58,167 bases of DNA, taken from the NCBI GenBank assembly GCA_024640985.1, contig JAHEDY010000013.1, positions 1 to 58,167 of the forward strand, given 5' to 3'. Under the pieces are notes generated by a model. It saw nothing but the letters and a program-made list of their open reading frames with translations. It was not told the DNA's origin and did not search any database. Source of the DNA: Gammaproteobacteria bacterium. GTDB taxonomy: Bacteria; Pseudomonadota; Gammaproteobacteria; Pseudomonadales; Litorivicinaceae. The first letter of the stretch is position 1. Every line of letters starts with the position of its first letter. The translations under genes were made by a program, and so were the position numbers. Shown here in pieces: positions 1-58,167 of this stretch.

Positions 1-140
1 TTGCAGCAGAAGCATTGATCCTCTGATCCGGAAGCCCACAGCAATGACGAGATTTGGAAATTCCACGCGCTTCGTTCCGTGACAATGAGGGGAGTTGGAC
101 AGGCTCTGATGAAAAGTCGCCTAATCGCCCGTTGCTTCAG

Positions 141-146
141 TATAAT
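141..146 (+). promoter_or_regulatory. Candidate -10 element of bolA
   Basis: A perfect TATAAT lies 6 bases before the bolA ATG at 153. Transcription would therefore begin at or next to the start codon, giving a leaderless or nearly leaderless message. No purine-rich ribosome binding site is visible in front of the ATG. No good -35 hexamer is seen at 16-18 bp, so the promoter call rests on the -10 alone. Confidence 0.45.
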
Positions 147-152
147 TGTGTG

Positions 153-473
153 ATGAAACTCGAAACCTTACTGAAAAATTCGCTGGTGACAGCGCTCAAT
201 CCGTCCGTGCTTGAATTAGAGAATGAGAGCCATGGACACAATGTTCCAAAACATTCAGAAACGCACTTTCGATTGGTGATTGTTTCTGAACACTTTAACG
301 AGCTGTCTCGCGTGAAGCGACATCAACTGGTGTACAAAGCAGCCGATGATGCGTTAAAGCAGGGAGTGCATGCATTGGCGATGCAATGTTTTACGGAATC
401 TGAATGGGCTGAAAGCCCCGCGCGTTTGACATCGCCGCCATGCAAAGGCGGAATGAAGAAGGATCCTCGATGA
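153..473 (+). CDS. bolA: BolA family transcriptional regulator / Fe-S partner protein
   Basis: BolA proteins partner with monothiol glutaredoxins around Fe-S clusters, and in enterics BolA regulates morphology and stationary-phase genes. The 106-residue product matches the E. coli BolA layout: an ESHGHNVP stretch, then [14 protein letters not shown], the RHQLVYKA helix, a VHALAMQ core and the typical C-terminal SPPCKGG. The chosen ATG aligns with the E. coli N-terminus. A longer reading from a TTG at 54 would add 33 unrelated residues. The end overlaps the trhO start by 4 bases (ATGA), so the two are probably co-transcribed. Confidence 0.93.
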
Positions 474-1486
474 ACCAGTTGGTTGTTGCCGCACTGTATC
501 AATTTGTTGAACTCCCCGATTATCAAGCATTAAGAGCGCCTTTGCTCGATACCTGTATGTCGCACGATGTTCAGGGAACGCTATTGCTCGCTGAAGAGGG
601 GATTAATGGCACGATTGCAGGCCCTCGCGAAGGGATCGATGCGGTTCGCGCATGGCTGGATGCGGATGGGCGCTTTGATCGACTGGAATATAAAGAGTCC
701 TTGATGGATGCCGATGGAATTCCGTTTTATCGGATGAAGGTGAAATTGAAGAAAGAAATTGTCACTTTAGGTGTTCCAGGAATTAGTCCAAAAATGCAAG
801 TGGGCCGCTACGTGCAACCCGAAGATTGGAACGCGCTTATCCTCGACCCTGAGACAATCACCATCGATACCCGAAATGATTACGAGTATGAGGTTGGAAG
901 TTTTAAAGGCGCGATCAATCCAGAGACCAAGACCTTCCGCGAATTCCCTGAGTGGGTTGCGCAACATTTAGACCCAAAGAAACACAAAAAAGTGGCGATG
1001 TTTTGTACCGGTGGCATTCGCTGTGAGAAGTCGACGAGTTATCTTCTGGATCAGGGGTTTGAAGAGGTATACCACTTAAAAGGTGGTGTCTTGAACTATT
1101 TCGAACAAGTTCCGCACACCGACAGCACTTGGGAAGGTGAGTGCTTCGTGTTTGATAACCGGGTAACCGTCAATCACAAATTGGAACCCGGCGACTTCGA
1201 TCAATGCCATGCCTGCCGTCGTCCGATTACCGAAGAGGATCAGTTGCGACCGGAATTCGTGTTGGGTGTTCAATGCCACTTCTGCGTGGACGAACATTCA
1301 GATCAACAAAAAGAACGGTTTCGGATGCGCCAGCGACAGATTGAGCTCGCCGAATCCCGCGGTGAACGACATGTCGGTATGGACCCGCAAATCGTCAAAC
1401 AGCGACAGGAGGCGGCTCGACAGGTTAGAGCTGACCACAAAGCACAACAACGTCAGTTGGAGGCCGCGAAAGCCAAACGCGCTTAG
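470..1486 (+). CDS. trhO: tRNA uridine(34) hydroxylase TrhO (rhodanese family, YceA)
   Basis: TrhO hydroxylates uridine 34 of certain tRNAs with oxygen, the first step to 5-(carboxy)methoxyuridine. The 338-residue protein has the N-terminal acylphosphatase-like domain ([15 protein letters not shown]) and a central rhodanese domain with the loop [11 protein letters not shown]. Cys179 (codon 1004-1006) is the expected reactive cysteine. A C-terminal cysteine cluster (CHACRRPI, then CHFC) and a basic Gln/Arg-rich tail follow. The ATG at 470 has GAAGGA upstream and overlaps bolA by 4 bases. The stop overlaps the convergent nucleosidase gene by 4 bases, with no terminator between them. Confidence 0.95.
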
Positions 1487-2049
1487 TGGGCGAGCGGTTC
1501 AATGACCTCTTCGACAAAGGCGCGTGCACCTTTGGCGACGTTTTCCGCCCAGTGGTCGGCGGCATCCTCATTGGCGTGATCTGAGATGTACTTCCAACAC
1601 TGAAAATGGACCGAGAACAGCCTCGCGACTTTCGCCAGTGCATAAGCTTCCATGTCCACAATGTCGGTCACAAGCTCCGGTGGAGTGGTGACAAAATGAT
1701 CCCCTGTTCCTAGGGAAACACCCGGGCCGCCCAAATCAATATGGCCCGTGGTATCAAACGGGGTATGACCCAGCTCGAAGCCTAACGGTCGCACGTCCAT
1801 ATCACGTTGCACGATGTGATTGACTCGGTTTAAACCGGTAATTGAGGGATTCAATGCGCCGGCTGTTCCATAATTGATCAAGTGGATAGGACGGGTTTCA
1901 AGCACCGCTTCAGTGGCGGCGATGGCTGCATTGACTTTCCCCACACCGGTATAGAGCACATTCCATCCTGCGACCAATTGCGTCGGAAGTTCGTCCTCCA
2001 GTGCAACCACGATCAAGGTGTTCTCAGGCTGAATGAGAGGATTATTCAT
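1483..2049 (-). CDS. Phosphorylase-superfamily nucleosidase (MTA/SAH nucleosidase-like)
   Basis: A 188-residue protein of the purine nucleoside phosphorylase/uridine phosphorylase fold, closest in motif pattern to 5'-methylthioadenosine/S-adenosylhomocysteine nucleosidase. Visible are the N-terminal VVALEDEL (catalytic Glu position), GVGKVNAA, the NYGTAGAL loop, [11 protein letters not shown] (ribose-binding Met-Glu) and SDHANEDA (catalytic Asp). It is about 40 residues shorter than E. coli MtnN, so substrate range is uncertain. The ATG at 2049 overlaps the end of apt by 8 bases. An adenine-releasing enzyme next to adenine phosphoribosyltransferase makes a sensible salvage pair. Confidence 0.75.
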
Positions 2050-2563
2050 CGTAGACCTGCAGACTTTTGACCGGCGCTTGAAGATGCGAACGACCCTTGA
2101 GTAACTGGAGCTCAATCAGGACCACAGTGCCGACCACTTGAGCTCCTGAGTCGTTAATTAGACTTTCCGTTGCAGCCAAGGTTCCGCCGGTCGCTAGTAG
2201 GTCGTCAATTAACACGACGCGCTTACCCTTGAGGTCGCGATCCTTTTGCACGGCAAGGGTAGCTTCACCATATTCGAGTGCATAGGATTTCTCGCGCACA
2301 TCACCGGGTAATTTCCCCTGTTTACGGACCATCACAACCCCAAGGTCCATCATCAGTGCCACTGGGGTGGCAAACAAAAACCCTCTGGAGTCGATACCGA
2401 CCAAGACGTCGGGTTGCCATTCATCGATTGCATCTCGGATGAGTTCGCAGACCGCGCGTAGCCGATCAGTTTGCTCGATGATCGGTGCGATGTCGTAGAA
2501 CAGAATCCCAGGCTTTGGAAAATCTGGATAGGTCTGAATCCAAGCGTCGAGGTGGTTTGACAT
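2042..2563 (-). CDS. apt: Adenine phosphoribosyltransferase
   Basis: Converts adenine and PRPP to AMP in purine salvage. The 173-residue length is usual for the family. The opening (WIQTYPDFPKPGILFYDIAP) is typical, GIDSRGFLFATPVA contacts the base, and VVLIDDLLATGGTLAA is the PRPP-binding signature. The gene lies 8 bases after slyX and overlaps the downstream nucleosidase by 8 bases, so slyX-apt-nucleosidase looks like one operon. The pairing lets adenine released from methylthioadenosine or SAH be recaptured, which is inference from neighbourhood. Confidence 0.95.
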   Translation of the reverse strand: MSNHLDAWIQTYPDFPKPGILFYDIAPIIEQTDRLRAVCELIRDAIDEWQPDVLVGIDSRGFLFATPVALMMDLGVVMVRKQGKLPGDVREKSYALEYGEATLAVQKDRDLKGKRVVLIDDLLATGGTLAATESLINDSGAQVVGTVVLIELQLLKGRSHLQAPVKSLQVYDE

Positions 2564-2571
2564 GGGTGGCC

Positions 2572-2787
2572 TTAATAATGTGGTGGTGGGGTGGAGTCGT
2601 CGGTGCCCCCGAGAGAGGACATCTGCGCAATCAGTGGACGAATCAAGTGGGCTAGAGCCTGTAACTCTTCAGTGAGCTTGTCACGATCTCGATTGAGCGA
2701 CACCACCTCGCGATTCAATGCGTCGATTTGATCCTCGAGAAATGCGATGCGAATTTCTAAATCAGACAGAGTCGAGTCTTTGCTCAT
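2572..2787 (-). CDS. slyX: SlyX family protein
   Basis: A 71-residue protein, nearly all coiled coil: heptad-like leucine and isoleucine spacing runs through residues 8-50 (LEIRIAFLEDQIDALNREV and onward). It ends with the proline-rich tail PPPHY that is characteristic of SlyX. The molecular function of SlyX is not established; in enterics it sits beside slyD. It is first in the slyX-apt-nucleosidase operon and is divergent from the cold-shock-domain gene, with 62 bases between the start codons. Confidence 0.85.
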   Translation of the reverse strand: MSKDSTLSDLEIRIAFLEDQIDALNREVVSLNRDRDKLTEELQALAHLIRPLIAQMSSLGGTDDSTPPPHY

Positions 2788-2849
2788 CGTCTTGTAAAGT
2801 CCTCTTCTAGACCATACTACTTAACTAGTTTTTACCTTTGGAGTTTCTC

Positions 2850-3278
2850 ATGCGTAAGCCACTAGGCCAACTGTTCTTGTCACTTGTTTTATCTGTTATC
2901 GGTTCACTTGTTTTATTGTTTTTATTGCCATCATTCGGAATGGAGCCAAGTGTTGGCTCTGAAACCGAAGCCGGTGTTGTCATTGCGATTGTGATTTTGG
3001 TTCTGCTTTACGCCATGGGAGCACTTCAGTCAGTCATTGCCAACCGTCGATTCGAATCGATTCCCTCAGGTCCGCGGGAAGAGGGCACGGTCAAATGGTT
3101 CAACTCCACGAAAGGTTTTGGCTTTATCACACGGGAAGATGGTGAAGATGTGTTCGTTCACTACCGCTCGATTCGTGGTCAAAATCGCTACTTGTTGCGC
3201 GAAGGTGCGATCGTCAGTTACGTGCTGGGACGATCAGGAAAAGGACCTCAAGCAGAAGATGTGGACTTAGAGGACTGA
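2850..3278 (+). CDS. Membrane-anchored cold-shock-domain protein
   Basis: A 142-residue protein with two hydrophobic segments (about residues 6-27 and 42-62) followed by a complete cold-shock domain (about 76-140). The domain has the start GTVKWFNSTKGFGFI (RNP1 KGFGFI) and RNP2-like VFVHY. If the helices span the inner membrane as a hairpin, the nucleic-acid-binding domain is cytoplasmic. The ATG at 2850 is preceded by GGAG at good spacing; a TTG at 2838 would add four residues. Similar fusions occur in gammaproteobacteria, but their role is not known to me. The stop directly abuts the convergent dapE stop. Confidence 0.8.
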   Translation: MRKPLGQLFLSLVLSVIGSLVLLFLLPSFGMEPSVGSETEAGVVIAIVILVLLYAMGALQSVIANRRFESIPSGPREEGTVKWFNSTKGFGFITREDGEDVFVHYRSIRGQNRYLLREGAIVSYVLGRSGKGPQAEDVDLED

Positions 3279-4430
3279 TCAGCCGATCAGTTCCTCCAAT
3301 AGGCCCCGATAGAGGTCTTTCAGACGTGGGAGGTCGGAAATTTTGACCTCCTCGTCAATCTTGTGGATCGATCGGTTGATCGGGCCTAATTCAATCAATT
3401 CACAGCCAAGTTTGGCAATGAAACGCCCATCAGACGTGCCCCCCCCGGTCGAAAGGTCAGTCTCAATCCCTGTTTGCTCCCGAATGACCTGACTGGTCGC
3501 ACGCGTCAATGTGCCCTGAGTGGTTAAGAAGGGCTCGCCGGACAGATTCCATTCAATTGCGGCAAGGATGCCAAGTTGCTCGATGATCCGTTGCGTGACT
3601 TGTTGGATCATCTCGCCTGTCGTTGAGGTCGAAAAGCGCCAGTTACATCGGAATGCAGCGGTCGCAGGGACCACATTGGTTGCTCCGGTTCCAGCATCAA
3701 TGTTGGAGACCTGAAAGCTTGTTGGTGGGAAAGAGTCATTGGTCTTTCCATCCCAATCGGTCGCTACCAGTTGGCTGATGAGAGTCGAAGCGCGGTGGAT
3801 GGGATTGTCGACGAGTTCAGGATACGCCACATGCCCTTGGGTCCCTTGCACTGTGATCAACGCGTTCAAAGAGCCGCGTCGACCCACACGAACCACATCG
3901 CCGAGTGTCTCTTTAGAGCTTGGTTCGCCAACAATGCAGTAATCGATGGCTGGGGTGTTTGAGGCCTGTTGGCGTTCTTTCAATAATTCCACCACGGCAA
4001 CTGTACCGTGGGTCGCAGGGCCTTCTTCATCACTGGTCAACAGGAAGCTGATGCGTCCTGAGGGTTTAGGGTGCGTGTTGAGAAAGTCTTCAACAGCCAC
4101 CACCATCGCCGCCAGCGAGGATTTCATGTCAGCAGCACCACGTCCGCGAAGATGCCCGTCATCGGTGATCGTCGGAACAAAGGGATCAGAACTCCATGCC
4201 TTGATATCTCCGATCGGGACCACATCGGTGTGGCCTGCAAAACAGACCATCGGACCCTGTTCACCATAAGTCGCCCAGAGGTTGGATACACCCTGTTGGT
4301 CGATACGCTCGAGCGTAAAGCCAAGCCGCTCTAAACGCGTACCGATGACGGTCAAACAACCAGCATCCTTGGGAGTGACCGATTCCCGTCGGATCAGTTC
4401 TTCAGTCAGTTGGAGCACTGGGCAGTTCAT
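3279..4430 (-). CDS. dapE: Succinyl-diaminopimelate desuccinylase
   Basis: Removes succinate from N-succinyl-LL-diaminopimelate in lysine and cell-wall precursor synthesis; a di-zinc M20 peptidase-fold enzyme. The metal and catalytic motifs are visible: CFAGHTDVVP (His ligand), GRGAADMKSSLAAM (bridging Asp), LLTSDEEGPA (general-base Glu pair) and a C-terminal HKIDEEV. With the ATG at 4430 the protein has 383 residues, close to E. coli. This start has GAGGA five bases upstream and lies 8 bases beyond the dapD stop. An upstream TTG (4442) and an ATG (4436) are less well placed. Confidence 0.95.
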   Translation of the reverse strand: MNCPVLQLTEELIRRESVTPKDAGCLTVIGTRLERLGFTLERIDQQGVSNLWATYGEQGPMVCFAGHTDVVPIGDIKAWSSDPFVPTITDDGHLRGRGAADMKSSLAAMVVAVEDFLNTHPKPSGRISFLLTSDEEGPATHGTVAVVELLKERQQASNTPAIDYCIVGEPSSKETLGDVVRVGRRGSLNALITVQGTQGHVAYPELVDNPIHRASTLISQLVATDWDGKTNDSFPPTSFQVSNIDAGTGATNVVPATAAFRCNWRFSTSTTGEMIQQVTQRIIEQLGILAAIEWNLSGEPFLTTQGTLTRATSQVIREQTGIETDLSTGGGTSDGRFIAKLGCELIELGPINRSIHKIDEEVKISDLPRLKDLYRGLLEELIG

Positions 4431-4438
4431 GAACATCC

Positions 4439-5479
4439 TCAATTATTGGAGTGTAGTTCGTCGTTCAATGCAACCGCTGACTTGTTCGCAAGACACTCGA
4501 TTTCGCCTGTCACCGAATTGCGGCGAAACAGTAGATCATCCTTGCTGGCCAAATCTCGTGCTTTGACAACACCGACCGACTGACCCTCTTTATCCAGAAG
4601 TTTCACCTTCGATCCTGATGTCAGATATAAACCCGATTCAATGGTGCAACGGTCACCAAGCGGAATGCCGAGGCCTGCATTGGCACCTAAAAGACATTGC
4701 TCACCGACAGAAATCACGATGTTACCGCCACCTGAGAGCGTGCCCATGGTTGAACAACCGCCGCCAAGATCCGAACCATCGCCGACCACAACCCCAGCAG
4801 AGATGCGGCCCTCAACCATGGATACGCCAAGGGTTCCTGCATTGAAGTTAATAAAGCCTTCGTGCATCACGGTGGTCCCTTCGCCGAGATGCGCTCCTAG
4901 GCGGACTCGAGACGCATCACCAATCCGGACGCCTTGTGGAACAACGTAATCGGCCATGCGAGGGAATTTATCCACTGAGTGGACCGTTAAGACCTCCCCA
5001 TAAGCACGGGCACGCGTTTGTGCGTGGGCGAGCTCTTTCACATCAATCGGCCCTTGGCTAGTCCAGGCAACGTTCGGGAGTAATCCGAACATGCCATCGA
5101 GATTGGTCCCGTGTGGTTGAATTTTCCGCATCGAGATCATCGAGAGTTTGAGGTAGACCTCGGGAACTGAGGAGGGCTTTTCATCAGAGGCCAGCGCACA
5201 GATGACCAGTGGTTGTTCAGATCCAGCCAAGGGAGTGAGGGCCCGCAATAATCCTTCGGCGTCGCCATCATCGCTGTCTTCAAGAGCTTCAAGGAAGTCA
5301 TCAAGATCATCGGCTGTGATCTGACGCGTCAGATTCGTCCCGTCCCATCCGAAAACTTCTGCGATGATCTGCACCACAGCAGGATCGGGTCTGCAGAGTG
5401 CTTTCGGATAATAGGTGTCAAGCCATTGATCGTCTGAGTTCTGGTGTCCAACACCAAGTCCAAATGCAAAACATTCCAT
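4439..5479 (-). CDS. dapD: 2,3,4,5-tetrahydropyridine-2,6-dicarboxylate N-succinyltransferase (long form)
   Basis: Transfers succinyl from succinyl-CoA to tetrahydrodipicolinate, committing carbon to the succinylase branch of diaminopimelate synthesis. At 346 residues it is the longer Pseudomonas-type DapD, not the roughly 275-residue enteric form. The C-terminal half (about 180-300) is a left-handed beta-helix of hexapeptide repeats (GDASRVRLGAHLGEGTTV, later GDGSDLGGGCSTMGTL). dapE follows after 8 bases and the ArsC-like gene precedes it by 10 bases, so the cluster is transcribed together. Confidence 0.94.
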   Translation of the reverse strand: MECFAFGLGVGHQNSDDQWLDTYYPKALCRPDPAVVQIIAEVFGWDGTNLTRQITADDLDDFLEALEDSDDGDAEGLLRALTPLAGSEQPLVICALASDEKPSSVPEVYLKLSMISMRKIQPHGTNLDGMFGLLPNVAWTSQGPIDVKELAHAQTRARAYGEVLTVHSVDKFPRMADYVVPQGVRIGDASRVRLGAHLGEGTTVMHEGFINFNAGTLGVSMVEGRISAGVVVGDGSDLGGGCSTMGTLSGGGNIVISVGEQCLLGANAGLGIPLGDRCTIESGLYLTSGSKVKLLDKEGQSVGVVKARDLASKDDLLFRRNSVTGEIECLANKSAVALNDELHSNN

Positions 5480-5489
5480 AGGGATATCC

Positions 5490-5846
5490 TTAAGCGCTTA
5501 ATAAATGGGGAATTGTGGCCCAGTGATCGGGATGAAAGCCAACCGTCATGGCTTCATCGTTGACCAGCAATGGTCGCTTGATCAAGGTGGGCTTGGCAGC
5601 AATCGCGTCGACACGGACCGCTCCCGAGAATTGGTTTTTGACGTCTTCTGGAAGTTGCCGATAGCTCGGGCCTCGGGTGTTGACCAAGGCATCACCGACG
5701 CCCTCGAGCCAACGATCGATTTGCTCAGGTGAGGGCGGGTCTTTCTTGAAATCGACAAAGGTGTAGGCGATGTTTTTAGCGTCAAGCCACTGAAACGCTT
5801 TTTTCATCGAGTCACAATTTTTAATGCCATAGACCGTCAGAGCCAT
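5490..5846 (-). CDS. ArsC/Spx family reductase (YffB type)
   Basis: A 118-residue thioredoxin-fold protein of the ArsC/Spx superfamily. It has the N-terminal GIKNCDSMKKAFQWL with a single active-site-like cysteine and the later LIKRPLLV segment with the cis-proline and Arg typical of the family. The second cysteine of Spx-type CxxC proteins is absent, as in YffB. The substrate is unknown; arsenate resistance should not be assumed. A gene of this family commonly sits beside dapC/dapD/dapE in pseudomonads, and the gaps here (3 and 10 bases) make it part of that operon. Confidence 0.85.
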   Translation of the reverse strand: MALTVYGIKNCDSMKKAFQWLDAKNIAYTFVDFKKDPPSPEQIDRWLEGVGDALVNTRGPSYRQLPEDVKNQFSGAVRVDAIAAKPTLIKRPLLVNDEAMTVGFHPDHWATIPHLLSA

Positions 5847-5849
5847 CGA

Positions 5850-7034
5850 TTACCTCGTCATAAATCGTTGAATGCGTTGCAATGCTTCGCGGCAGGTGTT
5901 GGGTTCGGCGACCAGAGCCATCCGCACAAAACCAGCTCCCGGGTTGACCCCATCGACTTCACGCCCGAGGAATTGGCCGGGAAGCACGGTCACACCAGTT
6001 GCCGCATATAAGTCACGACTAAAGGTATCACAGCCTGTGGGTGTCTTGGCCCAGAGATAGAATCCGGCACCGGGGTCATGGCTGTCGAGTTGATCACCTA
6101 AAATGTCAGCCGCAGCTTGAAACTTTTCAGCATAAAGCCCTCGATTCACCATCACATGATCCTCGTCAGACCAAGCAAGTTCCGAGGCTTTTTGTACGGC
6201 CATCGACATGGAACAACCGTGATAGGTTCGGTACTTAAGGAAAGGTGCGATAAACGAGGCATCCCCTGCAACAAAACCCGAACGCAACCCGGGAAGGTTG
6301 GAGCGTTTTGACAGGCTATGAAAGACCAGACACTGACTGTAGTCGCGATGTCCCATCTGCGCACAGACTTCTAATAACCCCGGAGGTGGCGTGTTTCGAT
6401 AGATCTCAGAGTAACACTCATCAGAGGCCAGCCAAAAATCAAACGCGTTCGCTTTTTTAATGAGATATTCAAGGGTCTCTTCATCGATGACAGTCCCACT
6501 TGGATTGCCAGGTGTGCAGATAAAACAAAACTGACAATCCGCCCAAACACGATCAGACACAGCACGATAGTCAGGCTGTCCTGATGCATCGATCGGCAAA
6601 TAATGCGGTGTCAATCCGGCCATGAAAGCGGCGCCTTCATAGATTTGGTAGAACGGATTGGGCATCACCAAGAGTCCACCAACCGTCCGATCAGCCGCCG
6701 CTTGCACTGCAGCAAAAATCGCTTCTCGGGTTCCATTGACGGGAATCACCTGTGTCTCAGGGTCGATTGGTGAACGGGTTAACGAAAAGCGCTGGTCGAG
6801 CCAAGAGGCAATGGCGGTACGGAGCGTTTCAGTCCCTTTGGTTGTTGGGTATTTTGCGATCAGACCCCTGTGCTCAGTCAACGCATCAAGCACAAACTGA
6901 GGTGGTGCGTGTTGGGGCTCCCCGATGGATAGTGGAATTGGTGTGACGCCTGCTGGAGGCTGAATCCCTGAAAGCAGGGCAGCCAATTGCTCAAAAGGAT
7001 AAGGTTTTAACCGTTGAAGGTCAGGATTCAGCAT
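5850..7034 (-). CDS. dapC: Succinyldiaminopimelate transaminase
   Basis: A PLP-dependent class I/II aminotransferase expected to make N-succinyl-LL-diaminopimelate from the 6-oxopimelate precursor. The N-terminus MLNPDLQRLKPYPFEQL is typical of DapC, and SLSKRSNLPGLRSG carries the Schiff-base lysine. PGNPSGTV and the terminal-third Arg region fit fold type I. The ATG at 7034 has TGGAG upstream and overlaps glnD by 14 bases; a GTG at 7049 is possible but would add five residues. With dapD and dapE alongside, three consecutive steps of one pathway are clustered. Confidence 0.9.
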   Translation of the reverse strand: MLNPDLQRLKPYPFEQLAALLSGIQPPAGVTPIPLSIGEPQHAPPQFVLDALTEHRGLIAKYPTTKGTETLRTAIASWLDQRFSLTRSPIDPETQVIPVNGTREAIFAAVQAAADRTVGGLLVMPNPFYQIYEGAAFMAGLTPHYLPIDASGQPDYRAVSDRVWADCQFCFICTPGNPSGTVIDEETLEYLIKKANAFDFWLASDECYSEIYRNTPPPGLLEVCAQMGHRDYSQCLVFHSLSKRSNLPGLRSGFVAGDASFIAPFLKYRTYHGCSMSMAVQKASELAWSDEDHVMVNRGLYAEKFQAAADILGDQLDSHDPGAGFYLWAKTPTGCDTFSRDLYAATGVTVLPGQFLGREVDGVNPGAGFVRMALVAEPNTCREALQRIQRFMTR

Positions 7035-9684
7035 CTGACAAAGCTCCACTTAAGGCGTTGAGCTCATGCTCAAGGCGTTCTTTGAGTCGATCAATGAAAT
7101 CGGTGTCATACAGATTGTCACCTTGACCGTCGGTGACGTAGAACACGTCCTCTACACGCTCACCTAAGGTTGCAATTTTTGCGGTTGATAGATCGAGTCC
7201 AAACTCCGCAAACACTCGCCCCACGGCGGTTAATAATCCAGCTCGGTCCGGCGCCACGAGTTCAATCAGCGTTCGGCGTCCTTCAAGATCAGGGCGAATC
7301 ATGACCTTGGCAGGTAGGTTGAAATACTTGTGCGCACGCGGTGTCCGACGCATGCCGGCTTGATTGATGTATTGTCCTAACGCCGCTTGTTCAAGGCCTC
7401 GCAGGAGTCTTTCCTGGTCATCGGCATCAGTCACCGGTTGACAGGTCGGTTCATGCTGCACGATAAAAATATCAATTGAACGACCGGCTTCACTCGTATG
7501 CAGCTTGGCATCCAGCACCGATAAACCCAAATCCGAAAAACAGGCAGTCAAATCAGCAAAGAGATGCACGCGGTTGGGCGTGGAGACCAAGACCTGTGTT
7601 GAGCCAACATCAGTCGCTGTCTGGTTGGCTGCAATGGCGATGATGGTTTCATCAGGTTTCGCATCGATCAATGTTTCCAGATGCCACGCGAGCTCATCGG
7701 AGGAGTGGCTGACAAAATATTCTTGGGACCATTGATCCCAGAATGCGGCTGCAGGTGAACGAATCGATGGCCGAACTAGCGCTAAGGCATCGGATTTGGT
7801 CTCTTCAATATAGGCACTGCGTCCTGGAAGTGAATCCAAGCCGAGAGTCAGAAAATCTGTGGTGCCATGATACAGCTGGCGGAGCAGGGTCGCACGCCAA
7901 CTGGTCCACAATTCTGGGTTGGTCGCGGTGATGTCGGCAACTGTCAGACACAATAAGTAATCCAGACGGCGCTGATCACCGACAATCTCAGCGAAAGCTT
8001 TGAGTTCATCAGGATCTGAAATGTCTTTTCGTTGTGCGGTCATTGACATTAATAAGTGATTATTGACCAACCAACTCACCAGACGCGCATCGTACTCTGA
8101 CAGGCGATGATGCTTGCAGAAGTTATACGCATCAATGGCTCCGAGTTCAGAATGATCGCCGCCACGACCTTTGGCAATGTCATGAAAGAGAGCCGCCAAG
8201 TACAACAATTCAATTTTCGGTAATCGTTGAGTCAGGCGAGTCACCACTGGGTAGTCCTGCTCGACGGCCCCTGTGTAAAAACGCGTGATGTTACGGATTA
8301 ACTGAAGCGTATGCGCATCGACCGTGTAGATGTGAAAGAGGTCATGTTGCATCAGTCCCATGATCGGACCGAATTCGGGGATATAGCGACTTAAAATTCC
8401 GTAATAGCGCATCCGCCTTAAGATTTCAGGAAGTTTCGAGGGGTAGCGCATCAACTCCATGAAGTAACTGATATTGACCAAATCATTTCGGAAAGCGTCA
8501 TCGATGAGGTGACGTGCTGTATACATTTGGCGGGTGGTCGATGCGCGAAGACCTTTCAATTCTGGATTCTGCGCCAGTAAAACAAAGGCTTCCAACAGTG
8601 CGGATGGGTGGCGTTCGAACCCGTTGGGATGCATGAGCTCCAAATGGTTATTTTTGATCTGCCACCGACTGTTAATTTGCGTTACCGTCGCGTCTGAGGG
8701 ATCTTTTAGGACCGTTTCTTCGAAATTTTGCAACAACATATCGTTGAATTCACCGATCCGAAGAGTCATCCGATAGACCTGCTTCATGAAGGCTTCGATC
8801 TGTTTTTTTGCGTCTGGATCGTGAAAACCCATCATCTTGGCGACGGCCGCCTGAAGATCAAATAACAAGCGGTTCTGTGCACGGCCTGCTGCGATATGCA
8901 GCGCGAAGCGTGTGCGTTTTAAGAATTGTTCAGCCTCATCGAGCAACCGAAATTCGTTTTGCGTTAAAAGGCCTTCGTCCACTAACGTAATGAGTCGAGT
9001 GGTGCGGAAATGTCTGCGAATGACCCAGATGATGGTGTGTAAATCGCGAAGACCACCAGGTGCATTTTTGATATCGGGTTCCAAACGATTGTCTGAGTCA
9101 TCATGTTTGGCAAAACGGTCTTCTTGCTCTTGGACCTTGGCATGGTAAAAGGTTTCGGTACTCCACCCTGAATCATCGAATGCAAGCGCCTCAAGCTGTT
9201 TCAGCATTTCGATTTTGGCGCTGATTGGCCGGCATTCGATCAAGCTGGTTGCAATCGTGATGTCATCGCGGGCCAATGCTTGGCAATCATCAAAGGAGCG
9301 GACGGCATGACCAATGTCGAGATTGAAGTCCCAGAGTCTGGTGGTGAACGCAGAGATTGCCTCCGCACAGGCATCAATCACAGACTGTTCACCCAGAATC
9401 AAAATGTCGATGTCGGAGTAGGGATGCAGTTCGCCACGTCCGTAGCCTCCGACTGCGAAGAGTCCAAGTGGTTGCTCATGGAGGTTAGCGTCGGTCCATA
9501 GTGCGCTCAACAGGCGATCCATGACCATTGCACGACCACCGAGTAGGTAATCGATGAAGATGCCGTTGCTGAATGCATCGGCCAGCAATTGATGCTGGGC
9601 CTTTAAATAGTCTCTGATTCCCGCAGGACTCAGATCTTTGGGTTCGCCAAGCTCGGTGGAGATTGGACCGGTAATGAGCGCCAT
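7021..9684 (-). CDS. glnD: Bifunctional uridylyltransferase/uridylyl-removing enzyme (PII modification)
   Basis: Senses glutamine and uridylylates or deuridylylates PII proteins to control nitrogen assimilation. At 887 residues it has the full family length. The order is nucleotidyltransferase domain (GGYGRGELHPYSDIDI near residue 80), HD hydrolase domain (ALFHDIAKGRGGDHSELG near 495) and two C-terminal ACT domains; the last begins near LIELVAPDRAGLLTAVG. The ATG at 9684 shares a base with the map stop; a TTG one codon earlier is less likely. The map-glnD-dap order is conserved in gammaproteobacteria. Confidence 0.96.
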   Translation of the reverse strand: MALITGPISTELGEPKDLSPAGIRDYLKAQHQLLADAFSNGIFIDYLLGGRAMVMDRLLSALWTDANLHEQPLGLFAVGGYGRGELHPYSDIDILILGEQSVIDACAEAISAFTTRLWDFNLDIGHAVRSFDDCQALARDDITIATSLIECRPISAKIEMLKQLEALAFDDSGWSTETFYHAKVQEQEDRFAKHDDSDNRLEPDIKNAPGGLRDLHTIIWVIRRHFRTTRLITLVDEGLLTQNEFRLLDEAEQFLKRTRFALHIAAGRAQNRLLFDLQAAVAKMMGFHDPDAKKQIEAFMKQVYRMTLRIGEFNDMLLQNFEETVLKDPSDATVTQINSRWQIKNNHLELMHPNGFERHPSALLEAFVLLAQNPELKGLRASTTRQMYTARHLIDDAFRNDLVNISYFMELMRYPSKLPEILRRMRYYGILSRYIPEFGPIMGLMQHDLFHIYTVDAHTLQLIRNITRFYTGAVEQDYPVVTRLTQRLPKIELLYLAALFHDIAKGRGGDHSELGAIDAYNFCKHHRLSEYDARLVSWLVNNHLLMSMTAQRKDISDPDELKAFAEIVGDQRRLDYLLCLTVADITATNPELWTSWRATLLRQLYHGTTDFLTLGLDSLPGRSAYIEETKSDALALVRPSIRSPAAAFWDQWSQEYFVSHSSDELAWHLETLIDAKPDETIIAIAANQTATDVGSTQVLVSTPNRVHLFADLTACFSDLGLSVLDAKLHTSEAGRSIDIFIVQHEPTCQPVTDADDQERLLRGLEQAALGQYINQAGMRRTPRAHKYFNLPAKVMIRPDLEGRRTLIELVAPDRAGLLTAVGRVFAEFGLDLSTAKIATLGERVEDVFYVTDGQGDNLYDTDFIDRLKERLEHELNALSGALSDAES

Positions 9685-10469
9685 CAACCAACCCTTGGAA
9701 AGGTTTCATCGCTATCGCGATAGGTCAGGATCTCGTAACCGGTGCCGGTCACGAGGATGGTGTGTTCCCACTGTGCCGACAATTTCCGGTCTTTCGTGAC
9801 GGCTGTCCAGCCGTCCGATAACACGCGGGTGTGTCGTTTACCCTGATTGATCATCGGCTCGATCGTGAAGGTCATCCCTTCTTTTAAGGCAACGCCTGTG
9901 CCTGGCCGGCCATAATGAAGAACCTGTGGGTCCTCGTGAAAGACTTTACCGATCCCGTGCCCGCAAAATTCTTCGACTACCGAATAATAATGATTTTCTG
10001 CATGCGTCTGAATCGCAAATCCGATATCACCCAGTCGAGCGCCGGGCTTGACCAGTTCAATGCCTTGATACATACATTCTTGCGTGATCTGAATTAATCG
10101 ATCTGCAAAGGGCTTCACCTCGCCAACTTTGAACATCTTACTGGTGTCGCCGTGGTATCCATTTTTGATCACAGTGACATCAATGTTGATGATATCGCCG
10201 CGTTTTAGCTGTTTTTCATCGTCTGGTATGCCGTGACAAACGACGTGATTGATACTGGTGCAAATCGATTTCGGGAAACCGCGGTAGTTTAAAGGAGCGG
10301 GAATTGCGTTCTGCACGTCGACAATGTAGTCATGGCAAAGGCGGTCTAACGCACCTGTTGTGACGCCTGGTTTGACGTGTTCTCCGATCATGATTAGACA
10401 TTCGGCGGCCAATTGACCAGCAATGCGCATGCCGTCGATATCTTCAGGGGTTTGAATGCTATGGGCCAC
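9684..10469 (-). CDS. map: Type I methionine aminopeptidase
   Basis: Removes the initiator methionine from nascent proteins. The 261-residue protein carries the five metal ligands of the pita-bread fold in order: two Asp in NIDVTVIKNGYHGDTSKMF, His in GHGIGKVFHEDP, Glu in FTIEPM and Glu in SAQWEHT. It is divergent from rpsB, with 177 bases between start codons, which is the arrangement in most gammaproteobacteria. The stop overlaps the glnD start by one base, so map is probably the first gene of the map-glnD-dapC-arsC-dapD-dapE unit. Confidence 0.97.
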   Translation of the reverse strand: MAHSIQTPEDIDGMRIAGQLAAECLIMIGEHVKPGVTTGALDRLCHDYIVDVQNAIPAPLNYRGFPKSICTSINHVVCHGIPDDEKQLKRGDIINIDVTVIKNGYHGDTSKMFKVGEVKPFADRLIQITQECMYQGIELVKPGARLGDIGFAIQTHAENHYYSVVEEFCGHGIGKVFHEDPQVLHYGRPGTGVALKEGMTFTIEPMINQGKRHTRVLSDGWTAVTKDRKLSAQWEHTILVTGTGYEILTYRDSDETFPRVG

Positions 10470-10505
10470 GGTGACTCCTTAAACGAAGCGCGTAGTATGC
10501 CAGAT

Positions 10506-10534
10506 GTGGCATTCCAGTAGAAAGTTGTTATAAT
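10506..10534 (+). promoter_or_regulatory. Promoter of rpsB-tsf
   Basis: The -10 is a perfect TATAAT at 10529-10534. Seventeen bases upstream, GTGGCA at 10506-10511 matches four of six positions of TTGACA. The stretch after the -10 is GC-rich (TCGCGCCGC), the discriminator type associated with stringent control of ribosomal protein promoters. Growth-rate and ppGpp regulation is inferred from that feature only. Confidence 0.7.
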
Positions 10535-10566
10535 TCGCGCCGCTTTAACTCGCGTTACCGTCATCA

Positions 10567-10633
10567 ACCTGTCATGGGGTGCCTTGTAAAAGGTCATGAC
10601 AGGGGCTGTATCGCATTTGATTTAACCCCTGAC
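10567..10633 (+). ncRNA. rpsB leader, t44-like structured 5' UTR
   Basis: The untranslated leader before rpsB folds into a strong hairpin. CCTGTCATG (10568-10576) pairs perfectly with CATGACAGG (10595-10603), enclosing an inner CCTT/AAGG helix. A second helix is possible between CAGGGG (10600-10605) and CCCCTG (10626-10631), partly exclusive with the first. GGGGT (10576-10580) could also pair with ACCCC (10625-10629), as in a pseudoknot. Position and shape fit the gammaproteobacterial t44/rpsB leader, where ribosomal protein S2 represses its own synthesis. Binding here is inferred, not shown. Confidence 0.65.
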
Positions 10634-10646
10634 AAGGAAATTACTC

Positions 10647-11615
10647 ATGGCAAACGTCAGCATGCGTGATCTGCTCAAGGCAGGCGCACACTTCGGACAC
10701 CAGACTCGTTACTGGAATCCAAAAATGGCACCGTTTATCTTCGGTGCGCGTAACAAGATTCATATCATCGACCTCGAACTCACCGTTCCTGCTTTAGATA
10801 AAGCGGTTTCGATTGTTCGTGGCATGGCTCAGAGCAAAAACAAAGTCTTGTTCGTTGGCACCAAGCGTGCTGCGAGCAAGATTGTGAAAGAGCAAGCTGA
10901 GCGCTCAGGTCAGCCATACGTCAACCATCGTTGGTTGGGTGGCATGTTGACTAACTGGAAAACGATTCGTCAGTCAATCAAGCGTTTGAGAGAACTCGAA
11001 GCGAAGATGGGCGACGGCACATTAGAAAAGATTTCAAAGAAAGAAGCCCTGGACCTCTCTCGCCAGCTCGAGAAATTGGAACGCTCGATCGGCGGTATCA
11101 AGGATATGGGCGGCCTTCCTGATGCGATCTTCGTGGTTGATGTCAACCACGAGAAAATCGCGATTCAAGAAGCCAATAAGCTAGGGATTCCTGTGATCGG
11201 TATCGTGGATACCAATTCAGATCCTGATGGTGTCGATATCGTGATCCCAGGCAACGACGATGCGATTCGTGCGATCGAATTGTACTCAGCGGCCATTGCA
11301 GATGCGTGTATTGAAGGTGCAGCTGAAAGTCTCGGTAAGAGCGATTACGTCGAAGTTGCTGTTGACGCAGAAGCTCCCGCGGCTGAAGCGGCTGAGAAAA
11401 AGGCTCCAGCGAAGAAGAAAGTGACAGCAAAGAAGGCTGCTCCGAAGAAAGAAGCTGCCGAAGACGTGGCTCCGGCCGAAGAGGCTGTTTCTGAAGCCCC
11501 TGTTGAAGCAGTCGCTGAAGAAGCACCTGTTGAAGCGGCTGCTGAAGAAGCACCTGCAGCTGAAGTCGCCGAAGCACCTGCTGAAGATGCGACTGAAGAA
11601 ACAAAAGACGCTTAA
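10647..11615 (+). CDS. rpsB: 30S ribosomal protein S2 with long acidic/lysine-rich C-terminal extension
   Basis: S2 sits on the back of the 30S head-body junction. The core (residues 1 to about 235) is standard: [20 protein letters not shown], the [13 protein letters not shown] block, and [19 protein letters not shown]. Residues from about 236 to 322 form an extra tail of Ala, Glu, Lys, Pro and Val. The tail has a basic patch ([19 protein letters not shown]) followed by repeats of the form [17 protein letters not shown]. Typical S2 is about 240-250 residues. AGGA lies 8 bases before the ATG. tsf follows after 22 bases, the usual rpsB-tsf operon. Confidence 0.97.
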
Positions 11616-11637
11616 TTTTTGATGTAAAGAGGACAGT

Positions 11638-12495
11638 ATGGCTGCTATTTCAGCTTCAATGGTTAAGGAACTGCGCGAGCGCACGGGCCTTGGCATGATG
11701 GAATGTAAAAAAGCACTGGTCGAAGCCGACGGTGATCTTGAACTGGCGATTGAAAACCTGCGCAAGTCATCTGGGATGAAGGCGGCGAAGAAAGCGGGTC
11801 GTGTTGCGGCAGATGGTGTGGTTGCTGTCGCCGTGAATGCTGGTCAAGGAACGCTGGTGGAAGTGAATTCAGAAACCGACTTCGTGGCTCGTGACGACAA
11901 CTTCCTAGCCTTTGCCGAAAAGATCGTCAGTCAGGCCGCTGCCACCGCATCGACTGACGTTGCCGAATTGATGGCTGGTGATCTTGAAGATGCGCGTTCT
12001 GCATTGGTTCAGAAGATTGGTGAAAACATCACAGTTCGCCGGATTGCCAAGATCGATGCACCTGTGGTTGGTGCTTACGTGCACTCCAATTCCAAGATTG
12101 GTGTATTGATTGGTTTGGATGGTGGTTCAGAAGAGCTTGCGAAAGACATCGCAATGCACGTTGCCGCTGTCAATCCAATGGTTGTGAATCCGGATGATGT
12201 GGATCCTGCCATCATTGAAAAGGAAAAAGAAATTTTCGCTGCTCAAGCGGAGAATTCTGGGAAGCCTGCTGAGATCATCGAGAAAATGATTGGTGGCCGG
12301 ATCCGTAAATACCTTGCAGAGATCAGCCTTGTTGAGCAACCATTCGTGAAGAATCCAGACCAGACTGTGGGTCAGTTAGCGAAAGCCGCTGGCGCAACAG
12401 TGACAGGTATGGTTCGCTTTGAAGTGGGCGAAGGCATCGAAAAAGAAGAAGTCGATTTTGCTGAAGAAGTCATGGCTCAGGCCCGAGGCAACTGA
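11638..12495 (+). CDS. tsf: Elongation factor Ts
   Basis: Nucleotide exchange factor for EF-Tu. The 285-residue protein starts with the UBA-like domain ([20 protein letters not shown]). It continues with the conserved core signature [11 protein letters not shown], which contacts EF-Tu, and ends in the usual C-terminal module ([13 protein letters not shown]). It lies between rpsB and a strong terminator at 12507-12535, so most rpsB-tsf transcripts should stop before pyrH. Confidence 0.97.
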
Positions 12496-12506
12496 TTCGG
12501 AATCGT

Positions 12507-12535
12507 AAAAAGGCCGCTCACGCGGCCTTTTTTTT
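12507..12535 (+). terminator. Rho-independent terminator after tsf
   Basis: GGCCGC (12512-12517), a TCAC loop and GCGGCC (12522-12527) form a perfect stem flanked by five A residues, followed by eight consecutive T residues. It separates the rpsB-tsf operon from pyrH. The pyrH ribosome binding site GGAGG begins immediately after the T run, so read-through would be needed to feed the downstream genes unless pyrH has its own promoter. Confidence 0.93.
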
Positions 12536-12544
12536 GGAGGAAAT

Positions 12545-13285
12545 ATGGCCAAAGGTGAACGTTCAGTGCGTTACAAACGAATTCTATTAAAACTATCCGG
12601 TGAAGCCCTTGCTGGAGGCGACGGATTTGGCATCAGTCCGCAGGTCTTAGATCGAATGGCTCTGGAAATTGGCCAGTTGGTTGGTATCGGTGTGCAAGTG
12701 GGTTTAGTGATCGGTGGCGGGAATTTATTTCGTGGCGCCGCATTGCACCAAGCCGGTCTCGATCGGGTCACGGGTGACCATATGGGGATGCTCGCGACCT
12801 TAATGAACGCGCTGGCCATGCGTGACGCACTTGAGCGTTCCTCGATTGCATCGCATGTCATGAGTGCAATCCCCATGAGCGGCATGGTTGAACACTACGA
12901 TCGCAGGCGCGCCATGCGATATCTTGATCAAAATGACGTGGTGATCTTTGCAGCAGGAACCGGAAATCCCTTTTTTACAACTGATTCAGCCGCATGCCTT
13001 CGCGCCATTGAAGTTGACTGTGACCTGGTGTTGAAAGCCACCAAAGTCGATGGAGTGTACGATTCTGACCCCGTGACGAATCCAAATGCGGTAAAATACG
13101 ATGTTTTAGATTACGAGACTGTGCTGGCAAAGCAGCTTGGCGTCATGGATTTAACAGCAATTTGTTTAGTTCGTGATCACGGCATGCCAGTTCGGGTCTT
13201 TAACATGAATAAACAGGGTGCCCTGGTCTCGATCGTTCGCGGTGAGAGCGAGGGGACGTTGATTGATGAAGGAACTGATGCGTGA
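12545..13285 (+). CDS. pyrH: UMP kinase
   Basis: Phosphorylates UMP to UDP; a hexameric amino-acid-kinase-fold enzyme in bacteria. The 246-residue protein shows [13 protein letters not shown] (phosphate-binding N-terminus), the glycine loop [26 protein letters not shown] and [19 protein letters not shown] is placed four bases before the ATG. The stop overlaps the frr GTG (GTGA). pyrH-frr-uppS-cdsA-dxr is the conserved order. Confidence 0.97.
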
Positions 13286-13839
13286 TTAACGACATTAAAG
13301 CTGATGCTAAATCTCGAATGGAAAAATCTCTCGAAGCCCTTGGTCATGCGTTTGCCAAGATTCGAACCGGTCGAGCTCATCCATCGATTCTAGACGCCGT
13401 TCGTGTCGATTATTATGGATCCGATGTTCCTGTCAGTCAGGTTGCCAATATTTCTGTTGAAGACGGGAGAACACTTGCCGTGACTCCTTGGGAAAAAAGC
13501 ATGGTTGGCGAGATTGAAAAGGCCATTATGAAGTCGGATTTGGGCTTGAATCCGGCGACTGCCGGTGAGGTTATTCGGGTTCCGATGCCGGCTTTGACGG
13601 AAGAAACGCGCAAGGGCTACACCAAGCAGGCGCGTGCCGAGGCAGAGCAATCAAAAGTCTCCGTGCGTAACATTCGTCGTGACGCACTGGCTGACGTGAA
13701 AGAGTTGCTGAAAGAGAAAGAAATTACTGAAGACGATGACCGTCGAGCAGGTGATGAGATCCAAAAACTGACCGATGACATGGTAAAACGCATCGATCAG
13801 TTACTTCAGGACAAAGAAGCCGACTTGATGGAAGTCTGA
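13282..13839 (+). CDS. frr: Ribosome recycling factor
   Basis: Splits post-termination ribosomes together with EF-G. It has 185 residues, as in E. coli. The first helix ([23 protein letters not shown]) matches the family. Other family stretches are the domain II segment [20 protein letters not shown] and the C-terminal helix with [13 protein letters not shown]. The start codon is GTG, overlapping the pyrH stop by 4 bases, which implies translational coupling. Confidence 0.97.
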
Positions 13840-13844
13840 GGTTC

Positions 13845-14573
13845 ATGACGGAACCTCGCATCCCCGGGCATATTGCCATCATCATGGATGGTAATAACCG
13901 ATGGGCCAAACAGCATGGCAAACGCAAACTGTCAGGCCACGCAGCAGGGGCTGATGCATTACGGCGTACCATTCGAAAGTGCATCGAGCGTGGCGTGCAG
14001 ACGTTGTCGGTGTTCGCGTTCTCGAGTGAGAACTGGAGCCGACCCAAGCTTGAAGTCGATGGTCTGATGCGTTTATTCGAAAAATCGTTGAATGATGAGA
14101 TTCCAGAACTGATTGAGAATCAGATTGCCATTGAAGTCATTGGTGATCGCTCGAGATTTTCAGCGTCACTGGTAAAGGCGATGGTGCGAGCCGAAGAGGC
14201 AACAGCTGGCGGAATGCGTTTGAAATTAAACATTCTTGCCAACTACGGCGGACGCTGGGACATTGCCGAGACCGCTAAACGTTTGGCACATCAGGTGCAA
14301 CAAGGAGTGCTGACGCCAGACGCCATTGATGAGCGGGTGTTTGAACAGCATCAGAATTTGTTCGGACAAGCGAGTGTGGATTTGATGATTCGCACCGGTG
14401 GAGAGCACCGGATTTCCAATTTCTTACTCTGGCAATCTGCCTATGCCGAGCTCGTTTTTAGTGATGTCTTATGGCCGGATTTTGATGGCGAGGCCCTCGA
14501 TGCTTGCTTGTTGGAATACGCCAATCGTGAGCGTCGCTTTGGGCGAACCTCAGAACAGGTGAAAGGTCACTGA
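13845..14573 (+). CDS. uppS: Isoprenyl transferase (undecaprenyl diphosphate synthase)
   Basis: Condenses isopentenyl units onto farnesyl diphosphate to make the C55 carrier for peptidoglycan and O-antigen. The 242-residue cis-prenyltransferase has the catalytic-Asp loop HIAIIMDGNNRWAKQHG near residue 10, the FAFSSENWSRP stretch and the C-terminal RTGGEHRISNFLLWQSAYAE signature. It starts 5 bases after frr and shares a base with the cdsA ATG. Its product carrier links to popT (36841) later in the same gene run. Confidence 0.97.
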   Translation: MTEPRIPGHIAIIMDGNNRWAKQHGKRKLSGHAAGADALRRTIRKCIERGVQTLSVFAFSSENWSRPKLEVDGLMRLFEKSLNDEIPELIENQIAIEVIGDRSRFSASLVKAMVRAEEATAGGMRLKLNILANYGGRWDIAETAKRLAHQVQQGVLTPDAIDERVFEQHQNLFGQASVDLMIRTGGEHRISNFLLWQSAYAELVFSDVLWPDFDGEALDACLLEYANRERRFGRTSEQVKGH

Positions 14574-15406
14574 TGCTGAAAGCACGCGTATTAACAGCTT
14601 TAGTGCTTTTGCCAGTGGCACTGCTGATTCTTTTTGTGCTTCCGGAAGATGCTTTTGCCATGAGTGTGGGTCTCATTGTTTTGGTTGGGGCTTGGGAGTG
14701 GATTCGGTTGTCGGGTCTCGTGAATCGAGTGCTGACTTGGATGCTATTGGCGTTATTTGCCGGAATTCTGGTTTGGTCTTATCTACTGCCGCCCGTTTAT
14801 GTGCCGATGCTCTTGGGTATTGGGTGCATTTTTTGGATCGGTGCAGCCGCGATGGTCATGATGTATCCGAAGAGTAAAGAGCAGGTCGGCGGACAGCAGA
14901 TGAAGCTCGGTTTTGGATTGCTGGTTCTGATTCCGGCCTATGTGGCGCTCCTGTACCTTCGACGGCATGACGCACATTTATTGTTGATTGCATTATTGGT
15001 CACCATTATTTGGGCAGCTGATGTGGGGGCATATTTTGTGGGTCGTCAATTCGGTACCACCAAGTTGGCACCGAATGTCAGTCCAGGGAAAAGTTGGGCT
15101 GGTGTGTTTGGCGGGATGGTGGTCGCGCTCGGGGTTGGTATGGTTGGCGCATCCATCGGTGAGCCTTCCGATCATTTGTTTTCCCCCGTGGCCTGGTCGG
15201 TATTGATTGGCATTGTTGCCATGACCGTGCTGTTTTCCGTTCTCGGTGATTTATTCGAGAGCTTAATCAAGCGTGAACAAGGCGTGAAGGACTCGAGTTC
15301 GTTACTTCCAGGCCATGGTGGAGTCATGGATCGCATTGATTCTTTGACCGCCGCAACGCCGATTTTTGCGCTGTCGGTCTATTTGACTGGATGGCCTTGG
15401 GTATGA
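14573..15406 (+). CDS. cdsA: Phosphatidate cytidylyltransferase
   Basis: Makes CDP-diacylglycerol, the branch point of phospholipid synthesis, in the inner membrane. The 277-residue protein is strongly hydrophobic with about eight membrane segments, beginning at ALVLLPVALLILFVLP. It ends with the CDP-alcohol-forming signature DSSSLLPGHGGVMDRIDSL. The ATG overlaps the uppS stop (TGATG). Confidence 0.95.
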   Translation: MLKARVLTALVLLPVALLILFVLPEDAFAMSVGLIVLVGAWEWIRLSGLVNRVLTWMLLALFAGILVWSYLLPPVYVPMLLGIGCIFWIGAAAMVMMYPKSKEQVGGQQMKLGFGLLVLIPAYVALLYLRRHDAHLLLIALLVTIIWAADVGAYFVGRQFGTTKLAPNVSPGKSWAGVFGGMVVALGVGMVGASIGEPSDHLFSPVAWSVLIGIVAMTVLFSVLGDLFESLIKREQGVKDSSSLLPGHGGVMDRIDSLTAATPIFALSVYLTGWPWV

Positions 15407-16581
15407 CCGAAGGAGTCGCGCTTTTTGGTGCCACAGGTTCGATTGGTGAGTCGACCCTGTCGGTGATTGCAGCGCATCCAGAGCGATTTCATCTGGAGGT
15501 CGTCAGTGCGCATCGATCAATCAATAAGTTAATTGGAATCATCGAGCGATTTGAACCGAAGCATGTCATTTTGACCGATCAGTCGAAAGCTGATGAGTTC
15601 ATGGAAAAGCTGCCAAAACACTTCAATGGATCCTTGGCTTTCGGTGAGCACTCATTGACTGAAGCAGCAAGTGCAACCGATGTGGATGTGGTGATGGCAG
15701 CGATCGTGGGAGGTGCTGGGCTCGTATCGACCTATGCTGCGGTCAGCAAAGGGAAGCGTGTTTGTCTCGCCAATAAAGAAGCTCTGGTGATGGGCGGTGA
15801 CTTGATGATGACCGAGGCCCAGAAACAAGGGGCGCTTCTGTTACCCATCGATTCTGAACATAACGCAATGTTTCAATGTTTGCCGGAATCCTATGTCGTG
15901 GGGCAGCCGATTGCGGGATTAAAACAACTGGTTTTGACCTGTTCTGGGGGACCCTTTCGAGAATGGACGCCAGAGGCGATGAGGCAAGCAACGCCCGAGC
16001 AAGCGGTGGCACATCCGAATTGGTCCATGGGCCAGAAGATTTCCGTGGATTCTGCCACGCTGATGAATAAGGGTCTTGAGCTCATTGAGGCGACCTATTT
16101 ATTTGGGGTCTCTGAGCAATCGATTGAGGTGGTGATCCATCCGGAGTCAACGGTTCACTCGCTGGTTGAATTTGTTGATGGATCGATGCTCGCACAGCTT
16201 GGAAGTCCTGATATGCGGATTCCGATCGCGCATGCACTCGGTTTTCCCGAGCGTCTTGACCTGAATGTTGAGCGGCTGTCGTTGACCAAATTAGCTAATC
16301 TGCATTTTGAAGCAGTCAACCACGAGGCATTTCCCGCATTGGCCTTGGCTCGACAAGCCAGTGCAGACGGTGGTGATCGGCCGATTATCTTGAACGCAGC
16401 CAATGAAATTGCTGTTCAAGCGTTTTTGAAAGAGAGAATTGGTTTTACTGAAATTACTGAACTTGTGTCCGATTGCTTGAATCAGATCGATCGACAGCCT
16501 ATATCCTCTATTGATGATGTGCTCTCAGTTGATACGATGAGCCGTCATATTGCTGATCAGTGGATTTTGGAGCGCGCATGA
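15403..16581 (+). CDS. dxr: 1-deoxy-D-xylulose 5-phosphate reductoisomerase
   Basis: First committed step of the MEP isoprenoid pathway (also called IspC). The NADPH-binding start is ALFGATGSIGESTLSVI. LANKEALVMGGDL and PIDSEHNAMFQ hold the metal and substrate contacts, and the C-terminal domain has NAANEIAVQAFL. The ATG at 15403 overlaps the cdsA stop as ATGA, which is why I prefer it; an ATG at 15391 in frame would add four residues. Length is 392 residues. ispD and ispF of the same pathway lie at 33.9-35.2 kb. Confidence 0.95.
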   Translation: MTEGVALFGATGSIGESTLSVIAAHPERFHLEVVSAHRSINKLIGIIERFEPKHVILTDQSKADEFMEKLPKHFNGSLAFGEHSLTEAASATDVDVVMAAIVGGAGLVSTYAAVSKGKRVCLANKEALVMGGDLMMTEAQKQGALLLPIDSEHNAMFQCLPESYVVGQPIAGLKQLVLTCSGGPFREWTPEAMRQATPEQAVAHPNWSMGQKISVDSATLMNKGLELIEATYLFGVSEQSIEVVIHPESTVHSLVEFVDGSMLAQLGSPDMRIPIAHALGFPERLDLNVERLSLTKLANLHFEAVNHEAFPALALARQASADGGDRPIILNAANEIAVQAFLKERIGFTEITELVSDCLNQIDRQPISSIDDVLSVDTMSRHIADQWILERA

Positions 16582-17909
16582 TAACGACGATTCTCGCCAC
16601 CATTATTGCCCTAGGGGTATTGGTGACTGTGCATGAGTTTGGCCACTATTGGGTGGCAAAACGGTGCGGCGTCCGCGTTCTCCGGTTTTCAGTGGGATTT
16701 GGGCGTGCGCTGTATACCTGGAAAGATCAGGCTGGAACCGAGTTTTGTATCGCTGCGATCCCACTTGGCGGCTACGTCAAAATGTTGGACGGGCGAGAGC
16801 GAACGATTGCAGAAGATGAGCGTGACGAGGCCTTTGATCAAAAGTCTGTCGGGCAACGGTTCGCGATTGTCGCGGCTGGTCCAGCCATTAACCTCATCTT
16901 TGCGGCTCTCATTTATGCCTTGATCAGCATGATTGGGGTGCAGACACCTGTCCCTATAGTCGGTGAGCTACCCACGGTCACTGCGAGCAAAACACGTCTT
17001 CCAGCAGAAATCGTGTCATTTGATGGCCGCGAGATGGAGTCTTGGGAGCGCATCTCGATCGCGATGGTAGATGTGATCGGTGATCAGACCACGGTTCAAG
17101 TGGGTCTTCGGCCACTCGACTCGACGATTGTGAATCAAGTCACGATGCCGGTTCCTCGGGATTTGATCACCGACGAAAGTCCGTTGGTTGCCTTTGGGGT
17201 GAGACCCTGGTCACCACCGATTCCGGCGGAGTTGGCCCGAGTGATCGCCGGTGGAGTGGGTGAAGCCTCCGGTCTCCTTGCCGGTGATCGGATCACTGCA
17301 GTCAATGGGGACCCAGTGACGGATTGGTCTGAGTTTGTTGCCGCCATCAAGGTCGCCTATGGCTTGTCCACTGAGTTAACTCTTGAGCGTGGCGATCTGA
17401 TGCAGACGCTGGTTGTGGTTCCAGAGACCCGAGAAGGCCCTGATGGACCCTATGGATTTTTGGGTGTTGCGCCTGTGGTGAAGCCCTTGCCTCCGGAGCT
17501 CATCCGGACCGTTCAGGAACATCCGATCAAAGCGCTCTGGGTTGGTGTCGAGCGGACGGTTGAGATGAGTTGGCTGACCGTTGAGTCCATCGGCAAGATG
17601 ATCACTGGTGCGTTATCACCGGAGAACTTGAGTGGCCCACTGACCATTGCTAGAGTGGCTGGAGATTCAGCGAGCTCTGGTTGGTATGCCTATTTAAGTT
17701 TTATTGCTTACCTGAGTGTGAGCTTGGGCGTCTTGAATTTACTGCCGATTCCTGTGCTTGATGGCGGGCATCTGGTATTTTTCGTGGTGGAATGGTTGCG
17801 AGGTAAGCCAGTCTCAGAGCAGGTGCAGATGCAAGGGATCCGTATTGGCATGGCGTTGTTGATGGGATTGATGTTCTTTGCCTTTTATAATGATTTGATG
17901 CGGTTATAG
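16578..17909 (+). CDS. rseP: RIP metalloprotease RseP
   Basis: Site-2 protease of the inner membrane that cleaves RseA to release sigma-E and removes remnant signal peptides. The 443-residue protein has the zinc motif HEFGH at residues 19-23 inside the first membrane helix. Two central PDZ regions follow (GEASGLLAGDRITAVNGDPV in the second), and the LDG-type third ligand is seen in LLPIPVLDGGHLVFF. The ATG overlaps the dxr stop (ATGA). It precedes bamA, whose product level is tied to the sigma-E response in enterics. Confidence 0.96.
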   Translation: MITTILATIIALGVLVTVHEFGHYWVAKRCGVRVLRFSVGFGRALYTWKDQAGTEFCIAAIPLGGYVKMLDGRERTIAEDERDEAFDQKSVGQRFAIVAAGPAINLIFAALIYALISMIGVQTPVPIVGELPTVTASKTRLPAEIVSFDGREMESWERISIAMVDVIGDQTTVQVGLRPLDSTIVNQVTMPVPRDLITDESPLVAFGVRPWSPPIPAELARVIAGGVGEASGLLAGDRITAVNGDPVTDWSEFVAAIKVAYGLSTELTLERGDLMQTLVVVPETREGPDGPYGFLGVAPVVKPLPPELIRTVQEHPIKALWVGVERTVEMSWLTVESIGKMITGALSPENLSGPLTIARVAGDSASSGWYAYLSFIAYLSVSLGVLNLLPIPVLDGGHLVFFVVEWLRGKPVSEQVQMQGIRIGMALLMGLMFFAFYNDLMRL

Positions 17910-17937
17910 AAAAACCGTCGAACCAGGAAGTTCACAC

Positions 17938-20244
17938 ATGCGTTGTACTCTACCTCTGAGCGCTCTTGCGCTCGCTCTTGCGATTTCTGCTCATGCTGCA
18001 GAACCCTTTCAGGCATCTGACATCCGGATTGATGGCCTAAAGCGGGTATCCTCGGGTTCTGTGTTCGATGCGTTGACCATCCAGCCGGGTGATCGAGTGA
18101 CCGATGCTGATATCTCAATGGCCACCCGTGCGCTGTTTGAGACTGGCTTTTTTGATCAAGTGGAAGTGCGTGCAGACGGCGACGTGCTCGTGATCGAAGT
18201 CACCGAGCGTCCTGCGGTCTCTCGTATTGATATCGAAGGCAACCAAGCGATTAAAACGGAAGATCTTCTCGATAGTCTGCGTCGTGCAGGGATTGTCGAG
18301 GGTGATGTCTTAAAGCGGGCAACCCTTGATCAGTTAGAGCAAGCAATTCAGCGCCAGTACACCAGTCGTGGTCGGTACGATGCGACCGTGAGCTCAGAAA
18401 TCATCGAGCAGGACAGAAATCGTGTGGGCTTGAAAATCTCGATCTATGAAGGTTCGGTGGCCACCATTTCACGAATTGCCATTGTGGGTAATGAAGCCTT
18501 TGATGACGGTACGCTGTTGGATGAAATGTCCTTAACAGAACCTGGTGTCTTTACCTGGTTCTCCGGCTCAGACAACTATGAAACCGAAAAACTGAGTGCC
18601 GATGTCGAAGCCATCCGTTCCTACTATCTCAATCGGGGCTATGTGAACGTTGAGGTTTCTGAGCCTCAAGTGGAATTGTCCGAGAATTTAGAAGACGTGT
18701 TTATCACCATTACGGTGAATGAAGGTCAAGAATTCCGAGTTGGTGCTGTGAATGTCGGTGGTGACCAGCCGATCGATCTATCGGCTGCTGTTGAAGAAAT
18801 GACCCTGCAGACCGGTGAAATCTTCAGCCGCCGCCTGGTGAACGAAGCAGTCAATACCATGAGCAAAAAGCTCGGGGATGCCGGTTATGCCAGAGCCCAG
18901 GTTCGCGCAGTTCCCGAAATTAATGGTGAGACTCAGACCGTTGACGTCACCTTGGTTGTGACTCCCGGACCGCTGGTCTACGTTCGTCGTGTTGAATTCC
19001 GTGGGAACACCGACACCTCGGATGTTGTGTTGCGGCGTGAGATTCCGCAACTGGAGGCCTCAGTGAGTTCAGCCGCGGCCATTGAGAAAGGACGAATCAA
19101 CTTACAGCGTCTTGGATTTTTCAGTCTTGTCCGTGCATCAACCCGTCCTGTTCCAGATCAGCCCGATCAAGTCGATGTGGTTTACGAAGTCAAAGAGCAA
19201 GCCTCAGGTTCATTATCAGCCAGTGTGGGCTTCAGTCAGGGTGAAGGTGTGTTACTCGGCGCGGCGGTCAGTCAGAAAAACTTCCTGGGATCTGGTAACG
19301 CCTTGTCATTCAGTTTGCAAAGCTCAAGCTCCACCAAGGAAGCGCGGTTTTCGTTCACCGATCCGTACTACACCATTGATGGTGTGAGCCGAGGTGTGGA
19401 TCTGTATTTCGCGCAGACCGATTTTGATGACACCGGGACTGCCGATTACTCCACCGATGAGACGGGTCTCGGTCTGACCTTTGGGTATCCGGTGAGTAAT
19501 GAATCTCGCATTAGTACAAGCTTTGCTGTGCAAAACACGAATCTTGATGCCAAAGCCAGCGGTTCACGAGCGAGCTATATCGATACCTTTTTCACCAGTG
19601 AAGGACTCAGTAGTAGTGCAACAACGGCGGATTTCGTTGAGTACAAGGTCGGCGCTGCCTATAGTTTCGACACATTGAACAAAGCCTTTTTGCCGACTGA
19701 TGGGACACGGCACCGTTTGAGCTTCGACCTGTCGATTCCAGGATCAGACCTTGAATACTATACGGCGAGTTATCTTGGAGAGACCTATATTCCGGTGCTC
19801 GAGCAAGAAGACGTGAGTTTGAAATTTAAGACACGGCTGGGCTACGGAGACGGCGTCGGTGACTCTCAAGGACTTCCGTTTTTGAAAAACTTTTTCGCCG
19901 GTGGTATCCGGACAGTGCGTGGGTATACCTACAACAGTCTGGGTCCGACAGATAGCAACGGAGAACAAATCGGCGGTAACGTATTGATCACAGGTACAGC
20001 CGCTTTACAGTTCCCAATGCCCGGTGTGAAAGAGACTGATCAGGCTCGTTTATCTCTCTTTGGTGATGCAGGGCAGGTCTATGCAGACAATGCGGAGCTT
20101 GGCGATTTACGGTACTCAGCTGGCTTGGCATTAGCCTGGATGACCCCGATCGGTCCGCTGTCCTTCACTTACGCATCGGCACTCAACAGTAAATCGACAG
20201 ATGAAACCGAAGGCTTTCAGTTCTCGATCGGTTCCACGTTCTAA
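17938..20244 (+). CDS. bamA: Outer membrane protein assembly factor BamA
   Basis: Core of the BAM complex that folds beta-barrel proteins into the outer membrane. A signal peptide of about 20 residues ends at AISAHAA. Five POTRA domains occupy roughly residues 21-420 (the first begins FQASDIRIDGLKRVSSGSVF), then the 16-strand barrel begins near SLSASVGFSQGEGVLLGAAV. The conserved FAGGIRTVRGY (VRGF/Y-type lid loop) is present, and the protein ends in an aromatic residue (SIGSTF). At 768 residues it has family length. The stop overlaps the lpxD ATG (TAATG), leaving no room for skp. Confidence 0.97.
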   Translation: MRCTLPLSALALALAISAHAAEPFQASDIRIDGLKRVSSGSVFDALTIQPGDRVTDADISMATRALFETGFFDQVEVRADGDVLVIEVTERPAVSRIDIEGNQAIKTEDLLDSLRRAGIVEGDVLKRATLDQLEQAIQRQYTSRGRYDATVSSEIIEQDRNRVGLKISIYEGSVATISRIAIVGNEAFDDGTLLDEMSLTEPGVFTWFSGSDNYETEKLSADVEAIRSYYLNRGYVNVEVSEPQVELSENLEDVFITITVNEGQEFRVGAVNVGGDQPIDLSAAVEEMTLQTGEIFSRRLVNEAVNTMSKKLGDAGYARAQVRAVPEINGETQTVDVTLVVTPGPLVYVRRVEFRGNTDTSDVVLRREIPQLEASVSSAAAIEKGRINLQRLGFFSLVRASTRPVPDQPDQVDVVYEVKEQASGSLSASVGFSQGEGVLLGAAVSQKNFLGSGNALSFSLQSSSSTKEARFSFTDPYYTIDGVSRGVDLYFAQTDFDDTGTADYSTDETGLGLTFGYPVSNESRISTSFAVQNTNLDAKASGSRASYIDTFFTSEGLSSSATTADFVEYKVGAAYSFDTLNKAFLPTDGTRHRLSFDLSIPGSDLEYYTASYLGETYIPVLEQEDVSLKFKTRLGYGDGVGDSQGLPFLKNFFAGGIRTVRGYTYNSLGPTDSNGEQIGGNVLITGTAALQFPMPGVKETDQARLSLFGDAGQVYADNAELGDLRYSAGLALAWMTPIGPLSFTYASALNSKSTDETEGFQFSIGSTF

Positions 20245-21224
20245 TGCGTTATACGTTAGCTGAGCTCGCTCGGTTGACGGCAACTGAGTTGGTTGGAGAG
20301 GGCACCATCGAGGTGTCTGAACTTGCGTCTTTAGCGCGTGCCACAGAATCGAGCTTAAGTTTCCTATCCAATGATTCGCGTCGTCATGAACTCGAAGCAA
20401 CCAATGCAGCTGCGGTCGTTGTCTCCAAAGCCTTAAGTGATGACATTGCTTGTGGTCTGATCTCAGATGATCCGTATCGAACCTATGCTGAGTTGTCTGT
20501 GTTATTTGATGAGAAAGGCATTCCATTTGCCCACGGAGTGCATCCGACAGCAGTCATCGATCCCACTGCGGTCATTGCCGATCATGTGTCGGTCGGCCCA
20601 GGAGTGGTGATTGGTGCTGATGTTGTCGTGGGTGCAGGCTCAGTGATTGGCCCGAACGTCACGGTCTATCCCAACACTCGGATTGGGCTCGATTGCTTGA
20701 TTGGTGCAGCAACCGTTATTGGTTATGACGGGTTTGGGTTTGCTAAGTCATCAAGTGGCTGGGTCAAGATTCGACAGCTTGGTGGTGTCTTGATTGGTGA
20801 TGACGTGGAGATTGGGGCTGGGTGCACCATCGACCGCGGCGCTCTCGATGACACCGTGATCGACGATGGGGTCAAACTCGATAATCAAGTGCATATTGCG
20901 CATGGTTGTCACTTAGGGGCTCGAACTGCGATGGCAGGTTATGTTGCCTTAGCCGGTGGGACGATCATTGGTCAGGACGTCACCGTCGGCGGAATGACTG
21001 GCTTTACGGGACATTTGTCGGTCTGTGATAAAGTACACGTCGGTGCCAACGCACTGGTTACCCAATCGATTACGACCCCGGGCGCGTACTTAGGTGGCGC
21101 TGGGGGTGTGATGAAAGCCGAAGATTGGCGCAAAAATGCGGTTCGTTTTCGGCAGTTAGACGCAATGGCGCGTCGACTACAGATGCTTGAAAAGCAACTG
21201 AATACTCAGAGTAAGGACTCGTAA
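20244..21224 (+). CDS. lpxD: UDP-3-O-(3-hydroxyacyl)glucosamine N-acyltransferase
   Basis: Third step of lipid A synthesis: adds the N-linked hydroxyacyl chain. The 326-residue protein has an N-terminal uridine-binding domain (residues 1-100) and a left-handed beta-helix of hexapeptide repeats ([20 protein letters not shown] onward). The catalytic histidine region is [14 protein letters not shown]-terminal helix follows. Both ends overlap neighbours by one base (TAATG with bamA and with fabZ). Confidence 0.96.
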
Positions 21225-21664
21225 TGCTTCTGGATATCAAGGAAATCCGTGAATACTTGCCACATCGTTATCCATTTTTATTGGTGGACCGCGTGGTGGA
21301 ACTTGAGGTCGAAAAACGGGTAAAGGCGATTAAAAACGTCACCTGTAATGAAGACTTTTTTAATGGCCACTTTCCGGATCATCCGGTGATGCCTGGTGTG
21401 TTGATCATTGAAGCACTGGCACAAGCAGCCGGTGTTCTCGGGTTTAAAACCATGGACAAAAAGCCTTCCGAGGGATCGATCTATTTGTTTGTTGGAGCTG
21501 ATGATGTGCGGTTTAAGCGTCAGGTGGTGCCGGGAGATCAATTGATTCTTGAAGCGGAAGTGTTGCGTGTCCGGGCGGGCGTTTGGAAGTTTGGTTGTCG
21601 CGCAAGCGTTGATGGCGAAACTGTTTGTACAGCTACCATTTTGTGCGCGGACAGGAAAGTTTGA
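21224..21664 (+). CDS. fabZ: 3-hydroxyacyl-ACP dehydratase FabZ
   Basis: Dehydrates 3-hydroxyacyl-ACP in fatty acid elongation, competing with lipid A synthesis for hydroxymyristoyl-ACP. The 146-residue hot-dog protein has the catalytic His in [19 protein letters not shown], with the Glu of the same segment. The opening [18 protein letters not shown] is typical. The lpxA reading frame starts in its last codons. Placement between lpxD and lpxA is the classic order. Confidence 0.97.
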
Positions 21665-22437
21665 CGACAATTCATCCACAGGCGCTGGTTGATCCAAAAG
21701 CAGAACTTGCTGATGACGTTGAGGTTGGACCGTTTGCCATCATTGGACCTGAGGTCACAATCGGTGCTGGTACCGTGGTTGGCCCGCATGCCATTTTAAA
21801 AGGTCCCACCACCATTGGTGTGGGCAATCGAGTCTTTCAATTCGCCTCTGTGGGTGAAGACTGCCAAGATAAAAAATACAAAGGGGAACGCACTGAGCTT
21901 GTCATCGGTGACAACAATGTCATTCGTGAGGGTGCGACCTTACATCGTGGAACCGCTCAAGATCGAGGCATCACCAAGATCGGTTCGAATAACTTATTGA
22001 TGTGCTATGTGCACGTGGCTCATGACTGTGTGATCGGCGACAACATTATCATGGCCAATAACACGGCTGTTGCCGGACACGTCCATGTCGGTGACGGTGC
22101 CATTCTTGGTGGCGGTACGTTGGTGCACCAATTTTGTCGGATCGGACAATTTGCCATGACAGCGGCAGGGACCGTGGTCCTTCAGGATATTCCTGCTTTT
22201 GTGACCTGTTCTGGGAATCGGGCCGAAGCCCACGGAATGAACGTGGAAGGGATGCGTCGTCGAGGGGTCGACAGTGATGCGATCAATCGTCTGAGAGAGG
22301 CCTATAAAACCGTTTATCGTCGTGGTTTGACGTTGGATCAAGCGATCGCAGAACTCGGGCAAAATCATGTTGGATGTCCTGAAGTAGACACATTTCTTGA
22401 CAGTCTTAAGTCTTCGCAACGAGGCATCGTTCGCTGA
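21661..22437 (+). CDS. lpxA: UDP-N-acetylglucosamine O-acyltransferase
   Basis: First step of lipid A synthesis. The 258-residue product is a left-handed beta-helix ([20 protein letters not shown] at the start) with the catalytic His region [12 protein letters not shown]. The only start that gives a family-like N-terminus is TTG at 21661, overlapping the fabZ stop as TTGA. The next upstream ATG (21625) would add twelve residues translated inside fabZ. A weak start coupled to fabZ would lower LpxA output relative to FabZ; that is inference. Confidence 0.93.
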
Positions 22438-23549
22438 TGCAAATCTGTGTGGCAGCTGGAGAAGTCTCCGGCGACCAGATTCTCGCTCCCATTCTTTCTC
22501 GCGTTTCAGAGTCTGCTGCTGTGACCTTCAGTGGGATCGCCGGACCCCAGATGATAGCCGCAGGTACCTACCCACTCTTTCCCATGGACCGACTGTCGGT
22601 CATGGGCATCATGGAAGTCTTGCCACGCATTCCGGAGCTCCTCTCGATTCGCCGACAAATGAAGCATTACCTCAAAGCTTCAAGGCCCTCGGCGTTAATT
22701 ACCTGTGATGCACCAGATTTCAATTTACCGCTCTGTGCCTATGCAAAATCCTTGGGAATTCCGGCGATTCATGTTGTCAGTCCATCGGTATGGGCTTGGC
22801 GTCGTCATCGGATTCCAAGGATTGCAAAACAACTGGACCGATTGTTGTGTGTCTTTCCCTTTGAGCCCGAGCTCTATGCGAATACCGGTTTGCACTGCGA
22901 TTTTATTGGTCATCCATTGGCCGCAGACATTCAGTTTAACCCTGATCCCGCCGATGCTCGCCGTGCACTGGATTTGCCAATGAGTGGACCGATTCTCGGA
23001 ATTCTTCCAGGCAGTCGGAATGCCGAAGTGAAGCGATTACTTCCATTATTCCTTCAGGTCTTTGATCGTCTACTGGATGAGGATCCGGATTTGATCGGTG
23101 TAATTCCAGCAGCCAGCGATGCGCTGACTGCAGAGATTCAATCCAAGGTTGCCGGCCGACCCTGTCGGGTGGTTTCTGGTCAATCACGGCAGGTGATGGC
23201 AGCATCAACAGCGGTTTTGCTGGCTTCGGGTACGGCTGCATTAGAGTCTGTCTTAACAGGTCGACCCACAGTCGCTGCTTATCGAATGAATCCCTGGACC
23301 TACCGACTGGTCAAAGGAAAGCTCGAGACCGAATTCGTGACACTGCCGAATTATTTGGCGCACCAAGCTCTGATCCCTGAGCTCATCCAGGATCACGCCA
23401 CAACACAAGCGATCGTGAGCGCGATTCAACCCCAACTCAAAGAGGGTGTTTCGGATCTATTTTTAGCCCAGGCGCGGTCAATTCACGAGACCTTGACAGG
23501 AGATGTGACTGCTAGGGCTTCACGCGCGATTCTGGATGAGTTGTTGTGA
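22437..23549 (+). CDS. lpxB: Lipid A disaccharide synthase
   Basis: Joins UDP-2,3-diacylglucosamine and lipid X to form the lipid A disaccharide; a GT-B (GT19) glycosyltransferase at the inner membrane face. The 370-residue protein starts [18 protein letters not shown] and has the family stretches [20 protein letters not shown] and [12 protein letters not shown]. The sugar-nucleotide site follows in [21 protein letters not shown]. The ATG shares a base with the lpxA stop. Confidence 0.96.
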
Positions 23550-24118
23550 GTCTGATGATTGGCGTCGATGAGGTTGGTCGTGGGCCTTTGGCGGGACCAG
23601 TTGTGACCTGTGCGGTCTTGTGGCCAGAGGATCATGGGATGATCGCGCTTGATGATTCGAAGAAATTGTCGGCCAAAAAACGCGAAACTCTGGTTCCTTT
23701 GATTCGCGACAAAGCCATCAAAATCAGTTTTGGGCGTGCTGAGGTGGATGAAATTGATCGCCTCAATATCCTGCATGCCACGATGCTTGCCATGGAGCGC
23801 GCTGTTGCGGGATTGGGAGCAGTGGATGCGCCGATACGCATCGATGGGAATCGAGTGCCTGATGGCTTAAAGGGACGTGCATTGGCAGTCGTGGGTGGCG
23901 ATGGTCTGATCGCTGCGATCTCAGCCGCTTCAATTCTTGCTAAAGTGGCACGGGATGAGGAAATGACGGCATTGGCAGAGATGTATCCTGGCTATGGGTT
24001 TGAAGGTCATGCGGGATATCCCACCAAAGCGCACATCCAGGCGCTTGAAACCTTGGGGGTGAGTCCGATCCATCGGCGATCGTTTGGACCTGTTAAACGC
24101 ATTTTGGAGAACGCATGA
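23546..24118 (+). CDS. rnhB: Ribonuclease HII
   Basis: Cuts RNA in RNA-DNA hybrids and starts removal of single ribonucleotides from DNA. The 190-residue protein has the catalytic Asp-Glu motif [15 protein letters not shown] at the very N-terminus, [12 protein letters not shown], and [16 protein letters not shown] in the C-terminal half. The GTG start at 23546 overlaps the lpxB stop and has GATGAG five bases upstream. An ATG three codons later is possible. It ends in an ATGA overlap with dnaE. Confidence 0.95.
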
Positions 24119-27100
24119 CGCAGTTTGTCCACTTGAGGACGCATTCTGAGTATTCCATGGTCGATGGCCTCTTTCGGGTCAAAGAACTGGTGAGTCGAGT
24201 CGCCGAATTTGGGATGCCGGCGGTGGCTTTGACGGATGAATCGAATCTCTTTGCCTTGGTTAAATTTTATCGAGCCTGTCTTGCGCAGGGGATCCAGCCC
24301 ATCATTGGTGCAGATTGCTGGGTACAGGGGGATGAGGGCTTCGGGCGACTGACTTTGATCGCCATGAATCAAACGGGATATCACAACCTGCTTGAACTCT
24401 TGTCACTGGGTTGGCTGAAAGGACAAGACGGTGACTATGCATTACTGGATTGGACTTGGGTCACTGAGCATGCCAGTGGCTTGATTTGTTTGACAGGTGC
24501 CACTGAGGGTGAAATCGGTCGTTTAGTGGCCGCTGGACAAACCGACAAAGCCGATGCAGTTCTTGATAAATACCACCATCTCTTCGGTGATCGGCTCTAC
24601 TTTGAGTTGACGCGCGTTGGATTGTCTGGTGAGACAGTATTGATGCAGTACGGTGTTGAGGCAGCAGATCGTCGACAGATTCCGTTAGTCGCCACCAATG
24701 TGGCCTGTTTCAAGGCGGCTGATGATTTTGAGGCACATGAGACCCGGGTTTGTATCCATGACAGTGTGACTTTAGATGATCAGCGCCGGGTACATCGTCA
24801 CACGCCTGATCAATGGCTGAAACCACAAGAGGCGATGGCTGAACTCTTTTCAGATTTGCCAGATGCTGTCGCCAATACTGTACAAATTGCCAAGCGATGC
24901 GGTGTTGAATTGACGCTTGGAACCTATTTTCTCCCGGAATATCCGGTTCCAGAGGGTATGACGCTTGATGACTTTTTCCGTCAATTTTCTCACGAAGGCT
25001 TAACAGCCCGCATAGCGGCTGCCGCATCTTACGGGCAGACCCTGGACGAGTCGGTTTATCGCGCGCGGCTGGATTTTGAGGTTGATGTCATCCTGCAAAT
25101 GGGGTTCCCAGGGTACTTCTTGATCGTTGCGGACTTTATTCAGTGGGCCAAAGGCCAGTCCATTCCGGTCGGTCCAGGGCGGGGTTCAGGAGCTGGATCA
25201 ATCGTTGCCTGGGCGTTAAATATCACTGATTTGGATCCGATTGCGCATGAATTACTGTTTGAGCGATTTCTGAATCCAGAACGGGTATCCATGCCTGACT
25301 TTGACGTCGACTTCTGCATGGAAGGTCGTGATCGGGTGATCGATTATGTAGCTGAACGCTATGGGCGTAACGCAGTCAGTCAGATTGTTACCTTCGGTTC
25401 AATGGCCGCAAAAGCGGTGGTTCGTGATGTGACCCGGGTGCAAGGGAAGCCCTATGGTCTCGGTGATCGATTGGCCAAACTCATCCCCTTTGAAGTGGGG
25501 ATGACACTGGATAAAGCTTTCGATGCGGAACCGCAGTTAAAAGAATGGGTTGAGACTGACGAGGAAGTTCGTGAAGTCTGGGACATGGCGTTGAAGCTTG
25601 AAGGATTGTCACGGAATACCGGAAAACATGCCGGTGGTGTCGTGATCGCGCCAGGGAAGTTGACGGATTTCACAGCGCTACTCTCGGCTGAAGATGGATC
25701 CAGTTTAGTCACGCAACTGGATAAGGACGATGTCGAAGCCGCCGGCTTGGTTAAGTTTGATTTCTTGGGGTTGCGGACTCTGACGATCATCGATTGGGCT
25801 CTTGGGTTGATTCGTGAGACTCGCGGTGAAGCGCCTGTCATCGAACGCATTCCGATGGATGAGGCCAAAGTGTTTGAGCTTTTATGTCGGGGTGATACGA
25901 CGGCGGTGTTTCAGTTGGAATCGAGAGGCATGAAGGAGTTGATCCGTCGCCTGAAGCCGAATTCCTTTGAAGATATCGTGGCTTTAGTGGCGCTCTTTCG
26001 CCCGGGTCCTTTGCAGTCGGGGATGGTGGATGATTTTATCAACCGGAAACACGGCCGAGCCCGAGTCGAATATCCTCATCCGGATCTTGAGCCGATCCTG
26101 AACAACACCTATGGCGTCATTTTGTATCAGGAACAAGTGATGCAGATCGCACAGGTGCTTGCTAACTATTCACTCGGCGGCGCGGATCTACTGCGTCGAG
26201 CCATGGGTAAGAAAAAACCCGAAGAGATGGAGAAGCAGCGCGAGATCTTCCTCAAAGGAACCGCGGAGCGGAATATCGACGCAAAGCTTGCGGGTTCGAT
26301 TTTTGATCTGATGGAAAAGTTCGCTGGGTACGGATTTAACAAGTCACACTCAGCAGCCTATGCCTTGGTGTCTTATCAGACCGCGTATTTAAAAACCCAT
26401 TATCCAGCGGAATTCATGGCGGCAGTGTTGTCATCGGATATGGATAACACGGATAAAGTGGTGCCTTTGATCGAGGAGTGCCGACGCATGGGCTTGGTCG
26501 TCCGTCCTCCGGATGTGAATGCGGGTGCGTTTAAGTTTTCGGTCAAAGATGGCGAAATTATTTATGGCTTAGGTGCGATCAAAGGTCTCGGTGAAGGTCC
26601 GATTGGACAGTTGGTTGAGGCACGTGCCAACGAGGGTCCATTTAGTGATGTGTTTGATTTTTGTCGTCGGGTGGGCACCAGTAAAGTGAATCGCCGAGCG
26701 CTTGAAGCACTGATCCGTGCGGGTGCCTTTGACTCACTCGACGAGCCACGCTGGGTGTTAATGGCATCGCTTGAGGATGCGATTGGTCAGGCAGATCAGG
26801 AAGCCCGCAATGAAGCTGTCGGCATGGAAGATTTGTTTGGCTTAGGTGCAGAGTCGAGTGCGGCGTCAAGCGCTGATCCCTATCAACATCATCGACAGAC
26901 CGTGCGTTGGACCGAGCGCGACATCTTGCGTGGAGAAAAAGAAACGCTCGGTCTGTATCTGACCGGCCATCCCATTGATTGGTACGCAGATGATCTCAAG
27001 GGATTGGGGGCGAAAGCGCTCGAAAATCTTGAGAGAACCAAAGACAGTGTGCGGGTTGCCGGTCTGATTGTCGGTCTTCGCGTGATTCGCAACAAGCGGG

Positions 27101-27567
27101 GAGAGTCTTTCGGTATCGTCACGCTTGATGATCGAACTGCCCGAATGGATGTCACGGTGTTTGCCGATTTATTTGCTGATTGTCGTGACAAACTCGCTGA
27201 CGACTCCTTGGTTGTGATTGAGGGTGATGTGAGTTTTGATGAATTCACCAACGGTTTAAAGATGCGTGCGAACAAGGTGGAGACCCTAGAGAATGCGCGG
27301 AAAGAGTCGGCATCAGGACTGAAGATTCATTTGGAGACGCGGGCGCCCGCATTTGCCGAGACCTTACTTTCCAAAATTCAACCGCATTTGGGCGGTGAGT
27401 GTCCGATCGTAATCGCGTACAATGCGGTCGACGCTAGTGGCGAAGTGGTCTTGGGTGAGCAGTATCAAGTGCACCCGAATGATTCACTGCTACTGGATTT
27501 ACAGGAGTTGCTCGGTCAAGATCGAGTGCAACTTGAGTTTGCCGCAAGGACACAAAAACGCGCATGA
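24115..27567 (+). CDS. dnaE: DNA polymerase III subunit alpha
   Basis: Catalytic subunit of the replicative polymerase. The 1150-residue protein has an N-terminal PHP domain ([19 protein letters not shown]), the palm motif [19 protein letters not shown] with the catalytic aspartates near residue 400, and the fingers region [14 protein letters not shown] tandem HhH segment follows, with a clamp-binding motif MEDLFGL near residue 905 and an OB fold ([18 protein letters not shown]). Length matches E. coli (1160). It overlaps rnhB and accA by ATGA junctions. Confidence 0.97.
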
Positions 27568-28520
27568 ATCCAAACTATCTCGATTTTGAACAACCCATTG
27601 CAGATCTTGATTCGAAGATCGATGAGTTGAAACATCTGTCGACAGAATCTGGAATCAATATTGCAGAAGAAGTTGCGCGTTTGCAGACCAAATCCAAATC
27701 GCTGACGGAAAAGATTTTTTCGGACCTCACGATTTGGCAAAAAGCACAGCTTGCCCGTCATCCGAAGCGTCCCTACACCTTTGATTATGTCAAACACCTG
27801 ATTGATGGTTTCGATGAGTTGCATGGCGACCGTTTGTTTGGTGACGACCAGGCGCTGGTTGGTGGCATCGGTGAATTTCGTGGTCGTCCCGTGATGGTGA
27901 TTGGTCATGAAAAAGGACGAACCGTTAAAGAGAAAGTTGCTCGGAATTTTGGAATGCCACGGCCAGAAGGTTATCGCAAGGGTCAGCGCCTAATGCAGAT
28001 GGCAGAACGCTTTAAGATGCCGGTGTTGACCTTGATCGATACACCGGGTGCGTATCCAGGAATTGATGCTGAAGAACGCGGACAAAGCGAAGCCATCGCG
28101 AAAAGTCTTGCGGTGATGTCGCGCCTGAAAACACCGATTGTCACCTCAGTGATTGGTGAAGGTGGTTCAGGTGGTGCATTGGCGATCGGAGTCTGCGATA
28201 AGCTATTAATGCTCGAGTTTTCGACCTATTCGGTGATTTCACCTGAAGGCTGCGCGTCCATCTTATGGAAGAGTGCAGCGCATGCACCAGAAGCCGCGGA
28301 AGCCATGGGGATTACAGCGGATCGTCTCTTCTCCCTCGGTTTAGTGGATCAACTGATCCGAGAGCCGCTTGGTGGGGCGCATCGTGCGCCTGAGCAAGCA
28401 GCATCTGCACTTGGGGATGCTATTGAAGCGCAGTTGGATATCTTAAGCGGGTTGTCGGCTGAGCAGTTGTTAGAGTCTCGATATCAACGATTGATGCAAT
28501 TCGGTGTCGGTCGCAGCTGA
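27564..28520 (+). CDS. accA: Acetyl-CoA carboxylase carboxyltransferase subunit alpha
   Basis: With AccD, transfers the carboxyl group from biotin to acetyl-CoA for fatty acid synthesis. The 318-residue protein has the N-terminal helical region ([17 protein letters not shown]), [18 protein letters not shown], and the crotonase-fold carboxyltransferase core with [18 protein letters not shown] and [14 protein letters not shown]. The following tilS gene starts 17 bases inside its end. Confidence 0.97.
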
Positions 28521-29814
28521 GGGGTTAATCAGGCCGCACTGGCCGGGGCCTGATTATCGGGTCCATCTGATGATTAGCGGTGGTTCAGACTCGATGGCAC
28601 TGATGGCCTTGGTGGCCGATTTCGCCAAGATCGTTCCGCGAGAAGTCATTGTGCATCATTGCCATCACGGTGTGATCGCTGCAGCGGATGACTGGTTAAG
28701 CTTCGTCGCTGCCGAAGCCAAACGCCGCGATTTTGGGTTCAAAGCTCATCGGCTCGCGCTTGAAATGGGTCCAGACTTTGAGGCAAGAGCACGGAAAGCA
28801 CGCTATGACTCGGTGATGAGTGACGTGCAATCCGGTGATGTGGTGATGACTGCCCATCATCGGGATGATCAGGTCGAAACGCTATTGATTCGGCTTTCAC
28901 AGGGTTCGGGTTTGATTGGCTTGGCTGGAATTCCAGTCATGCGTCCATTTGGCCGGGGCCTCTTGATTCGACCTCTGTTGTCGTTATCAAGAAAGCAATT
29001 GAAGCAAGTCTTAGTGTCCAGAAACCTTCAGCACATCACCGACCCTTCCAATCAAGATCCCGCGTTTTTACGCAATTACATCCGTCTTCAGTTTTTGCCT
29101 GCGTTATCCCGTGTTGCGCCGCACGTGCGAGAGCAACTGCTGTTGTTATCGAAGCTTGCCACAGACCGTGTTTTTCAAGCCGGAGAAACGCTCGGTGAGC
29201 GACTCCCGGTCCTAGGTGTCGAATCGGTTGAGGTCGCAGCGACACAGACCTTGATTGCTTGGCAAGTGCGGTTTTTTGCGCAAGCTCATGGGAGATTCGC
29301 ACCTTCGGCGTTGCAAACGGCGGAATTTGCACGTCAATGTGCAGAGGCTGCCGATGATCGCTTGCCTGAGGTATCAATCGGGTCTGATGTGACGATTCGG
29401 AAGTGGGCCAATCAGTTGTATTGGGTGGATTGGCAGACGCTTGGTGATGAGGCTTCAGAAGAAGTCGAATGGGTTGGGAAATTGGAGCCCAACCAATCCA
29501 AGGAGATTCGTTTTCCTAATGGGGTGTTGAGCTTAACGACGGGTGCAGCATCTGAAGATATCGCGGTGTATTGGGGTGTCCAAGGACGCAGTTTTCGGCT
29601 CGGAAGAAAGCGACCGATGCAGAGTTTAAAGCAATTGGCGCAAGCCCATGGTGTCCCGCCCTGGTTGCGTCAACGGACCCCGTTGATTGCGATTGCTGAT
29701 CAAATCATTGGTTGGGGTCACACCGATTGTCGTGAGCAGAGTTTGATTCCACATTCTTTGCAATGGCAGTGGCGCTTTGTCCCTAGGAATACAGCGTGTT
29801 CCCCTGTATCCTAA
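28504..29814 (+). CDS. tilS: tRNA(Ile)-lysidine synthetase
   Basis: Converts C34 of tRNA-Ile(CAU) to lysidine so that it reads AUA. The PP-loop ATP-binding motif SGGSDSMAL lies near residue 25, followed by [20 protein letters not shown]. The C-terminal domains (about 220-436) are poorly conserved, as is usual, but keep a final [20 protein letters not shown] stretch. The start is GTG, 17 bases inside accA. A 67-base gap follows before pyrG. Confidence 0.93.
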
Positions 29815-29875
29815 TCACCCATCCCAAACTGATGTTTCCGTCACTCTGTTGGCGGGCTTACCAAAAGGATTGTAG

Positions 29876-33953
<4,078 letters not shown>

Positions 33954-33961
<8 letters not shown>

Positions 33962-34688
33962 GTTCTGGGCGGTGATCCCAGCTGGAGGTCGGGGGCTGCG
34001 TTTTGGATCGCAAGTGCCCAAGCAATACATGACAGTCGCTGGGATGGCGGTCTTAGATCACGTTTTGCATGCGTTTTTGAAATTTCATGCGTTTGAAACC
34101 ATCGTGGTTCCGGTCCCGTCGGAGGACTCACGATTTCATGATCTCACCGCTTCGACTGATGATCGGATTGTGGCGATTGTGGGTGGCCAAGAGCGAGCCG
34201 ATAGCGTCTATGCAGGACTTGAATGGATCGTTGCGCAAGGCGCGGATCAGCAGGATTGGGTGTTTGTTCACGACGCGGCACGACCATTGATTACCCAAAA
34301 TGAATTGCACGCTTTACGCGATGCGATTGATGCACCAGCTTGCCCGGGCGCGGTCTTGGGTGTTCCGGCGGCAGATACCTTAAAGCGCGTTGATCAAATC
34401 GGTCGTTGCCCTGAAGAGTCAGATAGTTGTATTGCAGAAACCCTAGACCGGACCGGCCTTTGGCATGCCATGACACCACAGGTCTTTCGGCTTGGTGGGT
34501 TAATGGAGGCGTTGGTTCGCGCACGGACATCAGGATTTGTCGTGACCGATGAAGCACAAGCGATGGAGGCAGAGGGAAGTCTGCCATGGCTGATTCGTGG
34601 GCGACGGTCCAATATCAAGTTGACCTATCCGGAGGACTTGGAGTTGATTGAGGCCCTTTTGACTGCTCGGGAGGAGAGATCTGCGTGA
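33954..34688 (+). CDS. ispD: 2-C-methyl-D-erythritol 4-phosphate cytidylyltransferase
   Basis: Third step of the MEP pathway. The 244-residue protein begins at GTG 33954 (SKFWAVIPAGGRGLRFGS), which places the nucleotide-binding glycine-rich loop at the normal distance from the N-terminus. An ATG at 33894 in frame would add 20 residues read inside ftsB. Other family motifs are PKQYMTVAG, FVHDAARPLIT and the C-terminal NIKLTYPEDLELIEALL. GTGA overlap with ispF. Confidence 0.95.
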
Positions 34689-35161
34689 TTCGTATCGGAC
34701 AAGGATTTGATGTTCATCGGGTCGAAGCTGGCGATGGCATGACCTTGGGTGGATTATGGGTGCCCTGTGCGCATCGAGTGGTCGCCCACAGCGACGGCGA
34801 TATCGTGTTGCATGCGATTATGGACGCGATGCTCGGTGCACTGGCCTTGGGTGATATTGGGCAGCTCTTCCCCGATACAGACGCGAGCTTTCAAGGAGCA
34901 GATTCTGCTGAGTTGACCCGAGAAGTACGCCGCTTGTGTCTTGCGAAGGGGTATTCTGTTTCAAATTTGGACGTCACGATCCTCTGTGAAGTTCCAAAAA
35001 TCGGACCGATTCGAGAGACCATGCGTCAGTGTATCGCGGATGTTTTGGAGACTGTGGTTGATCAAATCTCTGTGAAGGCAACGACCACGGAGCAACTCGG
35101 ATTTATCGGTCGTGGCGAAGGAATCGCTGTGATGGTTTCTGTACTGATGCGCGCGCATTGA
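34685..35161 (+). CDS. ispF: 2-C-methyl-D-erythritol 2,4-cyclodiphosphate synthase
   Basis: Makes the cyclic diphosphate intermediate of the MEP pathway. The 158-residue protein has the metal-binding GQGFDVHRV at the N-terminus, AHSDGDIVLHAIMDAMLGAL, DIGQLFPDTDASF, and the terminal TTTEQLGFIGRGEGIAV. The start is GTG, coupled to ispD. Together with dxr upstream, three MEP genes lie in this co-directional run. Confidence 0.97.
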   Translation: MIRIGQGFDVHRVEAGDGMTLGGLWVPCAHRVVAHSDGDIVLHAIMDAMLGALALGDIGQLFPDTDASFQGADSAELTREVRRLCLAKGYSVSNLDVTILCEVPKIGPIRETMRQCIADVLETVVDQISVKATTTEQLGFIGRGEGIAVMVSVLMRAH

Positions 35162-36222
35162 ACTCATTGATTTACGGACAGCGATCCATTGCTCTGTCGC
35201 TGTTGCCAAAAGCTCATGGAGACGCTGTCTTTCAAGGTCATTATCGGTCGGTCGCTGATGACTTCGTGGTGACCGAGGACTTGGGTTATGAGCCCGAAGG
35301 GACTGGCCCTCATTATTGGGCTTTGATTCGTAAGCGAGGGATTTCCACCGACGAGGCAGCCTCACGTTTAGCGACGTTCGCCCGAGTCTCACGAAAGGAT
35401 ATCGGGTACGCAGGCAAGAAAGATACTCATGCGCTCGCGACCCAATGGATCAGCCTTCCTGATACTGCCGAGATTCATGAAGGTGTGGTGGACGCACAAC
35501 TCGACGTCTTACGGCTGACCCGCAATCAGCGAAAATTAAAGATCGGACAGTTGGCTGGCAATGGGTTTCGGCTGCGACTTCAAGGCGAGGTCATCGGCGA
35601 GCTTGAGGAGCGACTTCAGCAATGTCGAGAACACGGAGTGCCAAATTATTTCGGGTTGCAGCGATTTGGGCGATCGGGATCGAATTTGGATGCCGCCAGG
35701 CGTCTCGCGCGACGTGACCCGAAGGGTCGGCGTCGACTGCATCCGAAAGATGGCATGGCGGCCTCTGCAGCCCGCTCAGCAGGATTTAATGCTTTACTCG
35801 CACAACGGATAGAGACCGATCAGTGGCTCGCAGTCAACGTGGGTGACGTGGTGTCTTTGGCCGGACGCGGCAGCCATTTTTCGGTGACCCTAGATGAACT
35901 GTCCAGTGTGCAGTCTCGGATTGCTTCTGGAGCCTTGGATCCAACCGCACCGATGGCTGGAAAACAATCAAAAACATCGGCGCGACAGGCGGAGTCTGAA
36001 GCGATGGTTTTAGGAACCGATCCTGAGCTTCTGGACTGGATGAGAGGTGTGTTTCGAGATGAGGATCGACGAGCGGTCAGACTCTTGCCGAAGCATTTGG
36101 AAGCTGAACGATCAGGGAATACACTCGAGTTATCGTTTTGGTTGCCCAAAGGATCATTTGCCACGGCGTTGTTAAACGAATTAGGGATTTTGCAGGAGGC
36201 ACATGCACGGACTACTCCATGA
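35158..36222 (+). CDS. truD: tRNA pseudouridine(13) synthase
   Basis: Isomerises U13 of tRNA-Glu. The 354-residue protein has the TruD-specific catalytic segment IGYAGKKDTHALATQWISL, an N-terminal FVVTEDLGYEPEGTGPHYW, and the NYFGLQRFG motif. The start is TTG overlapping the ispF stop. The next gene begins 20 bases inside truD and is pcm; surE, which usually lies between them, is not here. Confidence 0.95.
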   Translation: MNSLIYGQRSIALSLLPKAHGDAVFQGHYRSVADDFVVTEDLGYEPEGTGPHYWALIRKRGISTDEAASRLATFARVSRKDIGYAGKKDTHALATQWISLPDTAEIHEGVVDAQLDVLRLTRNQRKLKIGQLAGNGFRLRLQGEVIGELEERLQQCREHGVPNYFGLQRFGRSGSNLDAARRLARRDPKGRRRLHPKDGMAASAARSAGFNALLAQRIETDQWLAVNVGDVVSLAGRGSHFSVTLDELSSVQSRIASGALDPTAPMAGKQSKTSARQAESEAMVLGTDPELLDWMRGVFRDEDRRAVRLLPKHLEAERSGNTLELSFWLPKGSFATALLNELGILQEAHARTTP

Positions 36223-36844
36223 GCGTGGTCAAAGTCGCTTAGTGGAGACACTGGGTGATTTAGGGATCAACGATGTTTTCGTGTTGGATGCATTTCGTCG
36301 CGTTCCACGCCATTTGTTTGTGGATCCAGCAGTGGCTGATTCCGCCTACAGCGATGTGACATTGCCACTTGGGCATCAACAAACGCTATCGCAGCCTTCG
36401 GTCGTGGCCCGCATGCTTGAACTTTTGCGCGGTGGACGGCCATTGGGTCGTGTCCTTGAAGTTGGCGCAGGTTCGGGATTTCAGACTGGACTCTTAGCGC
36501 ACTTGGCGGAGCAGGTATTTGCCATAGAACGGATCACCCCACTGGCGACGGAGGCCCGGAAACGCATGGATACGCTCGAGCTTGAGAATGTCGTGATTCG
36601 ACATGGTGATGGTCTCTTGGGTTGGCCGGAATTCGCGCCCTTTGATGGCATTATTTTGGCTGCTTGTCCTGAAGCTGTGCCTCAGAGCCTGTTTAATCAA
36701 CTGGCTGATGGTGGCCGGCTAATTGCTCCGGTCGGCTTGGGCCAGAAGCAACAATTGATTCTCTATCGTCGTGACGGTGACTCGATCGAGGAAACTCCGC
36801 TGGATACCGCCTTCTTCGTTCCTGCTCTGGCGGGTCTCCAGTGA
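36203..36844 (+). CDS. pcm: Protein-L-isoaspartate O-methyltransferase
   Basis: Repairs isoaspartyl residues in aged proteins using SAM. The 213-residue Rossmann methyltransferase has the substrate motif LPLGHQQTLSQPSVVARML before the SAM motif VLEVGAGSGFQTGLLA, and FDGIILAACPEAVP as motif II. The ATG lies inside truD and the stop overlaps the popT GTG. In enterics pcm is followed directly by nlpD-rpoS; here popT intervenes. Confidence 0.95.
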   Translation: MHGLLHERGQSRLVETLGDLGINDVFVLDAFRRVPRHLFVDPAVADSAYSDVTLPLGHQQTLSQPSVVARMLELLRGGRPLGRVLEVGAGSGFQTGLLAHLAEQVFAIERITPLATEARKRMDTLELENVVIRHGDGLLGWPEFAPFDGIILAACPEAVPQSLFNQLADGGRLIAPVGLGQKQQLILYRRDGDSIEETPLDTAFFVPALAGLQ

Positions 36845-37719
36845 GCTGGTGGTCAATTTGGTTGCGCGGCCTGGCAATGGGTGCAGCTGATGCGGTACCC
36901 GGTGTCTCAGGCGGAACAGTGGCTTTTCTCACCGGTATTTATGAGCGATGGCTTGCCGTCTTAACATCGATCACACCAGCACTTTGGACGGTGTTTCGAC
37001 AACAGGGGCTAAAAGGCCTCTGGGTGCGACTCGATGGTGGCTTCGTTGTCCCTTTGGTGGTTGGCATATTGATGGCCTTAATCACCGTATCGCATTGGAT
37101 CAAAGACTGGTTGGATACGGTTCCCGAGCGCGTTTGGGGATTCTTTTTTGGACTGGTGATCGCCATGGGGATTGCGCTGTTGTCCGATCTTCGGGGCTCA
37201 ATGCGCGCTAAAGATTGGGCGTGGCTCAGCGTTGGGGTCGTCATTGCTCTGATTCTGGGTTTGCAAACGCCACAGTCCGCTGATCCTGAACTCTGGGTGT
37301 GGCCTTTCGCTGGAGCCATGGCTTTGTCAGCGATGCTATTACCTGGGATTTCAGGGAGTTTTCTGCTGCTGTTAACCGGGCTGTATCCGGCATTAATTGG
37401 TGCGGTGAGTGATTTTGATCTGACCATTTTGGCGTTGTTCATCAGCGGTGGTGCGGTTGGGATTTTATTGATGGCGCACGTTTTGAAAGCGTTGCTCGCG
37501 CGTTATCACACCGAGGTACTGAGTGCTTTAACCGGTGTGGTTTTTGGCGCTTTGGTCCGCGTCTGGCCTTGGCAAGGTGCTGCTGATGATGATGCCTTGC
37601 TGTTGATGGTCCCAGACAGTGAGATGTTTTGGATTCCATTTGGATTTGGGGTTTGTGGATACCTTTTGGCATCATTGGCATTGAAATTCTCAGCGCAGAA
37701 GGGGCCTTCCATTCGATGA
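36841..37719 (+). CDS. popT: DUF368 family undecaprenyl phosphate transporter
   Basis: A 292-residue polytopic membrane protein beginning WLRGLAMGAADAVPGVSGGT, the DUF368 signature, with a second inverted copy of the motif at AMLLPGISGSFLLLLTG. About eight to ten membrane segments are visible. DUF368 proteins (PopT) have been described as translocases that recycle undecaprenyl phosphate across the inner membrane. The start is GTG, coupled to pcm. It shares this operon-like run with uppS, which makes the same carrier. Confidence 0.85.
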   Translation: MSWWSIWLRGLAMGAADAVPGVSGGTVAFLTGIYERWLAVLTSITPALWTVFRQQGLKGLWVRLDGGFVVPLVVGILMALITVSHWIKDWLDTVPERVWGFFFGLVIAMGIALLSDLRGSMRAKDWAWLSVGVVIALILGLQTPQSADPELWVWPFAGAMALSAMLLPGISGSFLLLLTGLYPALIGAVSDFDLTILALFISGGAVGILLMAHVLKALLARYHTEVLSALTGVVFGALVRVWPWQGAADDDALLLMVPDSEMFWIPFGFGVCGYLLASLALKFSAQKGPSIR

Positions 37720-38549
37720 AACGACTCTGGATCTTGTGCATGCTCGCAGGTTGCTCAGCACCCTATGAAGTGCCGACCGATCACCTGGGTCGCCCGCTCG
37801 AGCGTGTTCAACCAAAAGTGACGACCATCGATGCTGGTAATCTCGATGCTGAAGAAGCTGGCTCAAGCTATGTGGTGCGACGTGGAGATACGTTGTTTTC
37901 CATTGCCTGGCGTTTTGAGCAAGATCCAGATCTTTTAAAACGACGCAATCAACTGCGCTCTGACCTGATTCAGCCGGGTCAATCATTAACGTTGAAAGGT
38001 GACATCCCCCCGGAGCCCGAACCTGAGGTTCAACCAACACCGAAACGACTGACACCTCCAGTGATTAAGGCCGAGCCAGAACCGCTTCAGAAGCCGAAGC
38101 CGAAGGAGGCACCGAAACCGGCTGTCAAGCAAAAGCCGAAGTCCCAAGTCAAGGCAACGCCAGTCCCGCAGTTGACCGGTTGGCAGTGGCCTGTCAGTGG
38201 ACCAGTCCTCGAGGCGTATTCTGACAAAACGCGATTCAGTCGCTCCCTCCAATTAGGCGGGCAGGTTGGGACGCCTGTCAAAGCCGCCGCGAGTGGTCGT
38301 GTGGTCTACGCTGGCGATGGTCTGGTCGGCTTCGGAAATTTGGTGATCATTAGTCACGAAGGCAAGTTATTGAGTGCTTATGGCCACAATCAGAGCTTGA
38401 GTGTGAAAGTTGGTGATGTGGTGACGATCGGTCAAGTGATCGCTAAGATGGGCTCAACTGGAACCGATCGTGTGAAGCTTCACTTTGAGATTCGAAAACA
38501 AGGCAAGCCGATTAATCCGGTATCACTGCTACCTAAGCGCAAGTCTTAG
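37716..38549 (+). CDS. nlpD: NlpD-type lipoprotein with LysM and degenerate LytM domain
   Basis: In E. coli NlpD activates the amidase AmiC at the septum. The 277-residue product starts MKRLWILCMLAGCS, with lipobox LAGC and lipidation at Cys13. A LysM domain follows (YVVRRGDTLFSIAWRFEQDP), then a Pro/Lys-rich linker, then a LytM/M23 domain. The zinc ligands look lost: the HxGxD position reads SLQLGGQ and the terminal HxH reads VKLHF, so it is an activator rather than an endopeptidase. The ATG at 37716 overlaps popT. Confidence 0.92.
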   Translation: MKRLWILCMLAGCSAPYEVPTDHLGRPLERVQPKVTTIDAGNLDAEEAGSSYVVRRGDTLFSIAWRFEQDPDLLKRRNQLRSDLIQPGQSLTLKGDIPPEPEPEVQPTPKRLTPPVIKAEPEPLQKPKPKEAPKPAVKQKPKSQVKATPVPQLTGWQWPVSGPVLEAYSDKTRFSRSLQLGGQVGTPVKAAASGRVVYAGDGLVGFGNLVIISHEGKLLSAYGHNQSLSVKVGDVVTIGQVIAKMGSTGTDRVKLHFEIRKQGKPINPVSLLPKRKS

Positions 38550-38617
38550 CCCTTCAGTCCATCACGCTCGACCCTGAGGCCCCGTTATAACTGAGCTCCC
38601 ACGACAAGGAGATCGTT

Positions 38618-39418
38618 ATGATTGATTCACTCTCGAATGCCAGTTATCTCAACCATTTGAATCAGCATGAGCTGATGACCGCTCAAGAAGAACTTGAGCT
38701 TGGTCGGCAAGTTCAACAAGGCTGTTTTCAAGCCCGTTCGGAATTTATTGAGCGGAACTTAAAGCTCGTCATTAGCATCGCAGGTCGTTATCGCGGTCGA
38801 GGACTTGATGTCGCTGATTTGGTGGAAGAGGGCAATCTTGGCCTGATGCGGGCTGTTGATAAATATGATCCAGAAATGGGCTATCGCTTTTCAACCTATG
38901 CCGCCTGGTGGATTCGTCAGGCGGTGGAGCGGGCCTTAATGAATCAGGCCAAAACCGTCCGAACCCCGATTCATAAGCAGCGAGAGATCCGACAAGAGCG
39001 GAAAGCGCGAGAGTTGGAAAATGAGTGCTTGCCAGGCTATGCCAAACGTAACCTCAATCATTGGTTCAACCCCGCTGAGCAAATCATTTCTTTGGATCAA
39101 CCCATTGAGAATCTGGACGGAGCCACTGGAGTCGATTTATTGGAGTCTGATGAGCCCTCGCCGGAGGCTTCGGTCGTCAGTCAACAAGACCGTGAAAACG
39201 TTGCCGCTTGGTTGAACCTGCTACCAGATCTCCCGAGGATGGTCTTGATGAGACGCTATGGACTCGATGGCCGTGATTGTGAAACCCTCTCTGCGATCGG
39301 TGAACGCCTAGGCACGACACGTGAGCGGGTTCGTCAGATTCAGGTTGAAGCCCTGCGACTGCTGCGCCGGATGGTCGAATCGGGACGCATTCCGGCTGAT
39401 GTTGCCATTCTGGATTAA
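38618..39418 (+). CDS. rpoS: RNA polymerase sigma factor RpoS, shortened form
   Basis: Stationary-phase sigma factor by synteny (nlpD before, fdxA-mutS after). The 266-residue protein has region 1.2/2 intact (NLKLVISIAGRYRGRGLDVA, EEGNLGLMRAVDKYDPEMGY, RFSTYAAWWIRQAVERALMN) and region 4 intact (GTTRERVRQIQVEALRLLRR). It is about 60 residues shorter than E. coli RpoS. Almost no sequence precedes region 1.2, and the region 3 helix-turn-helix is replaced by a shorter divergent stretch (about residues 125-155). GGAG precedes the ATG. Confidence 0.85.
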   Translation: MIDSLSNASYLNHLNQHELMTAQEELELGRQVQQGCFQARSEFIERNLKLVISIAGRYRGRGLDVADLVEEGNLGLMRAVDKYDPEMGYRFSTYAAWWIRQAVERALMNQAKTVRTPIHKQREIRQERKARELENECLPGYAKRNLNHWFNPAEQIISLDQPIENLDGATGVDLLESDEPSPEASVVSQQDRENVAAWLNLLPDLPRMVLMRRYGLDGRDCETLSAIGERLGTTRERVRQIQVEALRLLRRMVESGRIPADVAILD

Positions 39419-39419
39419 A

Positions 39420-39746
39420 TTAACCGCGATCGAGGTGGTCAATCTTATTGGCCACTCCGTCCCACTCGTCGGCATCGGGGAGTGGGTCTTTTTTCTCAGT
39501 AATATTCGGCCAGACACGCGATAGCTCGTCGTTGATTTCGATAAACGCCTTTTGATCTTCAGACAATTCATCCTCAGATAAGATCGCGCCTACCGGGCAC
39601 TCAGGCTCGCAGAGTGCACAGTCAATGCACTCATCAGGGTTGATCACAAGAAAGTTCGGGCCTTCATAAAAACAGTCCACTGGGCAGACTTCGACACAGT
39701 CTGTGTATTTACAACGGATACAGTTATCGACAACAACAAATGTCAT
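39420..39746 (-). CDS. fdxA: Ferredoxin FdxA (7Fe-8S type)
   Basis: Small electron carrier with a 3Fe-4S and a 4Fe-4S cluster. The 108-residue protein has the cysteine pattern [18 protein letters not shown] and then [12 protein letters not shown], with an acidic C-terminal tail as in Azotobacter FdI-like proteins. Its stop is one base from the convergent rpoS stop, without a terminator between them. It lies 27 bases downstream of mutS, so the two may be co-transcribed. A ferredoxin beside mutS is also seen in pseudomonads. Confidence 0.95.
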
Positions 39747-39773
39747 GGGTCTCTCCTTTGTGCGGCCAAGATT

Positions 39774-42356
39774 CTATGCGTTTGTGTCGGAATCGCCAAG
39801 TGACTCACGAGCTTTTAAAACCAGTGCCTCGAGAGTGGACCAGGCTTCTCGCGGTGATAAATCGTCGGGATCGATATGAGAAAGCTGTGTCACCAGTGGG
39901 TCTGGCGGTTGATGAAAAAGATCTGCTTGTGGCGCTTGGGATTGATTCAGGGTCACTTGTTGTGATTCGAGTTCGGCGAGATAAGAGGCGGCGCGCCCAA
40001 TGATATGGTCTGGAACACCCGCTCGCCTGGCGACATGCAAACCATAACTTTGAGAGGTTGGCCCGCTCATCACCCGGTGAAGAAAAACGATGTGATCGCC
40101 ACTGACTTGCGCCGTGAGGTGCACATTGAAAGCGGTTGGTTCTGAGTCCGGTAAATGGGTTAATTCGAAATAGTGTGTGGCAAACAGCGTGAGTGCTCGA
40201 TGTTTGGCCAGTGCTTCAGCCGACGCCCAGGCCAGTGCTAATCCATCAAAGGTGCTGGTTCCACGACCGACCTCATCCATCAAGACCAGCGATTGGTCGG
40301 TGGCTTCCGCCAAAATCGCCGCGGTCTCTGTCATTTCGACCATAAATGTCGACCGTCCTCCGGCGAGATCATCAGAGGCGCCAATCCGAGTAAAAATCCG
40401 ATCGATCGGACCAATCGATGCCTGGTCGGCAGGAACAAAGCTACCGATGCGGGCTAAAAGAGCAATGAGCGCTGTCTGTCGCATGTAGGTCGACTTACCG
40501 CCCATATTGGGGCCAGTGATGAGTGAGAGTGACTGATGGGCGTCTAAGTGGACATCGTTGGGAACGAAAGGATCGGTGTTGGCTTTTTCGATGACCGGGT
40601 GACGTCCTTGACGGATGTTGACTTCAACCGTATCTGAAAGAACCGGCTCGACCCAGCGTTCGTGGCTTGCGACCAAGGCTAGGCTATTGAGGACATCAAG
40701 TTCCGCGAGCGTCTGTGTTAAGTGTTTGAGGTCGGAAATCGCATCCATCAATGGGTCAAATAATGCCTCGTACAGATGCCGTTCTCGGCTTAAAGCCTGG
40801 CTTTCCGCCGATAAGGCTTTGTCTTCAAAGGTTTTGAGTTCAGGAGTTGTAAAGCGCTCGGCATTTTTTAATGTTTGCCGTCGTTGGAAGTGCAACGGCA
40901 CCTCTTGAGTCGCCAATGTGGCCTTGGAGATTTCAAAGTAATATCCGTGCACGCGGTTATAGCCGAGCTTTAAGCTATTGATTCCCGAGGTGGTGCGCTC
41001 GGTGTTCTCCATCTCGGTCAAAAGACTCGAAGCATCGCGAGAGAAACGTCGTAATTGATCAAGTTCTGCGTCATAGCCTTCGCGAATAACGCCACCGGCG
41101 CTAATGATGAGAGAGGGTTCACTCTCCAGCGCGCTGTGTAGCAGGGTTTTCACAGCCTCCAATAAGATGATGCCCTGGCCAAGTGCCTGGATAGAGGCCT
41201 CGTCGGATTGCATCAGTCGCAACTGCAGTTCAGGGAGCTCATTGAGACTGTCGCGCAATCGAGTCAGATCTCGAGGTCGCGCGGACTTCAGGCCAATCCG
41301 GGCGACAATCCGCTCCAGATCCCCGATCCGCTTGAGATGATGGTTAATCACCGACGTTAGGCCGGATCCGATGAGTGCTCGAATATGATGAAGTCGTTGT
41401 TGCGGGATGGTTGAATCTCGGAAAGGAGTCGAGATCCAGCGAGCCAATTCCCGACTACCCATGGCTGTTGAGGTTTGATCGAGGACCCAAAGCAAGGTGT
41501 GTTTACGATCCCCCCTCAGTGTTCGGGTTAATTCCAGATTTTTTTGCGTGGTTTGATCTAAGACGACTCGATCATCATCCCGAACCAACTGAGGTCGAGA
41601 AAAATGCATCAGCTCTGTGCGTTGCGTGTCATGCAAATAGGTCAGAAGTGCTGCTGTCGCCTCCAGACCTTGATCACTGACATCGCTTAAGCCAACACCG
41701 CGCGCATCCTTGACCTGATAGGTGCGATCGAGTTCACGTGATAACTGATCGAGCGTGTAATGCCAGGCAGGAACCATCACTTGGCGGGTCTCGGTGTGGA
41801 AGAGATCTGCCTCTTGGGTGAGGCACTCTTTTGGTTCAATCCGTGTGATCAGGCTATCGAAGGCCTGCTGGGACAGTTGATCGTAAATCAATATTTCTCC
41901 GCGTGAGACGGATCCGAGAGCCACTGAATATGTCAGACCGTGCGTGTTCAGTGCAGCCACCCAAAGTTCTTGGCCAGACTCGACAAAGGCTTCATCAGTG
42001 ACTGTTCCCGGTGTCAAAATTCGGGTGACTTCACGAGCGACCGGTCCTTTCGATTCTCCAGGAACACCGACTTGCTCACAGATCACCACGGCGTATCCTG
42101 CGTTTAACAACCGAGCTTGATAGTTTTCCGCGGCATGATAAGGAACCCCCGCCATCGGGATCGGTTCGCCAGCAGATTGGCCGCGGCTGGTGAGCGTAAT
42201 CTCCAGCACTTGCGCCGCCACTTTGGCATCTTCGAAAAACAATTCATAAAAATCGCCCATGCGATAAAACACCAGCGATGTCGGATAATCATCCTTGATC
42301 GCTAAATATTGCTGCATCATGGGAGTGTGCTGAGACGGTGGGGCTTTTTGATCCAT
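39774..42356 (-). CDS. mutS: DNA mismatch repair protein MutS
   Basis: Recognises mismatches and starts repair. The 860-residue protein has the N-terminal mismatch-reading motif (Phe-x-Glu in RMGDFYELF near residue 35), [12 protein letters not shown] just before it, connector and lever domains, and the ABC ATPase with Walker [35 protein letters not shown] is Walker B and signature region, and FATHYFELT follows. The extreme C-terminus carries the dimerisation helix. It is divergent from pncC. Confidence 0.97.
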
Positions 42357-42390
42357 CGTGGCATTCTAAAGAAAAGACATGGATTGGTGT

Positions 42391-42891
42391 ATGACTTCAG
42401 AGCTTTTGATGGTGTTAAACAAGGTGCACTCGGAATTACTTGCTCGTCAGCAGACGGTGTCAGTGGCCGAGAGTTGCACAGGCGGACTCGTGGGTTCGGC
42501 CTTGACGGAGCAACCCGGATCATCGGGGTATTTTTTGGGTGGTATTCAGGCATACGCCAATGCCATCAAAACTGATCTACTTGGGGTGAGTCACGAGACG
42601 TTGCTGTCTTTTGGCGCAGTGAGTGAGGAAGTTGCTTCGGAGATGGCGCAGTCGATTCGGCGTTTGAGCGGTAGTGACTGGGCGATTTCGACGACTGGGA
42701 TTGCTGGGCCAGACGGTGGGTCTGAGGAAAAGCCGGTGGGTACTGTTTGGATTTCAGTGGCAGATTCAGAGGGTGTTTTTAGCCAGAAGCTGACCTTGGA
42801 TGGCGACCGATCAGCAATTCGCCATGGCACCGTTTTGGCGGCCTTGACGCTTCTCCTTGAACACCTTCTCGATGAGGAGACAGATCTTTAA
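42391..42891 (+). CDS. pncC: Nicotinamide-nucleotide amidohydrolase PncC (CinA C-terminal domain)
   Basis: Deamidates NMN to nicotinic acid mononucleotide in NAD recycling. The 166-residue stand-alone CinA domain has the nucleophile motif VAESCTGGLVGSAL, IQAYANAIKTDLLGV with the catalytic Tyr and Lys, and STTGIAGPDGG. The ATG at 42391 gives MTSELLMVLNKV, aligning with E. coli YgaD; an ATG at 42379 would add four residues. The usual downstream partner recA is not present; fmdB-aspS follows instead. Confidence 0.93.
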   Translation: MTSELLMVLNKVHSELLARQQTVSVAESCTGGLVGSALTEQPGSSGYFLGGIQAYANAIKTDLLGVSHETLLSFGAVSEEVASEMAQSIRRLSGSDWAISTTGIAGPDGGSEEKPVGTVWISVADSEGVFSQKLTLDGDRSAIRHGTVLAALTLLLEHLLDEETDL

Positions 42892-42948
42892 CTTCAGTCG
42901 ATCGCCCCAATTTTGAAATTCGGGTTCTTGGATGGTCCAAGGATCGGT

Positions 42949-42954
42949 ATACTT
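42949..42954 (+). promoter_or_regulatory. Possible -10 of the fmdB-aspS operon
   Basis: TATACT lies 34 bases before the fmdB ATG, in the 97-base gap after pncC. Upstream TTCTTG (42925) or TTGGAT (42928) could be a -35, at non-ideal spacings of 18 and 15. The gap and the change of gene neighbourhood make a promoter likely here, but the hexamer choice is weak. Confidence 0.35.
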
Positions 42955-42988
42955 TCACGTTTTTGGCGAGTATTTGGTCGAGGTCGAT

Positions 42989-43291
42989 ATGCCAATTTAT
43001 GAATATCAGTGTTCTGCATGCGGGCAATCGCATGATGCATTACAAAAATTGTCCGACGCACCCTTAGTTGACTGTCCGGATTGTGGCCAACCTGAACTGA
43101 AGAAAAAAATCAGTGCGGCGGGTTTCCGCCTAACCGGTGGTGGTTGGTATGAAACCGACTTTAAAACCGGTGACAAAAAGAAAAACTTGTCTGGCGACAG
43201 TCAATCCTCAGGAGCCGACAAGCCTGCGGCCTCAGACAAAGCATCTGAACCGAAAAAACCCGCATCTAGTAAAACGGAATCGGCCGCATAG
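42989..43291 (+). CDS. FmdB family zinc-ribbon regulatory protein
   Basis: A 100-residue protein with the typical start [20 protein letters not shown] and a second CxxC pair in [20 protein letters not shown], forming a one-zinc ribbon. The rest is a low-complexity hydrophilic tail rich in Lys, Ser, Ala and Pro. Function is not established in this family. The gene usually precedes aspS in pseudomonads, as here (26 bases). The ATG at 42989 is chosen because the motif must begin at the N-terminus; an in-frame upstream start at 42932 would add unrelated residues. Confidence 0.88.
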
Positions 43292-43317
43292 GCCTTTTGA
43301 AAAAGGAATTAGTATTC

Positions 43318-45093
43318 ATGCGCACCCACTACTGTGGCGAACTCAACGCCAAGCACATCGGTGACACAATCACTGTTTGCGGCTGGGTTCACCGCCGCCG
43401 TGACCATGGCGGAGTGATCTTTCTTGACCTGCGAGATCGGCAGGGACTCCTTCAAGTGGTCGTTGATCCCGATACCAAAGACGCCTTTGCGACTGCGGAT
43501 CGAGCACGATCAGAGTGGGTCATGCAGATTACGGGGCTGGTGCGCGCGCGACCTGAAGGGACAGTGAACGCAGACATGCCGACCGGTGAAATTGAAGTGT
43601 TAGGCCGTGAAGTGCGAGTTCTCAATACAGCCGACACGCCACCATTTCAATTGGATGAGCATGCCAAGGTTGGTGAGGAAGTCCGCTTGAAGCATCGGTA
43701 CATGGATCTTCGTCGACCAGAGATGCTCGAGAATTTAATGCTCCGCTCTCGAGTCACGACCTTTGTCCGAAATTTCTTGGCGGGCCATGGTTTTGTGGAT
43801 ACTGAGACGCCGGTTCTGACGCGTGCTACTCCCGAGGGTGCGCGTGATTATTTGGTTCCTTCCCGGGTTCACAAGGGTGAATTTTTCGCGTTACCACAGT
43901 CGCCACAGCTCTTTAAGCAGCTGTTGATGGTGGCGGGACTGGATCGTTATTTCCAAATTGCCAAATGTTTCCGTGATGAAGATCTTCGTGCTGATCGGCA
44001 ACCTGAGTTCACACAGATTGACCTTGAGATGTCATTTGCCGATGAAGAGGCGGTGATGCGCTTGACCGAATCGATGATTCGAGACTTATTTCAGGCTGAA
44101 ATGGACGTTGATTTAGGAGCCTTCCCGAGGATGCCTTACGCAGAGGCGATGGCTCGTTTTGGAAGTGATAAGCCTGACCTTAGAATTCCTCTAGAACTCA
44201 TTGATATCAAAGATTTAATGGCTGAGGTTGATTTCAAGGTCTTCAGTGGTCCAGCGAATGATCCAAATGGCCGTGTCACGGTTCTGAAGGTTCCGGGCGG
44301 CGCCTCCATTTCGCGCAAAGAAATCGATGATTACACGAAATTTGTCGGTCAGTACGGTGCGAAGGGTTTAGCCTGGGTTAAGGTGAATGCGCTCAGTGAG
44401 GGTCTTGAGGGCCTGCAGAGCCCGATCTTGAAGTTTATGCCCGATGACGTGGTGATGGCGCTGATTGAGCGCGTTAATGCGGCTGATGGCGACATTTTAT
44501 TCTTTGGCGCTGACTCCACGCGTGTGGTTTCTGATGGCCTCGGTGCACTGCGTGTCAAGCTTGGGCATGATCTGAATCTATTGACGCATCAATGGGCGCC
44601 GTTGTGGGTTGTGGACTTCCCCATGTTTGAAGATGCAGGCGATGGTCATGTTGCTGCGTTACATCATCCATTTACGGCTCCAACAGTGGATGCTGACACA
44701 TTGAAAACCAAGCCGTTGGATGCGTTATCCCGCGCCTATGACATGGTGCTCAATGGCACCGAATTGGGGGGTGGATCGATCCGGATTCACGATCAAGCCA
44801 TGCAACAAGCTGTCTTTGATGTGTTGAATATCTCTGCTGAAGAGCAGCGTGAGAAGTTTGGTTTCCTATTGGATGCGTTGCGCTACGGCGCACCTCCACA
44901 CGGTGGTTTGGCCTTCGGTTTGGATCGATTGGTCATGTTGATGTTGGGAGCGACGTCGATCCGCGACGTGATTGCATTCCCGAAAACGCAATCCGCGACT
45001 TGCTTATTGACTGATGCCCCAGGGGTTGTCAGCGCAGAACAGTTAAAAGAAGTTGGTGTGCGGATTCGTCAGGATAAAACGGAGACGATGTAA
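43318..45093 (+). CDS. aspS: Aspartyl-tRNA synthetase, predicted non-discriminating
   Basis: Charges tRNA-Asp. The 591-residue bacterial-type class II enzyme has the N-terminal anticodon-binding OB fold ([29 protein letters not shown]), motif 2 ([18 protein letters not shown]), the GAD insert and motif 3 ([15 protein letters not shown]). His30 and Gly81 occupy the positions that are Leu30/Lys81 in the E. coli enzyme. They match the His/Gly pair of the Pseudomonas AspRS that also charges tRNA-Asn. The ATG at 43318 aligns with E. coli. TAATG overlap with yebC. Confidence 0.95.
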
Positions 45094-45836
45094 TGGCAGG
45101 TCATAGTAAATGGGCCAACATTAAACATAAAAAAGCAGCGCAAGACGCCAAGCGCGGCAAGATTTTTACGAAATTGATTCGCGAAATCACGGTGGCTGCC
45201 AAGATGGGCGGAGGTGAGCCTTCGGACAACCCGCGATTGCGAGCGGCGATTGATAAGGCGCTTTCAGCGAACATGACCAAAGACACGATCCAGCGTGCGA
45301 TCGACCGCGGTGCCGGAGGTGGCGACAACGATCACGTTGAGGAACTCACCTACGAAGGCTATGGAGCCGCCGGCGTCGCGGTGCTTGTGGAAGTGATGAC
45401 CGACAACAAAAATCGGACCGTAGCTGAAGTTCGGCACGCATTTAGTAAGTGCGGTGGTAATCTCGGAACCGATGGCTCGGTCGCTTATCTGTTTACGAAG
45501 CGTGGTCAGATTTTGATTGAACAGGCTGATGAAGACGCGGTCATGGAAGCGGCGCTAGAAGCTGGTGCTGAGGATGTGATCACCCAAGACGACGGTTCGA
45601 TCGATGTTGCGACGACTCAAAATGATGTGGTCGAAGTCAAAGATGCACTGATTGCCGCTGGTATTGAGGTCTTGGCGGCTGAGGTGGCTTTGGTTCCCTC
45701 AACAACCGCAGAGCTTGACGAAGAGAGTGCTCCGAAAGTCATGAAATTGATCGATATGCTTGAAGATCTGGATGATGTGCAAAACGTCTATACCAATGCG
45801 AACTTCACCGACGAGTTGCTTGAGTCTCTGGCCTGA
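45093..45836 (+). CDS. yebC: YebC/PmpR family protein (TACO1 family)
   Basis: YebC/TACO1 family proteins are cytoplasmic and have been linked both to transcriptional regulation and to translation of proline stretches. The 247-residue protein begins with the invariant [20 protein letters not shown] and has [36 protein letters not shown] and the C-terminal [14 protein letters not shown]. Sitting directly between aspS and ruvC is the conserved order. Confidence 0.94.
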
Positions 45837-46384
45837 TGCGTAGAATCCTCGGCATCGATCCAGGCTCCATCAAAACCGGATGGGGCGTGATCGAAGTGGA
45901 GGGTAGCCGCGTTGTTTATTTGGAATCTGGCATTCTGAAACTGGGTTCCGGTGCGATGTCCGATCGGTTACTGACATTACACCAAGGTCTGGCTGATGTG
46001 ATGCTTCGACTTCAGCCCACCGAGTGCGCGGTTGAAGAAGTCTTTCTCGCGAAAAATTTTCAATCGGCGTTAAAGCTCGGTCAAGCGCGTGGCGTGGCTT
46101 TGTTATCGGCAGGCACTGCATCGATTCCCGTCAAAGAATTTGCTGCCAAAACTGTCAAGCAGGCGATCTGTGGACAGGGACAAGCGAGCAAAGCTCAAAT
46201 GCAAAATATGGTCATACGGATCCTCGGGTTATCAGACAATCCAGGCGAGGATGCGGCGGACGCACTCGGTATTGCGCTCTGCGCTGGGTACAGTAAAGAT
46301 GGCGAGGGTGCTGATGCGCGATTTCGATTGTCATCGCGCTCGCGCTCGGGAAGCCGTTGGCGCTTAAAGGAGAGTCCGAAATGA
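45836..46384 (+). CDS. ruvC: Holliday junction resolvase RuvC
   Basis: Endonuclease that cuts Holliday junctions bound by RuvAB. The 182-residue RNase H-fold protein has the catalytic Asp in ILGIDPGSIKTGWGVI, Glu in CAVEEVFLAKNFQSALKLGQ, and the C-terminal acidic cluster EDAADALGIALC. The C-terminal tail is basic and Ser/Arg-rich. The ATG shares a base with the yebC stop, and ruvA starts at an ATGA overlap. Confidence 0.96.
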   Translation: MRRILGIDPGSIKTGWGVIEVEGSRVVYLESGILKLGSGAMSDRLLTLHQGLADVMLRLQPTECAVEEVFLAKNFQSALKLGQARGVALLSAGTASIPVKEFAAKTVKQAICGQGQASKAQMQNMVIRILGLSDNPGEDAADALGIALCAGYSKDGEGADARFRLSSRSRSGSRWRLKESPK

Positions 46385-46965
46385 TCGGTCGAATTACCGG
46401 CATACTCTTAGGAATCGAGCATCAAACTGCCTTGGTTGATGTGGGTGGCCTTGGCTATGAAGTTGAATGCCCAGTCAGTACGCTGTGTGAACTCCCGGCG
46501 GTTGGGCAACAGATCACGCTGCAAACACACTTTGTCGTTCGCGAAGATGCGCAACTCTTATATGGGTTTTTAACCCACGAAGACCGCGAGTCATTCCGCA
46601 TTTTAATCAAAATCTCAGGCGTTGGTCCGAAGCTCGCAATCGGTGTTCTTTCCGGTTTGTCCGGTGACGAACTGGCCTCGGCTGTTGAGCGTGATGACGT
46701 GGCCACATTGACTCGCCTCCCGGGAATTGGCAAAAAGACGGCAGAACGATTAATTGTTGAATTGCGTGGTCGAATGAGCTCCAGTGGAACCTCAACCGTG
46801 AATCATGCCGCCTCACCGATTGAAGAGGCTGTTCTTGGGTTGATCGCTCTTGGTTACAAAGAAACCGAGGCAAGAAAAGCAATCGACCGATTACCCAATG
46901 ATTCAGAAGCGACACCTGAAAGCTTGATCAGAGCGAGTCTCAAACAGATGTTACGTCAACCATGA
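46381..46965 (+). CDS. ruvA: Holliday junction DNA helicase RuvA
   Basis: Tetrameric junction-binding protein that loads RuvB. The 194-residue protein begins [11 protein letters not shown], with the OB fold, two helix-hairpin-helix motifs ([16 protein letters not shown] and [16 protein letters not shown]) and a C-terminal domain ([20 protein letters not shown]) that contacts RuvB. The ATG at 46381 is preferred because it gives the canonical N-terminus and an ATGA overlap with ruvC. Confidence 0.96.
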
Positions 46966-47981
46966 GCGAACGCATTATCGAGGGAGAGTCTTTGCCAGAG
47001 GATGTGCGTATTGAGCGCGCGGTCCGGCCGAAAACGCTCTTAGAATATGAAGGTCAGCCTAAGGTGCGTGACCAGATGCAGCTGTTTGTGGATGCCGCCA
47101 GAAACCGCTCCGAACCCTTAGACCATACATTGATCTTTGGCCCACCAGGGCTTGGTAAAACAACACTTGCCAATATCATCGCCCATGAAATGGGGGCCTC
47201 GCTGAAATCGACTTCGGGTCCTGTGATGGAGCGTGCCGGTGATTTAGCAGCAATTCTGACGAATCTCGAGGCTGGTGATGTGCTGTTCATTGATGAGATT
47301 CATCGACTTTCGGCCTCTGTCGAAGAAGTGTTATATCCCGCAATGGAGGATTATCAGCTCGATATTATGATTGGCGAAGGGCCAGCAGCACGGTCAATCA
47401 AATTAGACTTGCCGCCATTTACATTGGTTGGTGCAACCACTCGAGCCGGACTATTGACCAGTCCGTTACGCGATCGTTTTGGGATCGTACAACGTTTGGA
47501 ATTTTATTCGGAAGGCGATTTGGCGAAAATCGTGGCGAGGTCTGCCAATCTTATGGGGGTGGAATGTGAAGCTGATGGAGCGTTTGAAATCGCCAAACGC
47601 TCTCGTGGAACCCCAAGGATCGCAAACCGGCTTTTGCGCCGGGTCAGAGACTTTGCTGAAGTCCGGGCCGATGGTGTGATTACCAATCCAGTTGCTGATG
47701 ATGCCTTGAACTTATTGCATGTCGATGCGCGTGGGTTTGACCAAATGGACCGCAAGCTATTATCGGTCCTCGCCAATCACTTTAATGGAGGTCCTGTGGG
47801 GATTGAGTCGCTCGCGACCTCCTTAGGTGAAGAACGCGGTACGCTCGAGGAAGTGATCGAGCCGTATTTGATTCAGCAAGGCTACCTTCATCGAACGCCT
47901 CGTGGTCGAACCTTGACACAGGCAGGATATCAAGTGGTCGGACTGGCAGGTGGGGCAGATGACTTGTTTCAGGAATCCTGA
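46962..47981 (+). CDS. ruvB: Holliday junction DNA helicase RuvB
   Basis: AAA+ motor for branch migration. The 339-residue protein has [20 protein letters not shown], Walker [15 protein letters not shown], Walker [21 protein letters not shown], sensor 1 [20 protein letters not shown] and the C-terminal winged helix ([17 protein letters not shown]). It overlaps ruvA by 4 bases and ybgC by one. Confidence 0.97.
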
Positions 47982-48400
47982 TGCACTTTGAGATCCCTGT
48001 TCGGGTCTATATTGAAGATACCGATGCAGGCGGTATCGTGTTTTACGGCAATTACCTGAAATTTTTTGAGCGTGCGCGGACTGATTTTTTACGAAGCATT
48101 GGGATCGAGCAGTCACAGACGATTCAAGATAACCTGATTTTTGTGGTGCGTCATGTTTCGGTGGGCTATCAAGAGCCGGCTCGACTTGATGACAATTTAG
48201 GAATTTCTTGTGCGGTAAAGTCACTGCGTCGAACACGTGTTATTTTTGAGCAAGAAGCCCGTCGACAATCGGACGGCGCTCTCTTGGTGCACGCAGAGGT
48301 GGAAGTTGTTGCCGTCACTATGGATACTTTGAAGCCTCGGGCGATGCCTGAACCATTGATGAATACTTTAACCATGACAATTGAGAAAACTGATGTCTGA
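47981..48400 (+). CDS. ybgC: Acyl-CoA thioesterase YbgC (Tol-Pal associated)
   Basis: A hot-dog-fold thioesterase of the 4-hydroxybenzoyl-CoA thioesterase type, encoded at the head of the tol-pal cluster in proteobacteria. The 139-residue protein has RVYIEDTDAGGIVFYGNYLK with the catalytic Asp, and FFERARTDFLRSIGI. The role in the Tol system is not clear; links to phospholipid synthesis have been proposed. It overlaps tolQ by 8 bases. Confidence 0.94.
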   Translation: MHFEIPVRVYIEDTDAGGIVFYGNYLKFFERARTDFLRSIGIEQSQTIQDNLIFVVRHVSVGYQEPARLDDNLGISCAVKSLRRTRVIFEQEARRQSDGALLVHAEVEVVAVTMDTLKPRAMPEPLMNTLTMTIEKTDV

Positions 48401-49073
48401 AGAACTCTCTATCCTTAGCCTCGTGTTGCAAGCCGGACCAGTCGTTCAATTGGTCATGGCGACACTGGTCCTCGCTTCTGTCTTTTCATGGGTGGTCATT
48501 TTTCAGCGCACTCGAGTGTTATCCCGGGCGCAAAAACATGCCCGATTGTTTGAAGATACCTTTTGGAGTGGTGCCGAGCTCGTGGGCCTTTATAAGCAGG
48601 TTGCGAATTCACCCAACTTGATCGGCCTTGAAGCCGTCTTCAAAGCGGGTTTTCAGGAATTTACTCGACTGCGCCAAGATGTGAAATCAGACCCAGATGC
48701 GGTGATGGAAGGCGTTCACCGGGCAATGCGTGTCGCGCGAGCCAAAGAGGAAGAGCGCCTTGATGCCCATTTACCATTTCTGGCAACGGTCGGTTCGATC
48801 AGTCCGTATATCGGTCTCTTCGGGACGGTCTGGGGGATCATGAATTCCTTCCGGGGTTTGGCTGCTGTGAAGCAGGCGACCCTTGCAACCGTCGCTCCAG
48901 GGATCTCGGAGGCTTTGGTGGCAACAGCGATCGGATTATTTGCAGCGATTCCTGCAGTCATTGCCTATAACCGGTTTACGGCCAAGGTGGATAGTCTGGC
49001 GATGACCTATGAAAACTTCGCTGACGAATTTGCGGCAATCCTGCACCGTCGCGTCCATCAGCGGGGTGAGTGA
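48393..49073 (+). CDS. tolQ: Tol-Pal system protein TolQ
   Basis: Inner-membrane proton-channel subunit, homologous to ExbB/MotA. The 226-residue protein has three membrane segments: about 17-38, about 130-155 (in TVGSISPYIGLFGTVWGIMN) and about 165-190 (EALVATAIGLFAAIPAVIAY). The ATG at 48393 gives the usual short periplasmic N-terminus. An upstream in-frame start at 48381 would add four residues. TGATG junction with tolR. Confidence 0.96.
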   Translation: MSEELSILSLVLQAGPVVQLVMATLVLASVFSWVVIFQRTRVLSRAQKHARLFEDTFWSGAELVGLYKQVANSPNLIGLEAVFKAGFQEFTRLRQDVKSDPDAVMEGVHRAMRVARAKEEERLDAHLPFLATVGSISPYIGLFGTVWGIMNSFRGLAAVKQATLATVAPGISEALVATAIGLFAAIPAVIAYNRFTAKVDSLAMTYENFADEFAAILHRRVHQRGE

Positions 49074-49501
49074 TGGCGCGTTTGTCGCGACGGAATCGAA
49101 AACGACTGGTCTCCGAGATTAATGTGGTGCCCTACATTGATGTGATGTTGGTGTTATTGGTGATCTTTATGGTGACCGCGCCAATGCTGACCCCGGGAGT
49201 GCCGATCGAGCTTCCAGAGGCCTCGACTGAACCACTGCCGGTTGATGCTGACGAAGAACCTCTGGTGATTTCGATGAATGGTCAAGGACAGCTATTCATC
49301 AATATTGGTGGGGACGGTGAGACTGCAGTGAGCCTAGGCGTCATCAAAGATCGCGTGATGAAAGTGCTTGCGGCAAAACCAGGAACTCCAGTCCAGCTTC
49401 GTGGTGATCAGGGTTTAGACTATGGAACCGTGATGGAGGTGATGAGCGCACTGCAAGGTGTCGGAGTCACATCCATCGGCTTAGTCGCGGAGACCCCCTA
49501 G
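49073..49501 (+). CDS. tolR: Tol-Pal system protein TolR
   Basis: ExbD/MotB-like partner of TolQ. The 142-residue protein has a basic cytoplasmic start (MARLSRRNRKRLVSEINVVP) and one membrane helix with the proton-path Asp in PYIDVMLVLLVIFMVTAP. A periplasmic domain with VQLRGDQGLDYGTVMEVM follows. The ATG shares a base with the tolQ stop; a GTG one codon earlier is possible. TAGTG overlap with tolA. Confidence 0.96.
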   Translation: MARLSRRNRKRLVSEINVVPYIDVMLVLLVIFMVTAPMLTPGVPIELPEASTEPLPVDADEEPLVISMNGQGQLFINIGGDGETAVSLGVIKDRVMKVLAAKPGTPVQLRGDQGLDYGTVMEVMSALQGVGVTSIGLVAETP

Positions 49502-50280
49502 TGGACCGTCGGGGCGAGAATCTGATTCGTCCCCTGATGCTCGCCATCGGCTTGCATATTATCCTGTTATCGACATTTTTTATTGCCGTCTCACCTGAGG
49601 CCAAAACGATCACGCCGCCACCTGTTGTGGTGATACAGGCGACTGAACTCACCTTTGCTCCCTCTGCTGCTGCAGAGGCGCGAGCGAAACAGAAGAAAGC
49701 GGAAGAGAAGAAGCAAGCGGAAGAGAAGAAGCAAGCGGAAGAGAAGAAGCAAGCGGAAGAGAAGAAGCGAGCCGAAGAGAAGAAGCGAGCGGAAGAGAAG
49801 AAGCGAGCCGAAGAGAAGAAGCGAGCCGAAGAGAAGAAGCAAGCCGAAGAGAAGAAGCAAGCCGAAGAGAAGAAGCAAGCGCTTGAAGAAGCATTTAAAA
49901 GGGCGGAAGCCGAGGCGCGGGCGTTAGAAGACTTGGAAAAACAAAAAGAGGAAGCTGAGCTTGCTCTTTTAAATGCTTTAGCTACTGAAAAAGCTGCAGC
50001 TAATGTGATCGATGCCATGACAACTAAGATCACGCGTGCGTGGCGGAAACCTCCGGGTTACAAAGGTGGGGTCGAGGTTCTTCTTAGAATGTCTCTCGCA
50101 TCAAATGGAGAACTAGTGGATGTTACTGTCGTTGGAGGTAGCGGTAATGTATCGTTTAACCGATCTGCCGTTAACGCAGTGAAACGAGCGGCGCCATTCG
50201 ATGAAGTGAAACAATTTGACGCGGCTACGTTTGAGGAAAAGTTTAGATCGATTACCGTTAAGTTTAGACCGGAGAGATAG
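49501..50280 (+). CDS. tolA: Tol-Pal system protein TolA, short form with hexapeptide repeat
   Basis: Links the TolQR motor to TolB and Pal across the periplasm. The 259-residue protein has a short cytoplasmic start, one membrane helix (PLMLAIGLHIILLSTFFIAV), a helical domain II with ten copies of AEEKKQ/AEEKKR, and a C-terminal domain III (ITRAWRKPPGYKGGVEVLLR). It is far shorter than E. coli TolA (421). The start is GTG, with GGAG eight bases upstream. tolB follows after 6 bases. Confidence 0.94.
   Translation: MDRRGENLIRPLMLAIGLHIILLSTFFIAVSPEAKTITPPPVVVIQATELTFAPSAAAEARAKQKKAEEKKQAEEKKQAEEKKQAEEKKRAEEKKRAEEKKRAEEKKRAEEKKQAEEKKQAEEKKQALEEAFKRAEAEARALEDLEKQKEEAELALLNALATEKAAANVIDAMTTKITRAWRKPPGYKGGVEVLLRMSLASNGELVDVTVVGGSGNVSFNRSAVNAVKRAAPFDEVKQFDAATFEEKFRSITVKFRPER
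49699..49878 (+). repeat. Ten tandem 18-bp repeats inside tolA
   Basis: Ten head-to-tail copies of an 18-bp unit (consensus GCGGAAGAGAAGAAGCAA) differ at two main sites: GCG or GCC in the first codon, and CAA or CGA in the last. Each codes for AEEKKQ (copies 1-3 and 8-10) or AEEKKR (copies 4-7). The near-identical units make copy-number change by slippage likely, in frame each time. Confidence 0.97.
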
Positions 50281-50286
50281 GCAGTG

Positions 50287-51576
50287 ATGAAGAAAATACT
50301 TCCCTTTGTTATAGCTTTCTTGGTTGCCATGCCAGTACGTGCTGAGTTGGTGATTGAGATTACGAGAGGCGTTGAAAATCCCTTCAAAATTGCGGTAGTT
50401 CCATTTCGGGTTAAAAGTGCCGGTGCGTTCGACGCAGATTTGGCGAGACTGATCGAATCCAATCTAGAGCGAAGTGGGCAATTTGTCCGAGTGCGTCGGG
50501 AAACCATGCTGTCTCTACCGGGTCCGGATGATCAGATCTTTTATCGAGACTGGAGGGCAATAGATTCCGAGTATACGGTCGTTGGTTCGTTAGAACGAGG
50601 TAATCAAGGCTTAATCGTTCGGTTTGGGCTATACGATGTTTATGGGGAGAAATTGGTATTTCCGATGGAGCGTATTCCTGGGGAAATAGATTCACTTCGT
50701 GATATTGGGCATTATATTTCTGATCGTATTTATGAGGCATTGACCGGATTAAAAGGGATTTTCTCGACCCGCTTGCTGTACGTATCAGCTGAGCGTCGTT
50801 CTGAGAAGGATCAGACGTTTAAGTTAATCCTGTCAGATGCTGATGGCGGTCGGCCGCAAACCATCTTTCAGTCCTCTGAACCGATTTTATCACCTGCTTG
50901 GTCTCCTGACGGTTCACGGGTTGCCTATATGAGTTTCCGAGGTAAGCGCGCAGGGATCTACGTGCAGACTTTGGCAACCGGCGAGATACAGAAAGTCTCA
51001 GATTTTCCGGGGCTCAACAGCGCGCCATCATTCAGTCCAGATGGCAGAAAACTCGTATTAACGTTATCTCGTGACGGCAATCCCGAACTGTACGTTGCGA
51101 ATCTTAGGACAGGGCAGTTAGACAGGATGACCAATCACTTTGCGATTGATACAGAAGCGTCCTGGTCTCCGGATGGACGATCCATTCTATTTACATCAAG
51201 CCGCGGCGGTAAGCCGCAACTCTACATGATGAATGTGTCCGATAAGACGGTGAAGCGCGTGACTTTTGACGGGGATTACAACTCCAATGGCGCTTTTACC
51301 CCTGATGGTGAGAGTATTGTGTTTGTTCATCGGACCAATGACCGGTTCCATATTGCACGAATGAATCTCAAAACGCGTGAGATTCGGATCTTGACGGAGA
51401 CTGATTTAGATGAATCTCCGAGTGTCGCTCCGAATGGAACTATGTTAATTTATGCAACGTCAAGCGAAGGGCGAGGACTTTTAGGGCTCGTTTCCATGGA
51501 CGGGAGGGTGCGAGTTCGGTTACCTTCTGCCAGCGAGAGCGTAAGGGAACCAGCGTGGAGTCCGTTTTTTAACTAA
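50287..51576 (+). CDS. tolB: Tol-Pal system protein TolB
   Basis: Periplasmic protein that binds Pal and TolA. The 429-residue product has a signal peptide ([18 protein letters not shown]), an N-terminal domain ([19 protein letters not shown]) and a six-bladed propeller with repeated SPDG motifs ([42 protein letters not shown]). A GTG one codon before the ATG could also be used. Codon choice looks somewhat more AT-rich than in the ruv genes, by eye only. Confidence 0.96.
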
Positions 51577-51624
51577 AAAAGAAAAACAATTGCGTTTTCA
51601 TCAATGTTAAATAGGGGTGATGGA

Positions 51625-52197
51625 ATGAATATTTTAAAGCAGGCAAAAACTGTAGGGATCATTGCGATTTTAGCAGTGCTTGCGGGGTGCGCCGGTCAAG
51701 TTAATGAGTCAGCGCAGGGGCCTTCAAAGGTAGAGTCTGATGCTGAAAGAGCGGCACGCGAAGCTCGGCAGGCTGAGTTTCTAGCTAAACAGGAAGCTGC
51801 CAAGGCCGACCAGCAAGCAGCGAATTTGGCTGCGAAGACTGCGGAACAGCTACGAAACAATGCGATGGCTGCGGATACGCTGTTCTTTTTTGGGTTTGAT
51901 AAATCAGACCTTTCGCAAGACGCACTTGATGATTTGGATGCGCATGCAAAGTATCTGGCGGCTGATCGATCTGCAAAAGTTCGTCTCGAAGGTCATGCAG
52001 ATGAGCGTGGTTCGCGGGCTTATAACTTAGCCCTCGGTGAGCGTCGTTCGAATGCAGTGGCGCGTTACCTTGTGATTCAGGGCGTCAATCGGTCGCAAAT
52101 TGAGTCGATGAGCTATGGTGAGGAGCGTCCATTGTCATTGTCTCGTGACGAGAATGGTTGGTCGCGGAACCGTCGTGTTGAGCTGATTTATCAGTAA
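51625..52197 (+). CDS. pal: Peptidoglycan-associated lipoprotein Pal
   Basis: Outer-membrane lipoprotein that binds diaminopimelate in peptidoglycan and closes the Tol-Pal link. The 190-residue protein has a signal peptide with lipobox LAGC, a charged helical linker rich in Ala, Glu and Lys, and an OmpA-like domain. That domain holds FFFGFDKSDLSQDALDDLDA and the peptidoglycan-binding LEGHADERGSRAYNLALGER. The ATG at 51625 has GGTGATGG upstream; an ATG at 51604 would add seven residues. Confidence 0.96.
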   Translation: MNILKQAKTVGIIAILAVLAGCAGQVNESAQGPSKVESDAERAAREARQAEFLAKQEAAKADQQAANLAAKTAEQLRNNAMAADTLFFFGFDKSDLSQDALDDLDAHAKYLAADRSAKVRLEGHADERGSRAYNLALGERRSNAVARYLVIQGVNRSQIESMSYGEERPLSLSRDENGWSRNRRVELIYQ

Positions 52198-52200
52198 TCG

Positions 52201-52941
52201 ATGCGGCTAGTTCAAACTGCTGGCGCCGCCGTTGTAATGACCGCGGCGTCTTTGTTTTCGTACGCTGAAGAGCCATTTAGCGCTGAGTCTCTGCGTCAAT
52301 CGCAAGCTGAACTTCTGCTCCAGATCGATCAGTTGCGCCAAGAGACACAAGCGCTTCGTGGATTGATGGAGGAGTTGTCGTATCAGCTTGGCCAGATGTC
52401 GTCAGATCAAAAAACGCGTTATCTCGATCTGGATCAGCGGTTAGGTGAGTTGGTTCGCATCCAAAAAGATGCGGTCACAGCTCAGTCGACGCAGATCACG
52501 CCAGTTCCGGGAAGTGCTGTTGAGGGTCCTGATGGTTCTGTGACAACTCAGAATCAAGCTCCTCAAATTGCTGACCAAGACGCCTACAATGCGGCCTTCC
52601 AATTAATTCGTGAGCGCCAGTTTGAGGGTGCGTTAAGTGCGATGGAATCATTCGTTCAAACTTACCCTGATAGTGATCTTGTGTTGGATGCGCGTTTTTG
52701 GCGTGGACAGGTCTTTGATGTGTTGGGTCGCGACCAAGAGGCGATTGAAGCATTCAAAAGCTTGACGTTGGTAGCGCCGGACTATCGCCGGATTCTACAA
52801 GTCAAAGTGAAGTTAGGTAAGTTGCTGATCAAAAATCAAGACGTCATGAACGGTCGAAAGATCCTTCAGGAAGTGATCACGAAGGCGCCTGAGAGCGTTG
52901 AGGCGGGCTTGGCCTCACGTGAGCTCGAGAAGATCAACTGA
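52201..52941 (+). CDS. cpoB: Cell division coordinator CpoB (YbgF)
   Basis: Periplasmic protein that ties Tol function and outer-membrane constriction to septal peptidoglycan synthesis. The 246-residue product has a signal peptide (ending near SLFSYAEEP), a trimerising coiled coil (about residues 28-85), a Pro/Gln linker and C-terminal TPR repeats (DAYNAAFQLIRERQFEGALS). It starts 3 bases after pal. It is the last gene of the tol-pal group. Confidence 0.94.
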   Translation: MRLVQTAGAAVVMTAASLFSYAEEPFSAESLRQSQAELLLQIDQLRQETQALRGLMEELSYQLGQMSSDQKTRYLDLDQRLGELVRIQKDAVTAQSTQITPVPGSAVEGPDGSVTTQNQAPQIADQDAYNAAFQLIRERQFEGALSAMESFVQTYPDSDLVLDARFWRGQVFDVLGRDQEAIEAFKSLTLVAPDYRRILQVKVKLGKLLIKNQDVMNGRKILQEVITKAPESVEAGLASRELEKIN

Positions 52942-52948
52942 GTACACA

Positions 52949-53602
52949 ATGACTGAATCTCTAAGCCTCCGCATCACGGAGGTTTTCACCAGCCTTCAAG
53001 GCGAGGCTCTAACGTCGGGTCTGCCGACGACCTTTATTCGATTGACGGGATGTCCCTTACGTTGTGTCTACTGTGACAGCGAATATGCCTTTCAAGGCGG
53101 TGAACACTATTCGATTGTAGAGTTGGTCGCTCAGGTGGAAGACGCTGGTGTCCTGCGAGTCTGTGTCACCGGAGGAGAGCCTCTGGCACAGCCTAATTGT
53201 TGGTCATTGTTGGCTGCGCTTTGCGATGCAGGGTTTGAGGTGTCTCTGGAAACATCTGGAGCGATCGATATCACTGATGTCGACTCTCGGGTCTCAGTGG
53301 TCTTGGACGTAAAAACGCCAGGCTCTGGAGAGTCGTCGAAGAACCTCATGTCGAATTTGACTCTTATAGAACCTAAAGATCAAATTAAGGTTGTAGTGAC
53401 GAGTGCTGATGATTTTCGTTGGTTTGAACTATTCTGTGATGAGCACCCAGAAGTTGTTCAAGCCGGTGCCATTTGGATTTCGCCTTCCTATGGTGAAATG
53501 GATCTGCAGATCCTTGCGGACCTGATCGTTCAATCGAGACACCCGTTTCGAATGCAGTTGCAACTCCACAAGCAAATTTGGGGTGAGGAAAGCGGGCGAT
53601 GA
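52949..53602 (+). CDS. queE: 7-carboxy-7-deazaguanine synthase
   Basis: Radical-SAM enzyme of queuosine precursor synthesis that forms the 7-deazapurine ring. The 217-residue protein starts [20 protein letters not shown] and carries the cluster-binding cysteines in [18 protein letters not shown] (CxxxxCxxC arrangement starting at TGC). [11 protein letters not shown] is the SAM-contact region. The ATG at 52949 is chosen because an in-frame upstream start at 52898 would be translated inside cpoB. ATGA overlap with queC. Confidence 0.94.
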
Positions 53603-54303
53603 TCGGTCAACCAAAAGCGGTCATTCTGTTGTCTGGAGGACTCGATTCAGCCACGGTGCTCGCGATGGCGAAATCGCGTGGTTTTGATTGTTACACCATT
53701 GGTTTTGATTATGGGCAAAAGCACAATGCAGAGCTGCGTGCTGCACATCGAATCGCAGAGACCATGGGTCAGAACCCACATAAAGTGATTCAGCTTGATC
53801 TGAGAGCGATTGGTGGATCAGCGCTCACTAGTGATGAATTCGACGTCCCTGTCGGTGGTGTTGCCGAATCAGGAATTCCTGTGACCTACGTGCCTGCGAG
53901 AAACACTGTATTTTTATCGATTGCGCTTGGATATGGTGAAGTGATTGGTGCAACACATCTATTTATCGGAGCTAATGCGGTCGATTACTCTGGATATCCC
54001 GACTGTCGCCCGGAGTTTATCGAGCAATTCGAGCGTCTCGCCAATGTCGCCACTGCGGCTGTCGATGGTGGTGCTCGATGGGTGGTTGAAGCTCCGTTGA
54101 TGAAGATGTCGAAATCAGACATTGTGAGGACAGGAACAGCCTTGGGCGTGGATTACAGCCTCACGGTTTCGTGTTACCAAGCTGATGACAATGGAACGGC
54201 CTGTGGAGCCTGTGATGCGTGCCGGTTGCGCCATAAAGGTTTTTTAGACGCGGGGCTTCAAGATCCGACCGCCTATCAGGTGGGCATTTCTCCAAAAATC
54301 TAA
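53599..54303 (+). CDS. queC: 7-cyano-7-deazaguanine synthase
   Basis: Makes preQ0 from 7-carboxy-7-deazaguanine with ATP and ammonia; preQ0 leads to queuosine in tRNA. The 234-residue protein has the PP-loop [26 protein letters not shown], and a zinc site with cysteines in [20 protein letters not shown]. The queE-queC-tRNA-Lys order matches pseudomonads. queC ends the conserved block; the region after the tRNA is accessory. Confidence 0.96.
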
Positions 54304-54321
54304 AAAAATCCCTGAAGTGAC

Positions 54322-54349
54322 TTGCCAAATTCGTCTTGGCCGGTATCAT
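54322..54349 (+). promoter_or_regulatory. Promoter of tRNA-Lys
   Basis: TTGCCA (54322-54327) and TATCAT (54344-54349) are separated by 16 bases and followed by a GC-rich discriminator (ACGCGCCC), typical of stable-RNA promoters. Initiation near 54356 would leave a leader of roughly 30 bases before the tRNA 5' end. Confidence 0.7.
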
Positions 54350-54384
54350 ACGCGCCCTATTGGATTAACTCTAATCCTCGATGT

Positions 54385-54460
54385 GGGTCGTTAGCTCAGC
54401 TGGTAGAGCAGTTGGCTTTTAACCAATTGGTCGCGCGTTCGAATCGCGCACGACCCACCA
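54385..54460 (+). tRNA. tRNA-Lys (anticodon UUU)
   Basis: A 76-base cloverleaf. The acceptor GGGTCGT pairs with ACGACCC, and CCA is encoded. The D arm has TAGCTCAGCTGGTAGAGCA, the anticodon stem TTGGC/ACCAA encloses the loop with TTT, and the T arm GCGCG-TTCGAAT-CGCGC is perfect. Six T residues follow the CCA and may aid termination. It is the last element of the conserved block and has a decayed look-alike at 58011-58062. Confidence 0.98.
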
Positions 54461-54771
54461 TTTTTTCTTGTAAAACAGTCGTTAAAGTCACAATCCTTGA
54501 CCAGTTTTATTGTCTGGAATCATTGAGAGACTTGTAAGCGACTGCATTGAAGCACGTGCCACATCTCAAAGCATCGCCACTTCCATCGAGACGACTATGA
54601 CAGCATCTGTGGGGCGTTCTACCACATCTCCTACCTAGCAAATACGATAGGCAAGGGTTATAGGCCTCATCAGATGAAGAACTTTGCATTGAGTCTCCCA
54701 TTTTAATTATTCTTGTTTTCACTCGTTGTCATAAATTTTGTATTTTTTCGATCAAATCACAAGGAGTAAAT
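54461..54771 (+). other. Non-coding stretch after tRNA-Lys
   Basis: No convincing gene lies here. The stretch holds a T run directly after the tRNA, copy 1 of a degenerate element (about 54540-54690, see the repeat entry), and an AT-rich segment (54690-54760) leading to AGGAG before the MORN gene. A minus-strand open frame at 54507-54722 exists but has no usable start context and looks like a remnant. Confidence 0.6.
54540..54690 (-). repeat. Degenerate element, copy 1
   Basis: The core at 54655-54683 matches 55960-55988 at 24 of 29 bases, without gaps. On the minus strand the reading frame gives SSSSDEAYNP and, 12 residues on, TPHRC then DGS. Copy 2 gives SSSCDQACNP and, after a frame change, TPIRC then DGS. 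This suggests two remnants of one coding sequence. I do not recognise the family. The boundaries are approximate. Confidence 0.45.
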
Positions 54772-55179
54772 ATGCGCTTAGGTGTATTTCTCGGATGTTT
54801 CTTGTTTTGCCCCTTCTCGATTGCCGCTAGTTTTGACGATCTAGTCGAGCGCGATGGGGTTTATTATCAAAAATCAAGTCAAGTTCCATATACCGGTCAA
54901 ATTGACGGAATTGAAAAAGGTTTGATCCGCAATGGAAAGAAAGAGGGGCTGTGGACGACTTTTTTCAGTGATGGGCGAGCCCTCAGCAAGGCACATTTTA
55001 AAAATGGTATCCTCAATGGCCACTTCGAGTCATACCAGAGTAATGGTGATGTCAGGGCCATTGGCAATTATAAAGATGGCAAACGCTCAGGGGATTGGGT
55101 GACCTATCAATCCAGCGGAGAAGTCTGGCAGACACTATCGGGAACCTTTATAGATGGCGTCAAAGTCGGTAATAATTGA
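54772..55179 (+). CDS. Secreted MORN/YwqK-type repeat protein
   Basis: A 135-residue protein with a signal peptide (RLGVFLGCFLFCPFSIAAS) followed by a string of about five MORN-like repeats of the form dGK-x-G-x-W/F-x-x-Y/F-x-x-x-G. Examples are NGKKEGLWTTFFSDG, NGILNGHFESYQSNG and DGKRSGDWVTYQSSG. Databases often label such proteins as YwqK-family antitoxins, but no toxin gene is adjacent and a signal peptide argues for a periplasmic or surface role. AGGAG lies 6 bases before the ATG. Function unknown. Confidence 0.8.
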   Translation: MRLGVFLGCFLFCPFSIAASFDDLVERDGVYYQKSSQVPYTGQIDGIEKGLIRNGKKEGLWTTFFSDGRALSKAHFKNGILNGHFESYQSNGDVRAIGNYKDGKRSGDWVTYQSSGEVWQTLSGTFIDGVKVGNN

Positions 55180-55436
55180 CTCCTCGATAAACTCTTGTGT
55201 CTCTATGTTCCGTCACTCTTATTTGAGTGGGGTATACGCAGTCTTAGTGACACTGTTTCCCCTCAGATAAAATGCTAAAAAGCATTCTACAAACGTTTTT
55301 CTTGAGTCTCATTCTATCAAAGAGTACTAAGAAAGTGACTTCCCAATGAAAGAAGCGCAATGCAAATTGGTTGGAACTTTGCCAAAGATATTTGGTCACA
55401 AATAAACACATACAATAAATATAAAGGGGTATGATT

Positions 55437-55763
55437 ATGACTAAGATGTATTGCGTTGGCACGTATTCTTCCACGGCATTGAAGGGCTTTGTGGCGAACC
55501 CAACTCAAGATAGAAAACAGATCGTTGAGGCGATGACTGCGTCGACTGGGATTCATTTAGTTGATTTCCACATTACTCGGGGTGTTTTTGATTTCGTTGC
55601 CGTTTGCGAGGGGACCATTGAGCAAGCCATGGCAATCAAGATCGCAGTAGGTTCAACAGGATCATTCGATCAATTTCATATTCTTGAGGCTATCGATATT
55701 TCAGGAGCTGCGACTTTAGCGCAAACTACGCTAACAAATTACGTTCCGCCTCAAGGAAAATAA
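55437..55763 (+). CDS. GYD-domain protein
   Basis: A 108-residue protein resembling the GYD family (small alpha/beta-barrel fold, function unknown). The start MTKMYCVGTYSSTALKGFV corresponds to the family's first strand and helix. RKQIVEAMTASTGIHLVDFH and the FDFVAVCEGTIEQAMAIKIA segment correspond to the 'xFGxYDxVxIxxxPDxxxA' part. I chose the second ATG (55437), since AAAGGGG is only one base from the first ATG at 55431 but seven from this one. It is flanked by long non-coding stretches and followed by a terminator-like hairpin. Confidence 0.65.
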   Translation: MTKMYCVGTYSSTALKGFVANPTQDRKQIVEAMTASTGIHLVDFHITRGVFDFVAVCEGTIEQAMAIKIAVGSTGSFDQFHILEAIDISGAATLAQTTLTNYVPPQGK

Positions 55764-55769
55764 GATACA

Positions 55770-55814
55770 CCTAGTCCCCCGAGTGCCCTAGCGTCTCGGG
55801 GTGTTAGGTTTCTT
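55770..55814 (+). terminator. Terminator-like hairpin after the GYD gene
   Basis: CCTA (55770-55773) and TAGG (55805-55808) close a long stem whose inner part CCCCGAG pairs with CTCGGGG, with a loop of about eleven bases. A short T-rich tail (TTTCTT) follows. The weak tail leaves efficiency uncertain. Confidence 0.6.
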
Positions 55815-55824
55815 GGTTCATTGA

Positions 55825-56040
55825 TTTACTCTGGGGTTGTGAAGACCCGTCCATCCAATCCTAGCGATTCCCGCATAGTCCAGACTGAACCGTCTTTTTT
55901 CTGACACCGAATGGGCGTCTGATAAGAAACTTGCATAAGTGATGCCAAATCGAGGGGGGGGGTTACAAGCCTGATCACACGAAGAACTATAGGGGTTTGG
56001 CTCCTGCAAGAGCTGAACAACATAAACTCGTGTCTGGTTT
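55825..56040 (-). pseudogene. Degenerate element, copy 2 (possible decayed gene)
   Basis: Read on the minus strand, one frame gives TRVYVVQLLQEPNPYSSSC up to a run of nine C. Past the run a different frame gives VSYQTPIRCQKKDGSVWTMR and continues to a stop near 55826. This looks like one coding sequence broken at the homopolymer. It shares its core with copy 1 at 54655-54683. The family is not recognised and no start codon is evident, so it may be a fragment. Confidence 0.4.
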
Positions 56041-56154
56041 TGATTGACCCCTAAAAACAGGTCAAATGAACGGTGTAAGTAATTTTTTACTCAGCCGAGT
56101 TCTTATTCGGGTAATGTTTGTTTCCATAAATTTCATATTAACTGTCAAAATATT

Positions 56155-57951
56155 ATGAGCAACGTTGCCCGGAAACACCGGGCTAAAGGTGAATCTCTTC
56201 AACCGCTACGTTCACTGGTGCCGTTTATAGCGCCCTACAAGGGCGTTTTAGCGGTAGCAGTAGCGGCGCTACTCATCTCATCAGCGGCGCTGTTAGCTAT
56301 GCCAATAGCTGTCCGAAATGTGATCGATCAAGGGTTTTCTGTTGAGGATGCCGCTAATGTAGATCGTTATTTTTTGATTTTGCTGTTATTCGTTCTTGTG
56401 ATTGGGTTTTTCGGTGCAGCGAGAGCGTATCTCGTGAATTGGCTCGGGGAAAGAGTAGTTGCTGACCTTCGGAGTAAAGTCTTTGCTCATGTCATCTATA
56501 TGGACCCCACATTCTTTGAAACGACAAAAATCGGAGAGGTCTTGTCTCGTCTCACAGCAGATACGACTCTGATTCAATCTGTATCCGGAGTGAGTATCTC
56601 GATTGTTCTAAGGTCATCGATTCAGTTTATCGGTGGTTTGATGTTGTTGGGTTACACCAGTCTTGAGTTACTGGGTATTCTACTTCTTCTGTTTCCATTG
56701 ACTTTGCTGCCAATCATTATCGTAGGCCGATGGTTACGAAGGCTTTCACGCGACAGCCAAGATAAAATTGCAGATGCGAGCGGCCAGGCCGCTGAGATAC
56801 TTGGGAACGCAGAGACAGTTCAATCCTTCGCTGCAGAAAATCTTGAAATAGAGCGATTTTCTATTTCTATTCAGGAAAGCTTTCGAGCAGCTGTCCGCAG
56901 GATGAAGGTGCGGGCGCTGTTAACGATGGTTGGTTCAGTCAGCGTATTCGGCGCATTGGTTTTCGTGCTGTGGTTAGGGGCGAAAGAGGTACTAGCAGGG
57001 ACGATATCCGGTGGTGAGCTTGGTCAATTTGTTTTATACGCGATGTTGGTTGGAGTTGCCGCAGGATCCTTGAGTGAAGTCTGGGGTGAGGTCCAGCGAG
57101 CAGCTGGCGCTATGGAGCGATTGACAGAGTTGTTGCAGATGGAATCGAATATACGGATACCTGAAGTCCCAGCCGAGTTCCCCAATCCTTGTAATGGAAC
57201 CATCAGTTTCGAACAGGTAGATTTTAGCTATCCGTCTCGAAAAAATGAATTTGCGATTAAAGATTTCTCTCTTGATATTGGGCCGGGGGAACATGTTGCG
57301 TTTGTTGGGCCGTCAGGAGCAGGTAAAAGTACTTTATTTCAACTATTACTGAGGTTTTATGATCCTCAGTCGGGTCGAATTTGTATTGATGGGATCAACA
57401 TCAACCGTGCCGACCCCAAGGACTTCAGATCCTCCTTGGCGATGGTTCCTCAAGATTGTGTAATCTTTGGTGATAGCGTGGTGGAGAATATTCGTTTTGG
57501 TCGTCCAAACGTGACCGACGCGCAGGTCGTTGAAGCAGCTATGGCCGCGTCGGCTCATACGTTTATAAGTCAGCTTCCCGATGGATATGAGACCTATCTG
57601 GGAGAGAGGGGGGTGAGATTATCCGGCGGCCAGAAACAGCGAATAGCAATTGCTCGTGCAATTCTTGCGGATCCGGCTATTTTGCTCCTCGATGAGGCTA
57701 CTAGCGCTCTGGATGCGGAAAGTGAGCGCTTAGTCCAATCCGCTCTGGAGACATTGCAGAAAAATAGAACCACCTTGGTCATTGCGCACCGACTTGCAAC
57801 GATACTCCAGGCCGATAAGATCGTGGTTTTGAATGCTGGTAGAATTCTTGATGTTGGGAGACACAGTGAGCTTGTGACCCGCAATGCGCTCTATGCAAAG
57901 ATGGTCGAGTTACAGTTCAGAGAAACTGCCGCACAAAACGTGGAAAAATAG
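56155..57951 (+). CDS. MsbA-like ABC exporter (fused permease and ATPase)
   Basis: A 598-residue half-transporter of the MsbA-related type (permease N-terminal, ATPase C-terminal), expected to work as a homodimer in the inner membrane. Six membrane helices occupy about residues 25-320 (VLAVAVAALLISSAALLAMP is the first). The ATPase has Walker A GPSGAGKSTLFQLL, Q-loop MVPQDCVIF, signature LSGGQKQRIAIARA, Walker B ILLLDEATSALD and H-loop IAHRLATI. Substrate is unknown; family relatives handle lipids or hydrophobic compounds. No Shine-Dalgarno sequence is evident before the ATG. Confidence 0.9.
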   Translation: MSNVARKHRAKGESLQPLRSLVPFIAPYKGVLAVAVAALLISSAALLAMPIAVRNVIDQGFSVEDAANVDRYFLILLLFVLVIGFFGAARAYLVNWLGERVVADLRSKVFAHVIYMDPTFFETTKIGEVLSRLTADTTLIQSVSGVSISIVLRSSIQFIGGLMLLGYTSLELLGILLLLFPLTLLPIIIVGRWLRRLSRDSQDKIADASGQAAEILGNAETVQSFAAENLEIERFSISIQESFRAAVRRMKVRALLTMVGSVSVFGALVFVLWLGAKEVLAGTISGGELGQFVLYAMLVGVAAGSLSEVWGEVQRAAGAMERLTELLQMESNIRIPEVPAEFPNPCNGTISFEQVDFSYPSRKNEFAIKDFSLDIGPGEHVAFVGPSGAGKSTLFQLLLRFYDPQSGRICIDGININRADPKDFRSSLAMVPQDCVIFGDSVVENIRFGRPNVTDAQVVEAAMAASAHTFISQLPDGYETYLGERGVRLSGGQKQRIAIARAILADPAILLLDEATSALDAESERLVQSALETLQKNRTTLVIAHRLATILQADKIVVLNAGRILDVGRHSELVTRNALYAKMVELQFRETAAQNVEK

Positions 57952-58010
57952 TTGCTGTAAAACGTGGGCGGTCGCTTTATGCCAAGTCTGGTATGCTATC
58001 TGAGCAGCAT

Positions 58011-58062
58011 AGCTGGTCGTTTTGAATCAGTTGGTCGCGTATTTGAATCTCTCGACTCAGCA
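58011..58062 (+). pseudogene. Decayed tRNA-Lys-like fragment
   Basis: TTGGTCGCGTATTTGAATC (58031-58049) matches the tRNA-Lys 3' half at 54427-54445 in 16 of 19 positions. The alignment extends to the end (GACTCAGCA against GACCCACCA), and AGCTGG at 58011 matches the D arm if about eleven bases are deleted. No cloverleaf can form, so it is not functional. Upstream, TGCCAAG and TATGCT echo the tRNA promoter, hinting that a whole tRNA locus was once duplicated. Confidence 0.5.
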
Positions 58063-58073
58063 ATCCTCAATGT

Positions 58074-58167
58074 TTAGAAGGATGCGATTGGGATATTTTG
58101 ATCAACGAGTATGTCATGCAAATGCCGGATATGCGATGGCGTGATTTCACAACAACCACCAACGATC
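58074..58167 (-). CDS. Homocysteine S-methyltransferase-type protein, C-terminal end (partial)
   Basis: The minus strand runs open from the window edge to a TAA at 58074-58076. It encodes 30 residues starting IVGGCCEITPSHIRHLHDIL. The GGCC motif provides the two adjacent zinc-ligand cysteines of the homocysteine methyltransferase family (MmuM, BHMT and the MetH N-domain), and the short helix after it is the normal C-terminus of stand-alone members. The rest of the gene lies outside the window, so which family member it is cannot be told. Confidence 0.7.
   Translation of the reverse strand, partial: IVGGCCEITPSHIRHLHDILVDQNIPIASF

Follow-up and report, generated by a model that had tools for sequence, protein, structure and literature searches.

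At its rpoS locus, the window (the whole stretch of 58,167 nucleotides analysed here) encodes a protein of 266 residues that is probably an RpoS-derived sigma factor, predicted to be functional, reduced to regions 1.2, 2, 3.0, 3.2 and 4 and freed from the RssB/RssC-ClpXP route of destruction. The gene (38618..39418, + strand), assigned by its open reading frame and profile matches, runs from an ATG at 38618 to a TAA stop at 39416-39418, and is preceded in the sequence by a Shine-Dalgarno-like AAGGAG (38606..38611, + strand). AAGGAG stands in the same position in six of the eight genomes that carry a form of 266-267 residues, and in all eight the protein begins with MIDSL. Because there is an in-frame stop at 38588 and no ATG, GTG or TTG in frame between this stop and the ATG, no longer rpoS frame is possible in the window. 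The sequence-only reading of this DNA had described a short RpoS of 266 residues that starts almost at region 1.2, and the frame and the alignment agree with it: relative to E. coli RpoS, the protein is without about 52 N-terminal residues and without about 12 residues inside sigma-3. The longer protein for which that reading had allowed was not found in the window.

The locus itself is conserved. Upstream of the gene lie ispF-truD-pcm-DUF368-nlpD and downstream fdxA-mutS-cinA-aspS, so that the order pcm-nlpD-rpoS is that of E. coli. The conserved upstream neighbour is nlpD (open reading frame 37629..38549, + strand), and fdxA (39420..39746, - strand), identified from its open reading frame and synteny, is the conserved convergent neighbour. 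As listed, the nlpD frame begins with a TTG inside the preceding gene, and this part (window 37629-37719) contains stops in some relatives; the true start is probably the ATG at 37716, which overlaps the DUF368 stop and begins a sequence, MKRLWILCMLAGCS, that resembles a lipoprotein signal. Synteny was followed in the window and in 16 other fetched genomes of the genus, several of these loci being cut by contig ends.

Profile scores point the same way. Two RpoS models, NF004207 and TIGR02394, score best among 54 NCBIfam families (262.5 and 257.6 bits), but both scores fall below the curated RpoS cut-offs of 394 and 378.7; the next-best models are cyanobacterial RpoD/SigA (210 bits) and RpoD (189 bits). 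The protein is 43-48% identical to 32 full-length RpoS and 36% identical, over shared columns, to the RpoD of its own genome. That genome (1.63 Mb, 98.9% complete) has sigma region 2 at four sites: a 646-residue frame of RpoD size, the short RpoS, a 302-residue frame of RpoH size and a frame of 209 residues. The closest named relative is a 99% identical protein on QXYM01000084.1, from the metagenome-assembled genome of Litoricola sp. isolate NorthSea_HE361-13_B09. The window would accordingly come from a marine bacterium of Litoricola type. In viral contigs a pattern matched 15 stretches, and seven of these encode a relative; identity is 31-33% in the five longest, and no phage origin was seen among them. 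The window gene is thus best termed RpoS-derived rather than a standard RpoS, as it in all likelihood works like RpoS and lies at the rpoS locus, but scores below the RpoS cut-off and is without a recognisable sigma-3 domain.

Three Pfam models exceed their cut-offs in the protein, and mark region 1.2 (residues 9-35; 38642..38722, + strand; PF00140, 27.3 bits), region 2 for core binding and -10 recognition and melting (residues 43-112; 38744..38953, + strand; PF04542, 76.5 bits) and region 4 for -35 recognition (residues 198-250; 39209..39367, + strand; PF04545, 44.3 bits). Together with the locus neighbours, the matches to regions 2 and 4 uphold the original identification of the gene as rpoS by synteny. 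The alignment further shows that the sigma 3.2 linker or finger is kept (residues 158-190; 39089..39187, + strand). The core motifs of the -10 and -35 readers, RFSTYAAWWI.QAVER and T.ER.RQIQ, are invariant in the nine aligned short proteins and close to those of other RpoS. Sigma-1.1 is absent by Pfam and alignment, but a review describes this absence as a general trait of Group 2 sigma-70 factors, which it presents as close kin of the primary sigma factor that are non-essential (PMC4598750). The unusual N-terminal feature of the short RpoS is the loss of the RpoS tail and not the lack of sigma-1.1. As relatives such as G005 (98% complete) do without it, the short RpoS would likewise be non-essential.

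It is in sigma-3 that the protein departs most visibly from RpoS. The alignment places a short unrelated stretch, NECLPGYAKRNLNHWFNP (residues 135-152; 39020..39073, + strand), where the sigma-3 helix-turn-helix should be, and PF04539, the model of sigma region 3, has no match in the window protein even at E<=1, whereas E. coli RpoS matches it at 80 bits. At E<=0.01 there was no PF04539 match at any rpoS locus of the genus, including the ten with the short gene. The same model found a sigma factor in 24 of 25 control genomes of the family, among them all 22 of the genus, and matches the RpoS of the sister genus (69.4 bits in G022, 76.6 bits in G023). The replacement of the helix-turn-helix by a shorter stretch, proposed from the sequence, is therefore confirmed. 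The same reading had also implied that the segment around E. coli K173 and the extended -10 contact were lost, and this is not supported. The K173-E174 dyad of E. coli corresponds to R122-E123 in the sigma 3.0 helix of the window protein (residues 118-136; 38969..39025, + strand; from the alignment and a model helix with block pLDDT of 49-64), upstream of the replaced stretch, and R-E is found in ten of ten short proteins. K173 has been reported to serve both promoter recognition (PMC3306417) and RssB recognition (PMC10705548).

Structure prediction is consistent with this architecture. An AlphaFold2 model from a 34-row alignment (mean pLDDT 70) has a single sigma-3 helix, at residues 118-136 (block means 49-64), and over residues 136-186 a chain with pLDDT below 50 and no sigma-3 bundle, low confidence not being proof of absence; these residues might still form a compact replacement fold visible only in the holoenzyme. 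Two points alone are taken from the model, the sigma 3.0 helix and the lack of any confident helix-turn-helix; an intact sigma-3 fold, which would have spoken against the sequence-only reading, does not appear in it. A single-sequence model was discarded (mean pLDDT 43). The best Foldseek match is 5ipl_F and the best sequence match 7vf9_F; the Foldseek superpositions are poor (TM-scores of about 0.4, rmsd of about 21) and say only that the protein is a sigma factor nearest to sigma-S.

The short RpoS occurs in 10 of the 22 genomes of this Litoricola-type genus; of all 22, ten are at least 90% complete. Eight genomes (G000, G001, G002, G003, G009, G010, G013 and G015) carry the form of 266-267 residues and two (G007 and G020) a form of 250 residues. 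G004 has a broken copy, and in six genomes (G005, G008, G011, G012, G014 and G017) the locus is present without rpoS. In the remaining five (G006, G016, G018, G019 and G021), which are 56-72% complete, neither rpoS nor the fdxA neighbour that would place it was found. As the short frame is spread across the genus, it is no local error. Full-length RpoS is present in two of the three sister-genus genomes, and the third, 78% complete, gave no match. Of 370 genomes sampled across the class, 261 had a match; among the 147 matches listed, 146 have 11-16 extra residues relative to the profile of the short form (139 have exactly 13), and the window's own is the only one without extra sigma-3 residues. 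The rarity of the short form holds for these listed matches, and short forms are possible in other matching genomes. In the open-licence literature we found nothing on rpoS in Litoricola, nor, by title, on RpoS without sigma-3. For a cultured member, Litoricola marina, the literature gives a streamlined genome (2.2 Mb) and high abundance during a dinoflagellate bloom, and an isolate, L. marina HY2016, exists (PMC7992965).

Two other observations concern the sigma factors of these bacteria. G047 and G048, from other families of the order (96 and 99% complete), have no match at RpoS level, their best matches being frames of RpoD size (634 and 782 residues), and may also have lost rpoS. A third sigma type, probably FliA (frames of 237-313 residues with weak region 3 matches), is found in 17 genomes of the genus and is absent from G000, G002, G003, G010 and G018, of which G010 and G018 are incomplete; its presence does not track the state of rpoS.

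The loss of the N-terminal tail is accompanied by the absence of full RssB and RssC. E. coli sigma-S without its first 50 residues has been reported to escape RssB-mediated turnover altogether (PMC7226468), and RssB and RssC have been proposed to be jointly required in Azotobacter and Pseudomonas (PMC12923157). An E. coli RssB query recovered mainly receiver domains in the genus, and we used a closer, Pseudomonas-type RssB (best match NF045505, below its cut-off) and sister-genus proteins instead, taking an output-domain match at E<=1e-15 as the criterion. By this measure the search for rssB suggested by the sequence-only reading found no full RssB in any of the 22 genomes of the genus, four of them giving matches to the receiver alone, in contrast to three of three sister-genus genomes with an output-domain match (also three of three with the sister genus' own protein). 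A strong full-length match was obtained in 9 of 13 genomes of other families, the query's own among them. With the sister-genus RssB as query, the genus gave one weak SpoIIE-type match (G009, E 1.2e-7, residues 92-284). RssC, searched with a sister-genus query, was likewise found in none of 22 genus genomes and in three of three sister-genus genomes; the matches to the RssC model in the sister genus (113 bits in G022, 100.6 bits in G023) lie below its cut-off of 250, and the gene adjoins the RssB-like gene. The RssB-like proteins of the sister genus (G022, L214 2428-3528; G023, L215 1096-2193) keep the SpoIIE phosphatase domain, while their receiver is not recognised by Pfam; in both genomes the RssC-like gene follows the RssB-like gene, and RpoS is full-length. 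With RssB-like and RssC-like genes in all three of its genomes, the sister genus thus resembles the RssB/RssC-ClpXP system reported for the Pseudomonadaceae (PMC12923157), from which the window genus differs in having neither a full RssB nor RssC in 22 genomes and an RpoS without the turnover tail.

Since the N-terminal tail and both full RssB and RssC are missing, proteolytic control of the short RpoS is probably gone. The earlier expectation that this control should differ is therefore likely to be right in its outcome, but through the loss of the tail and of the adaptors and not through the K173 segment from which it had been derived. Absence of RssB alone does not force truncation of RpoS. 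Two genomes of other families, G028 and G037, have no full RssB match and a third, G032, a weak one (28%), and as all three have RpoS frames of 338-355 residues, the link is not strict.

The history of the gene can be followed on a tree built from 2942 columns of nine neighbouring proteins, with the sister genus as its root. G007 and G020 split from the other members of the genus with a bootstrap of 100, and as these two carry the 250-residue form, a short form goes back to the origin of the genus. The branching order of G003, G010 and G014 has low support (bootstrap 41-44). Five genomes without rpoS (G005, G008, G011, G012 and G017) fall into a single clade (100) that lies within the genomes with the short form, G014 stands apart from this clade, and G004, with the pseudogene, is sister to G009, which has an intact rpoS (100). 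Assuming that loss is irreversible, rpoS has been lost at least three times within the genus, by two deletions and one pseudogene. The empty nlpD-fdxA sites of G005, G008, G011, G012 and G014 measure 84-210 bp, and a search of these five for rpoS remnants gave only matches to the flanks and short chance matches. At the rpoS site of G017 (contig C24, L198 8917-15118), a 6.2 kb insert lies between nlpD and fdxA; it encodes a KAP-family P-loop NTPase (PF07693, 119 bits) and a GmrSD_C/HNH-type nuclease (PF07510, 50 bits), and may be a defence-type island.

These losses raise the question of whether the short gene is itself in decay, a barely functional remnant heading for deletion. The pseudogene of G004 and the loss from six loci would fit such a process, but the surviving copies do not behave accordingly, and we regard it as quite unlikely. 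In four unsaturated pairs (dS of about 1 or less), the dN/dS of rpoS is 0.033, 0.014, 0.020 and 0.013, each below the value for mutS in the same pair (0.071, 0.032, 0.039 and 0.034); saturated pairs and G001/G009 (dS 1.87, dN/dS 0.029) stand outside this comparison, and nlpD values based on fragments of only 12 or 31 codons were left aside. Ten genomes keep an open frame, and the short form dates back to the origin of the genus or earlier. The one broken copy has a different signature: in G004 rpoS has in-frame stops and, relative to G009, three 1-base indels and one 3-base insertion, with differences at codon positions 1/2/3 of 0.120/0.128/0.254, unlike the 0.071/0.049/0.485 of the intact genes of G009 and G001 (for mutS of G009 and G004, 0.064/0.024/0.228). 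The short rpoS is under strong purifying selection, which is not the pattern of a dying gene. It is well constrained but not exceptionally so, as dN/dS is lower still for fdxA in three of the four pairs and for pcm in both pairs measured; dN of the sigma 3.2 and sigma-3 stretch exceeds that of regions 2 and 4 in most, but not all, of the pairs examined. Constraint of this kind is also what would be seen if the protein had been repurposed, that is, if it had acquired a new promoter specificity and a regulon no longer directed at general stress. Compared with 78 RpoS of other bacteria, G000 has a median identity of 44% and G022 of the sister genus one of 70%, although the 78 loci were chosen by likeness to the window protein and the choice thus favours G000. 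The neighbouring genes give (G000/G022) 49/54 for mutS, 75.5/76.6 for fdxA, 46/44 for pcm, 38/39 for nlpD, 37.5/35 for truD and 45/50 for cinA, so that across these six the gap between genus and sister genus is only 0.4 to 5.1 points. This suggests that rpoS in particular went through a burst of change on the branch leading to the genus, followed by constraint, which would fit a rebuilt protein. At 114 columns in which at least 95% of 32 full-length RpoS share one residue, the window protein deviates at 28, a further point in favour of altered targets. The readers of the -10 and -35 elements, however, have changed little, their core motifs being invariant among the short proteins and close to those of other RpoS, and repurposing therefore seems to us unlikely.

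The origin of the gene is a separate matter. Under a mixture model the genus proteins fall inside RpoS. The tree in which genus and sister genus are forced together scores best, 4.2 log units above the free search and with p-AU 0.63; a union with RpoD, at p-AU 0.27, is not rejected. A simpler model with RpoH as outgroup places the genus protein outside RpoS plus RpoD, but this tree has long branches and is not trusted. Given the unrejected RpoD grouping and the placement under the simpler model, the gene tree is no proof, and descent from rpoS is argued chiefly from the locus and the profile scores. The unrejected grouping with RpoD and the low score against RpoS models would both be expected if a different, already short sigma factor from elsewhere had taken over the rpoS locus. 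Such a displacement is nevertheless very unlikely, since the RpoS models, at 262 and 258 bits, are well ahead of the next model at 210, synteny is unbroken and the best tree joins the sister genus; moreover, among the 147 class matches listed only that of the window has a short sigma-3, and no donor is seen there. An artefact of assembly or annotation is scarcely credible. At least G002 is a metagenome assembly and many of the genomes are in tens to hundreds of contigs, but ten genomes agree, one of them (G001) on a contig of 1.44 Mb, and the window has no in-frame start upstream.

We therefore favour a functional short RpoS, a compact sigma factor into which the genus' own rpoS would have been reshaped before the genus diversified. 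It would bind core RNA polymerase through regions 2 and 4 to form a holoenzyme, and would read -10 and -35 elements much as RpoS does, with R122-E123 probably still able to reach the extended -10. Having lost two of its three sigma-3 helices, it would hold the DNA just upstream of the -10 less firmly and would therefore depend more strongly on the -10 and -35 elements. Because the tail used in ClpXP turnover and the RssB/RssC adaptor are missing, the short RpoS would also escape the usual route of destruction, and its level would be set by transcription and translation. In a lineage of small genomes, the general stress response may then have become cheap to lose, leading to the three or more independent losses of rpoS.

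Compared with known systems, the short RpoS shares with RpoS (sigma-S, sigma-38) of E. coli and Pseudomonas aeruginosa its locus, regions 1.2, 2, 3.0, 3.2 and 4, its best profile match and the K/R-E dyad at the extended -10 contact, but differs in having neither the tail of about 52 residues nor the sigma-3 helix-turn-helix, in a genus in which no full RssB or RssC was found. ECF (Group 4) sigma factors consist of regions 2 and 4 only and are without a sigma-3 domain. The short RpoS resembles them in its missing sigma-3 domain and small size, but unlike them retains region 1.2 as well as the 3.0 helix and 3.2 finger, and it scores 262 bits with RpoS, 189 with RpoD and 117.5 with an ECF model, these models differing in length. 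In E. coli, rpoS is given up under nutrient limitation (the SPANC balance). Repeated surrender of RpoS is common to both cases, but in the window genus the losses lie between species, proceeded by pseudogenisation and deletion, and came after an earlier remodelling.

A broader and more tentative proposal, which we consider possible, is that the genus harbours a proteolysis-free RpoS, intermediate in architecture between the Group 2 and the ECF sigma factors. The loss of RssB/RssC may have removed the need for the tail and for sigma-3, the protein may have been rebuilt quickly, and it may now serve a different, smaller regulon through control of synthesis alone. The genus and its sister would then preserve a path from full RpoS to a short form, a shorter form, a pseudogene and finally a clean deletion. 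As selection has kept a version of RpoS without the sigma-3 helix-turn-helix and without the tail, the short RpoS would provide a natural test of what these two parts of RpoS are for.
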